Assembly: GCF_003852425.1 (NCBI RefSeq)
Contig: NZ_QAJN01000016.1
Coordinates: forward strand, 1-64,000
Reading direction: 5' to 3'
DNA length: 64,000 bases
Origin: Paucibacter sp. KBW04
GTDB taxonomy: Bacteria; Pseudomonadota; Gammaproteobacteria; Burkholderiales; Burkholderiaceae_C
A program made the translations under genes and the position numbers. The stretch's first letter is position 1, and each line of letters starts with the position of its first letter. Positions 1 through 64,000 of this stretch are shown here, piece after piece. A model generated the notes under the pieces. It did no database searches. It was not told where the DNA came from and was given only the letters and a program-made list of their open reading frames with translations.

Positions 1-767
1 TATGTCTCCGGTCTAAACAACATCTTCAAGCTGCCAGGCAAGACCTGACCCTGGGAATCCAGCAGCAAGATGTCGCCGTAGCAGGCATCCGAGCGACTGC
101 GTGTGTTGTCGCCGTCCGTCATCAAAGCCATGCTGATCAAGGGGCCCGGCGCCTCGCCAAAAGCACGCGTGAAGTCCGCGACCAGATCGCGCTTGAAACT
201 GGCCCAACCCTGATGCGCCGGATTGCGAGGCCCAGAGCCGACCACGATCTTACGAATGCGATCGCTGCGTGTGCTGGTTACCAGAGTATCGACGGGCGCG
301 TTGGCATCCCAGACGTACATCAACAAGGCATAGGGCGGCGACTCACCGGTCAGCGTGCGCACCAGATCGAACTGCAGGCGATTGCGCAGGGACAGCTTGC
401 TCGCGTCACCATCGAAGCCGATCAAGAGCCGCGCCGGCGCATCGTCCGAATCGGCATCGGCCACGGTGGCGGCATTCGAGAACGCGCCAATCCACCAATC
501 GAATTGCAGGCTGGCGACCTGTTGTGCAGGCAGACTCATGCCACGCCGCCACAGACTTGCCGACTCGTTGGCCTGAGCCCGAACGCAAGACCGGCCTGCA
601 AGCTGCACGATGTCGTACTGCGTTGACTTCTTGCCTGGCAAGTCCCGCAATGACCAATCGGCGAGCATAGACGAAGGTGCTGTGGGTCGAGTGCTTGCAC
701 CATCCTTGTGAGCGCAGCCTGCCAAGAGCAGCAAGGCCGAAACCAGAACCAGGGTCAGGTGGCCCAT
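1..767 (-). CDS. DUF3047 family lipoprotein (3' end outside window)
   Basis: The minus-strand frame stays open from an ATG at 767 to the window edge, giving about 255 codons without a stop. The N-terminus is a lipoprotein signal peptide: a hydrophobic Leu/Val run ending in the lipobox LAGC, so the mature protein should be anchored to a membrane by a lipidated Cys near residue 18. The rest matches my recollection of the DUF3047 family: an early SSMLADWSLRDLPGK stretch, a central FDWWIG motif, a TLMYVWD-like motif (here ALLMYVWD) and a late MTDGDNTRS motif followed by YGDI. The function of the family is not established. The gene lies downstream of the porin at 910-1977 on the same strand, but a terminator separates them, so it probably has its own promoter. 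Confidence 0.75.
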   Translation of the reverse strand, partial: MGHLTLVLVSALLLLAGCAHKDGASTRPTAPSSMLADWSLRDLPGKKSTQYDIVQLAGRSCVRAQANESASLWRRGMSLPAQQVASLQFDWWIGAFSNAATVADADSDDAPARLLIGFDGDASKLSLRNRLQFDLVRTLTGESPPYALLMYVWDANAPVDTLVTSTRSDRIRKIVVGSGPRNPAHQGWASFKRDLVADFTRAFGEAPGPLISMALMTDGDNTRSRSDACYGDILLLDSQGQVLPGSLKMLFRPET

Positions 768-831
768 GGGGGCAATCGATTGACGCTGCAAAACTCCACC
801 TCACCCATTCACAGATCTGTACATGCCAAAG

Positions 832-857
832 AAAAAAGGGCCGACAGGCGGCCCTTT
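832..857 (-). terminator. Intrinsic terminator of the first porin gene
   Basis: On the minus strand the arms AAAGGGCCG and CGGCCCTTT flank a 5-nt loop and run into a T tract. It lies about 50 bases past the porin stop at 910. Confidence 0.8.
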
Positions 858-909
858 CCAGACTTTAGCAAACTCAAACCCCACCGATTAAACGGCGGGG
901 CGAGTGGCA

Positions 910-1977
910 TCAGAAACGATGACGAATGCCGACGGTGGCGCCGTAGCGATGAGTCGCACCGTTGGAGAACTTGACGTAGCCGTCAGAGAACTTGGTGTAG
1001 TCCAATTCAGCGTAAGCATCGGTGCGCTTGGAAAACGCGTAATCAGCGACGAAAGCCATGTAGTCGGCATTGCTCTTAGCGGGACCAGACAGATAGTGAG
1101 TCTGGCTGGAGTGCCAGTAATGTCCGCCCAAATTGATCTGAGGCGTGAGCTGGTAGGTCACACCGCCAGCAAACATATCGCGGTCCTGCACATCATTGGC
1201 AGCCGTATTCAAGACGGTGCCAATCAGGCCAGAGGTATAGGCCGCGCCCAGGAGGCTGCCCTTGTCGAACTTATTCTGCGCCCAAGAGGCGTTGACATAC
1301 CAAGGACCACTGGTCCAGGCTGCGCCCACGGTCGCGCCCTTGACCTTCATGCCGCTAGTGTCGGTAACCTCCAGATAGCCGCCACCCAGGGCAAACTCAC
1401 CGAACGCATAGCGCAGCATGCCACCCATGGACTTGTTCTGCGAATTGCCTTCGCCCGCGCTCACCTGCACCTCACCACGAAGACCACCGGCCTCGATCAG
1501 ATACTTGACCATATTGTCCTGGCGCGCACCCATGGACAGGCCGATTTCAGGCTTGTATGCCTCGATATAAGGCGAGTACTTGAAGGAAGCGTAGGTCGAG
1601 GTGTAGATGTCGAACAGCACGTTGTACTGGCGACCGATGGTGATGCGACCAAAGTCGTTGGACTGCAGACCCACCCAGGACTGGCGCCAGAAATCGGCGG
1701 CAGCGGAGGTGCCGGTATCGGAATTCAGACGGTGTTCCAGATTGGCGATGGCCTTCAGACCACCACCCATATCTTCAGTGATGTTGAAACCCAGACGGCT
1801 TTGCGACATGCCGCCAGGAACGACCTGCCACAGCGCACCGGTTCCAGGCGCGGTGCCCGAGTTGCTGATGTAACGCACACCGGCATCAACAATGCCGTAC
1901 ATCGTCACGCTGGACTGAGCCCAAGCACCCGAGGTGCTGGCGGCCAAAAGGCTCAAGATCAGGGCGGTCTTCTTCAT
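910..1977 (-). CDS. Gram-negative trimeric porin (Burkholderiales Porin_4 type)
   Basis: This 355-aa protein has a signal peptide beginning MKKTALILSLLAAS and ending in AWAQ. Next comes the family hallmark SSVTMYGIVDAGVRY, and the protein ends in the outer-membrane signature Phe (GIRHRF). It is expected to form a 16-stranded trimeric beta-barrel for passive diffusion of small hydrophilic solutes. The start at 1977 is chosen over an upstream in-frame ATG because it opens the signal peptide and has AGGAG about 8 bases before it. The next gene upstream (2167-3171) is a second porin of the same family, separated by a terminator, so the two are probably regulated separately. Substrate preference cannot be read from sequence. 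Confidence 0.93.
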   Translation of the reverse strand: MKKTALILSLLAASTSGAWAQSSVTMYGIVDAGVRYISNSGTAPGTGALWQVVPGGMSQSRLGFNITEDMGGGLKAIANLEHRLNSDTGTSAAADFWRQSWVGLQSNDFGRITIGRQYNVLFDIYTSTYASFKYSPYIEAYKPEIGLSMGARQDNMVKYLIEAGGLRGEVQVSAGEGNSQNKSMGGMLRYAFGEFALGGGYLEVTDTSGMKVKGATVGAAWTSGPWYVNASWAQNKFDKGSLLGAAYTSGLIGTVLNTAANDVQDRDMFAGGVTYQLTPQINLGGHYWHSSQTHYLSGPAKSNADYMAFVADYAFSKRTDAYAELDYTKFSDGYVKFSNGATHRYGATVGIRHRF

Positions 1978-2109
1978 ATCGATGTCTCCTGTTTGAAATA
2001 GGTGCAGCTGAGCCATTCTGTAGGAAGTGCGCGAATAGCGGGGCAAGCCGTTGCGCTGACCCAACAAGAGCTAACCCTGTCTCCCAGGGGACTCGATGCA
2101 GCCAGAAAC

Positions 2110-2135
2110 AAAAAAGCCGCCCGAAGGCGGCTTTT
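2110..2135 (-). terminator. Intrinsic terminator of the second porin gene
   Basis: The minus-strand hairpin AAAAGCCGCC / GGCGGCTTTT has a 4-nt loop and continues into Ts. It sits about 30 bases after the stop of the porin at 2167-3171. Confidence 0.85.
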
Positions 2136-2166
2136 GGAGACATCAAGCGAAAGCTTGAAGGCTCGA

Positions 2167-3171
2167 TCAGAAGCTGTGACGCACGCCCAGATCGAAACCG
2201 CCGGAACGGCCGTCGGCGACCACTGCAGGCGAATTAGCCAAAGAGAACTTGGCTTGCTCGCCGTTGTCGATCAGGGACACGGTGGTGTACAGAGCGGTAC
2301 GCTTGGACAGGTTGTAGATGTAACCTGCGGCGAATTGGTTAGCCTTGTACTTGCTCGAACCTGCACCGCTCTTGTCAGCAGCGTCGCTGTACGAAGCCCA
2401 CACCGAACCAGCGCCCAGAGGAGCGGTCACGGCTGCGGTCCAAACTTCTTGCTTTGCAGCGCCGAATTCGGTCGTCGTATAGATCAGCGAAGGCTTGGCG
2501 ATGCCGAAGTCATACGAAGCGCCCAGGGTCAACAGCTTGAACTTGGTGTCCACGCCGGATTCCATGTAAGCAGCGCTGACGTTGATGGCGTCGGCCTTGT
2601 AGCCAACACGGCCGCTGTACGACTTGCCGAAGGTCGAGCCTTCGCCAGCAGCAACGTCAACCGAACCGTAGAAGCCACCCAGATTGGCGGGCAGCACATA
2701 AGTCACTTGGTTGTCGTAACGACCCAGGCCAGCGCCCGAACCCAGATTGCTGTACAGGTTTTCAACGCTGCCCAGGCCGGTAGCCGAGACGGGGTCGAAG
2801 TCTTCGTAAGCCAGCTTGGTCGAGTTCTTGTTGCGACCCAGGTTCACGGTACCGAAGTCACCCCACAGGCTGACGGTAGCGCGACGGCCCCAGAACTTGC
2901 CATCCGAACCAGCAGCGGTGCCGGAGTCGACATTGACTTGGCTTTCCAACCAGAAGCCAGCCTTCAGGCCGCCGCCCAGGTCTTCAACACCGCGGACGCC
3001 CAGACGGCTGGTGGTGTTGCCACCGGAAGCCAGGCTGTAGAGGTCTTGGCCATTGGCCTTGGTGTAGCGAGCTGCAGCGTCAACCACGCCGAACAGAGTC
3101 ACCGACGATTGAGCGGCTGCGACGCCAGCGAACGAGCCGAGAACGGCCAATGCAACGATAGATTTCTTCAT
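2167..3171 (-). CDS. Gram-negative trimeric porin (Burkholderiales Porin_4 type)
   Basis: This 334-aa porin has a clear signal peptide (MKKSIVALAVLGSFAGVAAAQ), the SSVTLFGVVDAAARY opening strand and a terminal GVRHSF. The terminal Phe is the recognition signal for the beta-barrel assembly machinery. The motif GRNKNSTKLAYEDFDPVS is typical of the Burkholderiales general-porin loop region. AGGAG lies 7 bases before the ATG at 3171. It resembles its neighbour at 910-1977 in family and layout but has diverged, so the pair looks like an old tandem duplication. A near-consensus sigma-70 promoter lies about 130 bases upstream, leaving a long 5' leader. Porin mRNAs often carry small-RNA target sites in such leaders, but no specific one is identified here. 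Confidence 0.95.
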   Translation of the reverse strand: MKKSIVALAVLGSFAGVAAAQSSVTLFGVVDAAARYTKANGQDLYSLASGGNTTSRLGVRGVEDLGGGLKAGFWLESQVNVDSGTAAGSDGKFWGRRATVSLWGDFGTVNLGRNKNSTKLAYEDFDPVSATGLGSVENLYSNLGSGAGLGRYDNQVTYVLPANLGGFYGSVDVAAGEGSTFGKSYSGRVGYKADAINVSAAYMESGVDTKFKLLTLGASYDFGIAKPSLIYTTTEFGAAKQEVWTAAVTAPLGAGSVWASYSDAADKSGAGSSKYKANQFAAGYIYNLSKRTALYTTVSLIDNGEQAKFSLANSPAVVADGRSGGFDLGVRHSF

Positions 3172-3301
3172 TAGAAACTCCTAAGTATTCAACGAGGTCC
3201 CGATCTGCAAGGCTCTGCGAAAGCCCACCGGACCAACCCCCTCAGTGGAAGTTGCCGTATTTCACCAGACGAATGCATCGATTCCGCGGCTTGACAGTGT
3301 A

Positions 3302-3330
3302 AATATAGGGTTTACGTTGTGATGGCACAA
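3302..3330 (-). promoter_or_regulatory. Sigma-70-type promoter for the second porin
   Basis: On the minus strand TTGTGC (3330-3325) and TATATT (3307-3302) are separated by 17 bases. The predicted start is near 3295, giving a leader of about 125 bases. A plus-strand TTGACA at 3291-3296 overlaps this region and might serve coq7, but it lacks a good -10 box. Confidence 0.5.
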
Positions 3331-3443
3331 CGAACACGCTTTATCACAAATGCGTCATATTGCTAATAGGACTTTCCATTTCCATCCCGGTGAACTAGCG
3401 CTCCCCGTAAACTTCTACTCAATCTCGCATCTAGCCTCAGCCC

Positions 3444-4097
3444 ATGCCCACTCACCATGCCTTGAGCGGCCTCGACCGTGTTCTTTCCAGCGTTGATCAT
3501 GGCTTGCGGACTCTTTTCGGGCGCCCCAGCGCGGGCCGCCCTTCCCCTGCCAATCGGGTGCCCCAATCCGATTCGCGGCCTCTGAGCCCTCAAGAAGCTC
3601 AACTTTCTGCGGCCTTGATGCGCGTCAATCACGTTGGCGAGATCTGCGCGCAAGCGCTTTACCAATCACAAAGTCTGGTATGCCGCGACCCCAAGCTGCG
3701 TCGACACTTTGAACAAGCGGCCAAGGACGAGTTGGACCATCTGGCCTGGACCCAGCAGCGTTTGGACGATCTGGGCGGCCGCAGCAGCTATCTCAGCCCC
3801 TTGTGGTACGGCGGCGCCTTTGGCATCGGATGCCTGGCAGGCTTGGGCGGCGACCGCATCAGCCTCGGCTTTGTGGTGGAAACCGAGAGGCAGGTGGAGC
3901 AACACCTGGCCGGCCATATGGAGCGGCTACCAGCCGAAGACCAGGCTTCCCGCGCCGTGGTGGCGCAGATGAAGGAGGAAGAAGCCCGCCACGCCGATGA
4001 GGCCCTGGCCGCAGGGGCGCAACTTCTACCTGGCCCGGTGAAGGCGGCCATGCGCCTGAGCGCCAAGATCATGACACGTACAGCGCACCACATCTAA
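3444..4097 (+). CDS. coq7: 2-polyprenyl-3-methyl-6-methoxy-1,4-benzoquinone monooxygenase
   Basis: This 217-aa di-iron hydroxylase performs the last ring hydroxylation of ubiquinone biosynthesis (demethoxyubiquinone to demethylubiquinone) at the inner membrane. The di-iron ligands are visible as the family's Glu/His motifs: [21 protein letters not shown] (ExxH), [13 protein letters not shown] and KEEEARHAD (ExxxH). The length is normal for the betaproteobacterial form, including the poorly conserved N-terminal 50 residues. The ATG at 3444 lacks a strong ribosome site but is the first Met of the open frame. It ends 25 bases before the convergent OsmC gene. Confidence 0.95.
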
Positions 4098-4121
4098 TAA
4101 TGAGTTAGCCCCGGGGAGCCT

Positions 4122-4544
4122 TCAAACCTCCACCAACTCCACCGAGGTGCTGATCGCCGCCGTCTTGCCCAGCATGATGCTGGCCGAGCAGTACTTTTCA
4201 TGGGACAGAGCGACCGCGCGCTCGACCACATCTTGCTTAAGTCCGCGCCCGGTCACCACAAAGTGCATATGGATGGCGGTGAAGACCTTGGGCTCGGTTT
4301 CGGCCCGTTCGGCGCGCAGCTTTACTTGGCAGCCGCGCACATCGTGGCGACCACGCTTCAGAATCAGCACCACGTCATAAGCGGTGCAGCCACCGGTGCC
4401 GGCCAAGACGGTTTCCATGGGCCGCGGCGCCAAATTATGGCCACCGCCTTCGGGCGCACCGTCCATGGTGAGCAGATGGCCGCTGCCGGTCTGGGCCGAA
4501 AAAGCCATGCCGTCCGCGCCCATCCAGTTGATTGTGCATTCCAT
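4122..4544 (-). CDS. OsmC family protein (YhfA-like)
   Basis: This 140-aa protein of the OsmC/Ohr superfamily carries the two conserved cysteines that act as peroxidatic and resolving residues: GGCTAYDV in the middle and HEKYCSASIM near the C-terminus. OsmC proteins reduce organic or fatty-acid hydroperoxides in the cytoplasm with thiol help. The N-terminal pattern (CTINWMGADGMAF, LLTMDGAPEGGGHN) and the RPMETVLAGTGGCTAYDV motif place it in the YhfA-type branch, whose physiological substrate is less certain than that of Ohr. It is divergent from ilvA and convergent with coq7. Confidence 0.88.
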   Translation of the reverse strand: MECTINWMGADGMAFSAQTGSGHLLTMDGAPEGGGHNLAPRPMETVLAGTGGCTAYDVVLILKRGRHDVRGCQVKLRAERAETEPKVFTAIHMHFVVTGRGLKQDVVERAVALSHEKYCSASIMLGKTAAISTSVELVEV

Positions 4545-4625
4545 AAAAGTCTCCGTTTGAGATTGAAGCGCGCCGAGTCAAGCGCAGATCTAGACTGAAG
4601 ACCCGACAAATTCCACGAGAAAATA

Positions 4626-4655
4626 TTGCAGCGCAGCATAGCTTGCAGCTAAAAT
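4626..4655 (+). promoter_or_regulatory. Putative sigma-70 promoter upstream of the ilvA leader region
   Basis: TTGCAG (4626-4631) and TAAAAT (4650-4655) are separated by 18 bases, predicting a start near 4662. It could drive the short transcript described next. Confidence 0.4.
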
Positions 4656-4661
4656 TCTATC

Positions 4662-4810
4662 CAAGCGATCGAACTCGCCGTCCTTCTCCAAGATCAAAGC
4701 CCTGACTTTGAAACTTCGAAAGGTACTCGGCTTTCGTTTTGCACCGTTTGTCTCCTCCACCGCCTCCATGGTGGATTCAGCCCGGACTTGCAAAAGTTCG
4801 GGCTTTTTTT
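4662..4810 (+). ncRNA. Candidate small RNA or terminated 5' leader upstream of ilvA
   Basis: A strong intrinsic terminator (AGCCCG-G-ACTT, loop GCAA, AAGT-T-CGGGCT, then seven Ts) ends at 4810, about 100 bases before ilvA. It lies on the ilvA strand and follows a plausible promoter, with no gene in between. The predicted ~150-nt RNA also contains the small hairpins CGAAAG/CTTTCG and CCACC/GGTGG, and a CUCCUCC-type anti-Shine-Dalgarno stretch near 4751-4767. No leader ORF with Ile/Val/Leu codons is present, so a classical peptide attenuator is unlikely. It is either a free-standing trans-acting small RNA or a terminated leader controlling ilvA. Confidence 0.35.
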
Positions 4811-4911
4811 CGTCTCAAGACCAGCGCATGCCCGGCCCAGCCGCCTGTAAGCAGGGCCTGCGACGCCCTGACTTATCATGCTGCACTGCAATAGATTGCA
4901 ATGGAGACTTC

Positions 4912-6516
4912 ATGGCAGCCCCGGCCCGCGCGCGCAAGACGACGACGAACAAATCCACGGACTCAGCCAAGCCTGCCTCCGGCAGCCAGCCCAGCTTGAT
5001 CCCCAAGGGTGACAGCTATCTGCAGCGAATTCTGAACGCCCGCGTCTACGAAATCGCCCGCGAGACCTCCTTGACACCGGCCAAAAACCTGGCCAAGCGC
5101 CTGGGCAACAAGGTCTTGCTCAAGCGTGAGGACGAGCAAGCCGTGTTCAGCTTCAAGCTGCGCGGCGCCTACAACAAGATGGCCAACCTCAGCGCCGAGC
5201 AGTTGGGCAAGGGCGTCATCTGCGCCTCGGCCGGCAACCATGCGCAAGGTGTGGCCCTGTCGGCCAAGAAGCTGTCTTGCCGCGCCGTGATCGTGATGCC
5301 GGTCACCACGCCCAAGGTCAAGATCGACGCCGTCCAAGCCCTGGGCGGCGAGGTCGTCTTGTTTGGCGACAGCTATACCGATGCCTACGGCCACGCCCTG
5401 GAATTGGAAAAAGCCCAGGGCCTGAGCTTTGTTCACCCCTTTGATGACCCCGACGTCATCGCCGGCCAAGGCACCATCGCCATGGAGTTGCTGCGCCAGC
5501 ACCCCGGCCCCATCGACGCCATCTTTGTGGCCATAGGCGGCGGCGGCTTGATCTCCGGCATTGCCGCCTACATCAAGGCCGTGCGGCCCGAGATCAAGAT
5601 CATCGGCGTGCAAACCAAGGATTCGGACGCCATGGTGCGCTCGGTGCGCGCGGGCAAGCGGGTACAACTGGCCGATGTGGGCCTGTTTTCCGACGGCACC
5701 GCCGTCAAGCTGGTGGGCGAAGAAACCTTCCGCGTCACCCGCGCCCTGGTGGATGACTTCGTGCTGGTGGACACCGACGCAGTCTGCGCCGCCATCAAGG
5801 ACGTGTTTGAGGACACCCGCAGCATTCTGGAGCCGGCCGGCGCCTTGGGCGTGGCGGCCGTCAAGCAGTACGTGGCCGAGCAAGGTTGCAAGGGCAAGAC
5901 TTTTGTCGCCATCACCTGCGGCGCCAACATGAACTTCGACCGCCTGCGCTTTGTGGCCGAGCGAGCCGAGGTGGGCGAACACCGCGAAGCTTTATTCGCC
6001 GTCACCATCCCCGAGCAGCAAGGCAGCTTCAAACGCCTGTGTGAGTTGCTAGGCCCGCGCAGCGTGACCGAGTTCAACTACCGCATCTCGGACGCCGCCC
6101 AAGCCCATGTCTTCGTCGGCATCGCCACGCAAAAGCGCGAAGAATCGCAGAAGCTGCTCAAGACCTTCAGCAAGGCCGGCTTCGCCACCACCGACCTCAC
6201 CGACAACGAGCTGGCCAAGCAGCATGTCCGCCATATGGTGGGCGGCCGCAGCGAGCTGGCGCAGAACGAGCGCCTCTACCGCTTCATCTTCCCCGAGCGG
6301 CCCGGCGCCCTGATGCGCTTTCTCTCCAGCATGCGGCCGGAATGGAATATCAGCCTCTTCCACTACCGCAATCAAGGGGCAGACTACGGTCGAATCCTGG
6401 TAGGCCTGCAAGTACCCAAGAGCGACAATGCGGCGCTGAAGAGCTTTCTGGCCACACTCAACTATCCTTACGAGGACGAGACGGACAACCCGGTCTACCA
6501 GTTCTTCTTGCGCTGA
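4912..6516 (+). CDS. ilvA: Threonine ammonia-lyase, biosynthetic (long form with ACT-like regulatory domains)
   Basis: This 534-aa enzyme deaminates threonine to 2-oxobutanoate, the first committed step of isoleucine synthesis. It is PLP-dependent: the Schiff-base Lys lies in SFKLRGAY (about residue 82), the phosphate-binding Gly-rich loop is GGGGLISG, and CASAGNHAQGVA is the family Asn/Gly motif. The last ~190 residues contain two ACT-like domains (EHREALFAVTIPEQQGSFKRLCELLG and RLYRFIFPERPGALMRFL), as in the feedback-inhibited long form. The start at 4912 is chosen because TGGAG lies 6 bases upstream and the protein matches family length plus a basic N-terminal tail. The frame is open further upstream, but that part overlaps a terminator and looks non-coding. 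Confidence 0.95.
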   Translation: MAAPARARKTTTNKSTDSAKPASGSQPSLIPKGDSYLQRILNARVYEIARETSLTPAKNLAKRLGNKVLLKREDEQAVFSFKLRGAYNKMANLSAEQLGKGVICASAGNHAQGVALSAKKLSCRAVIVMPVTTPKVKIDAVQALGGEVVLFGDSYTDAYGHALELEKAQGLSFVHPFDDPDVIAGQGTIAMELLRQHPGPIDAIFVAIGGGGLISGIAAYIKAVRPEIKIIGVQTKDSDAMVRSVRAGKRVQLADVGLFSDGTAVKLVGEETFRVTRALVDDFVLVDTDAVCAAIKDVFEDTRSILEPAGALGVAAVKQYVAEQGCKGKTFVAITCGANMNFDRLRFVAERAEVGEHREALFAVTIPEQQGSFKRLCELLGPRSVTEFNYRISDAAQAHVFVGIATQKREESQKLLKTFSKAGFATTDLTDNELAKQHVRHMVGGRSELAQNERLYRFIFPERPGALMRFLSSMRPEWNISLFHYRNQGADYGRILVGLQVPKSDNAALKSFLATLNYPYEDETDNPVYQFFLR

Positions 6517-6555
6517 CAGGACTTACGCAGAACCGCTCCCAAGCCCCCGCAAGCC

Positions 6556-7659
6556 ATGCCCATCCAACAGTCACTGATTTCGCCCACCGCCAATCCGGAG
6601 TTGGAGAAATCGCTGCGCGAACGGGTGGAGCGGCATGCCGCCATTGCCGGTGGTTTGGGTGAGCTGGAGCCCCTGGCCGTGCGCTTGGGCCTGGTGCAGA
6701 ACAGCTTGACGCCCCGTTTCCGCGACCCGGTGCTGGCTGTTTTTGCCGCCGACCACGGCCTGGCTGTGGACGGCATCGCCAATCTCTGGGGCCGCAGCAC
6801 CCGCGAGCAGGCCTTGATGGCGCTGCAAAACCGCCTGCCTCTGTCCGTCTTCGCCCGCCTGCAAGGCCTGCAGCTGAGCCTGGTGGATTGCGGCATTGCC
6901 GAGCCCCTGCAACCGCATGCCAAGCTGCTGTCCCGCAAGATTGCCCACGGCACCCGCAACACCCGTCTCGGCGCGGCCATGAGCTTGGAGCAGGCCCATG
7001 CCGGTGTGCGCGTGGGCATGGAGATCGCCGACAAGCTGCAAGGCAATGTGCTGGCCTGCGCTGGCATGGGCCAGGGTTCGGCCGAGAGTGCCGCCCTGGT
7101 GCTGGCCCGGTTGATGGATTGCCCGGTGCAGGACTTCATCGTCTCCGGCCCCGATATGCGTCAGGACGATCTGGCCCGCCTGCTCGGCCTGCTGCACGGC
7201 GCACAAGCCCGGCATCGCGAGGTGGTCGAGCCGATGGAAGTGCTGGCCGCTTTTGGTGGCTTCGAGATCGCGGTGATGGTGGGCGCCATGCTGGTGGCCG
7301 CCTCCAAGCGCAGCCTCATCATCATCGACGGCATGACCGCCTGCGCCGCCCTCAAACTGGCCTCACGCATTGCCGCCCCAGTGACCGACTACGCCGTGTT
7401 CTGCCGCAGCCATGTGCATCGCGGCCTGGACGAAGCCCTGGCCTTGTTCCACGCCTCGGCCTTGCTGGAACTGGGCATGGACAGCGCCGATGGAACCGGC
7501 GCCGCCCTGGCCTGGCCCATGATTCGCAGTGCTGCGGCCCTGCTGACCGATTTGCATGAAGCGACCGACCCACGCACCGTGGGCCTGAACGCTGCCAACA
7601 GCGGCAACACCGCGCCGCACTCCCAGCCGCAGGACGCGGGCCGGGCACTGAACTCCTGA
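6556..7659 (+). CDS. cobT: Nicotinate-nucleotide--dimethylbenzimidazole phosphoribosyltransferase homologue
   Basis: This 367-aa protein matches the CobT family, which makes alpha-ribazole phosphate for the lower ligand of cobalamin. Visible family motifs include VFAADHGLAVDG, LACAGMGQGSAESAA, the central GGFEIAVMVGAMLVAASK block and CRSHVHRG. The catalytic Glu near the C-terminus usually sits in a GEGTGA motif. Here the corresponding segment reads MDSADGTGAALAWP, so Asp appears in place of Glu. That could weaken or alter the activity and should be checked by alignment. The gene follows ilvA by 39 bases in the same direction. No other cobalamin genes are in the window. Confidence 0.82.
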   Translation: MPIQQSLISPTANPELEKSLRERVERHAAIAGGLGELEPLAVRLGLVQNSLTPRFRDPVLAVFAADHGLAVDGIANLWGRSTREQALMALQNRLPLSVFARLQGLQLSLVDCGIAEPLQPHAKLLSRKIAHGTRNTRLGAAMSLEQAHAGVRVGMEIADKLQGNVLACAGMGQGSAESAALVLARLMDCPVQDFIVSGPDMRQDDLARLLGLLHGAQARHREVVEPMEVLAAFGGFEIAVMVGAMLVAASKRSLIIIDGMTACAALKLASRIAAPVTDYAVFCRSHVHRGLDEALALFHASALLELGMDSADGTGAALAWPMIRSAAALLTDLHEATDPRTVGLNAANSGNTAPHSQPQDAGRALNS

Positions 7660-7674
7660 GACCGCTTACAAGCT

Positions 7675-8244
7675 TTAGCGCATCGGCAGATTGCCGTTTT
7701 GCTCCGCTTGCAGGGGCTGGGGCTGCGACATCTGGCCCGGCTGAGGCTGGCCATTGGGATTGCCGCCCAGCACCGTGGCCGAGGGTTGAGCCGGAGACAG
7801 GGCCCCGGTTGCCGCCGGCGCGGGGGGCGCGATCTGCAAATTCATGCTGACCACACCGCCCGAGCCCAGGCTGGCCGTTTGCTTGTCCACCGCGATCAGG
7901 CGCAACTCGCCTTCCAACACGGCGCCGATGCGCACCGTGCGCGGCACACCGTCCACCGAGATCAGGGCCAGGCCCTCACCGGCGTGCGCACCGGACTGCG
8001 CATTCTTTGGTGCCACCACGCCCAGCAGCTTGAAGCGGCTCTCAGCCACCGGCGCGGCCTCCGCCTGCTGGGGCGCGGGCACGCCGAAGAGGCGGGTCAG
8101 GTCCGCACCCGCGGCGCCACGCTCGCTCGCGGCCGAGGCCTGAGCGGGGGTCAACAAGGGTTTGGCCAGCAACTGGATGGCCCAGAAACCGCCACTGCAG
8201 GCCAGGGCGCCCCAGACCAGAAAAGCCGTCATTCGTGCAAGCAT
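7675..8244 (-). CDS. gspC: Type II secretion system protein C (inner-membrane linker)
   Basis: This 189-aa protein has a short cytoplasmic start, one N-terminal membrane segment (AFLVWGALACSGGFWAIQLL) and a periplasmic homology region (RFKLLGVVAPKNAQSGAHAGEGLALISVDGVPRTVRIGAVLEGELRLIAV). That arrangement is characteristic of GspC, which contacts the secretin GspD and connects inner and outer parts of the machine. It ends in a Pro/Gln-rich tail with no evident PDZ or coiled-coil domain, so it is the short form. It is divergent from gspG, as in Burkholderia gsp clusters. The start at 8244 fits the usual short N-terminus; an upstream in-frame GTG/ATG would add an unlikely Arg-rich extension. Confidence 0.88.
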   Translation of the reverse strand: MLARMTAFLVWGALACSGGFWAIQLLAKPLLTPAQASAASERGAAGADLTRLFGVPAPQQAEAAPVAESRFKLLGVVAPKNAQSGAHAGEGLALISVDGVPRTVRIGAVLEGELRLIAVDKQTASLGSGGVVSMNLQIAPPAPAATGALSPAQPSATVLGGNPNGQPQPGQMSQPQPLQAEQNGNLPMR

Positions 8245-8351
8245 GGGCGGATTATGATTCAAGCGCTTGCGGCCCCGGGCAATTGCTTTCCCGGGTCCGC
8301 CAACATCAGCCAAGACCAAGCCACAACAAAACCCAGCATCCGCTCGCCACT

Positions 8352-8807
8352 ATGCAAACTCAAGTCTTCACTGCCGCGCCCGCCCGGCCCCGCCGCAAGC
8401 AGTCGCGGGGCTTCACCCTGATCGAACTGCTGGTGGTGCTGGTCATCATCGGCGTGCTGGCCGCCCTGGTCGTGCCCAATGTCTTGAACCGCGCCGACGA
8501 CGCCCGCGTCACCGCCGCCCGCACCGATGTCAACAATCTGATGCAGGCCCTCAAGCTCTACAAGCTGGACAACCAACGCTTCCCCAGCGCCGAGCAAGGC
8601 CTGGACGCCCTGGTGCGCAAGCCCACGGCCGGCAACCCACCGCCCAACTGGAAGCCCTATATCGACAAGCTGCCCAATGACCCCTGGGGCCGCCCTTATC
8701 AATACGCCAACCCCGGCATCAAGGGCGAGATCGACGTCTACAGCTTTGGCGCCGATGGTCGCACCGGGGGCGAAGGCAATGACGCCGACATCGGCTCTTG
8801 GCAATAA
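8352..8807 (+). CDS. gspG: Type II secretion system major pseudopilin
   Basis: This 151-aa major pseudopilin has a basic leader followed by the prepilin-peptidase site RG-FTLIELLVVLVIIGVLAALVVP with Glu at +5. The C-terminal half has the GspG calcium-site region and the usual ending (NDPWGRPYQYANPG, YSFGADGRTGGEGNDADIGSW). It polymerises into the periplasmic pseudopilus that pushes folded exoproteins through the GspD channel. It starts the plus-strand gsp operon, 107 bases from the divergent gspC start. The start at 8352 gives a 20-residue basic leader; the frame is open further upstream, but that part overlaps gspC. Confidence 0.96.
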   Translation: MQTQVFTAAPARPRRKQSRGFTLIELLVVLVIIGVLAALVVPNVLNRADDARVTAARTDVNNLMQALKLYKLDNQRFPSAEQGLDALVRKPTAGNPPPNWKPYIDKLPNDPWGRPYQYANPGIKGEIDVYSFGADGRTGGEGNDADIGSWQ

Positions 8808-8846
8808 GCAGTGCCCAAAGCCCCCGGGCCTCGGTGCCGCCCTGGC

Positions 8847-9302
8847 ATGATGCAACGTCGCGCTCAAGCCGGCTTCACCCTGATCGAATTGCTGGTCGTG
8901 GTGGCGCTGATCGCCATTGCCACGGCCACGGTCAGTCTGTCCTTGCGCGACCCGGCGGCCGCCCAGCTGGAGCGTGAGGCCGAGCGCCTGTCGGCCCTGT
9001 TTGAAACCGCCCGCGCCGAAAGCCGGGCCGCGGGCCTGAGCGTGACCTGGCAACCGGTCAAACAAGGGGATGGCAGCGAGGACCAGTTTCGCTTCCAAGG
9101 TCTGCCCAAAACCATTCAGCTGCCGCGCCGCTGGCTGGGCCAACCGGTCAGCGTCGAGATCGCCCGCGCCAACTTGATTCGCCTGGGCCCCGAGCCCTTG
9201 ATCGGCGCGCAGCAGCTGCGCCTGAGCCTGGGCTCGCAACGCCTCACCCTGGCCACCGACGGCCTCTCCCCTTTCGAGGTCAAGGCCGACGATGGCTCCT
9301 GA
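8847..9302 (+). CDS. gspH: Type II secretion system minor pseudopilin H
   Basis: This 151-aa minor pseudopilin begins with MMQRRAQAG and the cleavage/assembly motif FTLIELLVVVALIAIATATVSLSL with Glu at +5. The globular part is divergent, as expected for GspH, which sits in the pseudopilus tip region. It lies 39 bases after gspG, and its 3' end overlaps gspI by 11 bases, so the two are translationally coupled. A GTG at 8811 is in frame, but the two adjacent ATGs at 8847/8850 give a normal leader length. Confidence 0.92.
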   Translation: MMQRRAQAGFTLIELLVVVALIAIATATVSLSLRDPAAAQLEREAERLSALFETARAESRAAGLSVTWQPVKQGDGSEDQFRFQGLPKTIQLPRRWLGQPVSVEIARANLIRLGPEPLIGAQQLRLSLGSQRLTLATDGLSPFEVKADDGS

Positions 9303-9669
9303 ACTGAAGCGGCCCGCGCAAGCAGGCTTCACCCTGATCGAGGTGCTGGTGGCCCTGGTCATCGTGGCCATCAGCTTGGCTGCGGGCATCAAGGCCGCCG
9401 GGGCGCTGAGCGATAACGCGGCCCGCCTGCGCAGCATCAGCTCGGCCCAGTGGTGCGCCGAGAATCAACTGACCGAGTTGCGCCTGTCCAAACAATTCCC
9501 CAGCCTGGGCGAAAGCGAATTCAGCTGCGAGCAGCTGGGCCAAACTTTTCGCGGCCAGCTCATCGTGCGCGCCACGCCTAACGCCGGCCTGCGCCGGGTC
9601 GATGCGGTGGTGATTGACGAGGCCGGTGAACACAGACTGCTGCTCAGCGGTATCGCGGGTCGCAACTGA
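9292..9669 (+). CDS. gspI: Type II secretion system minor pseudopilin I
   Basis: This 125-aa minor pseudopilin has a short leader ending RPAQAG and then FTLIEVLVALVIVAISLAAGIKA with Glu at +5. The motif WCAENQLTELRL is the family signature near residue 55. GspI nucleates the pseudopilus tip complex with J and K. The gene overlaps gspH by 11 bases and is followed by gspJ after 2 bases. Confidence 0.93.
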   Translation: MAPELKRPAQAGFTLIEVLVALVIVAISLAAGIKAAGALSDNAARLRSISSAQWCAENQLTELRLSKQFPSLGESEFSCEQLGQTFRGQLIVRATPNAGLRRVDAVVIDEAGEHRLLLSGIAGRN

Positions 9670-9671
9670 AT

Positions 9672-10340
9672 ATGAAGCCGACCCAAGCATCACAGCGCTC
9701 CCGCGGCTTCACCCTGGTCGAGGTGCTGGTCGCCCTGGTCATCATGGCCACCATGGCCATCGTGGCCTGGCGCGGCCTGGATGCCTTGCTGAAGAGCCGC
9801 GACATCGCCCAAACCCATCTGGACCAAAGCACCCGGCTGCAAACCGTGGTCGCGCAATGGGAGCAAGACCTGCGCTCCATTCAAGACAGCGGCATTGAGG
9901 AGCCGCTCGCCTTCGACGGCGCCAGTCTGCGCATGACCCGCCAGCTGCCCGAGGGCTTGCAGGTGGTGGTCTGGACGGCACGCAATAACGCCCTGTTCCG
10001 CTGGGAGGGCCCGGTGGTGAAAACCGTGGCCGCCCTGAACGACAGCTTTCAGCGCAGCCAGCTGCAGGTCAATCAAGACGCCACCCAGCTGCGCGCCCTA
10101 GAAGGCGTCAGCGGCTGGCAGATGTATTTCTACCGCGGCAATAGCTGGAGCAATGCCCAGTCCAGCAGCGGCACGGCCAGCAACACGCCCCAGCCCGCGG
10201 CCAGCGCCGCCAGCGGCGTCAATCCCGGCCTGGGGCCGCAGCGCCCGGATCTGCCCAGCGGTGTGCGCATGGTCATCCTGTTTGGCCCCGGCAGCGGCTT
10301 CTCTGGGCCGCTGACGCGCCAGATCGCAATCGGGCAATGA
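9672..10340 (+). CDS. gspJ: Type II secretion system minor pseudopilin J
   Basis: This 222-aa protein has a leader, SRG, then FTLVEVLVALVIMATMAIVAWRGLDA with Glu at +5. The body has GspJ-type features (VVAQWEQDLRSI, a Gly/Ser-rich loop and GVRMVILFGPGSGFSGPLTRQI at the end). It forms the tip trimer with GspI and GspK. Its stop overlaps the gspK start by 4 bases. Confidence 0.92.
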   Translation: MKPTQASQRSRGFTLVEVLVALVIMATMAIVAWRGLDALLKSRDIAQTHLDQSTRLQTVVAQWEQDLRSIQDSGIEEPLAFDGASLRMTRQLPEGLQVVVWTARNNALFRWEGPVVKTVAALNDSFQRSQLQVNQDATQLRALEGVSGWQMYFYRGNSWSNAQSSSGTASNTPQPAASAASGVNPGLGPQRPDLPSGVRMVILFGPGSGFSGPLTRQIAIGQ

Positions 10341-11341
10341 TGATGCGAAGCCCTCACTCACTTCAAGCGCAGCGCGGTGCAGCCCTGCTGACCGCCATGA
10401 TCATCGTCACCCTGGTGGCCAGCCTGGCCGCGGCCATGGTGTGGCGGCAGTACCGCGCGGTGCAGATCGAGGCGGCCGAGCGCTCGCGCAGCCAGTCCTC
10501 GCTGATTCTGCAGGGCGCCCTGGACTGGGCACGCCTGATCCTGCGCCAAGACGCCATCGACAACCAGAAAGACCCGGTCGACAGCCTGAACGATTTCTGG
10601 GCCGTGCCGGTGGCCGAGAGCCGGGTCTCCACTTTTCTGGCCATTGAGGGCAGCAACACCGACAAGGACGGCCCCGAGGCTTTTCTGTCCGGCTCCATCA
10701 AGGATGCCCAAGCCCAGTACAACCTGCGCCATCTGCTCGGCGGCGCCCAGGTGCCGGAGCTGGAACAGCGGGTGCTGGAGCGCATCTGCCAGAGCGCGCA
10801 AACCCCGCCGGGCACCGCCGCCCTGATCATCAATCGCTTGCGCCAGGCCTTTGCCAGCAACAACAGCCAAGCCGCCTCGGCTCCCAGCGCCGGAGACGCC
10901 AGCGATGTGCCCTTGCAGCCGCGCAATCTGGATCAGCTGGTCTGGCTAGGCCTGAGCCAAGACACCATCGAGCGCCTGCGGCCCTTTGTCACCCTGCTGC
11001 CCACGCCCACACCGGTCAATCTGAATACCGCCCCACGCGAGGTCATCGCCGCCCTGTTCGACGGCATGGACCTGGCCTCGGCCGAACGCCTGGTGCAGGT
11101 GCGCCAAGGCCAGCCGCTGAAGAAGGTGCAGGACGCCAAGAATTTCCTGCCCAGCTCGGTCACCATCAGCTCCGACCGGGCCGAGGTGGTGACCTCCTAC
11201 TTCAATGTCAGCGGGCGCATGCGTTTGGACGAGCGGGTGCTGGAGGAACGCTCCCTGGTCTGGCGCCGCAATCTCGATGTGCTGGTGCTGGACCGTCAAC
11301 GGGTCAATCTGGTGCTGGAAGCCGGCCAGAAGAAACCCTGA
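10337..11341 (+). CDS. gspK: Type II secretion system minor pseudopilin K
   Basis: This 334-aa protein is the largest minor pseudopilin. The N-terminus is QRG-AALLTAMIIVTLVASLAAAM and lacks the Glu at +5, which is the known peculiarity of GspK and fits its place at the very tip of the pseudopilus. It contains helix-hairpin-helix-like repeats typical of the family (VNLNTAPREVIAALF, ERLVQVRQGQPLKKVQDA). It overlaps gspJ by 4 bases. The 198 bases between it and gspL show no gene and no convincing terminator, so transcription probably continues. Confidence 0.93.
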   Translation: MMMRSPHSLQAQRGAALLTAMIIVTLVASLAAAMVWRQYRAVQIEAAERSRSQSSLILQGALDWARLILRQDAIDNQKDPVDSLNDFWAVPVAESRVSTFLAIEGSNTDKDGPEAFLSGSIKDAQAQYNLRHLLGGAQVPELEQRVLERICQSAQTPPGTAALIINRLRQAFASNNSQAASAPSAGDASDVPLQPRNLDQLVWLGLSQDTIERLRPFVTLLPTPTPVNLNTAPREVIAALFDGMDLASAERLVQVRQGQPLKKVQDAKNFLPSSVTISSDRAEVVTSYFNVSGRMRLDERVLEERSLVWRRNLDVLVLDRQRVNLVLEAGQKKP

Positions 11342-11539
11342 GTACCCCCCGATTCCAGGGCACAAATTTCATCTGCCTCGACCCCCAGCCCCGGCCCCTG
11401 CAAATTCCGCTCCTAGAATGCGCCAGCCCAATCAATGGAAGCCCGAGCCCAGCCGGTCTCGACTTCATGCTCATCCAGAGAAGCGGCCCGGACAACACCA
11501 TCCTTTTCAGCCGGGCTCGGAGCTCGCCACACTGCGTTC

Positions 11540-12802
11540 ATGAGTACTCTGCTTGTCTTTCTACCGCCGCGCAGCCGTTTGCGCGCCCAAGGCCGCGCCA
11601 TCCAGTCCAATGAGGGCCTGGGGCACACGGCCGCCGGCGCGCTGAACAAGGACTTCGACTTCCTGCTGACGACGGACGGCATCACCATCAGCCAGCAGGG
11701 CAGCCAGAGCGCCGCCCATCTGCCGCCGGCCGACACGGTGATCGCCATCCCCGCCGAGTCCGATGTGGCCTGGCAGCGGGTCACCCTGCCCAAGGCCGGC
11801 CGCCAGATGCGCTCGGCCCTGGCCGGCATGCTGGAAGAGACCCTGCTGGACGAACCCGAGAGCCTGCACTTCGCCGTGGAGCCCGAGGCCTTGGGTGGCG
11901 ACACCGCCTGGGTGGCCATCACCTCGCGCCCCTGGTTGCAGCAGCAACTGGCCACGCTGGAAGCGGCGCAAGTCTTTGTAGACCGCGTCTGCCCCTTGAG
12001 CTGGCCCGAGGCGCCGCCGCGTGGCCACTTCTACCCCACCGGCCAGGAGAACAGCCCCGTCGCCCTGCGCTGGAGCCATCCCGAGGGCGTGAGCAATCTG
12101 CCCCTGGACGGCGGGCTCTCGCGCCAACTCTTCCCGCCCACCCTGGTGCAAGCCACGGAATGGACGGCCACGGCCGAGGTGGTCTCGGCCGCCGAGCGCT
12201 GGTTGGGCACGGCGGTGCCGGTGCTGAGCCCGGCACAGCGTGCGCTACGGGTGATCGCCAGCGCCTGGAATCTGCGCCAGTTCGAGCTGGCTCAGCGCAC
12301 CCGTGGCGTGCGCGCCCTGCGTCAGGTCTACCGCGCCTTCATGCGGCGCGAATGGCGAGCGACGCGCTACGGCTTGATCGGCCTAGTGCTGGTGCAGTTG
12401 CTGGGTCTGAATTTGCTGGCCTGGCAAGAACACCGGCAGTTGCAAAGCCGCCGCGCCCAGCTGGACGCGACCTTGCAGGCCACCTACCCCCATATTCGCG
12501 CCATCCTCGATGCCCCGGTGCAGATGCAGCGCGAGACCGATGCCTTGCGCGCCAACGCAGGCCGCAGCGGCACGCAGGATCTGGAGTCCTTGCTGGCCGC
12601 CGCCGCCACTGCTTGGCCGGCCGATCGCGCACCGGTGGACAGCCTGACGTTTGAGCCCGGTCATCTGAGCATTGCCTCGGCCGGCTGGAGCGAGCCGCAG
12701 ATCCAGCAATTCCGCAGCCAGCTTAGAAGCGAAGGCTGGCAGCTGGACGCCAGCGAGGGCAAGCTCAGCCTGAGCCGCGCCAAGGCCGACAACCGTAGGT
12801 AA
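11540..12802 (+). CDS. gspL: Type II secretion system protein L
   Basis: This 420-aa inner-membrane platform protein has an N-terminal actin-like cytoplasmic domain (about 1-250) that binds the ATPase GspE. A single membrane helix follows (GLIGLVLVQLLGLNLLAW, near 275-293), then a short periplasmic ferredoxin-like domain that contacts GspM. The motifs VIAIPAESDVAWQRVTLPKA and LEETLLDEPESLHFA are typical. The start at 11540 is an ATG at the start of the conserved region; the frame is open 105 bases further up without a good start context. gspM follows after 10 bases. Confidence 0.92.
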   Translation: MSTLLVFLPPRSRLRAQGRAIQSNEGLGHTAAGALNKDFDFLLTTDGITISQQGSQSAAHLPPADTVIAIPAESDVAWQRVTLPKAGRQMRSALAGMLEETLLDEPESLHFAVEPEALGGDTAWVAITSRPWLQQQLATLEAAQVFVDRVCPLSWPEAPPRGHFYPTGQENSPVALRWSHPEGVSNLPLDGGLSRQLFPPTLVQATEWTATAEVVSAAERWLGTAVPVLSPAQRALRVIASAWNLRQFELAQRTRGVRALRQVYRAFMRREWRATRYGLIGLVLVQLLGLNLLAWQEHRQLQSRRAQLDATLQATYPHIRAILDAPVQMQRETDALRANAGRSGTQDLESLLAAAATAWPADRAPVDSLTFEPGHLSIASAGWSEPQIQQFRSQLRSEGWQLDASEGKLSLSRAKADNRR

Positions 12803-12812
12803 TGAACAAGAC

Positions 12813-13325
12813 ATGATGAGTAGCGCCCCCATGAAGTCCTGGCAGAAAACGGCCGCCCCTCTCAAAGCCCATTGGCAGACCCTGGGCGAGCGTGAGCGCT
12901 TCATGCTCAAGCTGGCGGGCGCCGCCCTGGGCCTGTTATTGCTCTGGCTGATCGCCGTGCAGCCGGCCCTGCGGGTACTGCGCCAAAGCCCGGCCCAGCT
13001 GGAAGCGGTGGATTTGCAGCTGCAGGAAATGCAAGCCCTGGCCCAGGAAGCGGCCGAGCTGCGCGGCATTGCCCCGGTGCCGGCCGCGCAAGCCGCCCAG
13101 GCCCTGCAAGCCGCCAGCGAACATCTGGGCAAGGACGCACGGCTCACCATCACCGGCGATCGCGCCGTGCTGAGCATCAACGGCATCAGCAGCGAGGCCT
13201 TGCAAGCCTGGCTGGGCGAGGTGCGCAGCGCCGCCCGCGCCCGCCCGGTTGAAGCCCAGCTGCAACGCGGGCCCAAGGGCTATGCTGGCAGCATCACCCT
13301 CAGCATCGCGGGGGTGAACGGATGA
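12813..13325 (+). CDS. gspM: Type II secretion system protein M
   Basis: This 170-aa protein has a cytoplasmic N-terminus with the family phrase WQTLGERERFMLKLAGAALG, one membrane helix (about 33-52, LGLLLLWLIAV), and a periplasmic region with a short coiled-coil-like stretch and a ferredoxin-like fold. It stabilises GspL in the inner-membrane platform. Two ATGs at 12813 and 12816 are both possible. The stop overlaps the gspN start by 4 bases. Confidence 0.9.
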   Translation: MMSSAPMKSWQKTAAPLKAHWQTLGERERFMLKLAGAALGLLLLWLIAVQPALRVLRQSPAQLEAVDLQLQEMQALAQEAAELRGIAPVPAAQAAQALQAASEHLGKDARLTITGDRAVLSINGISSEALQAWLGEVRSAARARPVEAQLQRGPKGYAGSITLSIAGVNG

Positions 13326-14266
13326 GCAAGGGCTTCAAAGCGCTTTTTGGCCGCGGCCGCCGCGGTTCCGCGCGGGCCTTCGAGCCCAGCCTGAACGGGC
13401 CCATGACGGAACACACGCAGTGGCAGGACACCCGCCAGCTGGAACCCGCCTGGCGCGGCCGCAATGTGGCGGCGCGGCGCTGGGCCGTGGCCGGGGCCTT
13501 GCTCGGTCTCTTGCTGGCCCTGATCCTGTTTGCGCCCGCCAGCTGGTTGGCACGCGGCCTGGCCAGCGCCAGCAATGGCCATCTGCTGATCACCGACACC
13601 CGCGGCAGCATCTGGAACGGCAGCGGCCTCTTGGTCCTGACCGGTGGCGAAGGCAGCCGCGACGCCAGCGTGCTGCCGGGCCGTATCAGCTGGTCCATGG
13701 GCGTGCAAGGCTGGGGCCTGGCCCTGCGGGCGCGCCAGGACTGCTGCTTCAACGGCGAGCTACAACTGCGCCTGAGCCCCGGCTGGGGCCGCTTCGAGAT
13801 CGCCGTGGCCAGCCATGCCGACTGGCTGGCGCGCTGGCCCAGTGCCTGGCTGGCGGGCTTGGGCACGCCCTGGAACACCTTGCAACTGGGCGGCTCGGTA
13901 CGCATGAGTGCGCGTGAGTTCCGCCTGGAATGGGTGCAGGGCCGTTGGCGCCAGTTCGGCCAGCTGGATCTGGACCTGCTGAACGTCTCCTCCCGCGTCT
14001 CCACCCTGGCGCCGCTGGGCAGCTACCGCTTCAGCGTGCTGGGTGGCACACCCGGCCAAGGTGGGGCCCAAGACGGCATCAGCCAGCTGCGCCTGAGCAC
14101 CCTGGACGGTGCCCTGATCCTCAACGGCCAAGGCAGCTTCGGCCTGGGCAAGCCCCGCTTCACCCTGGAGGCCACGGCGGCCCCGGGCCGCGAGGCGGCA
14201 CTGAACAATCTCCTGAATATCATCGGCCGCCGCCAAGGCGCGCGTTCCGTCTTTTCGATTGGATGA
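13322..14266 (+). CDS. gspN: Type II secretion system protein N
   Basis: This 314-aa protein has a cytoplasmic tail of about 55 residues, one membrane helix (AVAGALLGLLLALILFAPASWLA) and a periplasmic beta-rich domain with repeated short strands (DTRGSIWNGSGLLVLTGG, LGSYRFSVLGG, LDGALILNGQG). This matches T2SS protein N, which is present in a subset of systems and is not always essential. The N-terminal extension before the membrane helix is longer than usual; an in-frame ATG at about residue 28 (MTEHTQW) is an alternative start. The stop overlaps the gspD start by 4 bases. Confidence 0.85.
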   Translation: MSKGFKALFGRGRRGSARAFEPSLNGPMTEHTQWQDTRQLEPAWRGRNVAARRWAVAGALLGLLLALILFAPASWLARGLASASNGHLLITDTRGSIWNGSGLLVLTGGEGSRDASVLPGRISWSMGVQGWGLALRARQDCCFNGELQLRLSPGWGRFEIAVASHADWLARWPSAWLAGLGTPWNTLQLGGSVRMSAREFRLEWVQGRWRQFGQLDLDLLNVSSRVSTLAPLGSYRFSVLGGTPGQGGAQDGISQLRLSTLDGALILNGQGSFGLGKPRFTLEATAAPGREAALNNLLNIIGRRQGARSVFSIG

Positions 14267-16518
14267 GCATGAATAAGAAATGTCTAGGAGCCAATCGGGG
14301 CACCCTGACCCTGCTGGCCGCCGCGCTGCTGAACTTGCACGGCAGCCCCGCCCTGGCCCAGGCCGATGCCGAGGCCAATGCCGCCTTAGCGCAATCATCC
14401 GCCGCCCGCATCCACAGCCCGGCGCTGAAGTCGCGCACCCCGGTGACGCTGAATTTCGTCAACGCCGATCTGGAAGGCGTGACACGCGCCATGGGCGTGA
14501 TGCTGGACCGCCAGTTCATCATCGACCCGCGCGTCAAGGGCTTGATCACGGTGTACAGCGAGCAACCGGTGTCGGTGCGCGAGGCCTACCTGAACTATCT
14601 GGCCGCGCTGCGCGGCCTCGGTTTCACCGTGGTGGAGAACTCCGGCCTGCTCAAGGTCGTGCCCGAGGCCGATGCCAAGCTGCAAGCCGGCTCGGTGGCG
14701 GTGGGCACCAGCGGCGTGCGGGGTGACCAAATCATCACCCAGATCTTCAAGCTCAACCACGAGAACGCCAATAACTTGGTGGCCGTGCTGCGCCCCCTGA
14801 TCAGCCCCAACAACACCATCAATGCCAACCCAGGCAATAACAGCCTGGTGATCACCGACTACGCCGAGAACCTGCAGCGCCTGGGCCGCATCATCGCGAC
14901 CATGGACACGCCCGGCTCCACCGATCTGGAAGTGGTGCCGCTCAAGCATGCCATCGCCTCCGATCTGGCGGCCCTGGTGCAAAAGCTGGCCGATGGCAAT
15001 GCCGCCGCCGCGGCACCCGGCCAGGCCGCTGGCTCGCTCAGCGTGCTGGCCGATGCGCGCAGCAATGCCCTGATCTTGCGCGCCGCCAACCCGGCCCGCC
15101 TGGCCCAGGCCCGCGCCATGATCGAGAAGCTGGACCAGCCCGGCAACGACGGCAATGCCAGCGGCAATATCCGCGTGGTCTATCTGAAAAATGCCGACGC
15201 CACCAAACTGGCCACCGTGCTGCGCGCTGCCTTTGCCGGCGGCAGCGGTGCTTCGGGCGGCAGCGCCAGCAGCGGCAGCAGCAGTGCTTTTGGCAGCAGC
15301 GCCAGCAGTAGCAGTGGCACGGCCAGCAGCACGCCGCTCAGCGGCATAGGCCAGAACAACTCGGCCACGGGCAGCGGCACCTCGGCCGCGGCCACCACGC
15401 CGGTCTCCGCCTCGCAAGGCCCGTCCACCGGCGGTTTTGTGCAGGCCGACCCCTCCATCAACGCCCTCATCATCACCGCGCCCGAGCCTCTGTATCGCCA
15501 GATCCGCGGCGTCATCGACCAACTCGATGTGCGCCGCGCCCAGGTCTATGTGGAGACCATGATCGTCAAGGTCGACGCGACTAAGGCGGCCCAGTTCGGC
15601 GTGCAGTGGCAAAACCTGTTCGGCAACAAGGGCGACAGCACCATCACCGGCGCCGGCACCAATTTCGGCACCGGCCTGAACAACATCATCAATGGCTCGG
15701 TGGCCACGGCCGGCGGCCGCACCGGCGTGGCCACGGCCCTGGCCAATGGCGCCGCGCCACAGGGCTTCAATATCGGCTTGCTCAAACAGGTCGGCAATTT
15801 CTACACCCTTGGCGCCATCGCCAACTTCCTGGAATCCGAGACCGGCGGCAATGTCTTGTCCACGCCTAATTTGGTGGCCCTGGACAATGAAGAAGCCAAG
15901 ATCGTGATCGGCCAGAACGTGCCCTTCCTGACCGGCTCCTACGCCAACACCGGCGGCAATACCGGCGCGGCCAATCCCTTCCAGACGATTGACCGCAAGG
16001 ACGTGGGCCTGACCCTGCGCATTCGCAGCCAGATCGGCGAAGGCGGCACGGTGCGTATGACGGTCTACCAGGAGAACTCCTCGGTGATCGCCGCCACCAG
16101 CACCAATAGCAGCGGCCCCACCACCGACAAGAGCGCGGTGGAGACCACCGTCTCGGTGGACGACGGCCAGATCCTGGTGCTGGGCGGCCTGATGAAGGAC
16201 GAGTACGCCGACGGTGAAGACGGCGTGCCCGGCCTTTCGCAGATTCCCTTGCTGGGCAATCTGTTCAAGAGCCAAAACCGCAAGCGCATCAAGACCAATT
16301 TGATGGTCTTCCTGCGCCCGGTGGTGATGCGCAACCAGAACGCGGCCGATCAACTGACCCTGGATCGCTACGAGTCCATCCGCAGCCTGCAACAAGGCTC
16401 GCAACCCAAACCCCACATGATCTTGCCCGACACCGGCGCGCCGGTGCTGCCGCCCAGCCCGGCCACGCCGGCCGGCGGCGCGAGCAGTGCCGCGCAGCAA
16501 AAGCAGCAGCAACCTTGA
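14263..16518 (+). CDS. gspD: Type II secretion system secretin
   Basis: This 751-aa outer-membrane channel protein has a signal peptide (about 1-33, ending in ALAQA), then N0-N3 domains and the C-terminal secretin barrel with VPLLGNLFKS-type motifs (IPLLGNLFKSQNRK). VYVETMIVKVDATKAAQFGVQW marks the start of the secretin domain. A Ser/Gly-rich stretch at about residues 326-386 is the variable loop in N3. The short tail after the barrel is Pro/Ala-rich, and no pilotin-binding S-domain is obvious. The ATG at 14263 overlaps the gspN stop; a second ATG at 14269 is also possible. The frame runs open far upstream inside gspN, but that part is a shadow. Confidence 0.96.
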   Translation: MSMNKKCLGANRGTLTLLAAALLNLHGSPALAQADAEANAALAQSSAARIHSPALKSRTPVTLNFVNADLEGVTRAMGVMLDRQFIIDPRVKGLITVYSEQPVSVREAYLNYLAALRGLGFTVVENSGLLKVVPEADAKLQAGSVAVGTSGVRGDQIITQIFKLNHENANNLVAVLRPLISPNNTINANPGNNSLVITDYAENLQRLGRIIATMDTPGSTDLEVVPLKHAIASDLAALVQKLADGNAAAAAPGQAAGSLSVLADARSNALILRAANPARLAQARAMIEKLDQPGNDGNASGNIRVVYLKNADATKLATVLRAAFAGGSGASGGSASSGSSSAFGSSASSSSGTASSTPLSGIGQNNSATGSGTSAAATTPVSASQGPSTGGFVQADPSINALIITAPEPLYRQIRGVIDQLDVRRAQVYVETMIVKVDATKAAQFGVQWQNLFGNKGDSTITGAGTNFGTGLNNIINGSVATAGGRTGVATALANGAAPQGFNIGLLKQVGNFYTLGAIANFLESETGGNVLSTPNLVALDNEEAKIVIGQNVPFLTGSYANTGGNTGAANPFQTIDRKDVGLTLRIRSQIGEGGTVRMTVYQENSSVIAATSTNSSGPTTDKSAVETTVSVDDGQILVLGGLMKDEYADGEDGVPGLSQIPLLGNLFKSQNRKRIKTNLMVFLRPVVMRNQNAADQLTLDRYESIRSLQQGSQPKPHMILPDTGAPVLPPSPATPAGGASSAAQQKQQQP

Positions 16519-16538
16519 ACCCGCAAACGAGCAAGCGC

Positions 16539-17960
16539 ATGGCCACACGCCACCCCCTGCCCTACGCCTTTGCCAAGGCGCATATGGTTTTGCTGGAAGA
16601 CGACGGCGCTTCCCTGGTGCTGTGGGCGCCGCCCGAGGTCAGCCTGGCCAGTCTGTCGGAAGTGCAGCGCCTCTACCAGATCGACCGTTTCGAGAAAGAG
16701 CCGCGCAGCACCCTGGCCGAGCGCATCAATGCGGCTTATGCAGGCAGCGAATCCAGCGCGGCCGTGGTGATCGGCGAGGTGGAAAGCGCCGTCGACCTGA
16801 GTCGCATGATGCAGGACCTGCCCGCCGTGGAAGACCTGCTGGAAGCGGCCAATGACGCGCCCATCATCCGCATGTTGAACGCCTTGCTGACGCAGGCGGC
16901 CAAGGACGGTGCCAGCGACATCCATATCGAGCCTTACGAGCGCGCCAGCTCGGTGCGCTTCCGCGTCGACGGCACTTTGCGCGAGGTGGTGCAGCCCAAT
17001 CGGGGCCTGCATGCCGCACTGATCTCGCGCCTGAAGATCATGGCCGAGCTGGACATCGCCGAGAAGCGCCTGCCGCAAGACGGCCGCATCAGCTTGCGCA
17101 TCGGCGGCCGTGCCATCGATGTGCGCGTCTCCACCCTGCCCTCGGCCCACGGCGAGCGTGCCGTGCTGCGCCTGCTGGACAAGACCGAATCCAAGTTCAC
17201 GCTCGAAGGCCTGGGCATGAGCGGCGACGTTCTCTCGGCCTTCAAAAAGCTGGTGCAGCAGCCGCATGGCATCGTCTTGGTGACCGGCCCGACCGGCTCG
17301 GGCAAGACCACCAGCCTCTACGCCTCGCTGCAAACGGTGGACACCAGCACCACCAATGTCTTGACGGTGGAAGACCCGATTGAGTACGAGCTCTCAGGCG
17401 TGGGCCAGACGCAGGTCAATGCCAAGATCGACCTCAGCTTCGCCAAGGCCTTGCGCGCCATCCTGCGCCAGGATCCGGACGTCATCATGATCGGTGAAAT
17501 CCGCGATTACGAGACCGCGCAGATCGCCATTCAGGCCTCGCTCACCGGTCACCTGGTGCTGGCCACCTTGCACACCAATGACGCGCCTAGCGCCGTGACT
17601 CGACTGACCGATATGGGCGTCGAGCCCTTTTTGCTCAGCTCCAGCCTGCTGGGCGTGCTGGCCCAGCGCCTGGTGCGCAAGCTCTGCCCGGTCTGCAAGC
17701 GCGAGGACGAGCATGGCCACTTCCATCCGGTCGGCTGCGAGGCCTGCTCCAAGACCGGCTACAAGGGCCGCACCGGCGTGTACGAGCTGATGGTGGCAGA
17801 CGACCATGTGCGCGGCCTGATCCACCAGCAGGCGGCCGAGAGCGAGTTGCTGGCCGCCGCACAGCGTGTGGGCCTGCGCTCCATGCGCGAGGACGGCGCA
17901 CGCCTGATTTCGCAAGGCATCACCTCGGAAGAAGAAGTGCTGCGCGTCACGCGAGACTAG
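16539..17960 (+). CDS. gspE: Type II secretion system ATPase
   Basis: This 473-aa hexameric ATPase powers pseudopilus assembly from the cytoplasmic face. Visible motifs are Walker [11 protein letters not shown] (about residue 250), the Asp box DPIEYEL, Walker [15 protein letters not shown], and the His box [18 protein letters not shown]. The zinc-binding tetracysteine module is CPVC...CEAC, but only 13 residues separate the pairs, where about 29 are usual in the Escherichia/Vibrio proteins. A TTG at 16515 is in frame, but the ATG at 16539 is better placed. gspF follows after 10 bases. Confidence 0.96.
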
Positions 17961-17970
17961 AAACCCCACC

Positions 17971-19182
17971 ATGCCGGCCTATAAGTACGAAGCCCTCAAC
18001 GAAGCCGGCCGCGCCAGCAGCGGCCTGATCGAAGCCGACAACCCGCGCGTGGCCCGTGCCCAGCTGCGCGCCCTGAACCTGGTGCCGCTGAGCATCACGC
18101 CGGTGCAGCAGCATGGCCAGGCCGGTGGCAGCCGCTTTGCCCGCCGCATCTTCAGCCCTACGGCCCTGGCCGTGTGGACGCGTCAACTGGCCGGCCTGGT
18201 CGGCGCCGGCCTGCCGCTGGAGCGTGCGCTCACGGCCCTGGCCGATGAGAGCGAGGATGACAAACAACGCGAGCTGCTCTCGCAGCTCAAGGCCGAGGTC
18301 AATGCCGGCTCGCCTTTTGCGCGCGCCCTGGCCAGCGCGCCGCGCGAGTTCGACGAGGTCTTCCGCGGCGTGGTCGCGGCCGGTGAACAAAGCGGCGCCC
18401 TGGGGCCGGTGCTGGAGAAACTGGCCGACGATCTGGAAGAGCGCCAAGACCTCAAGGGCAAGCTGATGGGCGCCATGGCCTACCCGGCCATCGTGTCCCT
18501 GATCTCGGTGTTCATCGTGATCTTTTTGGTCACCTATGTGGTGCCGCAGATCGCCACCGTGTTCACCAGCTCCAAGCGCGCCCTGCCCGGCATCACCATC
18601 GCCATGCTGGCCATCAGCGCCTTTGTGCGCGAGTGGGGCTGGCTGATGCTGCTGAGCCTCATCGCTGGCGGCTTCGCGCTGAACGCCGCGCTCAAGCGCG
18701 CGGCCTTCCGCATCCGCTTTGATTCCGCCATGCTGGGCCTGCCCGTCATCGGCCGGCTCGCGCGCGGCTATAACGCGGCCCGCTTCGCCGGCACCCTGGC
18801 CATGCTGGCGGGTTCGGGCGTGCCGATTCTGAAGGCCTTGCAAGCCGCGGCCGAAACCCTGTCCAACCACGCCATGCGGGCCGATGCGCTGGACGCCCTG
18901 GTGCAGGTGCGTGAAGGCGCGCCCCTGGGCGCAGCCTTGGCGGGCAAGAAGCGCTTCCCCGGCATCCTGGCCATGTTTGCCCGCCTGGGTGAGCAGACGG
19001 GTCAGCTGCCGCAGATGCTGGACCGCGCCGCCCGCCAGCTCAGCGTCGAGGTGCAGCGCCGCTCCATGGCGGCCGCCACCTTGCTGGAGCCCTTGCTGAT
19101 CGTCGCCATGGGCGCCGTCGTGCTGATGATTGTGCTGGCCGTGCTGCTGCCCATCATCCAGCTCAACACCTGGGTGAAGTAA
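17971..19182 (+). CDS. gspF: Type II secretion system inner-membrane protein F
   Basis: This 403-aa polytopic platform protein starts [32 protein letters not shown], the standard GspF opening. It has two GspF cytoplasmic four-helix domains (about 70-190 and 275-395) and three membrane segments (near 170, 220 and 375). The FAPRE-like repeat and LATLLGAGLPLE-type signature appear here as [18 protein letters not shown]. It completes the operon; the next gene is convergent, and no clear terminator lies in the 21-base gap. Confidence 0.96.
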
Positions 19183-19203
19183 GCACACAAGCCCTGCCCC
19201 GGG

Positions 19204-20133
19204 TCAGTGGCCCGGCGCTTCCACATCCGGCTCAACACTGCTGAGCAAGCGCATATCGGCCACCGAGCTGCCGTCTGGCGCGCTGGAGATGGCGTCCACA
19301 TAGCGCATGCCCACGGCGATGTCGACGCCCGAATAGGCTTGGGTGCTGTAGACCTGGGCGCCCAGCGAGGGGTCACGCGCCACCACGCTGACCAGCAAGC
19401 GGCTGCTGCTGTCTTGCAAGGAAGGGCTGTCGGGCAGCAAGAGGTCTTGCAAGGGGCTGTCCGGGCCGATCTCGTGGATCAGGGTCCAGGTCAGGGGGAA
19501 GAAAGGCATGTCATCGCGGGCCAGCTTCAGGTCCACCGAACGCCTGAAGCGCTGGCCATCGGGGGAGTCACCAGTTTGCAAGCTGGTGATGCGCACCGTC
19601 GCCTCATGCAGAGGGTGCAAACGCCCGTTGCCGATGCGAATCATCAGGCTGGCCCGGCCCTTGCGCCACAGCAGCACGGGCTTGTCGGCAAACAGAATCT
19701 TGGCCTTGGGCTTGGAGAAGCGCACAAAAACCAGGCCCGTCATCACCGCCGTCAGCAAGGTGCCAACAAAGGTCTCGACCGCCGACACCACATGGCCGTA
19801 CAAGCTGATGGGCGCCATATTGCCGTAGCCCACCGTGGCCAGGGTTTCGATGCTGAAGAAGAAGGCATCGACCAAGGAGTAGGCCGGCAGATTCGACACA
19901 CTGCCCGGCTTGATGAAGTAGAGCAGGGCGAACAAGCCATTGATGGCCAGGTACAGGCCGATCAAGGCGAGCAAGAACTGACCCCAGCCCAGGGTCAGGG
20001 CCAGGTGATAGGGGTCGGCAAGGTCGAAGCGGGACACGCCCAGTTTTTCCATCCGCGAGACATTGCTGCCCACCTTGGCGGCCAGCTGCATGGGCAGGGC
20101 TTTGCTGCTATTCCTGGCTTTGGCATGCGACAT
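19204..20133 (-). CDS. Inward-rectifier (Kir/KirBac-type) potassium channel
   Basis: This 309-aa protein has a first membrane helix (GQFLLALIGLYLAINGLFALLYFI), a pore helix and the selectivity filter TVGYGNM, and a second helix (VETFVGTLLTAVMTGLVFVRFSKP). A C-terminal cytoplasmic immunoglobulin-like Kir domain of about 170 residues follows (LMIRIGNGRLHPLHEATVRI, FPLTWTLIHEIGPDSPL). The arrangement is that of prokaryotic Kir channels, whose cytoplasmic domain gates the pore. The ATG at 20133 is preferred over an in-frame GTG at 20175. It is divergent from the 5'-nucleotidase gene by 100 bases. The physiological role in this host is unknown. Confidence 0.9.
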   Translation of the reverse strand: MSHAKARNSSKALPMQLAAKVGSNVSRMEKLGVSRFDLADPYHLALTLGWGQFLLALIGLYLAINGLFALLYFIKPGSVSNLPAYSLVDAFFFSIETLATVGYGNMAPISLYGHVVSAVETFVGTLLTAVMTGLVFVRFSKPKAKILFADKPVLLWRKGRASLMIRIGNGRLHPLHEATVRITSLQTGDSPDGQRFRRSVDLKLARDDMPFFPLTWTLIHEIGPDSPLQDLLLPDSPSLQDSSSRLLVSVVARDPSLGAQVYSTQAYSGVDIAVGMRYVDAISSAPDGSSVADMRLLSSVEPDVEAPGH

Positions 20134-20233
20134 GAGGCAAACACTTTCTTGATCGACGGCGGGCGAGAAATTCACCTGGGACTGACCCGTATCATGCGTT
20201 CACCCTGTTCTTGAATCGACCGTTCAAATACTT

Positions 20234-21136
20234 ATGCCAGCCACACTCGAGGGTCAACTCGTCGTCGCCATTTCCTCGCGCGCCCTCTTCGATTTCGAGG
20301 AAGAGAACCAGTTCTTCGAGGACGGTGACGACCGCGCCTATATGGCCCTGCAGCAAGAGCGGCTGGATCTGCCCGCCAAACCCGGCGTGGCCTTCTCCCT
20401 GGTGCAAAAGCTCTTGGCCTTCAATAGCGATGCGGCCCAGCCGCGGGTGGAGGTGGTGGTGCTGTCGCGCAATGACCCGATTTCGGGCATGCGGGTGTTC
20501 CGTTCGGCCAAGCATTACGGCCTGCCCATCCAGCGCGGTGTGTTCACCCGAGGTGAGTCGCCCTGGCGCTATCTGCGCCCGCTCAAAGCCCATCTGTTTC
20601 TCTCGGTCAACGAGGCCGATGTACGCCAGGCCTTGAACGCCGGTGTGGCGGCGGCGCGGGTCTACCCGCTCTCGGCCCATGCCAGTGCCGAGCACCCCAA
20701 GGAGCTGCGCATCGCCTTTGACGGCGACGCCGTGCTCTTCTCAGACGAGGCCGAGCAGGTGTTCCAACGCGAGGGCCTGAACGCCTTCCAGGACCACGAG
20801 ATCGCCCACGCCAACACGCCCCTACCCGCCGGGCCCTTCAAGCCGGTGTTGGAGGCCTTGCACCGCCTGCAGCAAGACGCATCGAGCGGCGCGATGCGGG
20901 TTCGCACCGCCCTGGTCACGGCCCGCAGCGCACCGGCCCATGAACGCGCCATCCGCACGCTGATGGACTGGCGCATCGAGGTCGACGAGGCCATGTTCCT
21001 CGGTGGCCTGGCCAAAGGCGAATTCCTGCGCGAGTTCGAGCCCGACTTCTTCTTCGACGATCAGGCCGGCCATATCGCCAGCGCTGCCGCCCATGTGCCC
21101 TCGGGCCATGTGGCGGCCGGCATTGCCAATGGCTGA
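20234..21136 (+). CDS. 5'-nucleotidase (cytosolic NT5C1-like family)
   Basis: This 300-aa protein matches the bacterial relatives of cytosolic 5'-nucleotidase I. Motifs are LVVAISSRALFDFEEENQFF at the N-terminus, VVVLSRNDPISGMRVFRS, the Asp-containing IAFDGDAVLFSDEAE (HAD-like nucleophile block) and FDDQAGH near the end. It should dephosphorylate nucleoside monophosphates in the cytoplasm; the preferred base is not predictable. It stands alone, divergent from the Kir channel gene and followed after 160 bases by the tricorn protease gene. Confidence 0.85.
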   Translation: MPATLEGQLVVAISSRALFDFEEENQFFEDGDDRAYMALQQERLDLPAKPGVAFSLVQKLLAFNSDAAQPRVEVVVLSRNDPISGMRVFRSAKHYGLPIQRGVFTRGESPWRYLRPLKAHLFLSVNEADVRQALNAGVAAARVYPLSAHASAEHPKELRIAFDGDAVLFSDEAEQVFQREGLNAFQDHEIAHANTPLPAGPFKPVLEALHRLQQDASSGAMRVRTALVTARSAPAHERAIRTLMDWRIEVDEAMFLGGLAKGEFLREFEPDFFFDDQAGHIASAAAHVPSGHVAAGIANG

Positions 21137-21296
21137 GCCCACGCTTTGAGAGAACCTTGCCACCTGGGGTATGCCCCGGCGCTGCTCGCCCATGACGATT
21201 GGCCGCCGGGTCCGGCAGGCAGGACAATGCCCGCCTTCGCGTCATGTCCCGGACATCAATCCGCCATCACCTCGTCATTCCCAAAAGGAAGCCGCC

Positions 21297-24200
21297 ATGT
21301 CTCCCGCGTCCTCTCTCAAGGCCCATCCCCTGGCCCAAGCACTTGCCGCAGCCCTGCTGCTGGGCTCGGCCGCAGCTGCGCACGCGCAGCCCGTCAGCAG
21401 CCAGCCCGGCCCCGGCTTTTATCGCCAGCCGGCTCTTCACGGTCAAATCGTCTATCTGGTGGCCGAAGGCGATCTGTGGCGGGTGGGCCTGAACGGCGGC
21501 CGTGCCGAACGCATCACCACACACGGCGGTCAGGAGACCCTGCCCGCCGTGTCGCCGGACGGCCAGTTCATCGCCTTTGTGGGCCAGTACGACGGCCCCG
21601 GCGATGTCTATCTGCTGCCGGTGCAAGGCGGCGTGCCCAAGCGCCTGAGCTGGGAAGGTGCGGCCCTGCGCGTCTGGGGCTTCAGCGCCCAGGGCGAGGT
21701 CTTGTTCACCGGCCCCTCGCAAGGCGGCCAGCCCATCACTCAGCTCTACGCTGTCGATCCTAAGACCTTGGCCCGACGTACCCTGCCGGTGGGCCAGGCC
21801 AGCGACGGCGCACTGAGCGCCGACGGCAAGCAACTCTTCTTCACCCGCAACGGTCTGCGCGGCGACAACGCTCGCCAGTACCGTGGCGGCGCGATTGCGC
21901 GCCTGTGGACCCTGGACCTCAACAGCCAGGCGGAAGCTCGCCCCCTGCTGGCCGAGGGTGCCAATGACAAGCGCCCCATGCCATACAAGGCGGCCGATGG
22001 CAGCGAGCGCATCGCCTTTCTGTCGGATCGCGATGGCACCGTCAATCTTTGGTCAGTGGACCTGAAGGGTCAGGATCTGCGCCAGCACAGCCAGCACAAG
22101 GGCTGGGACATCCGCCACGCCTCGGTCAGCGAGGGCCGTGCTGTCTACGCCGTCGGCGCCGACCTCTACACCCTGGACCTGAACGCCCCGGCGGGAACTG
22201 GCCAGAAGCTGGACATCCAACTCAGCGGCGACTTTGAGCAGCAGCGTCAGCGCTGGATCGCCAAGCCGCAGGACTTCCTCACCGAAACCAGCCTGGCCCC
22301 GAATGGCGAGCGCGTGCTGCTGGCCAGCCGCGGCCGCCTGGCCACCCAGGGCGTGGGTGCGCTGCGCCGCGCCGAGTTGCCCCAGCCCGCGGATGGCCGC
22401 TGCCGCACGGCAGAGTTCAGCGCCGACAGCAAGAGCGTCTTCGCCATCTGCGACTTCAGCGGCGAGCGTGAGATCTGGCGCTTGCCCGCCAATGGCCTGG
22501 GCACGCCCGAACAGCTGACCCAGGGCGCCAGTGCCATGCGCACCCGCCTGCTGCCCTCGCCGGACGGCCGCTATCTGGCCCATCAGGACAAGGAAGGTCA
22601 CCTCTTCCTGACCTACCTCAAGGCCAGCGGCACGGCTGCAACAAAGCAAATTGCTCACAACCCAATTGAAGGCAGTTTCGAGCACCTGGCCTGGTCGCCC
22701 GATAGCCAGGCCCTGGCCTTCACCCAGACCCTCAGCAATGCCAACCGTGCCCAGCTGATGCTCTTCAATCTGAAGGACGGCCGCACGCACCAGCTGAGCT
22801 CGGAGCGCTACGACAACGAGGCGCCGGCCTTCACGCCGGACGGCCGCTGGCTTTACTTCGCCTCGCGCCGCCACTTCGCCGTCAGCAATACCAGCGGCCC
22901 CTGGGGCGACCGCAATATGGGCCCTTACTTCGACCGCGGCACCCGGCTCTACGCCCTGGCCCTGCAGTCCGGCCAACGCTTCCCCTTCGCGGCCAAGAAC
23001 GAGCTGGATGCGGCCGAGGCCAAGCCAGAGTCCAAGTCTGAGGGCAAGCCCGAGGCCAAGGCGGAAGGCAAGGCCGATAGCAAGGCTGAAGCCAAGACAA
23101 ACGATGCCAAGTCCAAGCCCGCCATTCAGTGGGAAGGCCTGCGGGAGCGCCTGTTTGAAGTGCCCCTGCCCGCTGGCAATTACAGCCAGCTGAAGACCGA
23201 CGGCAAGCGCCTGTGGTTCCTCGATGCCGAAGGAGCTGCCGAACGCAAAACCAGTTTGAAGACCCTGTCCATCGACAATCTGGGCGCGGGCGCCGAGACC
23301 GTCAGCGGCGATGTGCGCAGCTTCGAGCTGAGCGCCGATGGCAAAAAGCTGATGCTGGTGCGCGCCAGCGGTGGCGCGGCGCCTGAGGTCCTGCTGGTGG
23401 ACGCCGCACCCAAGCTGCCGGCCGAATTGCCTAAGTTCCAGGTGCGCTGGAGCGACTGGCAGATCGCCACCCAGCCCAAGCAGGAATGGCGGCAGATGTT
23501 CCAGGACGCCTGGCGCATGCACCGCGACTATTTCTACGACAAGCAGATGCACGGCGTCGATTGGCAAGCCATGCGCGCCAAGTACGAGCCCCTGGTGGAT
23601 CGCGTGACCGACCGTGCCGAATTGGCCGAGCTGATGGCTCAGCTGGTGAGCGAGCTGGGCGCCCTGCACAGCCAGGTGAATGCGGGTGATGTGCGCAAGG
23701 GCGAAGAAGGCCCCGGCCTGGCCGGCCTGGGCGCACGCTTCAGCCGCAGCGGCAAGGCGGGTGAGCAGGGTCTGCGCATCGAGCAGATCTACCGCAGCGA
23801 CCCGGAGCTGCCTGGCGAGCAAGGCCCGCTGGCCGCCGCCGGCCTGGACCTGAAGGTGGGTGATGTGATCACCAGCATCAACGGCCGCAAGATCGGCGAA
23901 GTGCCGCATGAGTCCGAGCTGCTGCGCGGCCAGGCCGGCCGTCAGGTCTTGCTGCAAGTTCGCACGGCAGAAGGCAAGGAGCTGCAGCGCATCGTCACCC
24001 CGGTGGACCAGCGCCGCGAAGGTCAGCTTCGTTATGCCGACTGGCGCTACTCACGCGCCCAGGCCGTGGCTGCGGCCTCGGGCGGCCGCATCGGTTATCT
24101 GCATCTGCGTGCCATGGGCCGCGAGGACATCGCCGACTTTGTGCGTGAGTTCTATGCCCAGACCGACCGCGAAGGCCTGATCATCGACGTGCGCTTCAAC

Positions 24201-24701
24201 GGCGGCGGCAATATCGACAGCTGGATTCTAGAGAAGCTGCTGCGCCGCGCCTGGGCCTACTGGCAGCGCCGCTCGCCGGAAGCCTCGCCCACCTTCTCGA
24301 ATATGCAAGAGACCTTCCGCGGTCATCTGGCGGTGCTGATCAATGAGGAGACCTACTCGGACGGCGAGACCTTCTCCGAAGGCATCAAGCGCCTGGGCCT
24401 GGGCCCCACCATAGGCAAAACCACCTCGGGCGCGGGCGTGTGGCTGTCGGACCAAAACCGTTTGCTGGACAACGGCATCATGCGCGCGGCCGAGACCGGC
24501 CAGATGTCGCCGGACGGCAAATTCATCGTCGAGGGCAAGGGAGTCACGCCCGATATCGAGGTGGACAACCCGCCGCGCGCCACCTTCGGGGGAGCCGACG
24601 CCCAGCTGGACGCCGCCATCGCCCTGCTGAAGAAGGCCATCGCCGACAAACCCCTGCCCCAGGTCAAGCCCGGCCCCTATCTGCGGCCGGTGAAGCCTTG
24701 A
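21297..24701 (+). CDS. Tricorn-type serine protease (S41), secreted
   Basis: This 1134-aa protein has a signal peptide (about 1-29, ending in AHAQP) and so acts in the periplasm or outside. Beta-propeller repeats of the PD40/WD40-like type (LPAVSPDGQFIAFVG, SPDGRYLAHQD, TPDGRWLYFAS) occupy the first ~750 residues. A PDZ domain (about 826-885) and an S41 C-terminal protease domain (about 900-1105) follow. The catalytic Ser is predicted in NEETYSDGE (about residue 1021). A Lys/Glu/Ala-rich linker at about 572-608 is low-complexity. AAGGAAG precedes the ATG at 21297. It could degrade peptides or proteins outside the cell; whether it is a substrate of the neighbouring T2SS is speculation. Confidence 0.92.
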   Translation: MSPASSLKAHPLAQALAAALLLGSAAAAHAQPVSSQPGPGFYRQPALHGQIVYLVAEGDLWRVGLNGGRAERITTHGGQETLPAVSPDGQFIAFVGQYDGPGDVYLLPVQGGVPKRLSWEGAALRVWGFSAQGEVLFTGPSQGGQPITQLYAVDPKTLARRTLPVGQASDGALSADGKQLFFTRNGLRGDNARQYRGGAIARLWTLDLNSQAEARPLLAEGANDKRPMPYKAADGSERIAFLSDRDGTVNLWSVDLKGQDLRQHSQHKGWDIRHASVSEGRAVYAVGADLYTLDLNAPAGTGQKLDIQLSGDFEQQRQRWIAKPQDFLTETSLAPNGERVLLASRGRLATQGVGALRRAELPQPADGRCRTAEFSADSKSVFAICDFSGEREIWRLPANGLGTPEQLTQGASAMRTRLLPSPDGRYLAHQDKEGHLFLTYLKASGTAATKQIAHNPIEGSFEHLAWSPDSQALAFTQTLSNANRAQLMLFNLKDGRTHQLSSERYDNEAPAFTPDGRWLYFASRRHFAVSNTSGPWGDRNMGPYFDRGTRLYALALQSGQRFPFAAKNELDAAEAKPESKSEGKPEAKAEGKADSKAEAKTNDAKSKPAIQWEGLRERLFEVPLPAGNYSQLKTDGKRLWFLDAEGAAERKTSLKTLSIDNLGAGAETVSGDVRSFELSADGKKLMLVRASGGAAPEVLLVDAAPKLPAELPKFQVRWSDWQIATQPKQEWRQMFQDAWRMHRDYFYDKQMHGVDWQAMRAKYEPLVDRVTDRAELAELMAQLVSELGALHSQVNAGDVRKGEEGPGLAGLGARFSRSGKAGEQGLRIEQIYRSDPELPGEQGPLAAAGLDLKVGDVITSINGRKIGEVPHESELLRGQAGRQVLLQVRTAEGKELQRIVTPVDQRREGQLRYADWRYSRAQAVAAASGGRIGYLHLRAMGREDIADFVREFYAQTDREGLIIDVRFNGGGNIDSWILEKLLRRAWAYWQRRSPEASPTFSNMQETFRGHLAVLINEETYSDGETFSEGIKRLGLGPTIGKTTSGAGVWLSDQNRLLDNGIMRAAETGQMSPDGKFIVEGKGVTPDIEVDNPPRATFGGADAQLDAAIALLKKAIADKPLPQVKPGPYLRPVKP

Positions 24702-24726
24702 GTTAGCGCTTTACAAGTCGGAACGC

Positions 24727-24755
24727 AAAACGGGAGGCCTAGGCCTCCCGTTTTT
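24727..24755. terminator. Bidirectional intrinsic terminator between the tricorn gene and tyrS
   Basis: A perfect 20-base palindrome at 24731-24750 is flanked by four As and five Ts, so it can stop transcription from both convergent genes. Confidence 0.85.
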
Positions 24756-24772
24756 GTATGCCGATGGCAAAT

Positions 24773-26050
24773 TTAGCTCAGCGTCACCCGCGCGAACTTG
24801 CGCTTGCCCACTTGCAAGACATAAGTGCCGGCCTCGACCTTGAGTGCCTTGTCACTGATGGCCACGCCGTCGATCTTGACGCCACCCTGCTCCACCATGC
24901 GCAGGCCTTCGCTGCCCGAGGCCACCAGGCCAGCCGCCTTCAGCAGGCCACCAATGCCCAGCGGCGCGCCGCCCAGGCTCAGCTCGGGCATCTCGTCCGG
25001 GATGCCGCCACGGGCGCGGTTACTGAAGTCGGCCTCGGCCGCCTCGGCCGCAGCCGCGCTATGGAAGCGGCTGGTGATCTCCTTGGCCAGCATGACCTTG
25101 GCATCCTTGGGGTTGCGACCGGCTTCCACCTCACGCTTGAGCGCAGCAATCTCGTCCAAGCTCTTGAAGCTCAGCAGAGTGAACCACTTCCACATCAAGG
25201 TGTCGCTGATGGACAGCACCTTGGCGAACATGCTGTTGGCCGGCTCGGTGATGCCGATGTAGTTGTTCTTGGACTTGCTCATCTTCTCGACGCCGTCCAA
25301 GCCTTCCAGCAAAGGCATGGTCAGGATGCATTGCGGCTCCTGGCCGTACTCCTGCTGCAGATGGCGGCCCATCAAGAGATTGAACTTTTGGTCGGTGCCG
25401 CCCAGCTCCAGATCGCTCTTCAGCGCCACCGAGTCATAACCCTGCATTAGCGGGTACAAAAACTCATGCACGGAGATGGGGGTTTGGGCCGCAAAGCGTT
25501 TGGTGAAGTCGTCGCGCTCCATCATGCGGGCCACGGTGTACTTGGCCGCCAGCTGGATCATGCCGCGCGCGCCCAGCGGATCGCTCCACTCGGAGTTGTA
25601 ACGGATCTCGGTGCGCGCCGGGTCCAGCACCAGGCTGGCCTGGGCGTAATAGGTCTCGGCGTTGTGCTTGATTTGCTCAGGCGTCAGCGGCGGGCGGGTG
25701 GCGTTGCGGCCCGAGGGGTCGCCGATCATGGAGGTGAAGTCGCCAATCAGGAAGATCACCTGGTGACCCAGATCCTGCAGTTGGCGCATCTTGTTGAGCA
25801 CCACGGTGTGGCCGATGTGGATGTCCGGCGCCGTCGGGTCCAGGCCCAGCTTGATGCGCAGGGGCACGCCCGTGGCCTCGGACTTGGCCAGCTTTTGCAG
25901 CCAATCAGCCTGCGGCAGCAGCTCATCCACACCGCGCAAGGTGATGGCCATGGCCTGCTGCACGCGCTCGGTCACGGGATAGCTGGTCTTGGCAGGGGCC
26001 GTCACAGAAGGCTTGGGGGCGTCGTTCTCAGGTGTTCGCAATTCGGACAT
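24773..26050 (-). CDS. tyrS: Tyrosyl-tRNA synthetase (TyrRS type 2, S4-domain form)
   Basis: This 425-aa class I synthetase has the HIGH motif in [13 protein letters not shown], the KMSKS motif intact ([10 protein letters not shown]), and a C-terminal S4 RNA-binding domain (about 360-425, [41 protein letters not shown]). The length and the [20 protein letters not shown] block fit the type-2 (TyrZ-like) branch. The ATG at 26050 was chosen because the following stretch is the first plausible N-terminus; upstream in-frame Mets would add 20-37 non-conserved residues. A promoter with a good -10 box lies about 70 bases upstream. Confidence 0.95.
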
Positions 26051-26119
26051 AACAGCAGCAGGGCCTAGGTAAAGCTTTGATTTATCGGGTTTTCGCGGCA
26101 TTGGCGCCAAGGGCGGGTC

Positions 26120-26149
26120 GGTATACTCCGACGCACACCGCAGCGGCAA
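26120..26149 (-). promoter_or_regulatory. Sigma-70-type promoter of tyrS
   Basis: Minus-strand TTGCCG (26149-26144) and TATACC (26125-26120) are 18 bases apart. The predicted start is near 26112, about 60 bases before the ATG. Confidence 0.45.
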
Positions 26150-26262
26150 GCCCACGAGCATGCTTGTTGCGCGATTCAGACAATTCTAGTGGACGCTCGC
26201 CGAGAACCGATTCGCGGCGACGTTGCAGGCCTTGAACGATTGGGTTGGGGCCATCATTTCAG

Positions 26263-27741
26263 ATGCTTGAGCGCGGCAGTCTTCCCACTGCAAAGCGGCA
26301 GGTATCAGAACAACAAGATCGTTGGGACTTCCTGAGCGTGACTGATCGAATCATTGCCATCAAAGAATCGCTGACACAAAAGCTTAAGCTGCAGCTGACA
26401 GGCGCCGAGGCCTTTGCCGCCCGGCACCCGCGCGCCCTCACCGGCACGGTCGTCACCTTGCTCACCGGTTTTGCCGTCACCGCCTTCGGTATCGCCCCCC
26501 TGGCCCCGGACGCGAATGAATTGCCTCAGACCCTGGTCCAGCAAAGCATTCCGCATCTGGATCTGGACGCTCAGCTGGCCGCTTTGGCCGAGCACCAGAT
26601 TGGCCTCTCGCGCAACGAGTTGACCCGCAGCAGCGATACCGCCGACAGCTTGCTCAAGCGCATGGGCGCTTTCGACCCGGCTGCCGCCCTGTTCCTGCGC
26701 AATGACCCCACCGCCCGCCGCCTGTTGCAAGGCCGCGCCGGCAAGATGGTGCAGCTGACGGCCGATGCCTCGGGCACGGTGCAGCATCTGGTCGCACGCT
26801 TCCAGGCCGAGAAGCCCGAGCAGCAGTCCACCCATTTCAGCCGCCTGAGCATCAGCCGCGACGGCCAAAACTTCAGCGCCAAGATCGAGACCGTGCCGCT
26901 GCAAGCCCAGGTTCGCCTGGCCAGCGGCAGCATCCGCAGCTCGCTGTTCGCTGCCACCGACGAAGCTCGCATCCCCGATGCCGTCGCCTCGCAAATGGCC
27001 GAGATGTTCTCCGGCGACATCGACTTCCACCGCGAACTCAAAAAGGGTGACCGCTTCTCCATCGTGTTCGAGAGCCTCACCGCCGACGGCGAGCCGATCA
27101 ACTGGGAAGGCGCGGGCGGCCGTCTGGTGGCGGGCGAGTTCGTCAACAACGGCAAGACCTATAACTCGGTCTGGTTCAAGGACAGCGTCACAGGAAAAAG
27201 CAATTTCTACGGCTTTGATGGCAGCAGCAAGCGCCGCAGCTTCCTTGCCAGCCCCATGGAGTTCTCCCGCGTGACCTCGGGGTTCGCGATGCGCTTCCAC
27301 CCGATTCACAAGACCTGGCGCCAGCATCTGGGCACCGACTACGGCGCCCCCACGGGTACGCCGGTGCGCAGCGTGGGCGACGGCACGGTCGAGTTCGCCG
27401 GCTGGCAGAACGGCTTTGGCAATGTGGTTCACATCCGCCACAGCGGTGATCGCACCACGGTCTACGCCCATCTGAGCCGCATCGATGTGAAGAAGGGCCA
27501 GAAGATCGAGCAAGCCCAGCGCGTCGGTGCGGTCGGTGCCACCGGCTGGGCCACCGGCCCCCATCTTCATTTCGAATTCCGCGTCAAGGGCGTGCACCAA
27601 GACCCCCGCGCCATCGCCCGCGCCGCCGAAGCCGTCACCCTGCCCGGCTATGCACGCGGCCAGTTCCAACAAGTCGTCGCGCAGGTGAAGACCCAGCTGA
27701 GCGTGGCCCAGACGGTGGATGGCTCGACCAGCGCCGACTGA
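26263..27741 (+). CDS. M23 family metallopeptidase (murein endopeptidase, MepM-like)
   Basis: This 492-aa membrane-anchored cell-wall hydrolase has an N-terminal membrane segment (GTVVTLLTGFAVTAFGIAPL), a periplasmic linker and OapA/Csd3-like region (EMFSGDIDFHRELKKGDRFSIVFE), and a C-terminal LytM/M23 domain. Zinc ligands are visible as HLGTDYGAP (HxxxD) and HLHFEFR (HxH). It should cut peptide cross-links in peptidoglycan. The ATG at 26263 is one choice; a GTG at 26338 would give a shorter cytoplasmic tail and is almost as likely. It is followed by anmK, a recycling gene, which fits a shared role in wall turnover. A terminator separates them. Confidence 0.9.
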   Translation: MLERGSLPTAKRQVSEQQDRWDFLSVTDRIIAIKESLTQKLKLQLTGAEAFAARHPRALTGTVVTLLTGFAVTAFGIAPLAPDANELPQTLVQQSIPHLDLDAQLAALAEHQIGLSRNELTRSSDTADSLLKRMGAFDPAAALFLRNDPTARRLLQGRAGKMVQLTADASGTVQHLVARFQAEKPEQQSTHFSRLSISRDGQNFSAKIETVPLQAQVRLASGSIRSSLFAATDEARIPDAVASQMAEMFSGDIDFHRELKKGDRFSIVFESLTADGEPINWEGAGGRLVAGEFVNNGKTYNSVWFKDSVTGKSNFYGFDGSSKRRSFLASPMEFSRVTSGFAMRFHPIHKTWRQHLGTDYGAPTGTPVRSVGDGTVEFAGWQNGFGNVVHIRHSGDRTTVYAHLSRIDVKKGQKIEQAQRVGAVGATGWATGPHLHFEFRVKGVHQDPRAIARAAEAVTLPGYARGQFQQVVAQVKTQLSVAQTVDGSTSAD

Positions 27742-27764
27742 AAGCTCAAGCCAATAGCAACAAG

Positions 27765-27795
27765 GCCCGCGGATCCTGGATGCGCGGGCTTTTTC
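27765..27795 (+). terminator. Intrinsic terminator after the M23 peptidase gene
   Basis: The arms GCCCGCG and CGCGGGC are followed by five Ts. It ends about 16 bases before the anmK start, so anmK must have its own promoter or depend on read-through. Confidence 0.75.
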
Positions 27796-27811
27796 AATTC
27801 AGGGTCAGTCC

Positions 27812-28918
27812 ATGAGTGAGCTCTATATCGGCCTGATGTCAGGCACCTCGCTGGACGGTGTGGATGCCGTGCTGGTCGATTTGAGTGCCGGAGATGGCGC
27901 CATGCGCTTGCTGGCCCACCAGCACGACGCTTTCCCCCAGGCCCTGCGCGATGAATTGCTCAGCCTCAACAGCCCCGGCGACAACGAGTTGCATCGTGCC
28001 GCCTTGGCGGGCAATGCCGTGGCTCGCAGCTATGCCGACAGCGTGGCCAAGCTGCTGGAAAAATCGGGTCAGCGCAAACAAGACGTTCGCGCCCTGGGCG
28101 CCCACGGCCAGACCGTGCGTCACCGGCCGACCGAATTCGACGGCTGCGGCTACACCAGTCAATTGCTGAACGGCAGCCTGTTGGCCGAGCAGTGCGGCAT
28201 CGCCGTGGTCTGCGATCTGCGCAGCCGCGATCTGGCTGCTGGCGGCCAAGGTGCGCCCCTGGTGCCCGCCTTCCACCGCGCCGTGTTCGGCCGCAACGAC
28301 GCCGATGTGGCCGTGCTCAATATCGGCGGCATCAGCAATCTCAGCCTGCTCGCCCGCGACGGGGGCAGCCTGGGTTTTGACTGCGGCCCCGGCAACTGCT
28401 TGATGGACGCGTGGATTCAGCGTCACCAGCAAAAAGACTTCGATGCCGATGGTGCCTGGGCCGCCAGCGGCCGAGTCCTGCCCGAGCTTCTGGCTCGTCT
28501 GCTGGCCGAGCCCTATTTCCGCCAAGCAGCTCCACGCAGCACCGGCCGTGATCTTTTCAATCTCCCTTGGCTGGAACGCGCCATGCAAGGCGGCGAGGCT
28601 GCCGCCAATGTGCAGGCCACGCTGCTGGAGTTAACGGCACAAAGCATTGCCGACAGCCTGCCCGCAGAGAGCCGCAGCGGCGATTTACTGGTCTGCGGTG
28701 GTGGCGCCTTGAATGGCAGCCTGATGCGCCGCCTGCAGGCCTTGCTGCCCCAGATGCGAGTACAGCCCAGCGATGCACGTGGCGTGCCGGTGATGCAGGT
28801 GGAGGCCGCGGCTTTTGCCTGGCTGGCACAGCGCTTTGTCCACGGGCTGCCCGGCAATCTACCCCGGGTGACAGGGGCGGCGGGGCCGAGGATCTTGGGC
28901 GCGCTCTACCCCGCTTGA
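27812..28918 (+). CDS. anmK: Anhydro-N-acetylmuramic acid kinase
   Basis: This 368-aa kinase cleaves the 1,6-anhydro ring of anhydro-MurNAc and phosphorylates it to MurNAc-6-phosphate in peptidoglycan recycling. The ATP-binding opening GLMSGTSLDGVDAVLVDL is intact. The motifs GAHGQTVRHRP, VLNIGGISNLSLL, GFDCGPGNCLMDAWIQ and LLVCGGGALNG are all family signatures. The length is normal. It follows the M23 wall hydrolase gene, consistent with a small wall-turnover group. Confidence 0.96.
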   Translation: MSELYIGLMSGTSLDGVDAVLVDLSAGDGAMRLLAHQHDAFPQALRDELLSLNSPGDNELHRAALAGNAVARSYADSVAKLLEKSGQRKQDVRALGAHGQTVRHRPTEFDGCGYTSQLLNGSLLAEQCGIAVVCDLRSRDLAAGGQGAPLVPAFHRAVFGRNDADVAVLNIGGISNLSLLARDGGSLGFDCGPGNCLMDAWIQRHQQKDFDADGAWAASGRVLPELLARLLAEPYFRQAAPRSTGRDLFNLPWLERAMQGGEAAANVQATLLELTAQSIADSLPAESRSGDLLVCGGGALNGSLMRRLQALLPQMRVQPSDARGVPVMQVEAAAFAWLAQRFVHGLPGNLPRVTGAAGPRILGALYPA

Positions 28919-28941
28919 TTCACGGAGTCCAGATGCAAGAA

Positions 28942-28965
28942 AGCCGCCCTAGGGCGGCTTGTCAT
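28942..28965 (-). terminator. Intrinsic terminator between anmK and erpA
   Basis: The palindrome AGCCGCCCT/AGGGCGGCT is followed on the minus strand by TTTCTT. It is best read as the erpA terminator, about 30 bases past its stop, and may also slow anmK transcription. Confidence 0.65.
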
Positions 28966-28992
28966 TTCAGCCAGCGAGGCTTCGACCGGTGA

Positions 28993-29367
28993 TCAGGCCG
29001 AGAAGCTGGAGCCGCAACCACAGGTGGTCGTGGCATTCGGGTTCTTGATGACGAACTGGGCGCCCTGCAGATCTTCCTTGTAGTCGATCTCGGCGCCGAC
29101 CAGGTATTGCAAGCTCATGGCGTCGATCAGCAGGGTTACGCCGTTTTTGCTCATCTGGGTGTCGTCTTCATTGACGGCTTCGTCGAAGGTGAAGCCATAC
29201 TGGAAGCCCGAGCAGCCGCCGCCTTGCACGAAGACGCGCAGCTTCAGTTCGGGATTGCCTTCTTCGGCCACCAGATCGCGCACCTTGTCCGCAGCGCTGT
29301 CGGTAAAGACCAGCGGTGCAGGCATATCGTCGGCCTGGGGGACGGTTGTTTCAAGCACTGCGCTCAT
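28993..29367 (-). CDS. erpA: Iron-sulfur cluster insertion protein
   Basis: This 124-aa A-type carrier delivers Fe-S clusters to apoproteins. The three ligand cysteines are present: [11 protein letters not shown] and the C-terminal CGCGSSF. The N-terminal ~20 residues are a variable tail ([23 protein letters not shown]). The start at 29367 has GAGGAATCACC before it. The gene lies downstream of rplM-rpsI on the same strand but beyond their terminator. Confidence 0.95.
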
Positions 29368-29545
29368 GGTGATTCCTCGGTTTTATCAACTGCGCCTATT
29401 GTCGACGCTTTTGCTAGGAGATCGCGTATCGGCAGCGATACAGGCCGGTTCTCCATAAGGTTATTGCGGCAAAACTGGCCGATCAACAGGATTGGTGCAA
29501 ACGCAAAACTCAGCTGCGCTTGCAGCAATGCTGCAGCCCCGGCAG

Positions 29546-29577
29546 AAACAAACAAGGCCGCTGAAAGCGGCCTTGTT
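29546..29577 (-). terminator. Intrinsic terminator of the rplM-rpsI operon
   Basis: The minus-strand arms AACAAGGCCGCT and AGCGGCCTTGTT (12 bp, 3-nt loop) lie about 50 bases past the rpsI stop and are followed by TTGTTTC. Confidence 0.8.
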
Positions 29578-29626
29578 GTTGACCCGAGCCGAATCGCAAG
29601 GACCCGGCCACAGGACAGAAGTTCGA

Positions 29627-30019
29627 TCAGCGCTTGCTGAACTGCTTCCGGCGACGAGCGCCGTGCAGACCGACCTTCTTACGCTCGACTTCACGCGCAT
29701 CACGCGTGACGAAGCCGGCGCGGCTCAGTTCGGGCTTCAGGGTCGCGTCATAGTCGATCAGAGCGCGGGTGATGCCGTGGCGCAGAGCACCGGCTTGACC
29801 CGACTCACCACCACCGTGCACGTTCACCTTGATGTCAAAGGTCTCGCCATGGTTCGTCAGCAGCAGAGGCTGCTTGGCGATCATGATCGAGGTCTGACGA
29901 CCGAAATAATCACCGATGGCTTTGCCATTGACGACGATTTGGCCGGTGCCCTTCTTGATGAAGACACGAGCGACCGACGACTTGCGGCGGCCTGTACCGT
30001 AGTTCCAGTTTCCGATCAT
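29627..30019 (-). CDS. rpsI: 30S ribosomal protein S9
   Basis: This 130-aa protein has the standard opening [20 protein letters not shown] and the universal C-terminal basic tail [10 protein letters not shown] that reaches the P-site tRNA. Two consecutive ATGs occur at 30022 and 30019. The second is chosen because the AAGGAA site (30030-30025) is then about 5 bases away. The stop of rplM lies 9 bases before the start, so the two are cotranscribed. Confidence 0.98.
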
Positions 30020-30028
30020 CATCGTTCC

Positions 30029-30457
30029 TTAGATTTCCAGAGCCTTGGGCTGCTGAGCGGCGTGCGGGTGGCTAGGACCAGCATAGACCTTCAGCTTCTT
30101 CACCATGGCGTAGCCCAAAGGACCCTTGGGCAGCATGCCCTTGACAGCCTTTTCCAGGGCGCGGCCCGGGTGCTTGGCTTGCATGTCCTTGAACTTGGTG
30201 GCGTAAATGCCGCCCGGGAAACCCGAGTGACGGTAGTACACCTTGTCATTGGCCTTGTTGCCAGTGACGCGCAGCTTTTCTGCGTTGATGATGACGATGA
30301 AATCGCCGGTATCCACGTGAGGCGTATAAATGGCCTTGTGCTTGCCGCGCAAACGGAGTGCCACTTCGCTGGCAACACGTCCGAGCACCTTGTCGGTGGC
30401 GTCAATCACAAACCACTCGTGCGTCACTTCGGCCGGCTTGGCGCTGAAGGTCTTCAT
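30029..30457 (-). CDS. rplM: 50S ribosomal protein L13
   Basis: This 142-aa protein starts [30 protein letters not shown] and contains [33 protein letters not shown] and [20 protein letters not shown], all L13 hallmarks. It binds 23S rRNA early in assembly. Start 30457 gives the exact family length; the frame is open 58 codons upstream but without similarity. It forms the usual rplM-rpsI operon. Confidence 0.98.
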
Positions 30458-30649
30458 GAGTTTCTTTCGAATGTCTGCCTCAAAATAAGGCAAACGGTCG
30501 GATGGTTGATTGGAGTCTTCACACTGTTGTTCGGTGCCGCTTATTGGGAGCGGCTCATGGAAATCTTCCAAGAAAACCGGCTCTCGCGACCTCTCACACA
30601 TGAGTGAAAAGACTTCTCTCCCCGCAACCAAGATCGGGGAAAGCCCGCT

Positions 30650-30679
30650 ATTCTAGCAGCGATGTGTGATTTTTGAGAA
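30650..30679 (-). promoter_or_regulatory. Likely sigma-70 promoter of rplM-rpsI
   Basis: Minus-strand TAGAAT (30655-30650) is a strong -10 box, with TTCTCA (30679-30674) 18 bases before it. The leader would be about 185 bases. In many bacteria the rplM leader is a target for L13 autoregulation, but the relevant structure was not worked out here. Confidence 0.4.
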
Positions 30680-30774
30680 GTCTTTTGTTCGACCCGGTAT
30701 TTGTCGGGCAGGCACTCGGTCACTTCCCAGGTTAGTATCAGGGTTATTACCAGGAGTCCTCAACGGGTCTCACC

Positions 30775-31536
30775 ATGAAATCCACCCCCGAAGCAGCAAA
30801 AGTCGAGTCCCCACAGACCCAGACGGGCAAGCCCAGCCAGGTCAGCAGCGCCGCCGATGAGATGTCGGGCTGGGGGCCTTCTTCGGCCTTGAAACGCCTC
30901 TCATCCTGGGTCCCGATCCGCTCGCTGGCACGCCGACATCGGCATCGCATTGCCCAGCATTTGCTGCAACTGGATGAGCGGGACCGCTATCTGCGCTTCG
31001 GTTACCCCGCGTCGGACGAGCAGATCAGCCGCTACGCCATGTCCTTGGACTTCGCCCGCGATGAAGTCCTGGGCATTTTCAACCGGCGCTTGGAGCTGGT
31101 CTCCATGGCCCATCTGGCTTATGCCCCCATCCCGCAGCGCGCAGGCCAACCCGCGATGGCGGAGTTTGGCGTCTCGGTGCTCAAGCAGGTGCGCGGCCGG
31201 GGCTTTGGCGCCCGCTTGTTTGAACGCGCGGCCCTGCACGCCCGCAACCGAGGCATCGACACCTTGTTCATCCACGCCCTGAGCGAGAACGGCGCCATGC
31301 TGAAGATCGCCCGCAATGCCGGCGCCACCGTGGAGCGCGATGGCTCCGAGTCCGAGGCCTGGCTGCGCCTGCCGCCCGACACCGTGTCCTCCCATGTGGG
31401 CGAGGCGATTGAGCGCCATATGGCCGAGTTGGACTTTCAATTCAAGCGCCATGCCCGCGTCTTCGGTGAAATCATCGACGGCGTGGCCGAGGTCAAGTCC
31501 AAATTCGACTCCAGCGGCAAGGCCGCCAAGCTTTGA
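30775..31536 (+). CDS. GNAT family N-acetyltransferase
   Basis: In this 253-aa protein, residues about 60-200 form a GNAT fold. The acetyl-CoA loop is QVRGRGFGARLFERAALHARNRG, which fits the R/Q-x-x-G-x-G/A pattern, and LFIHALSENGAMLKIARNAGA follows. A 45-residue polar N-terminal tail and a C-terminal helical tail are additional. The substrate is unknown. The start ATG at 30775 has AGGAG about 20 bases upstream, which is too far to be ideal, so an alternative start slightly downstream is possible. The gene is divergent from rplM with a 317-base region between them that holds the rplM promoter and no other gene. Confidence 0.78.
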   Translation: MKSTPEAAKVESPQTQTGKPSQVSSAADEMSGWGPSSALKRLSSWVPIRSLARRHRHRIAQHLLQLDERDRYLRFGYPASDEQISRYAMSLDFARDEVLGIFNRRLELVSMAHLAYAPIPQRAGQPAMAEFGVSVLKQVRGRGFGARLFERAALHARNRGIDTLFIHALSENGAMLKIARNAGATVERDGSESEAWLRLPPDTVSSHVGEAIERHMAELDFQFKRHARVFGEIIDGVAEVKSKFDSSGKAAKL

Positions 31537-31678
31537 TTTGAGCGGACGCCGACAGCCCCTGAACTAGGGGGACTTGGCCTGGGTTGCCACGGGGGTAAGC
31601 GTCACAAATATCCGCTACATTCGCGAGATAAGCGCTAAATCTGATGCGCAAAATCAAAAAATTGGGCTGTCGAGGGAA

Positions 31679-32494
31679 ATGCAAACCACCATTTTGTGGA
31701 CGACTGCGTTGGCCGCATGCTTCGTCACTCTGGCTCTTGCTCTCATCTGGGCTTTGCGGCGGCCCGCCAACTCAGGCAAGCCCTTGCCGGCGGACTGGTC
31801 CCTGACCGCCCGCCCCGTCTTTAGCGCCGATGAGCGTCGCGTCTACCGTCTGCTCAAAGAAGCCCTGCCCCACCACATCATCCTGTCCAAGCTGCCCCTG
31901 GTGCGTTTTTGCCAGCCTACCGAGGCCAAGGAAGTGCGCTACTGGTACGAGTTGCTGGGCGCCATCCACGTCACCTTCGCCGTCTGCAGCCCCAACGGTC
32001 GGGTGCTGGCCGCCGTGGATCTGGACAGCGATCGCGGCATGTCGGGCCGCAGCCTGCAGATCAAGCAGCAGGTGCTGGGCGCCTGCCGGATCCGTTATCT
32101 GCGCTGCCCCATCGACAATCTGCCCAGCGCCGCCGAGTTGCAGCTCTTGGTACCCTTCAGCAACAGCCAGTCGCGCGGCCCACAGCCCGCCCCGGTGCCC
32201 AGCCCCCTGGGTGCCGCCCGGCCCAGCATCAATGGCAACACGCCGCGCCGCCACCCTGCCGGCAGCGCCAGCCGCAGCCAAGCGCTGTGGCAGGACTCCT
32301 CCATCTTCAACGACTCCTTCTTCGCGCCCGACAGCCGCTTCGACCCCGCCAGCGGTGGCCCGCGTGGCTTCCAGAACTCCCGGCCCTTTGCCGAAGCACT
32401 GAACGCGGATTCGCAATACCCCGACGAAGCCCCCAATGACATCGTCGGCATGGTGGTGGAGTCGCCCCGCTACGGCACGCGCGCACCGCGCTGA
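31679..32494 (+). CDS. DUF2726 domain membrane protein
   Basis: This 271-aa protein begins with a single N-terminal membrane segment (TTILWTTALAACFVTLALALIWAL). A DUF2726 domain follows at about 45-160 (SADERRVYRLLKEALPHHIILSKLPLVRF, VTFAVCSPNGRVLAAVDLD, QQVLGACRIRYLRC). DUF2726 resembles restriction-endonuclease-like folds, but its function is not established. The last 100 residues are Pro/Ser-rich and look disordered. The ATG at 31679 has GAGGG just upstream; in-frame codons further up are non-conserved. A terminator lies 50 bases after the stop. Confidence 0.75.
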   Translation: MQTTILWTTALAACFVTLALALIWALRRPANSGKPLPADWSLTARPVFSADERRVYRLLKEALPHHIILSKLPLVRFCQPTEAKEVRYWYELLGAIHVTFAVCSPNGRVLAAVDLDSDRGMSGRSLQIKQQVLGACRIRYLRCPIDNLPSAAELQLLVPFSNSQSRGPQPAPVPSPLGAARPSINGNTPRRHPAGSASRSQALWQDSSIFNDSFFAPDSRFDPASGGPRGFQNSRPFAEALNADSQYPDEAPNDIVGMVVESPRYGTRAPR

Positions 32495-32540
32495 GAAGCC
32501 AACCATGCGCGCAGGCCCGCTACGCCTGCGATACTGCAAG

Positions 32541-32572
32541 CGGCGCCCACCCCAACGGTCGGCGCCGTTTTT
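32541..32572 (+). terminator. Intrinsic terminator between the DUF2726 gene and srkA
   Basis: CGGCGCC and GGCGCCG pair across an 11- to 13-nt loop and are followed by five Ts. The T run ends only 5 bases before the srkA ATG, which leaves no room for a separate srkA ribosome site downstream of the hairpin. Confidence 0.7.
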
Positions 32573-32577
32573 CATTG

Positions 32578-33651
32578 ATGAATCCTGAACAAGACCTCGC
32601 CTTCGGCACGCTCACACCCGAGTTCATGCTGGACGCCCTGGACGCCGCCGGCCTCTACGGCGACGGCCGCATGCTGCAACTCAACTCCTACGAGAACCGG
32701 GTGCTGCAGCTGCATTTGGAAGACGGCCGCGTGGCCGTGGCCAAGTTCTATCGCCCCGAACGCTGGAGCGATGCGCAAATCTTGGAAGAGCACGCCTTCG
32801 CCCGCGACCTGGCCGAAGCCGAGGTGCCGGTGGCCGCACCCTGGGCACTCAAGGACGAACGCGGCCTGCTGGCCCTGGCCGGCGATCCTCCCACCCTGGC
32901 GCATTTCGGCGCCCAGCGCTTTGCCGTCACGCCTCGCCAGGGCGGGCGTTCTCCCGAGCTGGAAGACCCCGAGGTGCTGACTTGGATAGGCCGCCTGCTG
33001 GCCCGCCTGCACGAGGTCGGCCAGCGCAAACCCTTTCTTCACCGCCAGCACTGGGCCAGCGCTGAGCCGGGTGGCGTGGCGCGCGACTGGCTGCTGGACC
33101 AAGACTGCGTGCCCCTGGACATCCAGAGCGATTGGCGTGCGGTGGTCGATGCTTGCTTGCAGGCCATCCAAGCCGCTTTTGACAGCCTGCCCGATTTGCA
33201 GCTGATGCGTCTGCACGGCGACTGCCACCCCGGCAATATTCTGTGGACGCCCGACCATGGCCCCCATTTTGTGGACCTGGACGATGCGGTGATGGGCCCG
33301 GCCGTGCAGGACTTGTGGATGCTCTTGTCCGGCGACGAAGCCGCCGCCCGCCAGCAGCTGGCCTGTGTGTTGGAGGGTTATGAAACCATCGCCGCCTTCG
33401 ACCGCCGCGAGCTGCGCCTGATCGAACCGCTGCGCACCCTGCGCATGATTCACCACAGCGCCTGGCTGGCCAAACGCTGGGGCGACCCGGCCTTTCCCCT
33501 GGCCTTCCCCTGGTTCGGCACCAGCAATTACTGGCACGACCAGGTGGCCAAGCTGCGCGAGCAGTTGGAGCTGATGCAGCCCCGCGTCGATGAAGCCGTC
33601 TTGGCGCGGCCCGACGACGCCTACGAAATCGACGACTCCAACTTCGGCTGA
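32578..33651 (+). CDS. srkA: Stress response serine/threonine protein kinase (YihE/RdoA family)
   Basis: This 357-aa kinase of the aminoglycoside-phosphotransferase-like fold is a relative of E. coli SrkA, which counters stress-induced death pathways. Motifs are LNSYENRVLQLHLEDG with VAVAKFYRPERWS (ATP-binding Lys), the catalytic loop LHGDCHPGNILW and the metal-binding FVDLDDAVMGPAVQDLW. The length is slightly above the E. coli protein. The ATG at 32578 is the only start that keeps the conserved FGTLTPEFMLDALDAAG region. No Shine-Dalgarno is visible because a terminator hairpin abuts it. Confidence 0.9.
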   Translation: MNPEQDLAFGTLTPEFMLDALDAAGLYGDGRMLQLNSYENRVLQLHLEDGRVAVAKFYRPERWSDAQILEEHAFARDLAEAEVPVAAPWALKDERGLLALAGDPPTLAHFGAQRFAVTPRQGGRSPELEDPEVLTWIGRLLARLHEVGQRKPFLHRQHWASAEPGGVARDWLLDQDCVPLDIQSDWRAVVDACLQAIQAAFDSLPDLQLMRLHGDCHPGNILWTPDHGPHFVDLDDAVMGPAVQDLWMLLSGDEAAARQQLACVLEGYETIAAFDRRELRLIEPLRTLRMIHHSAWLAKRWGDPAFPLAFPWFGTSNYWHDQVAKLREQLELMQPRVDEAVLARPDDAYEIDDSNFG

Positions 33652-33655
33652 AGTC

Positions 33656-33689
33656 AAAAAAAGCCGCTCGGTCAGAGCGGCTTTTTTCT
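33656..33689. terminator. Bidirectional terminator between srkA and htpG
   Basis: The arms GCCGCTC and GAGCGGC sit between runs of seven As and six Ts, so it can end both convergent genes. Confidence 0.85.
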
Positions 33690-33703
33690 TAGCTAGCGAT
33701 CCA

Positions 33704-35584
33704 TCAAGCCAGCAACATGGCGTTGACCCGCCGCACATAGGCGGCCGGATCTTCCAGATGGCCGCCCTCGGCCAGCACGGCCTGGTCGAAGATCACGTTG
33801 GCCAAATCATCGAACTGGGCGCTGCCATCCAGCTTCTTGACCAGGGCGTGTTCCGCATTGATCTCCAGCGTGGGCAGGGAGGCCGGCGCGGCCTGACCAG
33901 CTTGCTTGAGCAGGCGGGCCAAATGGCCGCTCATATCGCCCTCTTCCACCACGATGCAGGCGGGCGAGTCGACCAGGCGGGTGGAGACGCGCACGTCCTT
34001 GGCGCGGGCCTTCAAGGCTTCCTTCAGCTTGTCCAGCAAGGGCTTGAAGGTCTCGGCAGCCTCTTCGGCCTTCTTCTTCTCGTCCTCGTCCTGCAGCTTG
34101 CCCAGGTCCATGGCGCCCTTGGCCACCGACTGCAGGGACTTGCCTTCGAACTCGTAGAGATGCGAGAGCATCCACTCGTCCACACGGTCGGTCAACAGCA
34201 AGACCTCGATGCCCTTTTTGCGGAAGATCTCCAGCTGCGGGCTGTTCTTGGCGGCGCTTAGGCTGTCGGCGGTGATGTAGTAGATCGCTTCCTGATCCGG
34301 CTTGGCGCGGCTCAGATAGTCGGCGAAGGACACGCCTTCGTCGGCATGGGTCGAGGCGAAGCGCAAGAGCTTGGCCAGGCGTTCCTGGTTGGCATGGTCT
34401 TCGCCCACGCCTTCCTTCAGCACCGAGCCGAAGTCCTTCCAGAAGTCCGCATACTTGGCGCGCTCTGCCGCGTCTTCGCTATCGGCCAGCGACTCCAGCA
34501 TGCCCAGCACACGCTTGGTCGAGCCTTCGCGGATGGCCTTCACATCGCGGCTTTCCTGCAGCAGCTCACGGCTGACGTTGAGCGGCAGATCGGCCGAGTC
34601 GATCACGCCCTTGACGAAGCGCAGATAGACCGGCATTAGCGCCTCGGCGTCGTCCATGATGAAGACGCGCTTGACGTAGAGCTTGACGCCGCCGCGCTTG
34701 TCACGGTTCCACAGATCGAAGGGTGCCTTCTTGGGGATGTAAAGCAGCTGGGTGTATTCGCTGCGGCCTTCCACCCGGTTGTGGGTGTGGGCCAGCGGCG
34801 CCTCGCTGTCGTAGCTGATCTGCTTGTAGAACTCGTCGTACTGTTCTTGGGTGATCTCGCTCTTGGAGCGCGACCACAGCGCCGAGGCCTTGTTGACCGA
34901 CTCCCACTCGTCCTTGATCACCTGCTTGGAGGCTTCCGCGTCCCACTCTTCTTTGCGCATCAAGATGGGCAGGGAGATGTGGTCGGAGTATTTGCTGATG
35001 ACCGACTTCAGGCGCCAGGTCTTGAGGAACTCGTCTTCGCCCTCGCGCAGATGCAGGATCACATCGGTGCCACGGCCGGGCTTGGTGATGGTCTCGACTT
35101 CGTAGTCGCCCGTGCCTTCGGACGTCCAGCGCACGCCTTCTTCGGCCTTCAGGCCGGCGCGGCGGGTTTCCACCGTGATGCGGTCGGCGACGATAAAGCC
35201 GGAGTAAAAGCCCACGCCGAACTGGCCGATCAGATTGGCGTCCTTCTTCTGGTCACCTTCCAGCTTGGCCATGAACTCACGGGTGCCGCTCTTGGCGATG
35301 GTGCCCAGATGAGCGATGGCTTCTTCGGCGCTCATGCCGATGCCGTTGTCGCTGATGGTGACGGTGCGCGCGGCCTCGTCGAAGGAGACCCGAACTTCCA
35401 GGTTCGGTGTGTCCTCGAACAGGGCCGCGTTGTCCAGGGCTTCAAAACGCAGCTTGTCGCAGGCATCCGAGGCGTTGGACACCAGCTCGCGCAAAAAGAT
35501 CTCCTTGTTGGAGTAGAGCGAGTGGGTGACGAGGTGCAGGATCTGCTTGACCTCGGCCTGGAAGGAATGAGTTTGCTTGGTCAT
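33704..35584 (-). CDS. htpG: Molecular chaperone HtpG (bacterial Hsp90)
   Basis: This 626-aa cytoplasmic ATP-dependent chaperone has an N-terminal GHKL ATPase domain with [18 protein letters not shown] (catalytic Glu and Mg-binding Asn), [11 protein letters not shown] and [16 protein letters not shown] middle client-binding domain ([43 protein letters not shown]) and a C-terminal dimerisation domain follow. The MEEVD tail of eukaryotic Hsp90 is absent, as expected. A sigma-32-type promoter lies about 100 bases upstream, which fits heat-shock control. Confidence 0.97.
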
Positions 35585-35679
35585 GGCTTTCTTGAACTAG
35601 GTCTTGAGAGAGATTCAACAGGGGGTAGCCGCTTCGACCTGCATTGAAGACAGGAAGGAAACGACACCCAGCGCCCCGC

Positions 35680-35707
35680 ATCTGGGGACGCCGACTTTCA
35701 TTTCAAG
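35680..35707 (-). promoter_or_regulatory. Sigma-32 (heat-shock) promoter of htpG
   Basis: On the minus strand CTTGAAA (35707-35701) is the exact heat-shock -35 consensus, and CCCCAGAT (35687-35680) is close to CCCCATnT. The spacer is 13 bases. The predicted start lies about 85-90 bases before the htpG ATG. Confidence 0.7.
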
Positions 35708-35746
35708 ACTTGATTTTCGCCTGCGGCAGCAGCGCCGCGAGTCGCC

Positions 35747-36058
35747 TTAATACGAGATGGCGTGCTTGGCCACGTCGACGCGCAGCAAGGCCTTGCTGAG
35801 TGCGCCGGAGGCGGCCCGGGCATAGTCCAGGGCCACGGCGGGGTCGGTGAAGGCGGCAGGCCCCAAGGCGGCGGCCACGGCCACGATTTTGTCGGCGATC
35901 AAGACCTTGCCCGAGCCGCGCATGGGCACACAGCCATGCAGCACGAACTGCTCGTCCAGCCAAGCCCGTGCGGCCTCGAAGGACAGCACCTCGTTGCCAT
36001 CGACCTGCAGATCAAACTCATGCGCTGGGCCGAACACGACCTTGACTGTGCTGTGCAT
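35747..36058 (-). CDS. Small protein of unknown function
   Basis: This 103-aa protein starts MHSTVKVVFGPAHEFDLQVDGNEVLSFEAARAWLDEQF. AAAGGAG lies 7 bases before the ATG at 36058, so translation is well supported. No signal peptide or membrane segment is visible, and I recognise no family. An Ala-rich C-terminal helix and a GCVPMRGSGKVLIADKIV segment are the main features. It lies between aroG and htpG on the same strand, with a 10-bp palindrome separating it from aroG. The htpG heat-shock promoter begins about 40 bases after its stop. Confidence 0.7.
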   Translation of the reverse strand: MHSTVKVVFGPAHEFDLQVDGNEVLSFEAARAWLDEQFVLHGCVPMRGSGKVLIADKIVAVAAALGPAAFTDPAVALDYARAASGALSKALLRVDVAKHAISY

Positions 36059-36088
36059 TCCTGACTCCTTTGAATGAACCACCGGACG

Positions 36089-36110
36089 CGAGCCCTGCAC
36101 GCAGGGCTCG
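36089..36110. repeat. Palindrome between aroG and the 103-aa gene
   Basis: Ten-base perfect arms (CGAGCCCTGC / GCAGGGCTCG) are separated by two bases. No T run follows on the minus strand, so it is a poor terminator; it may stabilise the aroG mRNA end. Confidence 0.6.
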
Positions 36111-36146
36111 CCCCTATTCTGAGGCATACGCCTGACGGACCGACGA

Positions 36147-37283
36147 TCAGCCGCGAGCGCTCTTGACCGCCTCGCTCAACACCCCCAGCACGGCTAGCGA
36201 ATCGTCCCAGCCCAGGCAGGCGTCGGTGATGCTCTTGCCGTATTCCAGCTTCGATGGATCGTCCTTGCCAGGGCTGAACTTTTGCGCGCCGTCGTTCAGA
36301 TGGCTTTCCACCATCACGCCGAAGATGCTCTTGCTGCCCGACTTCATCTGCGCGGCAATATCGCGCGCCACCTCCAGCTGGCGCAGATGCTGCTTGGAGC
36401 TATTGGCATGCGAGCAGTCAATCATCAGGGTGGTATCCAGCTTGGCCGCGGCCAAGTCCTTGCAGGCCACGGCCACGCTTTCAGCGTCGAAATTGGGCGC
36501 CTTGCCGCCGCGCAGGATGACATGGCAGTCCTTATTGCCCTTGGTCTCGACGATGGCGACCTGGCCGTTCTTGTGCACCGACAAGAAGTGGTGCGGCCTG
36601 GCAGCGGCCTGGATGGCGTCGGTGGCGATCTTGATATTGCCGTCGGTGCCGTTCTTGAAGCCGATCGGCGCCGACAAACCAGAAGCCAGCTCGCGGTGCA
36701 CCTGGCTCTCGGTCGTGCGTGCGCCGATGGCGCCCCAGGAGATCAGATCGCCGATGTACTGGGGCGAGATCACGTCCAGGAACTCCGAGCCCGCCGGCAT
36801 GCCCAGTCGGTTGATCTCCAGCAGCAATTGGCGGGCGATGCGCAGGCCCTCGTCGATGCGGTAGCTCTCATCCAGATAGGGGTCGTTGATCAAGCCCTTC
36901 CAGCCCACCGTGGTGCGCGGCTTCTCGAAGTAGACGCGCATGACGATCTCCAGCGTGTCGGCGTACTTCTCGCGCTGCACTTGCAGGCGGCGGGCGTACT
37001 CCACCGCAGCGGCCGGGTCGTGGATGGAACAGGGGCCGATGATGACCAGCAAGCGGTCATCTTTGCGCTCCATGATTTTGCGAATGTTCTCGCGCGTGCC
37101 GCTGATCAGCTTTTCCATCGGCGTGCCGCTGATGGGGAAGAAGCGGATCAGATGCTCGGGCGGGGGCAGCGGAGTGACGTCACGGATGCGCTGGTCATCC
37201 GTTTGGCTGGTCTTGTCCTGCGGGGAGTACCAGCGTTCGGCCTGGTGTTCCGCTTTCTCATGCTTGGCATTCTTGGCATTCAT
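36147..37283 (-). CDS. aroG: 3-deoxy-7-phosphoheptulonate synthase (DAHP synthase, class I)
   Basis: This 378-aa enzyme condenses phosphoenolpyruvate and erythrose-4-phosphate in the first step of the shikimate pathway. Family signatures are LLVIIGPCSIHDP (metal-binding Cys), MRVYFEKPRTTVGWKGLINDP, the PAGSEFLDVISPQYIGDLISWGAIGARTTESQVHRELASGLS region and DCSHANSSKQ. The class I-alpha architecture (AroF/G/H type) implies feedback inhibition by an aromatic amino acid; which one cannot be read reliably. About 50-200 bases upstream lie a Phe/Tyr/Trp-rich leader ORF and a terminator/antiterminator pair, described separately, which strongly suggest transcription attenuation by aromatic tRNA charging. 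tldD lies upstream on the same strand. Confidence 0.96.
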   Translation of the reverse strand: MNAKNAKHEKAEHQAERWYSPQDKTSQTDDQRIRDVTPLPPPEHLIRFFPISGTPMEKLISGTRENIRKIMERKDDRLLVIIGPCSIHDPAAAVEYARRLQVQREKYADTLEIVMRVYFEKPRTTVGWKGLINDPYLDESYRIDEGLRIARQLLLEINRLGMPAGSEFLDVISPQYIGDLISWGAIGARTTESQVHRELASGLSAPIGFKNGTDGNIKIATDAIQAAARPHHFLSVHKNGQVAIVETKGNKDCHVILRGGKAPNFDAESVAVACKDLAAAKLDTTLMIDCSHANSSKQHLRQLEVARDIAAQMKSGSKSIFGVMVESHLNDGAQKFSPGKDDPSKLEYGKSITDACLGWDDSLAVLGVLSEAVKSARG

Positions 37284-37339
37284 GTGTGACGTCTCTCGGC
37301 TGAAGAAAAAAGGGGAGGAGGAGGATTTGTGTTCAGGGC

Positions 37340-37426
37340 AAAAAAAAACCGCCGGGCTTGGCTGCCGGGCGGTTTTCTGAGATCTGCTGCGCTATCGCGT
37401 GTTCGCGTCATCGCCTCTCAGCCGCC
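37340..37426 (-). promoter_or_regulatory. Transcription attenuator of aroG (antiterminator and terminator arms)
   Basis: Read 5' to 3' on the minus strand. Segment 2 is GGCGG-CTGAGA (37426-37416). Segment 3 is TCTCAG-AAAA-CCGCC (37382-37368), which pairs with segment 2 over 6 + 5 bp with a four-A bulge. Segment 4 is GGCGG (37353-37349). AAAACCGCC-C-GGC pairs with GCC-C-GGCGGTTTT around the loop AGCCAA, leading into nine Ts (37348-37340). Segment 3 is shared, so terminator and antiterminator exclude each other. Segment 2 begins 10 bases after the last aromatic codon of the leader ORF. The leader stop codon places a terminating ribosome over the start of segment 3, which would prevent antitermination. 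An alternative reading, a plain tldD terminator, does not explain the leader peptide or the antiterminator. Confidence 0.75.
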
Positions 37427-37481
37427 TGGGGCTAGAGAACCAAAAATACGCAAAAAAGAAGGCCGCGGGGCGAGAAATCAT
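37392..37481 (-). CDS. Aromatic-rich leader peptide of aroG (29 aa)
   Basis: The ORF starts at 37481 and reads MISRPAAFFFAYFWF then SSPRRLRGDDANTR, stopping with TAG at 37392. Codons 8-15 include five Phe, one Tyr and one Trp, in a protein of 29 residues located directly upstream of DAHP synthase. This is the classical control-codon run of a ribosome-mediated attenuator. A ribosome waiting at these codons would leave segment 2 free to form the antiterminator. No Shine-Dalgarno is visible before the ATG, but an extended -10 element ends 8 bases upstream, so the transcript may start at or next to the ATG. The same frame is open further upstream inside tldD, but that part is a shadow. Confidence 0.75.
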   Translation of the reverse strand: MISRPAAFFFAYFWFSSPRRLRGDDANTR

Positions 37482-37488
37482 GGGCTTG

Positions 37489-37497
37489 AATGTAGCA
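37489..37497 (-). promoter_or_regulatory. Extended -10 promoter element for the aroG leader
   Basis: The minus-strand TG-C-TACATT (37497-37489) lies between the tldD stop and the leader ATG. There is no -35 box at the right distance, which is tolerated by extended -10 promoters. The predicted start at about 37482 would make the leader peptide leaderless. Read-through from tldD is an alternative source of the transcript. Confidence 0.4.
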
Positions 37498-37518
37498 CGC
37501 TCTTTTGACGCCAGGCTT

Positions 37519-38982
37519 TCAGGCGGTTCCGCCCACCGTGAGGCCGTCGATGCGCAGCGTTGGCTGGCCCACGCCCACCGGCACGCTCTGACCTTCTTTT
37601 CCGCACACGCCGACGCCGGTGTCCAGCTGCATATCGTTGCCAATCATGGTGACGCGGGTCAGGGCCTCGGGGCCGCTGCCGATGATGGTCGCACCCTTGA
37701 CGGGGTACTGGATCTTGCCGTTCTCGACCCAGAAGGCCTCGCTTGCGGAGAACACAAACTTTCCGCTGGTGATATCCACCTGGCCGCCGCCGAAGTTGCT
37801 GGCGTAGATACCCTTCTTGATGCTGGCGATGATTTCCTGCGGGTCTTTGTCACCGCCCAACATATAGGTGTTGGTCATGCGGGGCATGGGCACATGGGCA
37901 TAACTCTCACGTCGACCGTTGCCGGTGGGGGCCACCTTCATCAGGCGCGCATTCATCGCGTCCTGGATATAACCCTTCAAGATGCCGTCCTCGATCAGCA
38001 CATTGCGCTGCGAGGCACAGCCCTCATCGTCCACATTCATGGAGCCACGGCGATCTGGCAAAGTGCCGTCGTCCAAGACCGTCACGCCCTTGGCCGCCAC
38101 GCGCTGACCGATGCGGCCGGCAAAAGCGCTGGAGCCCTTGCGGTTGAAGTCGCCCTCCAGGCCATGGCCGATGGCCTCGTGCAAGAGCACGCCGGGCCAG
38201 CCTGGACCTAAGACCACGGTCATCTCGCCGGCCGGGGCGGGGCGCGATTCCAGATTGGTCAGGGCCGCCGTGACGGCTTGCTCAACATAGCTGGCGATCA
38301 TCTCGTCGGTGAAGTAAGCCAGGCCGAAACGGCCACCGCCGCCACCCGAGCCCACCTCGCGACGGCCATTGCTCTCGGCGATCACGGTCACGCTCAGGCG
38401 CACCAGGGGGCGCACATCGGCGGCCAGGGTGCCGTCGGCACGCGCCACCAGCACGACTTCATGCTCGGCGGCCAGGCCGGCCATCACTTGCGCCACTCGC
38501 GGGTCCTTGGCGCGGGCCATGCGCTCGGTGCGTTCCAGCAAGGCCACCTTCTCGGCACTGTCCAGGCTGGCGATGGGGTCGTCCATGCCGTAGAGCGCGC
38601 GGCTGCCGGCCACGGTGCCGGTGCTGGGCACTTTGACCCGGCGGCTCTGGCCGGCGGCGGCGATGGAACGCACGGTCAGCGCGGCGTCCATGATGGCGGC
38701 CTCGGAAATATCGTCGGAATAGGCGAACGCGGTTTTCTCGCCCGTCACCGCGCGCACGCCCACACCTTGGTCGATGCTGAAGCTGCCGCTCTTGACGATG
38801 CCCTCTTCCAAGCTCCAGCCCTCGGCGCGGGTGGTCTGGAAGTAGAGATCGGCGTCGTCGACGCGATGCTCGGTGATCAGACGCAGGGCTTTGGTCAGCA
38901 CCGCTTCGCCGAGGCCATAAGGCTCAAGCAATTGGCTACGGGCTGCTACCAGGCGGGCAAGTGTGGGTTCGCGCGAAATCAT
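37519..38982 (-). CDS. tldD: Metalloprotease TldD
   Basis: This 487-aa protein is the TldD half of the TldD/TldE (PmbA) protease, which cleaves peptides such as modified microcin precursors and unfolded chains. The zinc motif [11 protein letters not shown] (HExxxH) is intact near residue 260, and [28 protein letters not shown] and the [15 protein letters not shown] motif are typical. It starts [24 protein letters not shown]. It is upstream of aroG on the same strand, and its stop lies 38 bases before the aroG leader ORF. The partner pmbA is not in the window. Confidence 0.95.
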
Positions 38983-39017
38983 GGGCGCATTGTAGAAGCG
39001 CGGCCAAGACCTTGACT

Positions 39018-39893
39018 TCAGCTGGCGAAGGCCTTGGCCAGCGCATCAAACACCAGGCGTAGGCGAGGCGTGTCGCGCAGCTCCCGATGCGCCGTCAACC
39101 AAAGCGGAAGGGGTGGCGCCGGGATCTCGGGCAGCACCCGCAGCACATCCGCCTCGCGGGCCGCCAGAGCCTGCGGGCCGACCGCGATGCCCATGCCCGC
39201 GCGCATGCATTCCCAGGCCACTAACTGGTTGTCGCAGCGGAATCCAAAAAACTCCCGCCCGACCGGCAGGCCGGCCTGGGCAAAGCCACGCAGCATCAGG
39301 TCGGACTGGTCATAGCCCAACCACTGGTGCTCCAGCAGATTGCTCATCTCCGGTCGACCGTGGCGGGCGATGTAGTCGCGGTGGGCATAAAAGCCGATGG
39401 GCCAGTCGCCCAGCTTGCGCGCGACCAAGGTGGGCTGCTCGGGGCGGAACATGCGCAGGGCGATGTCGGCGCTGCGCTCCAACAGATTGGCCACCTGATC
39501 GCTGGCGACCAGCTCGATCTGAATCTCGGGGTATTGCTGCCGCAAGCCCAACAGCACCGGCGGCAGAAAGTGATGGCTGACCACCTCGCTGGCCGTCAAG
39601 CGCACCGTGCCGGCCAAGGACTGATCGCGTGCCGCCAGGCTCAGGCTCAGTTCACGGGCACTCTCACGCATGCGCTGGGCGGCGGGCAGCAGGGCTTCGC
39701 CGGCAGCGGTCAGGCGCAGGCCACGGGCGTGGCGCTCAAACAAACTCTGGCCCAGAGCCGCCTCCAGGGCCGCCAACTGGCGGCTCAGCGTGGGCTGGCT
39801 CTGCCCGAGCTGGGGCGCGGCCCGGTTCAGCGAACCGGCCTCGGCCAAGGCCAAGAACACCTGCAGCAAGGACCAATCCAGGGTTTGATTCAT
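39018..39893 (-). CDS. LysR-family transcriptional regulator
   Basis: This 291-aa regulator has an N-terminal winged helix-turn-helix ([66 protein letters not shown]) and a LysR substrate-binding domain ([32 protein letters not shown]). It is divergent from the epimerase-like gene with 108 bases between the starts, the usual arrangement for regulation of the neighbour, so control of the genes at 40002-41482 is likely. The effector is unknown. Confidence 0.9.
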
Positions 39894-40001
39894 ATCGTCA
39901 TTATCAATTCATTGGCGCATAGCTGCGATTCAAAAACAGGTCTTCTGCATAGCTCCACCCTTGCGCACACTGCCGACATCCCTCGCTCAACAAGGCCTGC
40001 C

Positions 40002-40994
40002 ATGACAGCAAAAACCGTCCTCATCCTCGGCGCCGCCGGCCGCCTGGGTCAAACCCTGGCCCTGGCCTTTGCCCAAGCGGGTTGGCGGGTACTGGCCCAG
40101 GCGCGCAAGCCTTTGCCCGCCGCACTCCTCAAACAGCCCCTGATCCAGGCCCTGCCCTGCGACGCGCTGGACAGCACCGTGATGCTGCACCTGGCAAGAC
40201 AGGCCACCGCCGAGGTCCAGGTCCTGATCAATGCCTTAAACCCGCCCTACCACCGCTGGGACACGATGCTGCCACCCCTGGCCGCCAGCGCCCAGACGAC
40301 GGCCCTGGCCCTGGGCGCCCTGCTGATGCTGCCCGGCAATGTGTATAACTTTGGCCGCGATCTGCCGGAACGATTGGACCTATCCACAGCCGAGCGGCCC
40401 GACACGCCCAAGGCCAAGGTTCGCATCGCGCTGGAGGCGCAGATGGCCGCAGCCGCGGCCCAGGGCCTGGACTCGGTGGTGCTGCGCGCCGGCGATTTCT
40501 TCGGGGGCTCAGGCCCCGGCACCTGGCTGGACATGGCCATGGCGAGCAAGCTGGACCAAAGCATCTTCGTCTATCCCGGCCCCTTGAACCTCGTCCATGC
40601 CTGGGCCTATCTGCCCGATCTGGCCCAGACTTTTGTGCGGGTGGCCGAGCGGCGGGCGCAACTGCGCGGCCATCATCGCTTTCACTTTGCCGGCCACGCG
40701 GTGGAGGGTCAGGTCTTGCTCTCGACGCTGGAGCAGCTCAGCGCTCGGCCACTGAAGCTGCGCAGTCTGCCCTGGGGCCTGATGAAGCTGGGCGGCCTGC
40801 TCATCCCCACCTGGCGTGCCGTCGCGGAAATGCGCTATCTCTGGGACAAGCCCCATCGCCTGATCGACACCGAATTGCGCGCCCTGATCGGCGAGCCGCC
40901 CCACACGCCCCTGGCTCAGGCCTTGCGGGACAGCATCCCGGCCCTGCAAACTGCGAGATTCGATCCAGCCCTCGATGTCAAGGTCAGCCCATGA
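40002..40994 (+). CDS. NAD(P)-binding epimerase/dehydratase-like protein (SDR fold)
   Basis: This 330-aa protein has an N-terminal Rossmann motif VLILGAAGRLGQTLALAFAQAGW (GxxGxxG). NALNPPYHRWDTM and VYNFGRDLPE follow, as in atypical extended SDR proteins related to sugar-nucleotide epimerases. The classical YxxxK is not obvious, so catalysis may be absent or unusual. The frame is open 225 codons upstream, overlapping the LysR gene, but the ATG at 40002 begins the conserved fold. It overlaps the DUF4188 gene by 4 bases and is probably regulated by the divergent LysR protein. Confidence 0.75.
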   Translation: MTAKTVLILGAAGRLGQTLALAFAQAGWRVLAQARKPLPAALLKQPLIQALPCDALDSTVMLHLARQATAEVQVLINALNPPYHRWDTMLPPLAASAQTTALALGALLMLPGNVYNFGRDLPERLDLSTAERPDTPKAKVRIALEAQMAAAAAQGLDSVVLRAGDFFGGSGPGTWLDMAMASKLDQSIFVYPGPLNLVHAWAYLPDLAQTFVRVAERRAQLRGHHRFHFAGHAVEGQVLLSTLEQLSARPLKLRSLPWGLMKLGGLLIPTWRAVAEMRYLWDKPHRLIDTELRALIGEPPHTPLAQALRDSIPALQTARFDPALDVKVSP

Positions 40995-41482
40995 TTCACC
41001 GCGAACGTCTGTGCGCCAGTCTGGACGGCGATTTCGTCGTCTTCCTGATCGGCATGCGCATCAACAAGCCCTGGCTGCTGCACAAATGGTGGCCGGTGGC
41101 CCAGGCCATGCCGCGCATGTTGAAGGAGTTGCAAGACAAGCCCGAGCTGGGCCTGCTGCATTCCGACCTCTGGTTTTCGCGCACCACCCTGCTGGTGCAG
41201 TACTGGCGCTCCATGGACCAGCTGATGGCCTATGCCAAGAATCGCGAGAGCGAGCATTTGCCCGCCTGGGCCGCCTTCAACAAGGCGGTGGGTACCGACG
41301 GCACGGTGGGCATTTGGCACGAGACCTATGCCGTCGCGCCGGGCAGTTATGAAAACGTCTATCTCAATATGCCGGCCTTTGGCCTGGGTCGGGCCGGCCA
41401 TTTGCAGCCGGCCAGCGGCGCGCGCAAATCGGCGGCCGGGCGCTTACGGGCCAATGCTTCAGAGCCTCATCAGTCTTCCTGA
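40991..41482 (+). CDS. DUF4188 domain-containing protein
   Basis: This 163-aa protein matches the DUF4188 pattern: GDFVVFLIGMRINKPWLLHKWWPV at the start, LVQYWRSMDQLMAYAKN, HLPAWAAFNKAVG, VGIWHETYAVAPGSYENVYLNMPAFGLGRAG. The fold is likely a ferredoxin-like alpha/beta barrel related to small monooxygenases, but no activity is established. It is translationally coupled to the preceding gene (4-base overlap). Its 3' end overlaps the 3' end of rsmI by 13 bases on the other strand. Confidence 0.8.
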   Translation: MIHRERLCASLDGDFVVFLIGMRINKPWLLHKWWPVAQAMPRMLKELQDKPELGLLHSDLWFSRTTLLVQYWRSMDQLMAYAKNRESEHLPAWAAFNKAVGTDGTVGIWHETYAVAPGSYENVYLNMPAFGLGRAGHLQPASGARKSAAGRLRANASEPHQSS

Positions 41483-42378
41483 TCTTCGCGCGCCTTTTTC
41501 TGCGCCAGGGCCAACTCATAGAGCTTGTTGCGCGGCGCGCCGCTGATCTCGGCGGCCAAGGAAACGGCCTGCTTGAGCGGCAGCTCGGCCGCCAGAATCT
41601 GCAGGGCGCGCAAGGCCTGCGCGGGTAAATCGCTGTCCGCCGCCGACTCCGCCTTCAAGGCATGCAGGACCAGCACAAACTCGCCGCGCTCTCGCTGGCT
41701 GTCTGCCGCCATCCAGGCCGGCAGCTCGGCGGCCGGGGCGGTGTAGACGGTTTCAAACTGTTTGGTCAGCTCGCGGCAGATCGTCACTTTTTGCAGCGGG
41801 CACAGCTCGCCCAAGAGCTCGATCAAGGCCTTGATGCGATGCGGCGCCTCGAACAAGACCTGGCTGCGCGGGCTGTTGCGCAAGGCCGAGAGCGCCGTGC
41901 GGCGCTCGGCCGTTTTGGTCGGCAGGAAGCCGGCAAACTCAAAACCTTGGGCCTGCACATCGCCCGCCACGCTCAGGGCGGTCACGGTGCTGCTGACGCC
42001 GGGCACGGGGAAGACGCGCAAGCCGGCCGCCGCCACCGCCGCCACCAGCACGGCGCCGGGGTCGGAGATGGCCGGTGTGCCCGCATCGCTGATATAGGCG
42101 ATGCGCTCGCCCTGCTGCAGGCGCTGGATCAGGCCGACGCTGGCCTCGTGCTCGTTGTGCTGGTGCAGGGCGATCAAGGGCTTGTGCAGGCCCAGATGAC
42201 GCAGCAGGCCGCCGCTGACCCGGGTGTCCTCGCAGGCCACGGCGTCCACCAGGCTCAGGACATGGGCGGCGCGGTAGGTCAGATCGGCCAGATTGCCAAT
42301 CGGCGTGGCCAACACATAAAGTGTGGCGGCGGGATACTGCTGCGAGCCCGCGGCCGCCGCTGCGGCCTGCATCATCAT
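41470..42378 (-). CDS. rsmI: 16S rRNA (cytidine(1402)-2'-O)-methyltransferase
   Basis: This 302-aa member of the tetrapyrrole-methylase fold methylates the ribose of C1402 in the decoding centre using SAM. Signatures are LYVLATPIGNLADLTYRA, the CEDTRVSGGLLRHLGL block, AYISDAGTPAISDPG (SAM-binding loop) and VPGVSSTVTALSVAG. The start is one of three consecutive ATGs (42378, 42375, 42372), none with a clear ribosome site. It is divergent from yraN with only 22 bases between starts, an arrangement seen in many Proteobacteria. Confidence 0.95.
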   Translation of the reverse strand: MMMQAAAAAAGSQQYPAATLYVLATPIGNLADLTYRAAHVLSLVDAVACEDTRVSGGLLRHLGLHKPLIALHQHNEHEASVGLIQRLQQGERIAYISDAGTPAISDPGAVLVAAVAAAGLRVFPVPGVSSTVTALSVAGDVQAQGFEFAGFLPTKTAERRTALSALRNSPRSQVLFEAPHRIKALIELLGELCPLQKVTICRELTKQFETVYTAPAAELPAWMAADSQRERGEFVLVLHALKAESAADSDLPAQALRALQILAAELPLKQAVSLAAEISGAPRNKLYELALAQKKAREDQED

Positions 42379-42400
42379 CAAGGATGGGGTGTTGCCAACT

Positions 42401-42799
42401 ATGTTGTTCAAGTGGAGGGCTTCCAGTACGTCTTCGTCATCCAAGAGCTTTGGCGAGGCGGCCGAAGAACGCGCCCTGCAATTCTTGCAGCAGCACGGTC
42501 TGCGCCTCGTGGAGCGCAATTATCGGGTCGCCGCCGGCCCGCGGGCACGCGCAGGTGAGGTGGACCTGATCATGCACGACACCGAAGGCACCCTCGTCTT
42601 CGTCGAGGTGCGCGCCCGCGCCGATGCCTCGCACGGCGGCGCGGCCGCCAGCGTGGGCGCCGCCAAGCAGCGCCGGCTGATCTACGCGGCCCAGCACTTT
42701 TTGCTGAAACAAGCCACACCACCGCCCTGCCGCTTTGATGTCATCGCCATCGAGGGCGAACAGATCGAATGGCTGCAAGCCGCATTCAATGCCGAATAA
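42401..42799 (+). CDS. yraN: UPF0102 family protein YraN
   Basis: This 132-aa protein of the UPF0102 family has an endonuclease-like core: GEAAEERALQFLQQHGLRLVERNYR, GEVDLIMHDTEGTLVFVEVRAR (Glu-Asp-Glu-x-Arg of a Holliday-resolvase-like fold), SVGAAKQRRLIYAAQHFL. The biochemical role is unproven. The ATG at 42401 is preferred; the open frame extends upstream but overlaps the start of rsmI. It belongs to the rsmI-yraN-diaA-dolP neighbourhood, interrupted here by a 271-bp inverted-repeat element. Confidence 0.9.
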   Translation: MLFKWRASSTSSSSKSFGEAAEERALQFLQQHGLRLVERNYRVAAGPRARAGEVDLIMHDTEGTLVFVEVRARADASHGGAAASVGAAKQRRLIYAAQHFLLKQATPPPCRFDVIAIEGEQIEWLQAAFNAE

Positions 42800-42850
42800 A
42801 CCGTTACAGGCCGCGTCGGCAGGTCGATCAAGGGTTTGCCTGCAAGCCAA

Positions 42851-43121
42851 AGAACGTGTTCACGGCCCCAAAGAGGGCGCGCAAGTGCCTTTTCGGGATG
42901 GGATGCAAGGCGCGGCGCGCAGCCCATAGCCGAGCTATGGGCAAGTGCCGCAACGCCGCAGACCGCCCGAAAAGGCACTTGCCCTACGGGTTGAAACGAA
43001 ATCGGGCGATTTGTCCACCCATCCCCTTGCATGGGCGAAAAGCCCATGCTGCAGGGCCTGGGCGGCCAACTCATCCCGATTGCGTTTCAACGCGCCCCCT
43101 TTGGGACCGTGAACACGTTCT
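42851..43121. repeat. 271-bp MITE-like element with 30-bp terminal inverted repeats
   Basis: The ends AGAACGTGTTCACGG... (42851-42880) and their reverse complement (43092-43121) match over 30 bases with two differences. Inside there are three further inverted repeats: 17 bp perfect (GCAAGTGCCTTTTCGGG near 42881-42897 against 42968-42984), CCCATAGC/GCTATGGG (42925-42943) and GCATGGGC/GCCCATGC (43027-43047). No ORF of plausible quality lies within, and no target duplication is obvious. It fills the gap between yraN and the SIS gene. It may be a non-autonomous mobile element or a repeated intergenic structure. Confidence 0.7.
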
Positions 43122-43134
43122 ATGATCCCGGCCC

Positions 43135-43710
43135 ATGCTAGAGCAACGCATCCAACAACAATTCTTTGAAAGCGCCGACCTGCTGTACCAGGTGGCCGAA
43201 AACCTTTCACGCCCTTTGTCCAGCGCCGCGCATATGCTGATCGACGGCATCACCGGCGGTGGCCGCGTGCTGTGTTGCGGCCTGGGGCTGTCGGCCCTGG
43301 ATGCGCAGTACATGGCGGCCCTGCTGGTGGGCCGCTTCGAGCAAGACCGACCCGGCCTCGCGGCCATGGCCCTGGATGGCCAAACCCATGGCTACACCCA
43401 GGAAGCGGCGCTCAGCCGCCAGGTGCAAGCCTTTGGCCACCCCGGCGATTTACTGATCGTGTTCGAGTCCCTGGCGGCCAATCTCTCGCACTGGGCCCCG
43501 GTGCTGGAGGCCGCCCACGGCCAGGACATGAGCGTGATCGCCATCACCGGCAGCACGCAAGACGAGTTGCGCGGCCTGCTGCGCGACACCGATGTGCAGA
43601 TCCGCGTCCCCCACACCCGCAGTGCCCGCGTGGCCGAGGCCCAGCGCCTGCTGGCCCATTGCCTGTGCGACGCGGTCGATTTGCAGTTGCTGGGCGAAGC
43701 GGACGAATAA
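43135..43710 (+). CDS. diaA: SIS-domain protein, DiaA/GmhA-like
   Basis: This 191-aa protein begins with a helical N-terminus (MLEQRIQQQFFESADLLYQVAENLSRPLSSAAHMLIDGI), followed by a SIS fold with GGRVLCCGLGLSALDAQYMAALLVGRFEQDRPGLAAMALDGQT and a typical DLLIVFESLA motif. In the conserved yraN-diaA-dolP context it is best read as DiaA, the DnaA-binding initiation factor, and not as phosphoheptose isomerase. The SIS Ser/Thr-rich phosphate loops are less conserved than in GmhA, which supports that choice. The start ATG lies 14 bases after the inverted-repeat element. Confidence 0.78.
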   Translation: MLEQRIQQQFFESADLLYQVAENLSRPLSSAAHMLIDGITGGGRVLCCGLGLSALDAQYMAALLVGRFEQDRPGLAAMALDGQTHGYTQEAALSRQVQAFGHPGDLLIVFESLAANLSHWAPVLEAAHGQDMSVIAITGSTQDELRGLLRDTDVQIRVPHTRSARVAEAQRLLAHCLCDAVDLQLLGEADE

Positions 43711-43771
43711 ATTTGTAAAGCGCAGTTTTGATCTATTTTTGTTGAAGCACGACTTCACCCACAGGACCAGC

Positions 43772-44443
43772 ATGAGCAAGCCAGTTTTGAACCACCGTCA
43801 ATCGACTTCCATCACTTCAAGCTTTGGCGCCCTGCCCCGCCTGGCCTTGCTCAGCGCCGTGCTGCTGGGCGGCCTGCTGAACACCGCCTGCGCGCCCCTG
43901 GTCATAGGCGGCGCCATGGTGGGCGGTGCGATGGTGGCCACGGATAGACGCACCTCGGGCATCCAGGTCGAAGACGAAGGCATCGAGTACAAAGCCGCAG
44001 CCCGGGTGCGCGAACACTTTGGCCTCAACACCCACGTCAATATCAATAGCTATAACCGCCTGGTGCTGATCACCGGCGAGGTGGCCAGCGAGGCCGATCG
44101 CGGCAAGCTGGAAACCTTGGTCACGGGCGTGGAAAACGTGCGCACCGTGCTCAATGAGACGGCCGTCATGCCTGCCAGTTCCATCGGTAGCCGTTCCAAC
44201 GATGTGTTGATCGCCACCAAGGTCAAGGCCCAGTTCGTCGACGCCAAAGACCTGCTGTCCAACGCCTTTTACGTGGTGGTGGAGCGTGAGGTGGTCTATC
44301 TGATGGGCCGCGTCACCGAACGCGAGGCCACCCGCGCGACCGAGCTGGCACGCGGCGTCAGCGGCGTGAAGAAGGTGGTGCGCGCGTTCGAAATCATCAG
44401 CGAAGAAGAGCTGGCGCGGATCACGCCTCAAGCCAAGAAGTAA
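43772..44443 (+). CDS. dolP: BON-domain outer-membrane lipoprotein (DolP-like)
   Basis: This 223-aa lipoprotein has a signal peptide with lipobox LLNTAC, a small Gly/Met-rich linker (IGGAMVGGAMVATDRRTSGIQ) and two BON domains (about 65-135 and 145-215; HVNINSYNRLVLITGEV and FYVVVEREVVYLMGRVTEREA). DolP (YraP) binds phospholipids at the outer membrane and helps maintain envelope integrity. AGGA lies 7 bases before the ATG at 43772; the frame is open upstream within the SIS gene but is a shadow. Confidence 0.9.
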   Translation: MSKPVLNHRQSTSITSSFGALPRLALLSAVLLGGLLNTACAPLVIGGAMVGGAMVATDRRTSGIQVEDEGIEYKAAARVREHFGLNTHVNINSYNRLVLITGEVASEADRGKLETLVTGVENVRTVLNETAVMPASSIGSRSNDVLIATKVKAQFVDAKDLLSNAFYVVVEREVVYLMGRVTEREATRATELARGVSGVKKVVRAFEIISEEELARITPQAKK

Positions 44444-44465
44444 GTGCGGCTTGGGCTGCGCCCGC

Positions 44466-45383
44466 TCATTTCAGACGTTTGATGAGACTGGACGTATCCC
44501 AACGCCGCCCGCCCATGGCCTGCACATCGGCATAGAACTGGTCGACCACGGCCGTCACCGGCAGGCGGGCGCCGTTGCGGCGAGCCTCGTCCAGCACCAG
44601 GCCCAGGTCCTTGCGCATCCAGTCGACGGCAAAGCCGAAGTCGAACTTGCCGTCCACCATGGTCTTGCCGCGGTTGTCCATCTGCCAGCTCTGGGCCGCG
44701 CCCTTGCCGATCACGTCCAGCACCTGCTTCATGTCCAGACCGGCCTTGTCGCCAAAGGCGATCGCCTCCGCCAGACCTTGCACCAGGCCGGCGATGCAGA
44801 TTTGATTGACCATCTTGGCCAGCTGGCCGGCGCCCGATTCACCAACCAAGGTCACGGCCTTGGAGAAGGCCAGGGCCACCGGGCGAATCGATTCAAACGC
44901 AGCCGCCTCGCCGCCGCACATCACGGTTAGGGCGCCGTTGACCGCCCCGGCCTGACCGCCCGACACCGGGGCGTCAACAAAGTGCAGGCCAAGCGCCTTG
45001 GCTTGCGCAAACAGCTCGCGCGCCACCTCGGCCGAGGCCGTGGTGTGGTCCACAAACACGGCACCGGACTTCATGCCGGCAAAAGCACCCTGCTCGCCCA
45101 GCACCACGGAGCGCAGATCATCGTCATTACCCACGCAGGCGAACACGATATCGGCGCCTGCGGCCGCGGCCGCCGGTGTTATCGCCGTCTGGCCGCCAAA
45201 CTCCTGGGCCCAGGCCTGGGCCTTGGCCGCCGTGCGGTTGTAAACCGTCACCGCATGGCCCGCGCGAGCCAGATGGCCGGCCATGGGAAAGCCCATCACG
45301 CCCAGGCCAAGAAAGGCGACTTTGCGGGCGGGAAGGCTGTCGTACATGCGTTCGGCAACGCTGGAATTAGGGGCTTGGCTCAT
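44466..45383 (-). CDS. 3-hydroxyisobutyrate dehydrogenase-type oxidoreductase
   Basis: This 305-aa beta-hydroxyacid dehydrogenase has an N-terminal NAD(P)-binding motif VAFLGLGVMGFPMAGHLARAGH, the substrate-binding DAPVSGGQAGAVNGALTVMCGG, and the catalytic Lys in GAGQLAKMVNQICIAG. Such enzymes oxidise or reduce small beta-hydroxyacids such as 3-hydroxyisobutyrate, tartronate semialdehyde or glyoxylate; the exact substrate is not predictable. It precedes pilU's 3' end by only 9 bases on the same strand, so it may share the pil transcript. Confidence 0.85.
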   Translation of the reverse strand: MSQAPNSSVAERMYDSLPARKVAFLGLGVMGFPMAGHLARAGHAVTVYNRTAAKAQAWAQEFGGQTAITPAAAAAGADIVFACVGNDDDLRSVVLGEQGAFAGMKSGAVFVDHTTASAEVARELFAQAKALGLHFVDAPVSGGQAGAVNGALTVMCGGEAAAFESIRPVALAFSKAVTLVGESGAGQLAKMVNQICIAGLVQGLAEAIAFGDKAGLDMKQVLDVIGKGAAQSWQMDNRGKTMVDGKFDFGFAVDWMRKDLGLVLDEARRNGARLPVTAVVDQFYADVQAMGGRRWDTSSLIKRLK

Positions 45384-45392
45384 GGCGGGGTC

Positions 45393-46529
45393 TCAAAGAA
45401 TGGTGAAGTGCTCGGTGCCCGAGGATAGATCACCCGAGCGTGCCCGCTCGCTATTGAGCTTGATCTGCAGGCGCAAATCATTGACCGAATCGGCATTGCG
45501 CAGCGCGTCCTCGTAAGTGACCTTGCCCATCTCGTAGAGGTCGAACAAGGCCTGGTCAAAGGTCTGCATGCCTTGCTCGCGTGAGCGCTTCATGATTTCT
45601 TTGATCTCGCCCACCTCGCCCTTGAAGATCAGGTCGGACACCAGGGGCGTGTTGAGCATGATCTCCACCGCCGCCACCCGGCCCTTGCCCTCGCGGCGCG
45701 GCAAGAGGCGCTGCGAAATCAGGGCGCGCAGATTGAGGGACAAGTCCATCAGCAGCTGGGCGCGGCGCTCCTCGGGGAAGAAGTTGATGATGCGGTCCAG
45801 CGCCTGGTTGGCGCTATTGGCGTGCAGGGTGGCCATGCACAGATGGCCGGTCTCGGCAAAGGACACGGCATGCTCCATGGTCTCGCGATCCCGCAACTCG
45901 CCCATCAGGATCACATCGGGCGCCTGGCGCAGGGAGTTCTTCAGCGCGGTCTCCCAGTTATCGGTATCGATGCCGACTTCGCGCTGGGTGACGATGCAAT
46001 TCTTGTGCGGGTGGACGAACTCCACCGGGTCTTCGATGGTGATGATGTGGCCGTAAGTCGTCTCGTTGCGCTCGTCGATCATGGCAGCCAGCGAGGTGCT
46101 CTTGCCCGAACCGGTGGCGCCCACCACGATGATGAGGCCGCGCTTGAACTGCACCACCTCACGCAGAATGGGCGGCAGGTCCAAGGAGGCGATGCTGGGC
46201 AGGGTGGCCGGAATGGTCCGCAACACCAGGCCCACACAGCCCTGCTGCAAAAAGGCGTTCACCCGGAAGCGACCAATGCCTTGCGGCGAGATGGCGAAAT
46301 TGCATTCCTTGTGGCGCTCGAACTCGGCCGCCTGCTTGTCATTCATGATGGCCCGCGCCAACTGCAAGGTGTGCTGGCTGCTGAGCGGCTGGGGCGAGAC
46401 CTTGGTCACCTTGCCATCGACCTTGATGGCGGGCGGGAACTCGGCCGTCAGGAACAAGTCCGAGCCCTTGCGCGACACCATCAATCGCAAGAGGTCGTTG
46501 ATGAACTTGGTGGCCTGATCACGTTCCAT
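45393..46529 (-). CDS. pilU: Type IV pilus retraction ATPase PilU
   Basis: This 378-aa AAA-type secretion ATPase, accessory to PilT, supports twitching retraction under load. Walker A is VGATGSGKSTSLAA, the Asp box is EDPVEFVHPHKNCIVTQREVG, Walker B is DVILMGELRDRETMEHA and the His box is ATLHANSANQALDRI. The start at 46529 (MERDQATKFINDLLRLMV) matches the usual PilU beginning; an upstream in-frame ATG adds nine non-conserved residues. It is 160 bases downstream of pilT with two strong hairpins in the gap. Confidence 0.95.
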   Translation of the reverse strand: MERDQATKFINDLLRLMVSRKGSDLFLTAEFPPAIKVDGKVTKVSPQPLSSQHTLQLARAIMNDKQAAEFERHKECNFAISPQGIGRFRVNAFLQQGCVGLVLRTIPATLPSIASLDLPPILREVVQFKRGLIIVVGATGSGKSTSLAAMIDERNETTYGHIITIEDPVEFVHPHKNCIVTQREVGIDTDNWETALKNSLRQAPDVILMGELRDRETMEHAVSFAETGHLCMATLHANSANQALDRIINFFPEERRAQLLMDLSLNLRALISQRLLPRREGKGRVAAVEIMLNTPLVSDLIFKGEVGEIKEIMKRSREQGMQTFDQALFDLYEMGKVTYEDALRNADSVNDLRLQIKLNSERARSGDLSSGTEHFTIL

Positions 46530-46643
46530 ATCTGTCCTTGCGCTGGGGCGGTGCAATCTAAAGCGCTGACTTTAAGCGCAAGAGAAAACCGGCATCAGGG
46601 GAAAAGGCGGGGGACAGGCTGTTTTACCTCGGAAAATTTTGCC

Positions 46644-46705
46644 GTCACTCACGTGGCTGCGCCACATGAGTGACGTCGAACTTCCCAGGCTAGCCTGGGA
46701 AGTTC
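46644..46705 (-). repeat. Two strong hairpins at the pilT-pilU junction
   Basis: The first is a perfect 28-bp palindrome (46678-46705; half site GAACTTCCCAGGCT) centred on the pilT stop codon. The second is a 14-bp stem with one mismatch and a 3-nt loop (46644-46674; half site GTCACTCACGTGGC). Neither is followed by a proper T run, so they are not standard terminators. They may mark RNA processing, mRNA stabilisation or uneven expression of pilT and pilU. Confidence 0.7.
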
Positions 46706-47733
46706 TCAGGAAACTTCGCCTTGGCCCGAGCTTCCGCCGGGGAGATGATGTTGCGGCGGACCAGATCGGTGAGGTTCTGGTCCAGGGTCTGCATGCCCTG
46801 GTTATTGCCCGTCTGGATGGCGGAATACATCTGCGCCACCTTGTTCTCACGGATCAGATTGCGGATGGCGGAGTTGCCCAACATGATTTCATGCGCCGCC
46901 ACCCGGCCCGAGCCGTCCTTGAGCTTGCAAAGCGTCTGCGAGATCACTGCCACCAAGGACTCCGAGACCATGGCCCGCACCATTTCTTTTTCGGCCGCGG
47001 GGAAGACGTCGACGATACGGTCCACCGTCTTGGCGGCCGAGGAGGTGTGCAGGGTGCCGAAGACCAAATGGCCCGTTTCGGCGGCAGTCAGGGCCAGGCG
47101 AATGGTTTCCAGGTCACGCATTTCACCCACCAGCACCGCGTCCGGGTCCTCACGCAGAGCGGACTTGAGCGCATTGGCGAAGCTCATGGTGTGCGGGCCG
47201 ACCTCACGCTGGTTGATCAGGCTCTTTTTAGACTCGTGGACGAATTCGATCGGGTCCTCGATGGTCAGGATGTGGCCATACTCGTTCTCGTTCAGATGGT
47301 TGACCATGCCGGCCAAGGTGGTGGACTTGCCCGAGCCGGTGGGCCCCGTCACCAACACCAGGCCGCGCGGGCGCAGGGCCAGCTCGGCAAAGATCTTGGG
47401 CGCGTTCAGCTGCTCCAGCGACAGGATCTTGCTGGGAATGGTGCGGAACACCGCGCCCGCACCGCGGTTCTGATTGAAGGCATTGACCCGGAAACGGGCC
47501 AGGCCCTGGATCTCGAAGGAGAAGTCAACCTCCAGCGACTCCTCGTAAATCTTGCGCTGGGAGTCGTTCATGATGTCGTACACCATGTCATGCACCTGGC
47601 GGTGCTCCAGCGCGTCCACATTGATGCGGCGCACATCGCCGTTGACCCGGATCATCGGGGGCAAACCGGCGGAGAGGTGCAAGTCCGAGGCCTTGTTCTT
47701 AACCGAGAATGCAAGCAGTTGGGTGATGTCCAT
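46690..47733 (-). CDS. pilT: Type IV pilus retraction ATPase PilT
   Basis: This 347-aa hexameric motor depolymerises type IV pili. It starts MDITQLLAFSVKNKASDLHLSAGLPPMIRVNGDVRRI. Motifs are Walker A GPTGSGKSTTLAGM, the Asp box EDPIEFVHESKKSLINQREVG, Walker B AVLVGEMRDLETIRLA, the His box GTLHTSSAAKTVDRI and the AIRNLIRE motif needed for retraction (SAIRNLIRENKVAQM). It is divergent from yggS with about 44 bases between starts, the common proteobacterial arrangement. Confidence 0.97.
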   Translation of the reverse strand: MDITQLLAFSVKNKASDLHLSAGLPPMIRVNGDVRRINVDALEHRQVHDMVYDIMNDSQRKIYEESLEVDFSFEIQGLARFRVNAFNQNRGAGAVFRTIPSKILSLEQLNAPKIFAELALRPRGLVLVTGPTGSGKSTTLAGMVNHLNENEYGHILTIEDPIEFVHESKKSLINQREVGPHTMSFANALKSALREDPDAVLVGEMRDLETIRLALTAAETGHLVFGTLHTSSAAKTVDRIVDVFPAAEKEMVRAMVSESLVAVISQTLCKLKDGSGRVAAHEIMLGNSAIRNLIRENKVAQMYSAIQTGNNQGMQTLDQNLTDLVRRNIISPAEARAKAKFPENFPG

Positions 47734-47777
47734 GGGTGAGGGGCTTCATCAGTAGAAATAGCTAGAGGCGGGCCATT

Positions 47778-48494
47778 ATGGCGACGATCGCAAACAAGAT
47801 TCAAGAACAACACGGCCGTATCGAAAAGGCCTGCGCGGCAGTTGGCCGCCCCGCGCAAAGCGTCACATTGCTGGTGGTGAGCAAGACCTTTCCCGGCAGC
47901 GCGGTGCGCGAAGCCCATGCGGCCGGCGAGCGCCGCTTTGGCGAAAACTATGTGCAGGAAGGCCTGGACAAGATCGCCGAGCTGGCCGATTTGCGCGCCG
48001 AGCTGGAATGGCATCTGATCGGCCCCTTGCAAAGCAATAAGACCAAGCCGGTGGCGCAACACTTCGACTGGGTCCACAGCGTAGATAGGCTCAAGATCGC
48101 CCAGCGTCTCTCGGAGCAACGCCCGCCCGCGCTGCCGCCGCTGAACATCTGCCTGCAGGTCAATATCAGTGGCGAGGCGAGCAAGAGCGGCGTCAGCGCG
48201 GCCGAGCTGCCCGACCTGGCCCAGGCCGTCGCGGCCCTGCCGAATCTGCGCCTGCGCGGCTTGATGGCCGTGCCCGAGCCGGCCGCTGACTTCGAGACTC
48301 AGCGCCAGCCGCATCGCGCCCTGGCCGCTCTGCTGGAAGAGCTGCGCCGGCAACTGAAGGGGCAAGACCTGACCCTGGACACCTTGTCCATGGGCATGAG
48401 TGCCGATCTGGAGGCGGCCATTGCCGAAGGCGCCAACATGGTCAGGGTGGGCTCGGCCATCTTCGGCGCCCGCACTTATCCACAGGCCTCCTGA
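47778..48494 (+). CDS. yggS: YggS family pyridoxal phosphate homeostasis protein
   Basis: This 238-aa alanine-racemase-fold PLP-binding protein (PLPBP/YggS) has the PLP Lys in LLVVSKTFPG (about residue 36), FGENYVQEGLDK, WHLIGPLQSNKTK and GMSADLEAAIAEGANMVRVGSAIFG. It buffers PLP and affects amino-acid and keto-acid balance, with no known catalytic reaction. It lies divergently next to pilT, as in many genomes. Confidence 0.95.
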   Translation: MATIANKIQEQHGRIEKACAAVGRPAQSVTLLVVSKTFPGSAVREAHAAGERRFGENYVQEGLDKIAELADLRAELEWHLIGPLQSNKTKPVAQHFDWVHSVDRLKIAQRLSEQRPPALPPLNICLQVNISGEASKSGVSAAELPDLAQAVAALPNLRLRGLMAVPEPAADFETQRQPHRALAALLEELRRQLKGQDLTLDTLSMGMSADLEAAIAEGANMVRVGSAIFGARTYPQAS

Positions 48495-48574
48495 GCGGCA
48501 GCGCAGATCTGCTCGGGTCGGAATTGCCCCCGCCTGCTCCGGTCGCGGCGCAGGCCCTTGCGCATAATGGCCGC

Positions 48575-49282
48575 ATGAAGCCCTGGCCCGCCCTTTGTAT
48601 CCTGACCTTGACCCTGCTGAGCCAGGCCGCTCTTGCAGCCCCTGCCGCCCCAGCCAAGGTCGAGGACAGCATCGCTCAGCGCGCCCAGGCCTGCACGCTC
48701 TGCCACGGCAAGCAGGGTCGGGCGGCAGCCGACGGCTACTACCCGCGCCTGGCGGGCAAGCCCCAGGGCTACCTCTACAAGCAGCTGCTCAATTTCCGCG
48801 ATGGCCGCCGCCACTACGGCTTGATGAGCGATCTGCTCGATCCCTTGAGCGATGCCTATCTGCAAGAACTGGCCGCTTACTTCGCCGGGCTGGAACTACC
48901 CTACCCACCAGCGCAAACCCCCAGCCTGCCGGCCGCGGCCTTGGCACGCGGCCGCCAGCTGGTGTTGCATGGCGATGCGGCGCGCAAGCTGCCCGCCTGC
49001 GTGCAATGCCATGGCGAGCAGCTAACGGGCGTGCAGCCCTTCATCCCCGGTTTGCTCAGCTTGCCGCGTGACTATCTGAACGGCCAGATGGGGGCCTGGC
49101 GCAGCGGCCAACGCCAGGCCGTGGCGCCGGACTGCATGGCCCAAATCGCCAAGACCCTGAAGGAAGACGAGATCAATGCCATCAGCCAATGGCTGGCTTC
49201 CCAAGCCCTGCCCCCGGGCGCCAAGCCCGCCCAGGCCTTGCCCGCGGCTCTGCCCCTGGACTGCGGCGGGCTCAAACCATGA
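48575..49282 (+). CDS. Dihaem cytochrome c (c4/c553-like)
   Basis: This 235-aa protein has a signal peptide (MKPWPALCILTLTLLSQAALAAPA) and two haem-binding CxxCH motifs (CTLCHGKQG and CVQCHGEQL), each in a small class I cytochrome c domain. It should carry electrons in the periplasm. The next gene overlaps by 4 bases and encodes a trihaem cytochrome, so the pair likely works together, perhaps as electron acceptor for a periplasmic dehydrogenase or on the way to an oxidase. The dehydrogenase itself is not nearby. The ATG at 48575 begins the signal peptide. Confidence 0.88.
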   Translation: MKPWPALCILTLTLLSQAALAAPAAPAKVEDSIAQRAQACTLCHGKQGRAAADGYYPRLAGKPQGYLYKQLLNFRDGRRHYGLMSDLLDPLSDAYLQELAAYFAGLELPYPPAQTPSLPAAALARGRQLVLHGDAARKLPACVQCHGEQLTGVQPFIPGLLSLPRDYLNGQMGAWRSGQRQAVAPDCMAQIAKTLKEDEINAISQWLASQALPPGAKPAQALPAALPLDCGGLKP

Positions 49283-50568
49283 GCTGGCTCAAACTCAGCC
49301 TGCTACTCGGCGCTGGCCTGCTGGGCGCGGCAGCCACCCTGCTGGCGCTCAATCGTCTGGATGAAGGCACGCCCACCAGCGCCTCGCCCAACCCCGCCCT
49401 GGATCAAGCCCAGAGCGTGGAACGCGGCGCCTATCTGGCCCGCGCCGGCAATTGCATGGGCTGCCACACCCAGCGCGGCGGCACACCCTATGCCGGCGGC
49501 CGCGCCATTCCCACCCCGTTTGGCAGCGTGTTTGCACCCAATCTGACCCCAAGCAAAACGCAAGGCCTGGGCGATTGGAGCGCCGATGATTTCTGGCGCG
49601 CCTTGCACAACGGCCGCAGCCGGGACGGCCGCCTGCTCAGCCCCGCATTTCCCTACAACAACTACAGCCTGGTGACCCGCGCCGATGCTGACGCGCTCTA
49701 CGCCTATCTGCGCAGCCTGCCGCCCTCGGATCAGCCCAATCGCGCCCACGAACTGCGCTTCCCCTACAACACCCAGCTCGCGCTGGCGGCCTGGCGAGCG
49801 CTTTACTTCCGCCCGGCGGTTTATCAGGCAGACCCGCGCCAGTCCGCGCAGTGGAACCGAGGCGCCTACCTGAGCCAGGGCCTTGGGCACTGCAACGCCT
49901 GCCATGCGCCGCGCAACAGCCTGGGCGCCGTCAGCGGCGCCGAGGATTTCTCTGGCGGCATGCTGGACGCCCTGGCCTGGTACGCCCCTTCGCTGCAGGA
50001 CCCGCAGGAAGCCAGCGTGGTCTCTTGGAGCCCACAAGCCCTGCGCCAGTGGCTGAAAAGCGGCCGCAACGAACACAGCAGCGCCCTGGGCCCCATGGGC
50101 GAGGTGATTCTGGGCAGCACCCAGCATCTGAGCGAACCCGATCTGGACGCCATGGCCCTTTATCTGCAGAGCCTGCCGCAACGCGCCCTCCCGCAGCCCG
50201 AAGTGCGTCGCCCGGAGCTGGCCTTGCGTGAGCGCGGCGCCAAGCTCTACGACACACATTGCGCCAGCTGCCACGGCGACGCGGGCCAAGGCTCACCCGG
50301 CGCCTACCCAGCCCTGGCCGGCAACCGGACCGTGACCATGGCCACGCCGGCCAATCTGCTGCGCATCATCCAGCGCGGCGGCTTTGCACCGGCCACGGCC
50401 GGCAACCCGCGCCCCTACGGTATGCCGCCTTTCGCCGGCGTGTTGGACGATGCTGAACTCGCCGCCCTGGCGAGTTATTTGCGCAGTGCCTGGGGCAACC
50501 AAGCCCAGGGCCCCAGCGATGTGCGTCCCATGGATGTGCTGCAGCTGAAGAGCCAGCGGGTGGACTAA
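49279..50568 (+). CDS. Trihaem cytochrome c (alcohol dehydrogenase cytochrome subunit-like)
   Basis: This 429-aa protein has an N-terminal membrane/signal segment (WLKLSLLLGAGLLGAAATLLALN) and three CxxCH sites: CMGCHTQRGG, CNACHAPRNS and CASCHGDAG. This layout matches the membrane-associated cytochrome subunit of quinoprotein alcohol/gluconate dehydrogenases (AdhB type), which passes electrons to ubiquinone or terminal oxidases. The motif AFPYNNYSLVTRADADALYAYLRSLPP is typical. Its start overlaps the dihaem cytochrome stop. No catalytic subunit is adjacent, so the electron donor is unknown. Confidence 0.88.
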   Translation: MSWLKLSLLLGAGLLGAAATLLALNRLDEGTPTSASPNPALDQAQSVERGAYLARAGNCMGCHTQRGGTPYAGGRAIPTPFGSVFAPNLTPSKTQGLGDWSADDFWRALHNGRSRDGRLLSPAFPYNNYSLVTRADADALYAYLRSLPPSDQPNRAHELRFPYNTQLALAAWRALYFRPAVYQADPRQSAQWNRGAYLSQGLGHCNACHAPRNSLGAVSGAEDFSGGMLDALAWYAPSLQDPQEASVVSWSPQALRQWLKSGRNEHSSALGPMGEVILGSTQHLSEPDLDAMALYLQSLPQRALPQPEVRRPELALRERGAKLYDTHCASCHGDAGQGSPGAYPALAGNRTVTMATPANLLRIIQRGGFAPATAGNPRPYGMPPFAGVLDDAELAALASYLRSAWGNQAQGPSDVRPMDVLQLKSQRVD

Positions 50569-50678
50569 GAATTTCTAAGCCCCCAAATCCGCCGTTCTGG
50601 ACTCGGCGCGGGACTTCGGGGTAAACCATTAGCCCAGCGGTACGCCATCGTTTGCGCGCTGCGCGCCAGGCTTTCTCT

Positions 50679-50699
50679 CCCCGCGAACAGGGGTTTTTT
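50679..50699 (+). terminator. Probable intrinsic terminator after the cytochrome genes
   Basis: CCCC and GGGG flank a 7-nt loop and lead into six Ts, about 110 bases past the trihaem cytochrome stop. The stem is short. The rest of the 468-base gap holds the sigma-28-like promoter below and nothing else recognisable. Confidence 0.45.
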
Positions 50700-50899
50700 C
50701 GCCTGCCTTCATGCGCAATTGTTCACGCGACCCGCAGGCCTGGGCCGCCCAGACTCGCCCTTAGCTCCGACACTTGCCCGCAGCGCAGAAGGCCCTGGCC
50801 TTCGCGCCGATTCAAGCGGGTCCAAGCAGAAAGAGTAGCGCATGCAGATCGTCCCAACGCATGACGAAATAACAGGCCAAAAAAGCGGTCTGTTCTCGC

Positions 50900-50927
50900 T
50901 CAAGTTCAGCCGGACCCAAGCCGAAAC
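50900..50927 (+). promoter_or_regulatory. Sigma-28 (FliA)-like promoter upstream of the chemotaxis receptor
   Basis: TCAAGTTC (50900-50907) and GCCGAAAC (50920-50927) resemble TAAAGTTT and GCCGATAA, with a 12-base spacer where 11 is usual. Six of eight bases match in each half. The start would lie near 50935, about 100 bases before the receptor ATG. Confidence 0.4.
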
Positions 50928-51036
50928 TGTTACAGGCCCCGTACCACGCCCGGGCTCAAACTCACCTCGAGTCGCGCAGCGTCTGCGCAGCCCAGAGCGT
51001 GATCACAAGATGAAATGTTGAGGAGGATCCTTCCCC

Positions 51037-52596
51037 ATGAAGCTTTTGACAGACTTGCGCATTGGCCAACGATTGGCCGTGAGCTTCGGCCTGATGATTG
51101 TGTTGCTGATCGCCATCGGCAGCTACGGTGCCCTGACGGCCAGCCACCTCGCCAAAGACTTGGACCGCACGGCCAACTCCAGCCTGGTCAAGATTGCCGC
51201 GGCCAATGCGCTGGACAGCAATGTCAACATCATCGCGCGCGCCTCCCGTGACCTGCTGCTGTTGGACGAAGCGCGCCAGATCAAAAAGCAGAATGCGGCC
51301 ATCGCCGCGGCCGGCCAGGACAGCGAGAAGCAACTCAGCAGCCTGGAAGCCGCCCTGGACACGCCCAAGGAGAAGGAGCTGATCACCCAGGTGCGCGAGC
51401 GTGAGGCCAAATTCCTCGCCGCCGTCGGCAAGTTCCAAAAGATTCAGCAAGACGGCAGCCCGGATGAAGCACGCGAAAGCCTGATCACCGATGTGCGCCC
51501 GGCCCAGCAAGCCTATCAAGACGGGCTCAAAAGCCTGGTCGATCTGCAATTCGACAGCGCTCGTGAACTGGCCGTCTCCGGCGGCGAGCTGGCCCGCAAC
51601 TCGGTGCTGCTGACCGCCGGCCTGGTGCTGGTGGCGGTGGTGATTGGCGTGGGTGGCGGCTATGTGATCTCGCGCTCCATCGTGCTGCCGGCCCGCCGCG
51701 CCCGCGAAGCCGCCGAGTCCATCAGCGCCGGCGACCTGACCCTGGCCATCCAGGCCGATGGCACGGACGAACTCAGCCAGATGCTGCGCGCCATGCAAGA
51801 CATGCAAAGCGCCCTTTCCGGCGTGGTCAACAGCGTCAGCAATGCCGCCGGTGAGGTGGCGCAGAACTCCTCTGCTATTGCGCAGAGCAATGTCAATCTG
51901 TCGGACCGCACCTCGCGCTCGGCCGCCAGCCTGCAAAACACCGCCGCCTCGGTGGAACAGATCGCCGCCAATCTGCATGGCGCCAGCGACCTGACCCGCC
52001 GCGCGGCCGGCATCGCCACCAAGGCCCGCCAATCGGCCTCGGCCGGCGGAGCGGTGGTGGCCAAGGTGGTGGACACCATGGAAGAGATCAGCGCCAGCTC
52101 GCGCAAGATCGGCGACATCATCGGCGTGATCGACGGCATCGCCTTCCAGACCAATATCCTGGCCCTGAATGCTGCCGTCGAAGCGGCCCGCGCCGGTGAG
52201 CATGGCCGCGGCTTCGCCGTCGTGGCCTCCGAGGTGCGCGCCCTGGCCTCGCGCTCGGCCGCTGCGGCCAAGGAAATCAAGGTGCTGATTCAGGAGTCCT
52301 CGGTCAAGGTCGAGAACGGCACCTCCCTGGTCAACAACGCCGGCGTCACCATCCGCAGCGTGGTGGACGAAGTCAACAATATGGGCCAGCTGATCGAAGA
52401 GATCTCGCACTCGGCGCAAGAGCAAGCGGCCGGTGTGGGCGTGGTCAACAACGCCATGAACGAGTTGGACCGCACCACCCAGCAGAACACCACCCTGGTC
52501 GACGAACTGGGCCGCTCCACCGACGCGCTGAAGTCCAGTTCTTCGCGCCTGCTGGATGCGGTGGGCTTCTTCCGCTCAACCAGCAAGGCCTATTGA
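51037..52596 (+). CDS. Methyl-accepting chemotaxis protein
   Basis: This 519-aa transmembrane receptor has TM1 at about 10-32 ([24 protein letters not shown]), a periplasmic four-helix-bundle sensor (about 33-187), TM2 near 188-209 ([24 protein letters not shown]), a HAMP domain ([19 protein letters not shown]) and a long signalling coiled coil. The CheA/CheW-binding tip is [36 protein letters not shown], the canonical hairpin. There is no C-terminal CheR/CheB-binding pentapeptide (the end is STSKAY), so adaptation would rely on other receptors. GAGGAGG lies about 11 bases before the ATG. The ligand is unknown. Confidence 0.95.
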
Positions 52597-52669
52597 TTCG
52601 CCAGCGCTCCCAGATTCCAGCCCCCTTCTCAACGATTCAGACCAGCTTCACTCCCCCTGGAGGCCATTT

Positions 52670-53014
52670 ATGCAAACCAAGACTTTCGCTCCCTCCTCGT
52701 TGCTGCGCGCCGCCGGCCTCTTCTGTGCCGCCATGACCCTCGCGGTGGCGGCTCACGCCACGCCCAAGGTGATCAAAAAAGTGCCGCCGGAATTCCCGCG
52801 CGAAGCCGCTCAGCAATCCATTTCCAGCGGTGTCGTCAAGGCCAAGATGTCCATCGATGCCGATGGCAAGGTCACCGGCGTCGACATCCTGGAAGCCGAA
52901 CCACGCCGCGTCTTCGACAAGGCCGTCACCCGCGCCCTGATGGACTGGCGCTTTGAAGCATCCGGGGAAAAGCAGACCCACGAAGTGAAACTCGTCTTCA
53001 AGAACGAGGATTGA
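52670..53014 (+). CDS. Small periplasmic TonB C-terminal-domain protein
   Basis: This 114-aa protein has a signal peptide (LLRAAGLFCAAMTLAVAAHATP), then a short TonB C-terminal domain: KKVPPEFPREAAQQSISSGVVKAKMSIDADGKVTGVDILEAEPRRVFDKAVTRALMDWRFEASG. It lacks the membrane anchor and Pro-rich spacer of full TonB, so it is unlikely to energise receptors itself and may bind partners in the periplasm. CTGGAGG lies about 6 bases before the ATG at 52670. It follows the chemotaxis receptor by 73 bases and is followed by a terminator. Confidence 0.85.
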   Translation: MQTKTFAPSSLLRAAGLFCAAMTLAVAAHATPKVIKKVPPEFPREAAQQSISSGVVKAKMSIDADGKVTGVDILEAEPRRVFDKAVTRALMDWRFEASGEKQTHEVKLVFKNED

Positions 53015-53040
53015 TCGCGCAGGACCATGATGTCCCGCTC

Positions 53041-53076
53041 AGCCCCGCCACGCAGACCGCTGCAGCGGGGCTATTT
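53041..53076 (+). terminator. Intrinsic terminator after the TonB-domain gene
   Basis: The arms AGCCCCGC (53041-53048) and GCGGGGCT (53065-53072) are followed by ATTTGCTTTTT. It is about 30 bases after the stop. Confidence 0.65.
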
Positions 53077-53152
53077 GCTTTTTGGGCCCTGCTTGAGAGC
53101 AAAAACTGGAGCAAAGGTTGGAGGGCAGAAGCCTCCTCGGACAAGCCGTGCT

Positions 53153-53248
53153 TCAGAGCACCACCACCGCTCCGGCGGCGGCCATCAAGAGGATGACGAG
53201 CAGCATCAGCTTATGGCGCGTCTTCAAATGAGTCAGGGCTTGGGTCAT
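53153..53248 (-). CDS. Predicted small membrane peptide (31 aa)
   Basis: The ORF starts at 53248 and encodes a 31-residue peptide with a polar/basic N-terminus (MTQALTHLKTRHK) followed by a single hydrophobic stretch (LMLLVILLMAAAGAVVVL) and a stop. AGGAG lies 6 bases before the ATG, an almost ideal ribosome site that is rare by chance in a non-coding gap. The shape (basic residues, then one transmembrane helix reaching the C-terminus) is typical of small single-pass inner-membrane peptides. It lies alone on the minus strand in a 407-base gap between a TonB-domain gene and an unknown gene. Function is unknown; the sequence alone does not prove translation. Confidence 0.5.
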   Translation of the reverse strand: MTQALTHLKTRHKLMLLVILLMAAAGAVVVL

Positions 53249-53421
53249 CGCAGTCTCCTAGCCACTCGGATCGCGGGGTGGCTTGATTTTTCGCATGCTG
53301 AGGCAAGCGGCTTGACGAATCAAGAGGAGCTTCCCCAGCACCCCCTGATTCAGAGCTTCTCAAGTTTGGCTGGCGCTGACCGAAGTTTGATAAACCTCTG
53401 CTGCAATGAGTGCGCTCCACC

Positions 53422-53925
53422 ATGGCCGATGTTCCCGCTATGACCCTGCCCGAACTGGAGGCCGCCCTCGACGCCATGGTGCACGAGCGCTACAACCAGG
53501 CCGAAAGCGATGAGGAAGCCGACGGCATGGCCCTGGCGGCTCAGGACTTGGAGTATCTGCAGACCCGCATCCGCTGCCTGGAGGCCTCGCTCAGCGCGGC
53601 CAATAACGAGGTCGCCTGGATCGCCCCAGCCGCCCGGCCAACACCGGCCCAGGCCCTGCGCCGCATCAAGGCCATCTGTGGCCGTTTCCCCGATCTTTAC
53701 AGCGCCATGCTGGTGGTCGTCGCCACCCACCCCGCGGTCTCACGCGATATGTTGGCCATGGCGGTCAAGCAGTTCCGCAAAGACACCGAGGCCTTGAGCC
53801 CGGAGGACGTCAAAAGCCTGCTGGTCAGCATCGTCAACGGCGGCAACCAAGCTTTTGATGCCATTTTGCGCACCCGCAAAAACGGCGACCGCAAATCCGC
53901 CGCAATTCCATGGGCTAAGGACTGA
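53422..53925 (+). CDS. Protein of unknown function (167 aa)
   Basis: This 167-aa protein starts MADVPAMTLPELEAALDAMVHERYNQAESDEEADGMALAAQDLEYLQTRIRCLEASL. It looks soluble and mostly helical, with a probable coiled-coil near 25-60 and an amphipathic helical C-terminal half (AQALRRIKAICGRFPDLYSAMLVVVATHPAVSRDMLAMAVKQF). No family is recognised. An in-frame GTG at 53410 is an alternative start; neither start has a strong ribosome site. Codon use looks like that of the neighbours. A four-hairpin array follows its stop. Confidence 0.65.
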   Translation: MADVPAMTLPELEAALDAMVHERYNQAESDEEADGMALAAQDLEYLQTRIRCLEASLSAANNEVAWIAPAARPTPAQALRRIKAICGRFPDLYSAMLVVVATHPAVSRDMLAMAVKQFRKDTEALSPEDVKSLLVSIVNGGNQAFDAILRTRKNGDRKSAAIPWAKD

Positions 53926-53927
53926 GA

Positions 53928-54085
53928 GAGGACCGAGGGCAAGCCCTGCGGCTTGCACGACGCCTCTCGAAGGACGCCCCGCATGCAAGCGGGGCGGCTG
54001 AGCTCGGACACAAACTCCGGAAGGAGTTTGTGCCTAGCGAAGGCCAATCCGCGATACAAGCGGATTGGCTGAGGGAGGACCGAGG
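53928..54085. repeat. Array of four hairpins bracketed by an 11-bp direct repeat
   Basis: GAGGACCGAGG occurs at 53928-53938 and again at 54075-54085. Between the copies are four inverted repeats with unrelated sequences: GCAAGCC/GGCTTGC (53939-53956), GCCCCGC/GCGGGGC (53976-53995), CACAAACTCC/GGAGTTTGTG (54009-54032) and GCCAATCCGC/GCGGATTGGC (54043-54069). The spacers contain GAAGG/GGAC-like words. The 7-10 bp arms are perfect. It lies between two convergent genes (54101 is the 3' end of the minus-strand gene). Confidence 0.7.
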
Positions 54086-54100
54086 CCCCCCAAAAAAGAA

Positions 54101-54580
54101 TCAACGCCCAGCCGCGTTCTGCGCCGAGCTCTGAGCCTGAGTCTTGCCCCTCTTGAGCCCCTGCTGCTGCTGCCCCGGCGCGCTAGCCACCGTCTGGCTG
54201 TGCTCGGGCGGGCGCATGCTACCCAGCCAGGCCTGCATAGCCATACCCGCCACCAGCAGCACCAAGGCCGCCAGCAACCAACTCGGCCACCGCCGCCCGC
54301 TGCTACGGCCTCGGATGCGCTCCCGCCGTGGCGCGGGCACCAGCAAGGTATGGGTGGGCGGCAGCTTCTTGGCCTTGCTGCGCAGCACATGCACCGCCTT
54401 TTTCTGGCCCTTGGCATCCACCGTCATCTCAAAGCTCAAGGCCTCGCCCAGGGCCGGCGCCACACCATCGGCCGGAAACGCCGAGGCATGGACAAACAAG
54501 GCCTGCCCGCCCTGGGCCGGCGCGATGGCGCCAAAGCCCCGTTCATAGTTCCAATCCTGTAGCGTGCCCTCGAAGCGCAT
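54101..54580 (-). CDS. Cold-shock-domain membrane protein
   Basis: This 159-aa protein has an N-terminal cold-shock domain (about 1-68), with RNP1-like YERGFGAIAP and RNP2-like ALFVHASAF. A basic linker follows (RSKAKKLPPTH ... RRERIRGRSSGRRW), then one membrane segment (about 108-128, LLAALVLLVAGMAMQAWLG) and a polar Gln-rich tail. Related proteins commonly fuse the cold-shock domain to DUF1294; here the DUF1294 part is replaced by a single helix. It would place a single-strand nucleic-acid-binding domain at the inner membrane. GAGGGAA lies about 4 bases before the ATG at 54580; in-frame codons upstream have no similarity. Confidence 0.75.
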   Translation of the reverse strand: MRFEGTLQDWNYERGFGAIAPAQGGQALFVHASAFPADGVAPALGEALSFEMTVDAKGQKKAVHVLRSKAKKLPPTHTLLVPAPRRERIRGRSSGRRWPSWLLAALVLLVAGMAMQAWLGSMRPPEHSQTVASAPGQQQQGLKRGKTQAQSSAQNAAGR

Positions 54581-54962
54581 GATTCCCTCTCGCCTGCCCA
54601 TGAGCGGCGCGACCTTTGTTGGTGAAATGAGGCCGCTGCACAAGCCCAGTTTGCTGCCATCCCTGATGTGGCTTGCCTGACGGAGAAAGCGGGCGGCGTT
54701 GGCGACCCAAAAGCCAATCGATCGGTACGCAGCGGATTTCGCCAACAGGCGGCATCATCTTGCCCCAGGCTATCAAGGTACTTGCAACAAGCTGTAAGCC
54801 CTGACCCCCTAGTTCATGGGAGACGCCCGCACAGCTGATTACAAACTCGCTGCGCCCCTGGCAGCCAGGCTTGCCAGCCTGGCGCAAGCCGCAAGCGCCC
54901 TTGTCAGGGACAATAGCCAATTTTTGCAGCGCGGCCCCCGCCGCGCGAGAGAGCACAAGACG
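54581..54962. other. Divergent intergenic region, no gene seen
   Basis: This 382-base gap separates the starts of the cold-shock-domain gene (minus) and the RbgA/YlqF-like gene (plus). It contains a small hairpin (GCCAGGC/GCCTGGC, 54864-54883) but no convincing ORF, tRNA, riboswitch or terminator. It presumably holds both promoters. Confidence 0.5.
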
Positions 54963-55979
54963 ATGGCCATCCACTGGTTCCCCGGGCATATGAATTCCAC
55001 CCGGAACGCGATCAACGATCGCATGAAGGCCGGGCTTGATGTGGTGATCGAAATGCTGGACGCCCGCTGCCCAGGCTCCAGCGCCAACCCGCTGCTGGCC
55101 CAGCTGACCCAGGGCAAGCCCACGCTCAAGCTGCTGAACAAGCAAGACATCGCCGACCCCGAGCGCACGGCCCTGTGGCTGGCACATTACAACGCCCTGC
55201 CCGACACCCGCGCCATCGGCCTGGACGCCAGCGTCAAGGCCCCGGCGCAAGCCCTGATCAAGGCCTGCCGTGAGCTGGCGCCCTTGCGCGGCGGCATGGT
55301 CAAGCCGGTGCGGGTGCTGATCTGCGGCATCCCCAATGTAGGCAAATCCACCCTGATCAATACCTTGCTGTCCAAGCGCGCCGCCAAAACCGGCGACGAG
55401 CCCGGCATCACCAAGGTCGAGCAAAAGCTGGTGCTGGAGAACGACTTCTACCTCTTCGACACCCCCGGCATGCTGTGGCCGCGCATTGCCGTGGAAGAAA
55501 GCGGCTACAACCTTGCCGCGAGCGGCGCCATCGGCCGCAACGCCTTTGACGAAGAGGAAGTGGCACTGGAGCTGATCGCCTATCTGCGTGACAACTACGC
55601 CGGCCTGATCGAGGCCCGCTACAAGCTCAGCGACATCGCCGGCCTGGGCGATGAAGAGCTGCTCACCGCCATCGGCAAAAAGCGCGGCGCCATGCTCAGC
55701 GGCGGCCGGGTCAATCTGCAGAAGGCGGCCGAGGTCTTGATCTACGAATTCCGCCAGAACATTCTGGGCCGCATCACCTTGGAAACGCCGGAAGAGTTTC
55801 TGCGCTGGCAGGCTGCGGCCGATCTGATCGAGGCCGAGCGCAAGGCCAAGGCCGGCAAGGGCAAGAAGAAAAAGGCCAAGCAGCCCAGTCGGGACGCGCA
55901 AGGTACGGAAGAAGTGTCAGAGGCCGACGAGGCCTTCAGCGAAGAAGCGGACGCTGAAGCCGAACACAAGCCCGACTGA
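54963..55979 (+). CDS. ylqF: Ribosome biogenesis GTPase (YlqF/RbgA-like)
   Basis: This 338-aa circularly permuted GTPase has the G4 motif KLLNKQDIADP before G1 GIPNVGKSTLINTL, with G3 DTPGMLWP. It starts MAIHWFPGHMNSTRNAINDRM, the RbgA/YlqF opening that includes the catalytic His region. The family assists late assembly of the large ribosomal subunit. The C-terminal ~50 residues are Lys- then Glu/Ala-rich and disordered. The frame is open 49 codons upstream but non-conserved; the ATG at 54963 begins the domain. Confidence 0.92.
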   Translation: MAIHWFPGHMNSTRNAINDRMKAGLDVVIEMLDARCPGSSANPLLAQLTQGKPTLKLLNKQDIADPERTALWLAHYNALPDTRAIGLDASVKAPAQALIKACRELAPLRGGMVKPVRVLICGIPNVGKSTLINTLLSKRAAKTGDEPGITKVEQKLVLENDFYLFDTPGMLWPRIAVEESGYNLAASGAIGRNAFDEEEVALELIAYLRDNYAGLIEARYKLSDIAGLGDEELLTAIGKKRGAMLSGGRVNLQKAAEVLIYEFRQNILGRITLETPEEFLRWQAAADLIEAERKAKAGKGKKKKAKQPSRDAQGTEEVSEADEAFSEEADAEAEHKPD

Positions 55980-56000
55980 GCCGCCACAGGCAAGCACGGC

Positions 56001-57011
56001 TCAGGGCCAGATGGCCCGCAGCAATTCCGCCAGGCGGGCGCCGGCCTTGATCATTTGTTCGCGCTGCAAGGCCTCACGCCTGGCCTTGTAGTCGGCCGGG
56101 GCCGTGGCCCTCCACACGCCCGTGGCATCGCGGGGCGCAAAGCTCAAGACGCTCAGGGCGGGCTGGCCGGCCAGCAAGGTGTCCGTGGCCCAGGCCTCGG
56201 GCCAGCTCTGCGGGCTACCCGGCGTGGCGGGCACTTGGGCGGCGGCCGCCGCACCCTCGCCCGCCAGCAAGCGGGTGGCCAGGCTGCCCGGCACACCATC
56301 CCACAAGGCATGGAGCTTGGAGCCCTTCAGCAAAATGGTGTTGGCACCCTTGGTGCTGGACTTGGGATCAAACACCCCCACGTCCGGATTCAGCACCTGG
56401 CCGCTCGCATCCAGATAGACCGACAGCACATGCATGGGCTGGTGCAGATCACCCAGATAGTGGCTGAGCAGGCGCAGCGCTTCCTTCTTGCTGGCGATAT
56501 GGAAGGGCGCGGGTGCAGCCTCGTCACGCAGCACCGCCACACAGGCCTGGATGGCGGCGACCAGATCATGGTCGCTGGTGCCGACCAGGCCGCGGGCATA
56601 GCGGGTCTGGGTCGTCGCCACATCGGTGTAGTGGTAGGACTTGTGGCGGCAGACCTCGTCACTGGAGTTGGCATAGCAATGCGTGGCATTGCGGCGCACA
56701 AAGGCTTCCATGGCGGCCTGGCTGGCCGGGTTCTCGTAGTAAGTGCATTCCGGGTAAGGCCCGGAGCCATCGTAAACAAAGGGCGCACCCGGCTTGGCCT
56801 GGCCCACGCCCTTGGCGCAATCGGCCCAGACGGCCGCCGTCTGCAGATTGGAGCCCAGAATGCTGCGCACCCGCACGGCCGCCGGGCTGCCACGCAAGAG
56901 TTGATCGGCAATGCCGCCCACCGTCTGATGGCCCAGCGGCCCAAAAGCGTCCGCAGGCAAGGCCGCCAGCAGCAAGAGCGGGAGCAAAATCAAACAAAGC
57001 TTTGGACGCAT
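56001..57011 (-). CDS. S1/P1 nuclease, secreted
   Basis: This 336-aa zinc-dependent nuclease has a signal peptide (MRPKLCLILLPLLLLAALPADA). The expected ligands are visible: FGPLGHQTVGGIAD near the mature N-terminus, WADCAK, KSYHYTDV, SHYLGDLHQPMHV (H-x3-D-x-H-x3-H pattern) and KLHALWDG. Family members usually begin the mature chain with Trp (WGxxGH), whose backbone and side chain contribute to the zinc site; here Phe replaces it. It should degrade single-stranded DNA/RNA and 3'-nucleotides outside the cytoplasm. GGGAGG lies 5 bases before the ATG at 57011. It may follow the upstream catabolic operon but is functionally unrelated. Confidence 0.9.
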   Translation of the reverse strand: MRPKLCLILLPLLLLAALPADAFGPLGHQTVGGIADQLLRGSPAAVRVRSILGSNLQTAAVWADCAKGVGQAKPGAPFVYDGSGPYPECTYYENPASQAAMEAFVRRNATHCYANSSDEVCRHKSYHYTDVATTQTRYARGLVGTSDHDLVAAIQACVAVLRDEAAPAPFHIASKKEALRLLSHYLGDLHQPMHVLSVYLDASGQVLNPDVGVFDPKSSTKGANTILLKGSKLHALWDGVPGSLATRLLAGEGAAAAAQVPATPGSPQSWPEAWATDTLLAGQPALSVLSFAPRDATGVWRATAPADYKARREALQREQMIKAGARLAELLRAIWP

Positions 57012-57078
57012 ATCGGCCTCCCATGGGATGCCTGGACAGCATAGAGCCAAGATCCGTCGGCGCCTCTCCCTACTTCGG

Positions 57079-57969
57079 CTATGCCGCCGCCAGGCCCAGC
57101 ATTTGCCGGGCCTGCGCCGGGCTGGCCACCACACGGCCCGCCCGCTCGGCGCAGGCCGCCAGGGCCTCAATCATTGGCCCATTGCCGCTGGCACGGCTGC
57201 CGTCCGGCAGGTAGAAGCTGTCTTCCAAACCGGTGCGCAACATGCCGCCCAAGTCCGCCGTGCGCTGATGCAAAGGCCAGATCTCCTGGCGGCCAATCAA
57301 GGTGCTTTGCCACAGCGCGCCGTCCACCATATAGCGCGGCAGCAAAGCCAGCAGATCGGCGTCCAGCGGCATGCCCGAGGCCACGCCCATCACCAGGTTG
57401 TACTCGGGGCGCCCCATCAAGGCTGGCTTGAACAAGCCGTTTTTCACGTACATGGCGACCGAGCGGACGATGCCCACATCAAAGCACTCGAACTCCGGGT
57501 GCACGCCGCACTCCTCCATCACTGCCAAAAAGGCCGCGACCTTGGCGACCGGGTTGTCGAAGACCATGGGCGGCCAGGCCCAGCTGCCGTCGTCCTTGAG
57601 CTTGAGGTAGTTGAGGCTGCCAGCATTGCAGGCGGCGATCTCGGGCCGCACCCGGCGTATGCACTCGGCGGGGCCACTGATGTCGGCTCCGATCACGCCG
57701 GTCGTGAGGTTGATGATGACGCCGGGGCAGGCGGCGCGAATGGCGGTGATCACGGCCTCGGCCACGTCCGGGTCCCAGCTGGGCAGATGGCCCAGACCCG
57801 CTTCTTGCCGACGCAGATGCACGTGCATGACGGAGGCCCCGGCGTTAAAGGCATCGCGGGCCTCGGCCGCCATCTGGGCCGGCGTCACCGGCACCGGGTG
57901 TTGCTGCGGGTTGGTCAGCACACCGGTCAGGGCGCAGCTGAGGATGGCCATGTCTGCGGCTTGACTCAT
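57079..57969 (-). CDS. Beta-keto acid cleavage enzyme (BKACE/DUF849 family)
   Basis: This 296-aa TIM-barrel protein of the family founded by 3-keto-5-aminohexanoate cleavage enzyme has the zinc ligands in GASVMHVHLR (HxH) and the late GGMLRTGLEDSFYLPDG motif. Other motifs are IINLTTGVIGAD, NAGSLNYLKL and PEFECFDVGIVRSV. BKACE enzymes react a beta-keto acid with acetyl-CoA to give acetoacetate and a CoA ester. Substrate cannot be assigned, since this depends on active-site residues not resolved here. It is the last gene of the tight operon and overlaps the biotin carboxylase stop by 4 bases, so it very probably acts in the same pathway. Confidence 0.9.
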   Translation of the reverse strand: MSQAADMAILSCALTGVLTNPQQHPVPVTPAQMAAEARDAFNAGASVMHVHLRRQEAGLGHLPSWDPDVAEAVITAIRAACPGVIINLTTGVIGADISGPAECIRRVRPEIAACNAGSLNYLKLKDDGSWAWPPMVFDNPVAKVAAFLAVMEECGVHPEFECFDVGIVRSVAMYVKNGLFKPALMGRPEYNLVMGVASGMPLDADLLALLPRYMVDGALWQSTLIGRQEIWPLHQRTADLGGMLRTGLEDSFYLPDGSRASGNGPMIEALAACAERAGRVVASPAQARQMLGLAAA

Positions 57970-59948
57970 GCCGACGCTCCCTGTTGTTCATCATCGTCCA
58001 GTTCCACCAGCAAGGCCTGCGCCGCCACGGCCGCACCGACGCTGGCATGCACGCAGCGGACCCGACCGGCACGGCCGGCCGTCAGCCACATTTCCATCTT
58101 CATCGCTTCCACGCTCAGCAAGGGCTGATCCTTGGTCACCGCTTGGCCCGGCTTGACCAGCAGTTGTGCGACGACGCCCGCCACCGGCGCGCGGGCGAAG
58201 GCGGGGTCTGCATCATCGGCTTGCTCTGGATAGGCCGAGGCCTCCGCAAAAGTCCAATTGGCGGCCTCGCGGCTCAAGGTGATTTCTTGGCCTTGTAGCC
58301 ATGCAATGCAGTGGCGCTGCACACCGTTCAAGCGCACGATATGGCGGCCTTGCGCGTCAGGCCCCAAAGACTCAAAGCTGTGTCGCTCGCCCGCCAGCTC
58401 CAGGCTCGCTTTCAAGCCCTGGGCGCTGACCGTGATGCGGCGTTCCTCCTCCCCACAGCGCAGGCTCAGCGCATAGCTCGCCAGGCCGGGCGACCGCGCG
58501 CCCACCGGCCCCTGGGCCAGGGCCAGCAAGCCGGCGGCCACCAGCCAATCCTGGTCTTCGGGTTTTGGCGACTCCAACAAGGCCGCGCCCTGCTCGGCCC
58601 AAACATCCAGGCTGCGCGTGTCCAGGCGGGCGGCGCCGAAGTCGGGGTGCAAGAGCAGATCCCGCAAGAAGCGACCGTTATTGTTCAAGCCCAGCAGGGG
58701 CGAATCGGCCAGGGCTGCGGCCAGGCGCTGGATGGCGTCCTGGCGGTCGCGGCCATGGACGATGAGCTTGGCCAGCATCGCGTCGTAAAAAGGCCTGACC
58801 TCACCGCCTTCGCGAATGCCATCATCCACCCGCAAGCCGGCCTGTTGCGCCAAATGCGGCCGCCACCAGCGGATGGGGCCGGTCTGCGGCGCAAAGGCTT
58901 CGGGCTTGGAATAGGGATCTTCGGCATAAAGCCGAACTTCGATGGCATGGCCGCTGAAGCGAACCTCGTCCTGGCGCAGGGGCAAGGCCTGGCCCGCCGC
59001 CACCCGCAGCTGCCAGGCCACCAGGTCCAGGCCGGTGATCATCTCGGTGACCGGATGCTCCACCTGCAAGCGGGTGTTCATCTCCAAAAAGTAGTGCTGG
59101 CCCTGAGCATCCAGCATGAACTCCACCGTGCCCGCACCCACATAACTCACGGCCTGAGCGGCCGCCACCGCATCGCGGCCCATGGCCTCGCGTCGGGCTT
59201 CAGTCAGCACCGGCGAGGGTGCCTCCTCGATCACCTTTTGCCGCCGCCGCTGCGTCGTGCAATCGCGCTCGCCCAGATGGATGCAAGCGCCTTGGCTGTC
59301 GGCAAAGATCTGGATCTCGATATGCCGGCCGCCCGCGATCAGGCGCTCCAGCATCAGGGTGCCATCGCCAAAAGCGCTCTGCGCCTCGCGCCGGGCGCTG
59401 GCCAGGGCGGCCAGCAATTGGCTCTCGTCTTGCACCACCCGCATGCCGCGCCCGCCGCCACCCGCCACCGCCTTGACCAGCAGCGGGAAGCCCAGGCGCA
59501 GGGCCCGTTCCTGCAGAATGGCCTCGTCCTGTTGCTCACCCAGATAGCCGGGCACGCAAGGCACACCGGCCGCCAGCATGCGGCGCTTGGCCTCGGCCTT
59601 GCTGCCCATGGCCGCCATGCTGGCCGGGCTCGGGCCTATGAAGACCAGGCCAGCGTCCACGCAAGCCTGGGCGAAGTCGGGCCGCTCCGACAAAAAGCCA
59701 TAGCCGGGGTGGATCGCGTCGGCCCCCGTGGCCTGCGCTGCCGCCAACAGGGCATCGATATTCAGATAAGACTGCTCGGCCGGCGCCGGGCCCAAACGGC
59801 AAGCTTGATCGGCCAAGCTCAGATGGGGCGAGTTCGCGTCGGCATCGCTGTAGACAGCGACGGTTTGAAACCCGAGTTGACGCGCTGTTCGTATGACCCG
59901 ACAAGCGATCTCACCCCGATTGGCAATCAGAATCTTGCTGAACTTCAT
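57966..59948 (-). CDS. Acyl-CoA carboxylase alpha subunit (biotin carboxylase + biotin carrier)
   Basis: This 660-aa protein has a biotin carboxylase domain (about 1-445) starting MKFSKILIANRGEIACRVIRTARQLG, with the ATP-grasp loop LLVKAVAGGGGRGMRVV and YFLEMNTRLQVEHPVTEMITG. A C-terminal biotinyl domain has the Lys in EAMKMEM (about residue 620). It pairs with the carboxyltransferase at 61946-63556. Together they are of the methylcrotonyl-CoA or geranyl-CoA carboxylase type; gene order favours the geranyl-CoA (AtuF) role. The start at 59948 begins at the conserved Met; further upstream overlaps the hydratase gene. Its start overlaps the hydratase stop (ATGA), and its stop overlaps the BKACE start. 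Confidence 0.9.
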   Translation of the reverse strand: MKFSKILIANRGEIACRVIRTARQLGFQTVAVYSDADANSPHLSLADQACRLGPAPAEQSYLNIDALLAAAQATGADAIHPGYGFLSERPDFAQACVDAGLVFIGPSPASMAAMGSKAEAKRRMLAAGVPCVPGYLGEQQDEAILQERALRLGFPLLVKAVAGGGGRGMRVVQDESQLLAALASARREAQSAFGDGTLMLERLIAGGRHIEIQIFADSQGACIHLGERDCTTQRRRQKVIEEAPSPVLTEARREAMGRDAVAAAQAVSYVGAGTVEFMLDAQGQHYFLEMNTRLQVEHPVTEMITGLDLVAWQLRVAAGQALPLRQDEVRFSGHAIEVRLYAEDPYSKPEAFAPQTGPIRWWRPHLAQQAGLRVDDGIREGGEVRPFYDAMLAKLIVHGRDRQDAIQRLAAALADSPLLGLNNNGRFLRDLLLHPDFGAARLDTRSLDVWAEQGAALLESPKPEDQDWLVAAGLLALAQGPVGARSPGLASYALSLRCGEEERRITVSAQGLKASLELAGERHSFESLGPDAQGRHIVRLNGVQRHCIAWLQGQEITLSREAANWTFAEASAYPEQADDADPAFARAPVAGVVAQLLVKPGQAVTKDQPLLSVEAMKMEMWLTAGRAGRVRCVHASVGAAVAAQALLVELDDDEQQGASA

Positions 59949-60760
59949 GCCGGGCTCCAGCGCGGCTTGCGCCTTTCCACAAAGGCCGCCACGCCCTCTA
60001 GCCCCTCGCTGCCCAGGGCCGCCTGAGCGAAGAGCTGGGCCGCTTGCTCGACCAGATCGGCGCGTGGCTGAGCCAAGGCCAGCAAGGCCTTGCTGGCCGC
60101 CAGAGCCCGAGGGGCGCATTGCAAGATCTCACGCACATGCTGAGCAATCGCCGCCTCCAGCTGAGCGCTGGCGTAGAGCTTGTGAACCAGGCCCAGTTCC
60201 TGGGCCTCTTGCGCCCCCACCCGCGCCCCCGTCACCGCCAAACGCCGGGCCTGCGAGACGCCCAAACGCTCGATCAGAAAAGGCGCGATCTGCGCAGGGA
60301 TCAAACCCAGGGCCGTTTCGGGCAGGCGGAACTGCACCGTCTCGCTGGCCAAGACCAGATCGGCCACGCAGGCCAAGCCAAAGCCGCCGCCCATTACCGA
60401 ACCTTCCAGCACCGCCACCGTCGCCAAGCCGCTGCGCGCAAAGTCCTGGCAGAGGTAGCCAAAGCTGGCGTTGGCCTCGGCCAAGGGCGCGGGGCCCTGC
60501 TCGGCCGCAAGCGCACGCGCCTGGCTCATATCGGCCAGATCGGCTCCGGCGCAGAAATGCCCGCCCGCGCCGCGCAGCACGATCACCCGCACGACGCCGC
60601 CCGCCTCGGCCTCGGCCAAGGCCCGCCTCAGCTCGGCCACCATGCGCTGGCTCAGAGCGTTACGCAGGCTTGGGCGATTAAAGATGAGGTGCAGCACGGC
60701 CGCGCCCAACTGGGCATCGGCCGCCAAGCTCAGGTCTTGATACGCATCGTCAAAGGCCAT
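59945..60760 (-). CDS. Enoyl-CoA hydratase/isomerase family protein (AtuE/LiuC-like)
   Basis: In this 271-aa crotonase-fold enzyme, the oxyanion-hole segments are GAGGHFCAGADLADM and LEGSVMGGGFGLACVADLVLA. The downstream LPETALGLIPAQIAPFLIERLG contains the acidic catalytic position. In the carboxylase operons it hydrates the glutaconyl-CoA product: 3-methylglutaconyl-CoA in the leucine route or isohexenyl-glutaconyl-CoA in the terpene route. It overlaps the acyl-CoA dehydrogenase stop (TGATG) and the carboxylase start, so translation is coupled. The start ATG at 60760 is the first of the conserved part; codons upstream lie inside the dehydrogenase gene. Confidence 0.87.
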   Translation of the reverse strand: MAFDDAYQDLSLAADAQLGAAVLHLIFNRPSLRNALSQRMVAELRRALAEAEAGGVVRVIVLRGAGGHFCAGADLADMSQARALAAEQGPAPLAEANASFGYLCQDFARSGLATVAVLEGSVMGGGFGLACVADLVLASETVQFRLPETALGLIPAQIAPFLIERLGVSQARRLAVTGARVGAQEAQELGLVHKLYASAQLEAAIAQHVREILQCAPRALAASKALLALAQPRADLVEQAAQLFAQAALGSEGLEGVAAFVERRKPRWSPA

Positions 60761-61914
60761 CAATGCGCTCCCTTGGGCAAGGTGCCTTCCAGCTTGCAGA
60801 TGATGCCCAGCATGACCTCGTCCGCGCCGCCGCCGATGGAGACCAGGCGGCCGTCGCGGTAGGCTTGAGAAATGGGATTGTCCCAGGTGAAGCCCATGCC
60901 GCCCCAGTACTGCAGGCAGGCGTCCGAGACCTCGCGGATCAGGCGGCCGCATTTGAGTTTGGCCATGGAGGCCAGCTTGAGCACCTCACGGCCGGCGATG
61001 TATTGCTCCACCGCCGAGTAGGTCAGGGCGCGCAAGGCCTCGACCTCGGTGCGCAACTCGGCCAGGCGGAAGTGCACGACCTGGTTGTCCAGAATGCTTT
61101 TGCCAAAGGCCTGGCGCTGGCGGGTGTAGTCGATGGTGAGGTCGATCAGGCGGTCCATATTGCGCAGCGAGGAGGCCGCGCCCCATAGCCGCTCTTCCTG
61201 GAACTGCATCATCTGGAACTGAAAGCCCAGGCCTTCTTGGCCGATCAAGTTGCGCTTGGGCACGCGCACATTGTCAAAAAAGAGCTGGGCCGTGTCCGAG
61301 GCATCCATGCCGATTTTGTGGATCTTCTGTCGGCTGATGCCGGGCGCGTCCATGGGCACGACGATCAGGCTTTTGTTGCGATGCACCGGCCCCTCGCTGG
61401 TATTGGCCAGCAGGCAGCACCAGTCGGCCTGCATGCCATTGGTGATCCACATCTTGCTACCGTTGATCAGGTAGTCATCGCCATCACTGACAGCGCGGGT
61501 CTTGACCGCCGCCACGTCCGAGCCACCGCCCGCCTCGCTAACGCCCAAGCAGCCCACCAAATCACCGGCGATGGAGGGTGTGAGGAACTCGCGCCGCAAC
61601 TCGTCCGTGCCAAAGCGGGCCAGGGCCGGCGTGCACATATCCGTCTGCACGCCTATGGCCATGGGCACGCCGGCGCAGGCGCACATGCCCAAAGCCTCGG
61701 CCATCACCATGGAGTAGCTGAAGTCCAGGCCCGCCCCACCAAACTCGGCCGGGTACTTGAGCCCCAGCAAGCCCAGATCACCCAGCTTCTTGAACACCTC
61801 GTGGGCCGGAAACTGCTCGGCTTTTTCCCAGGCGGGCACATGGGGGTTGAGTTCTTTCTCGACGAATTTGACAACCGTGTCGTAGAGCGCTGTGTGTTCG
61901 GGGCTGAGCATCAT
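60760..61914 (-). CDS. Acyl-CoA dehydrogenase (citronellyl-CoA dehydrogenase AtuD-like)
   Basis: This 384-aa flavoprotein has acyl-CoA dehydrogenase domains: an N-terminal helical domain (MLSPEHTALYDTVVKFVEKELNPHVPAWEKAEQF), middle beta domain signatures GCLGVSEAGGGSDVAAVKT and WITNGMQADW, and a C-terminal helical domain (QYWGGMGFTWDNPISQAYRD). The opening differs from the isovaleryl-CoA dehydrogenase pattern and resembles what I recall of AtuD, which oxidises citronellyl-CoA. That assignment is from memory and from gene order, so it needs a search. The ATG at 61914 follows the carboxyltransferase stop by 31 bases, with GCGGAG upstream. Confidence 0.85.
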   Translation of the reverse strand: MMLSPEHTALYDTVVKFVEKELNPHVPAWEKAEQFPAHEVFKKLGDLGLLGLKYPAEFGGAGLDFSYSMVMAEALGMCACAGVPMAIGVQTDMCTPALARFGTDELRREFLTPSIAGDLVGCLGVSEAGGGSDVAAVKTRAVSDGDDYLINGSKMWITNGMQADWCCLLANTSEGPVHRNKSLIVVPMDAPGISRQKIHKIGMDASDTAQLFFDNVRVPKRNLIGQEGLGFQFQMMQFQEERLWGAASSLRNMDRLIDLTIDYTRQRQAFGKSILDNQVVHFRLAELRTEVEALRALTYSAVEQYIAGREVLKLASMAKLKCGRLIREVSDACLQYWGGMGFTWDNPISQAYRDGRLVSIGGGADEVMLGIICKLEGTLPKGAH

Positions 61915-61945
61915 GATGGGCTTTTGTCTCCGCTTGAATACTTGT

Positions 61946-63556
61946 TTAGAAACGTGCGACACCAAAGCTATTGGCCCGCAAGACCCGGCGCGCACTGGCC
62001 TCGGCCAGACCCAGGCCCAGGCCCAGAACACGGCGGCTGTCGCGCGGGTCGATGACGCCGTCATCCCAGAGCCGCGCCGTGCCGTAAAGCACATGGGACT
62101 CACGGTCGATGCGCTGGCGCAGCTGGGCGCTCATGGCGGCCAGCGCTTCCTCATTGACCGGCGCGCCCATGCGTTCCAGCTTGGCGCGGTTGAGGATGTC
62201 CATCACCTGGGCCGCCTGGGCCCCGCCCATCACCGCCGTGCGCGCCGTGGGCCAGGAGAAGATCAGCCGAGGGTCAAAGCCGCGCCCACACATGCCGTAA
62301 TTGCCCGCGCCGAAGGAGCCGCCCAGCACCAGGGTGAACTTGGGCACCGTGGCATTGGCCACGGCCTGAATCATCTTGGACCCATGCTTGATGGCCCCGC
62401 CCTGCTCGGCCGCCTTGCCCACCATATAGCCGCTGGTGTTCTGCAAGAACACCAGGGGCGTGCCGCTTTGCTCGCAGAGCTGAATGAACTGCGCCGCCTT
62501 GGTCGAGCCCTGTGGCTGTATGGGCCCGTTATTGCCGATGATGCCCACGGCATGGCCTTCGATGCGGCCATGGCCGCAGACGGTGTCGGCCGCGTAGGCG
62601 GCCTTGAACTCCAGAAAATCCGAGCCATCCAAGAGCCGGGCCAAGACCTCGCGCACGTCATAGGGCTCGCGCTCGTCCTGCGGCACCAGGCCCAGCAGTT
62701 CCTCGCTGTCGAACAAGGGCGGCTCAAACGCGCGCGGCGTCTGCGCGACGTCCCAAGGCAGATGCGCCATCAGCTCACGCACCAAGGCGATGGCATGGCC
62801 GTCATCCTCGGCCAGGTACTCGCCCAGGCCGGTGACGCGGGCATGCAAATCAGCGCCCCCAAGCTCCTCGTCCGTCGCGTCCTCACCGATGGCGGCCTTG
62901 ACCAGGGGCGGGCCGGCCAGATAGATGCTGGAGCGCTTTTTCACCAGCAGCACATAGTCGGACAAGCCCGGCAGATAAGCCCCGCCCGCCGTGGACGAGC
63001 CATGCACCACCGCGATCTGCGGCAGGCCCAGGGCCGAGAGTCGGGCCTGGTTGGCAAAGCTGCGGCCGCCTTCCACAAACATCTCGGCCTGGTACATCAG
63101 ATTGGCGCCGCCGCTCTCCACCAGATAGATCAGGGGCAGCTTGAACTCACGCGCAATCTCCTGGGCGCGCAAGGCTTTCTTCAAACCCATGGGCGCGACG
63201 GTGCCGCCCTTGATGGCGCTGTCGCTGGCCGAGATCAAAACATTTTTGCCCGCCACCCGACCCAGGCCGACGATAGCCCCACCGCCCATCACGCTGCGCT
63301 TGCCGTCGTCGTCATGCATGCCCAGCCCAGCCAGGCCGGAAAGCTCCAGAAAACCCGAGTCGCGGTCCAGCAGGCGCGCCACCCGCTCACGCGGCAGGAG
63401 CTGACCCTTGGCCTCGAACTTCTCTCGCTTGGCATTGGAGGCCTCCACCACCTTGGCCTCCAGCGCCCTCACTTCGGCCAGGCGCTGGGCCATGGCCTGG
63501 GCATTGGCCTCGAAAGCAGCCGAGCGCGGGTTCAGGCGGGAGGCCAGGGCCGTCAT
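61946..63556 (-). CDS. Acyl-CoA carboxylase beta subunit (carboxyltransferase)
   Basis: This 536-aa crotonase-like carboxyltransferase transfers CO2 from biotin to an alpha,beta-unsaturated branched acyl-CoA. Motifs are GGGAIVGLGRVAGKNVLISASDSAIKGGT, VESGGANL, VHGSSTAGGAYLPGLSDYVLLVKKRSSIYLAGPPLVKAAIGED and LVLGGSFGAGNYGMCGRGFDPRLIFSWPTARTAVMGGAQAA. These are shared by methylcrotonyl- and geranyl-CoA carboxylases. The key size-determining residue near the active site was not identified, so the substrate stays open. It starts at 63556 and overlaps the SDR stop by 4 bases. Confidence 0.9.
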   Translation of the reverse strand: MTALASRLNPRSAAFEANAQAMAQRLAEVRALEAKVVEASNAKREKFEAKGQLLPRERVARLLDRDSGFLELSGLAGLGMHDDDGKRSVMGGGAIVGLGRVAGKNVLISASDSAIKGGTVAPMGLKKALRAQEIAREFKLPLIYLVESGGANLMYQAEMFVEGGRSFANQARLSALGLPQIAVVHGSSTAGGAYLPGLSDYVLLVKKRSSIYLAGPPLVKAAIGEDATDEELGGADLHARVTGLGEYLAEDDGHAIALVRELMAHLPWDVAQTPRAFEPPLFDSEELLGLVPQDEREPYDVREVLARLLDGSDFLEFKAAYAADTVCGHGRIEGHAVGIIGNNGPIQPQGSTKAAQFIQLCEQSGTPLVFLQNTSGYMVGKAAEQGGAIKHGSKMIQAVANATVPKFTLVLGGSFGAGNYGMCGRGFDPRLIFSWPTARTAVMGGAQAAQVMDILNRAKLERMGAPVNEEALAAMSAQLRQRIDRESHVLYGTARLWDDGVIDPRDSRRVLGLGLGLAEASARRVLRANSFGVARF

Positions 63557-64000
63557 CCCAACACCTTGGGATCGGCGGCGCGGTGGAAGCCCTCATAACG
63601 CTCAGTGCCCGCATGGTCGATCGAGGGGAACATGGGGTTGCCCAGCGAGGCGCCGCCGTCGATCTGCAGGGTCACGCCGGTGATGAAGCCGGCCGCCGGT
63701 GAGAGCAAGAAGACGATGGCCGCGCTGATCTCGGCCTCGCTGGCCAGGCGGCGCAAGGGCACATGGTTTTTCAGGCCGCGGATGGCCTCGCGGATCTCCT
63801 CGCCATAGCTGTCCATGCCGCTGGACGCCACCCAGCCCGGCGCCACCGCATTGACCCGCACGCCGGCATGCGCCCATTCATAGCCCGCGCTCATGGTCAG
63901 ATTGCTCATGCCCGCGCGGGCCGCGCCGCTATGCGCCATGCCGGGCATGCCGTTGCGGAAGTCCGCCGTCATATTGACGATGGCGCCGCCGCCCTGGGGC
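63553..64000 (-). CDS. SDR-family enoyl-CoA reductase-like protein (5' end outside window)
   Basis: The C-terminal ~149 residues of an SDR run from the window edge to a stop at 63553. Visible are GGGAIVNMTADFRNGM, the helix MAHSGAARAGMSNLTMSAGYEWAHAG, VRVNAVAPGW and a Gly-rich GVTLQIDGGASLG. Where classical SDRs have YxxxK, this protein has SxxxR (in HSGAARAG), the pattern of the divergent PECR/DECR-like enoyl-CoA reductases. It is the first visible gene of the catabolic operon (start outside) and is coupled to the carboxyltransferase. In atu clusters an SDR (AtuB) is similarly placed. Confidence 0.85.
   Translation of the reverse strand, partial: PQGGGAIVNMTADFRNGMPGMAHSGAARAGMSNLTMSAGYEWAHAGVRVNAVAPGWVASSGMDSYGEEIREAIRGLKNHVPLRRLASEAEISAAIVFLLSPAAGFITGVTLQIDGGASLGNPMFPSIDHAGTERYEGFHRAADPKVLG

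Follow-up and report, generated by a model that had tools for sequence, protein, structure and literature searches.

DAHP synthase governs carbon flow to all aromatic amino acids, and in Escherichia coli its gene aroG is controlled by TyrR. A study of gammaproteobacterial regulons, which in its available part deals with DNA-binding regulators, assigns control of aroG to TrpR in Pasteurellales and to TyrR in Vibrionales (PMC5343134). The DNA in front of a type I DAHP synthase gene of Paucibacter sp. KBW04 (minus strand of positions 37481-37340 in the window, that is, the whole 64 kb stretch of DNA analyzed) raises the question of whether expression of this gene is set by a leader RNA and the ribosome that translates it. 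Based on the sequence and on its comparison with relatives, we conclude that the element is very probably a ribosome-mediated transcription attenuator, tying DAHP synthase expression to the charging of aromatic tRNAs.

Predicted leader peptide and competing hairpins at the KBW04 locus

The putatively regulated gene (36147..37283, minus strand) encodes a type I DAHP synthase of the aroG/aroFGH family, with matches to TIGR00034 (529.7 bits, cut-off 173.2) and PF00793 (314.2 bits). Since the protein falls below the cut-off of the narrower NCBIfam AroG model (539.8 versus 568) and above that of the AroH subfamily model (501 versus 463), 'aroG' serves as a working name here; its best solved relatives are chains of the Phe-regulated AroG of E. 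coli. The upstream neighbor, given for context, is the metalloprotease gene tldD (37519..38982, minus strand; NF008006, 663.8 bits), whose 3' end, on the same strand, is 37 nt away from the leader.

The leader peptide ORF (37392..37481, minus strand) comprises 29 codons followed by TAG (MISRPAAFFFAYFWFSSPRRLRGDDANTR), and an aromatic ORF is also present in relatives. Its predicted control codons 8-15 (37437..37460, minus strand) read Phe-Phe-Phe-Ala-Tyr-Phe-Trp-Phe, seven of the eight being aromatic, and the window holds no other ORF of 8-45 codons with at least five aromatic codons in nine. The GGCGG of segment 2 (GGCGG-CTGAGA; 37416..37426, minus strand), the putative 5' arm of an antiterminator, begins 10 nt past the last aromatic codon; its GGC is invariant and the next two G are nearly so among 52 aligned sequences. 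Segment 2 (37426-37416) is fully paired with TCTCAG (37382-37377) and CCGCC (37372-37368) of segment 3 (TCTCAG-AAAA-CCGCC; 37368..37382, minus strand), leaving AAAA bulged, and the 2:3 stretch folds at -23.1 kcal/mol. Segment 3, with ACCGCC invariant in 52 of 52 sequences, would act both as the 3' arm of the antiterminator and as the 5' arm of a terminator: the same CCGCC also pairs with the GGCGG of segment 4 (37353-37349), which is followed by T9 (37348-37340), together forming a predicted intrinsic terminator (segments 3:4; 37340..37376, minus strand; fold -19.2 kcal/mol). The GGCGG of segment 2 and that of segment 4 are thus competitors for a single CCGCC. The T run is separated from the aroG ATG (37283) by 56 nt. 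Segment 1 (37430..37443, minus strand) overlaps the last aromatic codons and is the predicted 5' arm of a 1:2, or protector, hairpin (fold -14.1 kcal/mol). As a whole, the 181-nt region folds no better than usual (z -1.62; 15 of 200 shuffles equal or better). A further ORF of 43 codons (37411-37280, minus strand) begins directly downstream of GAGAGG and ends in an ATGA that joins its stop codon to the start of aroG.

The locus combines three parts of an attenuator: a short ORF rich in codons for the pathway's products, an intrinsic terminator before the gene, and an antiterminator that would exclude the terminator as a kinetic switch. The first-pass annotation had described the 29-codon ORF with its aromatic codons 8-15, the perfect pairing of the arm that begins ten bases later with TCTCAG-AAAA-CCGCC, and the sharing of CCGCC with a terminator ending in nine T, 56 bases before the DAHP synthase gene. 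All of this holds on the sequence, and the pairing also on folding. Its ribosome geometry had to be corrected in one respect. A ribosome at the stop codon had been said to cover the distal half of segment 3; with the stop at leader nt 88-90, segment 3 at nt 100-114 and the leading edge of the ribosome some 10 nt beyond the A site, coverage would extend no further than about nt 100, where segment 3 has its first base. The stop is also more distant from segment 2 than in the majority of relatives: measured from the start of GGCGG to the end of the stop, the distance is 35 nt in KBW04 versus 24-25 nt in 23 of 52 representative sequences (defined below).

Conservation among aroG homologue loci

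Relatives were drawn from 18 genomes of the same genus and 80 named loci. The leader scan covered 450 nt per locus, so that absence refers to these 450 nt, and 'homologue' denotes 59-100% protein identity, so that some loci may not be orthologues. Of 112 scanned loci, 77 have a leader in which at least four codons in nine are aromatic, with a GGCGG arm after its start; the 35 loci without it include the two other DAHP synthase loci of the KBW04 genome and 12 loci of a paralogue with 56-58% identity. Loss of the aromatic run or of the paired arms in relatives, which the first-pass annotation had named as a refutation, was not what the comparison showed. Both a leader (four or more aromatic codons in nine) and a GGCGG terminator arm are kept at 76 of 97 non-duplicate homologue loci, one of which (L058) has upstream DNA of only 10 nt.

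A set of 96 homologue loci, which leaves out L001-L003, L034 (a duplicate of L012), L058 and the 12 paralogue loci L022-L033, was compared with controls. A short ORF in which six or more codons in nine specify Phe, Tyr or Trp lies upstream at 72 of these 96 loci. The controls yielded such an ORF in 2 of 1920 block shuffles and in none of 96 reverse strands, 93 regions following aroG, 96 stretches within aroG or 12 regions preceding the paralogue of 56-58% identity. Lowering the cut to at least 5 of 9 yielded 75 loci, against no reverse strand, 19 shuffles, two downstream regions and none inside aroG or at the paralogue. The CCGCC...GGCGG-T terminator, in turn, was present at 76 of the 96 loci and in 1 of 1920 shuffles.

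Genera carrying the element include Rhizobacter, Pelomonas, Variovorax, Polaromonas, Acidovorax, Hydrogenophaga, Comamonas, Limnohabitans, Caballeronia, Paraburkholderia, Massilia, Rugamonas and Janthinobacterium. An ORF with at least 5 of 9 aromatic codons was missing at 21 of the 96 homologue loci, among them those of Polynucleobacter, Thauera, Azoarcus and Methylotenera, and the element was not seen at two of the three Cupriavidus loci scanned. Within the own genus, 15 of 18 loci have the leader, the exceptions being L018-L020 (genomes G012, G015 and G017). These three loci keep a T-run hairpin between tldD and aroG, and L019 and L020 have extra DNA inside, as judged by eye.

The hairpins of these last loci bear on a different explanation of the whole arrangement, namely that the T9 hairpin merely terminates tldD, that the aroG promoter lies downstream and that the aromatic ORF is incidental. 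The position of tldD would suit this, as it lies on the same strand 37 nt before the KBW04 leader and is found upstream at 58 of the 76 leader loci, and so would the retention of a T-run hairpin without a leader at L018-L020. However, the element is still there at the 18 of 76 leader loci where no same-strand tldD was seen upstream (about 900-1300 nt covered) and at the nine of the 58 where tldD is more than 600 nt away. Moreover, ORFs with at least 6 of 9 aromatic codons are absent from the controls but for 2 of the 1920 shuffles. On this comparison, termination of tldD is not a sufficient explanation.

We thinned the 76 leaders at 86% identity to 52 representatives. L074 is not in the alignment because its terminator (GGCGGTTC...) is off pattern, though a hairpin was found there. 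Before segment 2, at least three Phe codons are present in 51 of the 52 representatives, at least one Tyr codon in 50, at least one Trp codon in 40 and all three residues in 38; all six Oxalobacteraceae-type representatives lack Trp in this part. The first-pass description of a Phe/Tyr/Trp-rich leader needs a correction in this respect: as 12 of the 52 representatives have no Trp codon ahead of segment 2, the leader codons are mainly Phe and Tyr.

The same counts can be read in two ways. The element might sense mainly Phe, with the Tyr and Trp codons riding along or tuning the rate, as reported for Corynebacterium aroR. That Phe is the most constant residue and that Trp is absent before segment 2 in those 12 representatives are in line with this, as is the statement, in the accessible part of a review, that Tyr availability is without effect at aroF of Corynebacterium glutamicum (PMC11802643). 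The recurrence of Tyr in 50, of Trp in 40 and of all three residues in 38 of the 52 representatives argues the other way. Sensing of mainly Phe is, in our estimate, a serious possibility that falls somewhat short of probable.

Between genomes, leader residues swap among Phe, Tyr and Trp, yet stay aromatic. The frame of GGCGG relative to the ORF varies (29, 21 and 2 of the 52 representatives), which suggests that the RNA rather than the end of the peptide is conserved. This matters for a reading in which control is exerted not through tRNA charging but by a free aromatic amino acid that stalls the nascent chain, as in TnaC, or through translational coupling. The overlap of the 43-codon ORF with the aroG start as ATGA in KBW04 would fit such a reading. 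On inspection, though, the peptides are alike in little but their aromatic content, their ends vary in frame and length, and the CCGCC...GGCGG-T terminator recurs at 76 of 96 loci; we consider control by stalling or coupling very improbable indeed. As a side observation, Phe codons are used at a TTT:TTC ratio of 148:84 in the leaders of the 52 representatives versus 66:341, the opposite preference, in aroG of the same genomes (Fisher p ~2e-34, uncorrected for relatedness).

Folding and ribosome geometry

For the attenuator, a ribosome stalled within the aromatic run would have to leave segment 2 accessible. The last aromatic codon lies 8-17 nt ahead of GGCGG in 49 of 52 representatives, and with the ribosome edge placed 8 to 14 nt past the A site, GGCGG is left free by 353 to 296 of the 355 aromatic codons. 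We then folded partial leaders consisting of the RNA up to segment 3 only, setting the ribosome edge 10 nt beyond its A site. The probability of the antiterminator, P(2:3), reached at least 0.5 in 52 of 52 representatives when the ribosome sat at the best of the aromatic codons at which GGCGG stays accessible, compared to 47 of 52 at the first and 32 of 52 at the last aromatic codon. Without a ribosome, the median P(2:3) was 0.05, with 34 of 52 below 0.5; shuffling the ORF part raised this median to 0.66, with 475 of 1040 below 0.5. When the stretch between the cores was shuffled, P(2:3) was at least 0.9 in 786 of 1040 cases, versus 50 of 52 native sequences. For a ribosome at the stop codon, P(2:3) is zero by construction.

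Complete leaders behaved differently at equilibrium. The terminator had a probability of at least 0.5 in 52 of 52 representatives without a ribosome, and in 49 of 52 (0.999 in KBW04) when the ribosome was stalled as far along the aromatic run as a free GGCGG allows; under the same stall, 2:3 reached a probability of 0.5 in 3 of 52. As equilibrium folding favors the terminator even with a stalled ribosome, antitermination would have to be kinetic, with 2:3 being trapped, and the outcome in these 49 of 52 complete leaders slightly reduces our confidence in the attenuator reading. The advantage of the terminator in every ribosome state tried (49 to 52 of 52) would also be expected from a hairpin that only ends tldD.

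The first-pass annotation had looked to covariation in both stems, and this was seen in one of them. The pair adjoining the invariant 3:4 core covaries (G-C 35, A-U 13, U-A 1, unpaired 3; n = 52), whereas the 2:3 core is without covariation because the GGCGG and CCGCC cores are invariant or nearly so. RNAalifold on the 52 sequences recovered the terminator and nothing else, missing 2:3 for the same reason. In terms of duplex energy, the 2:3 extension has a slight advantage over shuffles (mean z -0.86; 40 of 52 lie below the mean), and the 1:2 duplex is no better than composition shuffles (mean z 0.009). Across relatives, the statistics for 1:2 are therefore mixed.

Distribution across genomes

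A covariance model, R1, was built from the 52 representatives and run on 399 genomes of the order. Full-length matches with an E value of at most 1.3e-8 came from 103 of them (a manual count of 104 rows), the cut having been chosen after the loci had been inspected; some of the 103 are training sources, namely the own genome, G188 (the source of L060) and perhaps others. In the KBW04 genome, R1 matches once at full length and 13 times in part. Twelve of the 103 matched genomes are from the own family, and none of the 20 unmatched genomes listed is. By tblastn, AroG lies downstream in 30 of the 30 best R1 matches and in all 12 of the weaker full-length matches above the cut that were inspected. 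Among 274 genomes of the class, R1 found five matches at E 1e-6, three in the own family and two in f63, a family outside the order. Within f63, 14 of 60 genomes have full-length matches, and 12 of 12 loci inspected combine an aromatic leader with AroG. A tblastn search of plasmids made no addition to the spread. The attenuation reading of the first-pass annotation is well backed by comparison, through 72 of 96 homologue loci and 103 of 399 genomes.

Several matches stood apart. At two of the 12 weaker loci above the cut (L164 and L165, in G337 and G308), a full-length R1 match precedes aroG and the aromatic run has been lost, a sign of decay or of an altered signal. One assembly (G318, contigs C105 and C119; listed contamination 5) has the element twice at full length. 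Weaker full-length matches (L155-L162; E 3.4e-7 to 5.0e-5) were dropped, as 0 of 8 precede AroG. Four of these and a further locus (L155, L156, L158, L159 and L183, all of family f28) have a conserved aromatic leader, FNAYFYWYRS, and a hairpin before an operon without aroG, which consists of a 234-codon ORF (its L155 counterpart without a Pfam match) and a small ORF resembling membrane proteins; this operon lies downstream of an ETF-QO-like gene. L157 shows a short Leu-rich frame (MELFIAALLSLLLLSRL, found by eye) and a T-run hairpin ahead of what we take to be a GNAT-like and a leuA-like ORF, and it is probably a Leu attenuator.

Predicted start of the leader transcript

A predicted extended -10 element, TGC-TACATT (TGCTACATT; 37489..37497, minus strand), ends 7 nt before the leader ATG of KBW04. 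The pattern TGnTAnnnT, with its end 6-8 nt ahead of the leader start, is shared by 35 of 52 representatives, by 50 of the 76 leaders and by 15 of 15 leaders of the own genus, and TAnnnT is found at 6-8 nt in 36 of 52 representatives; according to shuffles, the chance of a box ending 5-8 nt before the ATG is about 0.002 per sequence. We split the representatives post hoc into 36 of the Comamonadaceae/Sphaerotilaceae type, including KBW04, and 16 others. The box at 6-8 nt occurs in 35 of the 36 and in none of the 16, and a Shine-Dalgarno-like triplet in 3 of 36 and 7 of 16, respectively. In the Burkholderia and Oxalobacteraceae types, -10-like boxes are seen by eye about 25-45 nt upstream. Loci from the search of the order have the box at 7-8 nt in 13 of 29 cases and lack it in 16, with at least one repeat among them (L148 is L060). 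All 12 f63 loci have TGnTAnCA(A/C), its end 7-9 nt ahead of the start, a pattern that was written after viewing them.

With the box this close to the ATG, the leader mRNA of the box-bearing representatives and of the own genus is probably leaderless, a new point about this element. The presence of a promoter-like box right before the leader in 35 of 52 representatives also speaks against an aroG promoter located downstream of a mere tldD terminator, an explanation that, all points considered, we judge unlikely.

Relation to known systems

Rfam attenuator families include Trp and Phe leaders. At the gathering threshold, an Rfam search of the window returned no family at the element, and at E up to 1, a search of the loci of 12 relatives gave seven matches, all outside the element. 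Elsewhere in the window (4749-4811, plus strand), a match of 61 bits to RF02278, the Betaproteobacteria toxic small RNA, was noted.

The Phe attenuators of E. coli have Phe-rich leaders and competing hairpins. Like the KBW04 element, pheA (with pheL) and pheST are described, in the available part of the source, as having a leader peptide and attenuation by Phe-charged tRNA (PMC11802643). The genes differ, being those for chorismate mutase-prephenate dehydratase and Phe-tRNA synthetase. As far as can be judged from the sequence, the KBW04 element appears to be a new, widespread case of this known type of switch, with aroR-aroF of C. glutamicum as its closest known counterpart. The attenuators of that species were reportedly found to be leaderless by Neshat et al. 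in 2014. According to the accessible parts of two reports, aroR-aroF likewise concerns the DAHP synthase step and has aromatic leader codons, Phe-Tyr-Phe (PMC4046766, PMC11802643), and its attenuation responds to Phe and not to Tyr limitation (PMC11802643). In contrast to KBW04, it belongs to another phylum and has a Phe-Tyr-Phe motif, with Trp not mentioned in these parts; sequence homology is not expected.

Two further systems resemble the KBW04 prediction in single traits, each according to the available part of its source. The leader of C. glutamicum ilvBNC holds codons for three amino acids (Ile, Val and Leu), and its start site lies one nucleotide from the leader start codon (PMC11857589); it differs in serving the branched-chain pathway and in its phylum. 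The leader RNA of Sinorhizobium meliloti trpL begins at the ATG of the leader ORF (PMC7298713), but there the codons are for Trp and the gene is trpE(G), and the leaderless start is established, whereas for KBW04 it is predicted. No description of the element in Burkholderiales was found in open PMC papers; Vitreschak 2004 and Lopatovskaya 2010 might hold a prediction. For Burkholderia cenocepacia, the accessible part of one study reports 82 short 5'UTRs, possibly including that of aroG (PMC5688073).

Discussion

The mechanism we propose for the attenuator would begin with RNA polymerase starting at the leader AUG or within 1-2 bases of it, the resulting leaderless mRNA being translated from its 5' end. 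With enough charged tRNA-Phe, tRNA-Tyr and tRNA-Trp, the ribosome would clear the aromatic run and overrun segment 2 while segments 3 and 4 are being synthesized; 3:4 would then form and transcription would end at the T run. If charged tRNA is short, the ribosome would stall in the aromatic run and cover segment 1, so that segment 2 stays free. The 2:3 antiterminator could then form ahead of segment 4 and would have to last until the polymerase is past, upon which aroG would be transcribed. Without translation, the 1:2 hairpin would tend to sequester segment 2, making termination the default.

A more far-reaching version of this attenuator can be put forward. One leaderless leader peptide may sense all three aromatic tRNAs where the shikimate pathway begins, a shortage of any of them opening DAHP synthase. 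Such a sensor would be old and common to many Burkholderiales families and to one or more families of the class that lie outside the order, a -10-like box being fixed 6-9 nt ahead of the start in both. The small leaderless mRNA left by termination could also act in trans, as reported for S. meliloti trpL. Taken together as one claim, these three parts remain tentative, and we give them slightly less than an even chance of all being right.

The element raises the questions of whether a single leader reports on three tRNAs and whether attenuator leaders commonly start leaderless. For strain engineers, it would offer a defined site for lifting control of aromatic production. In nature, it would give a regulator to the DAHP synthase of many soil, water and plant-associated Burkholderiales.
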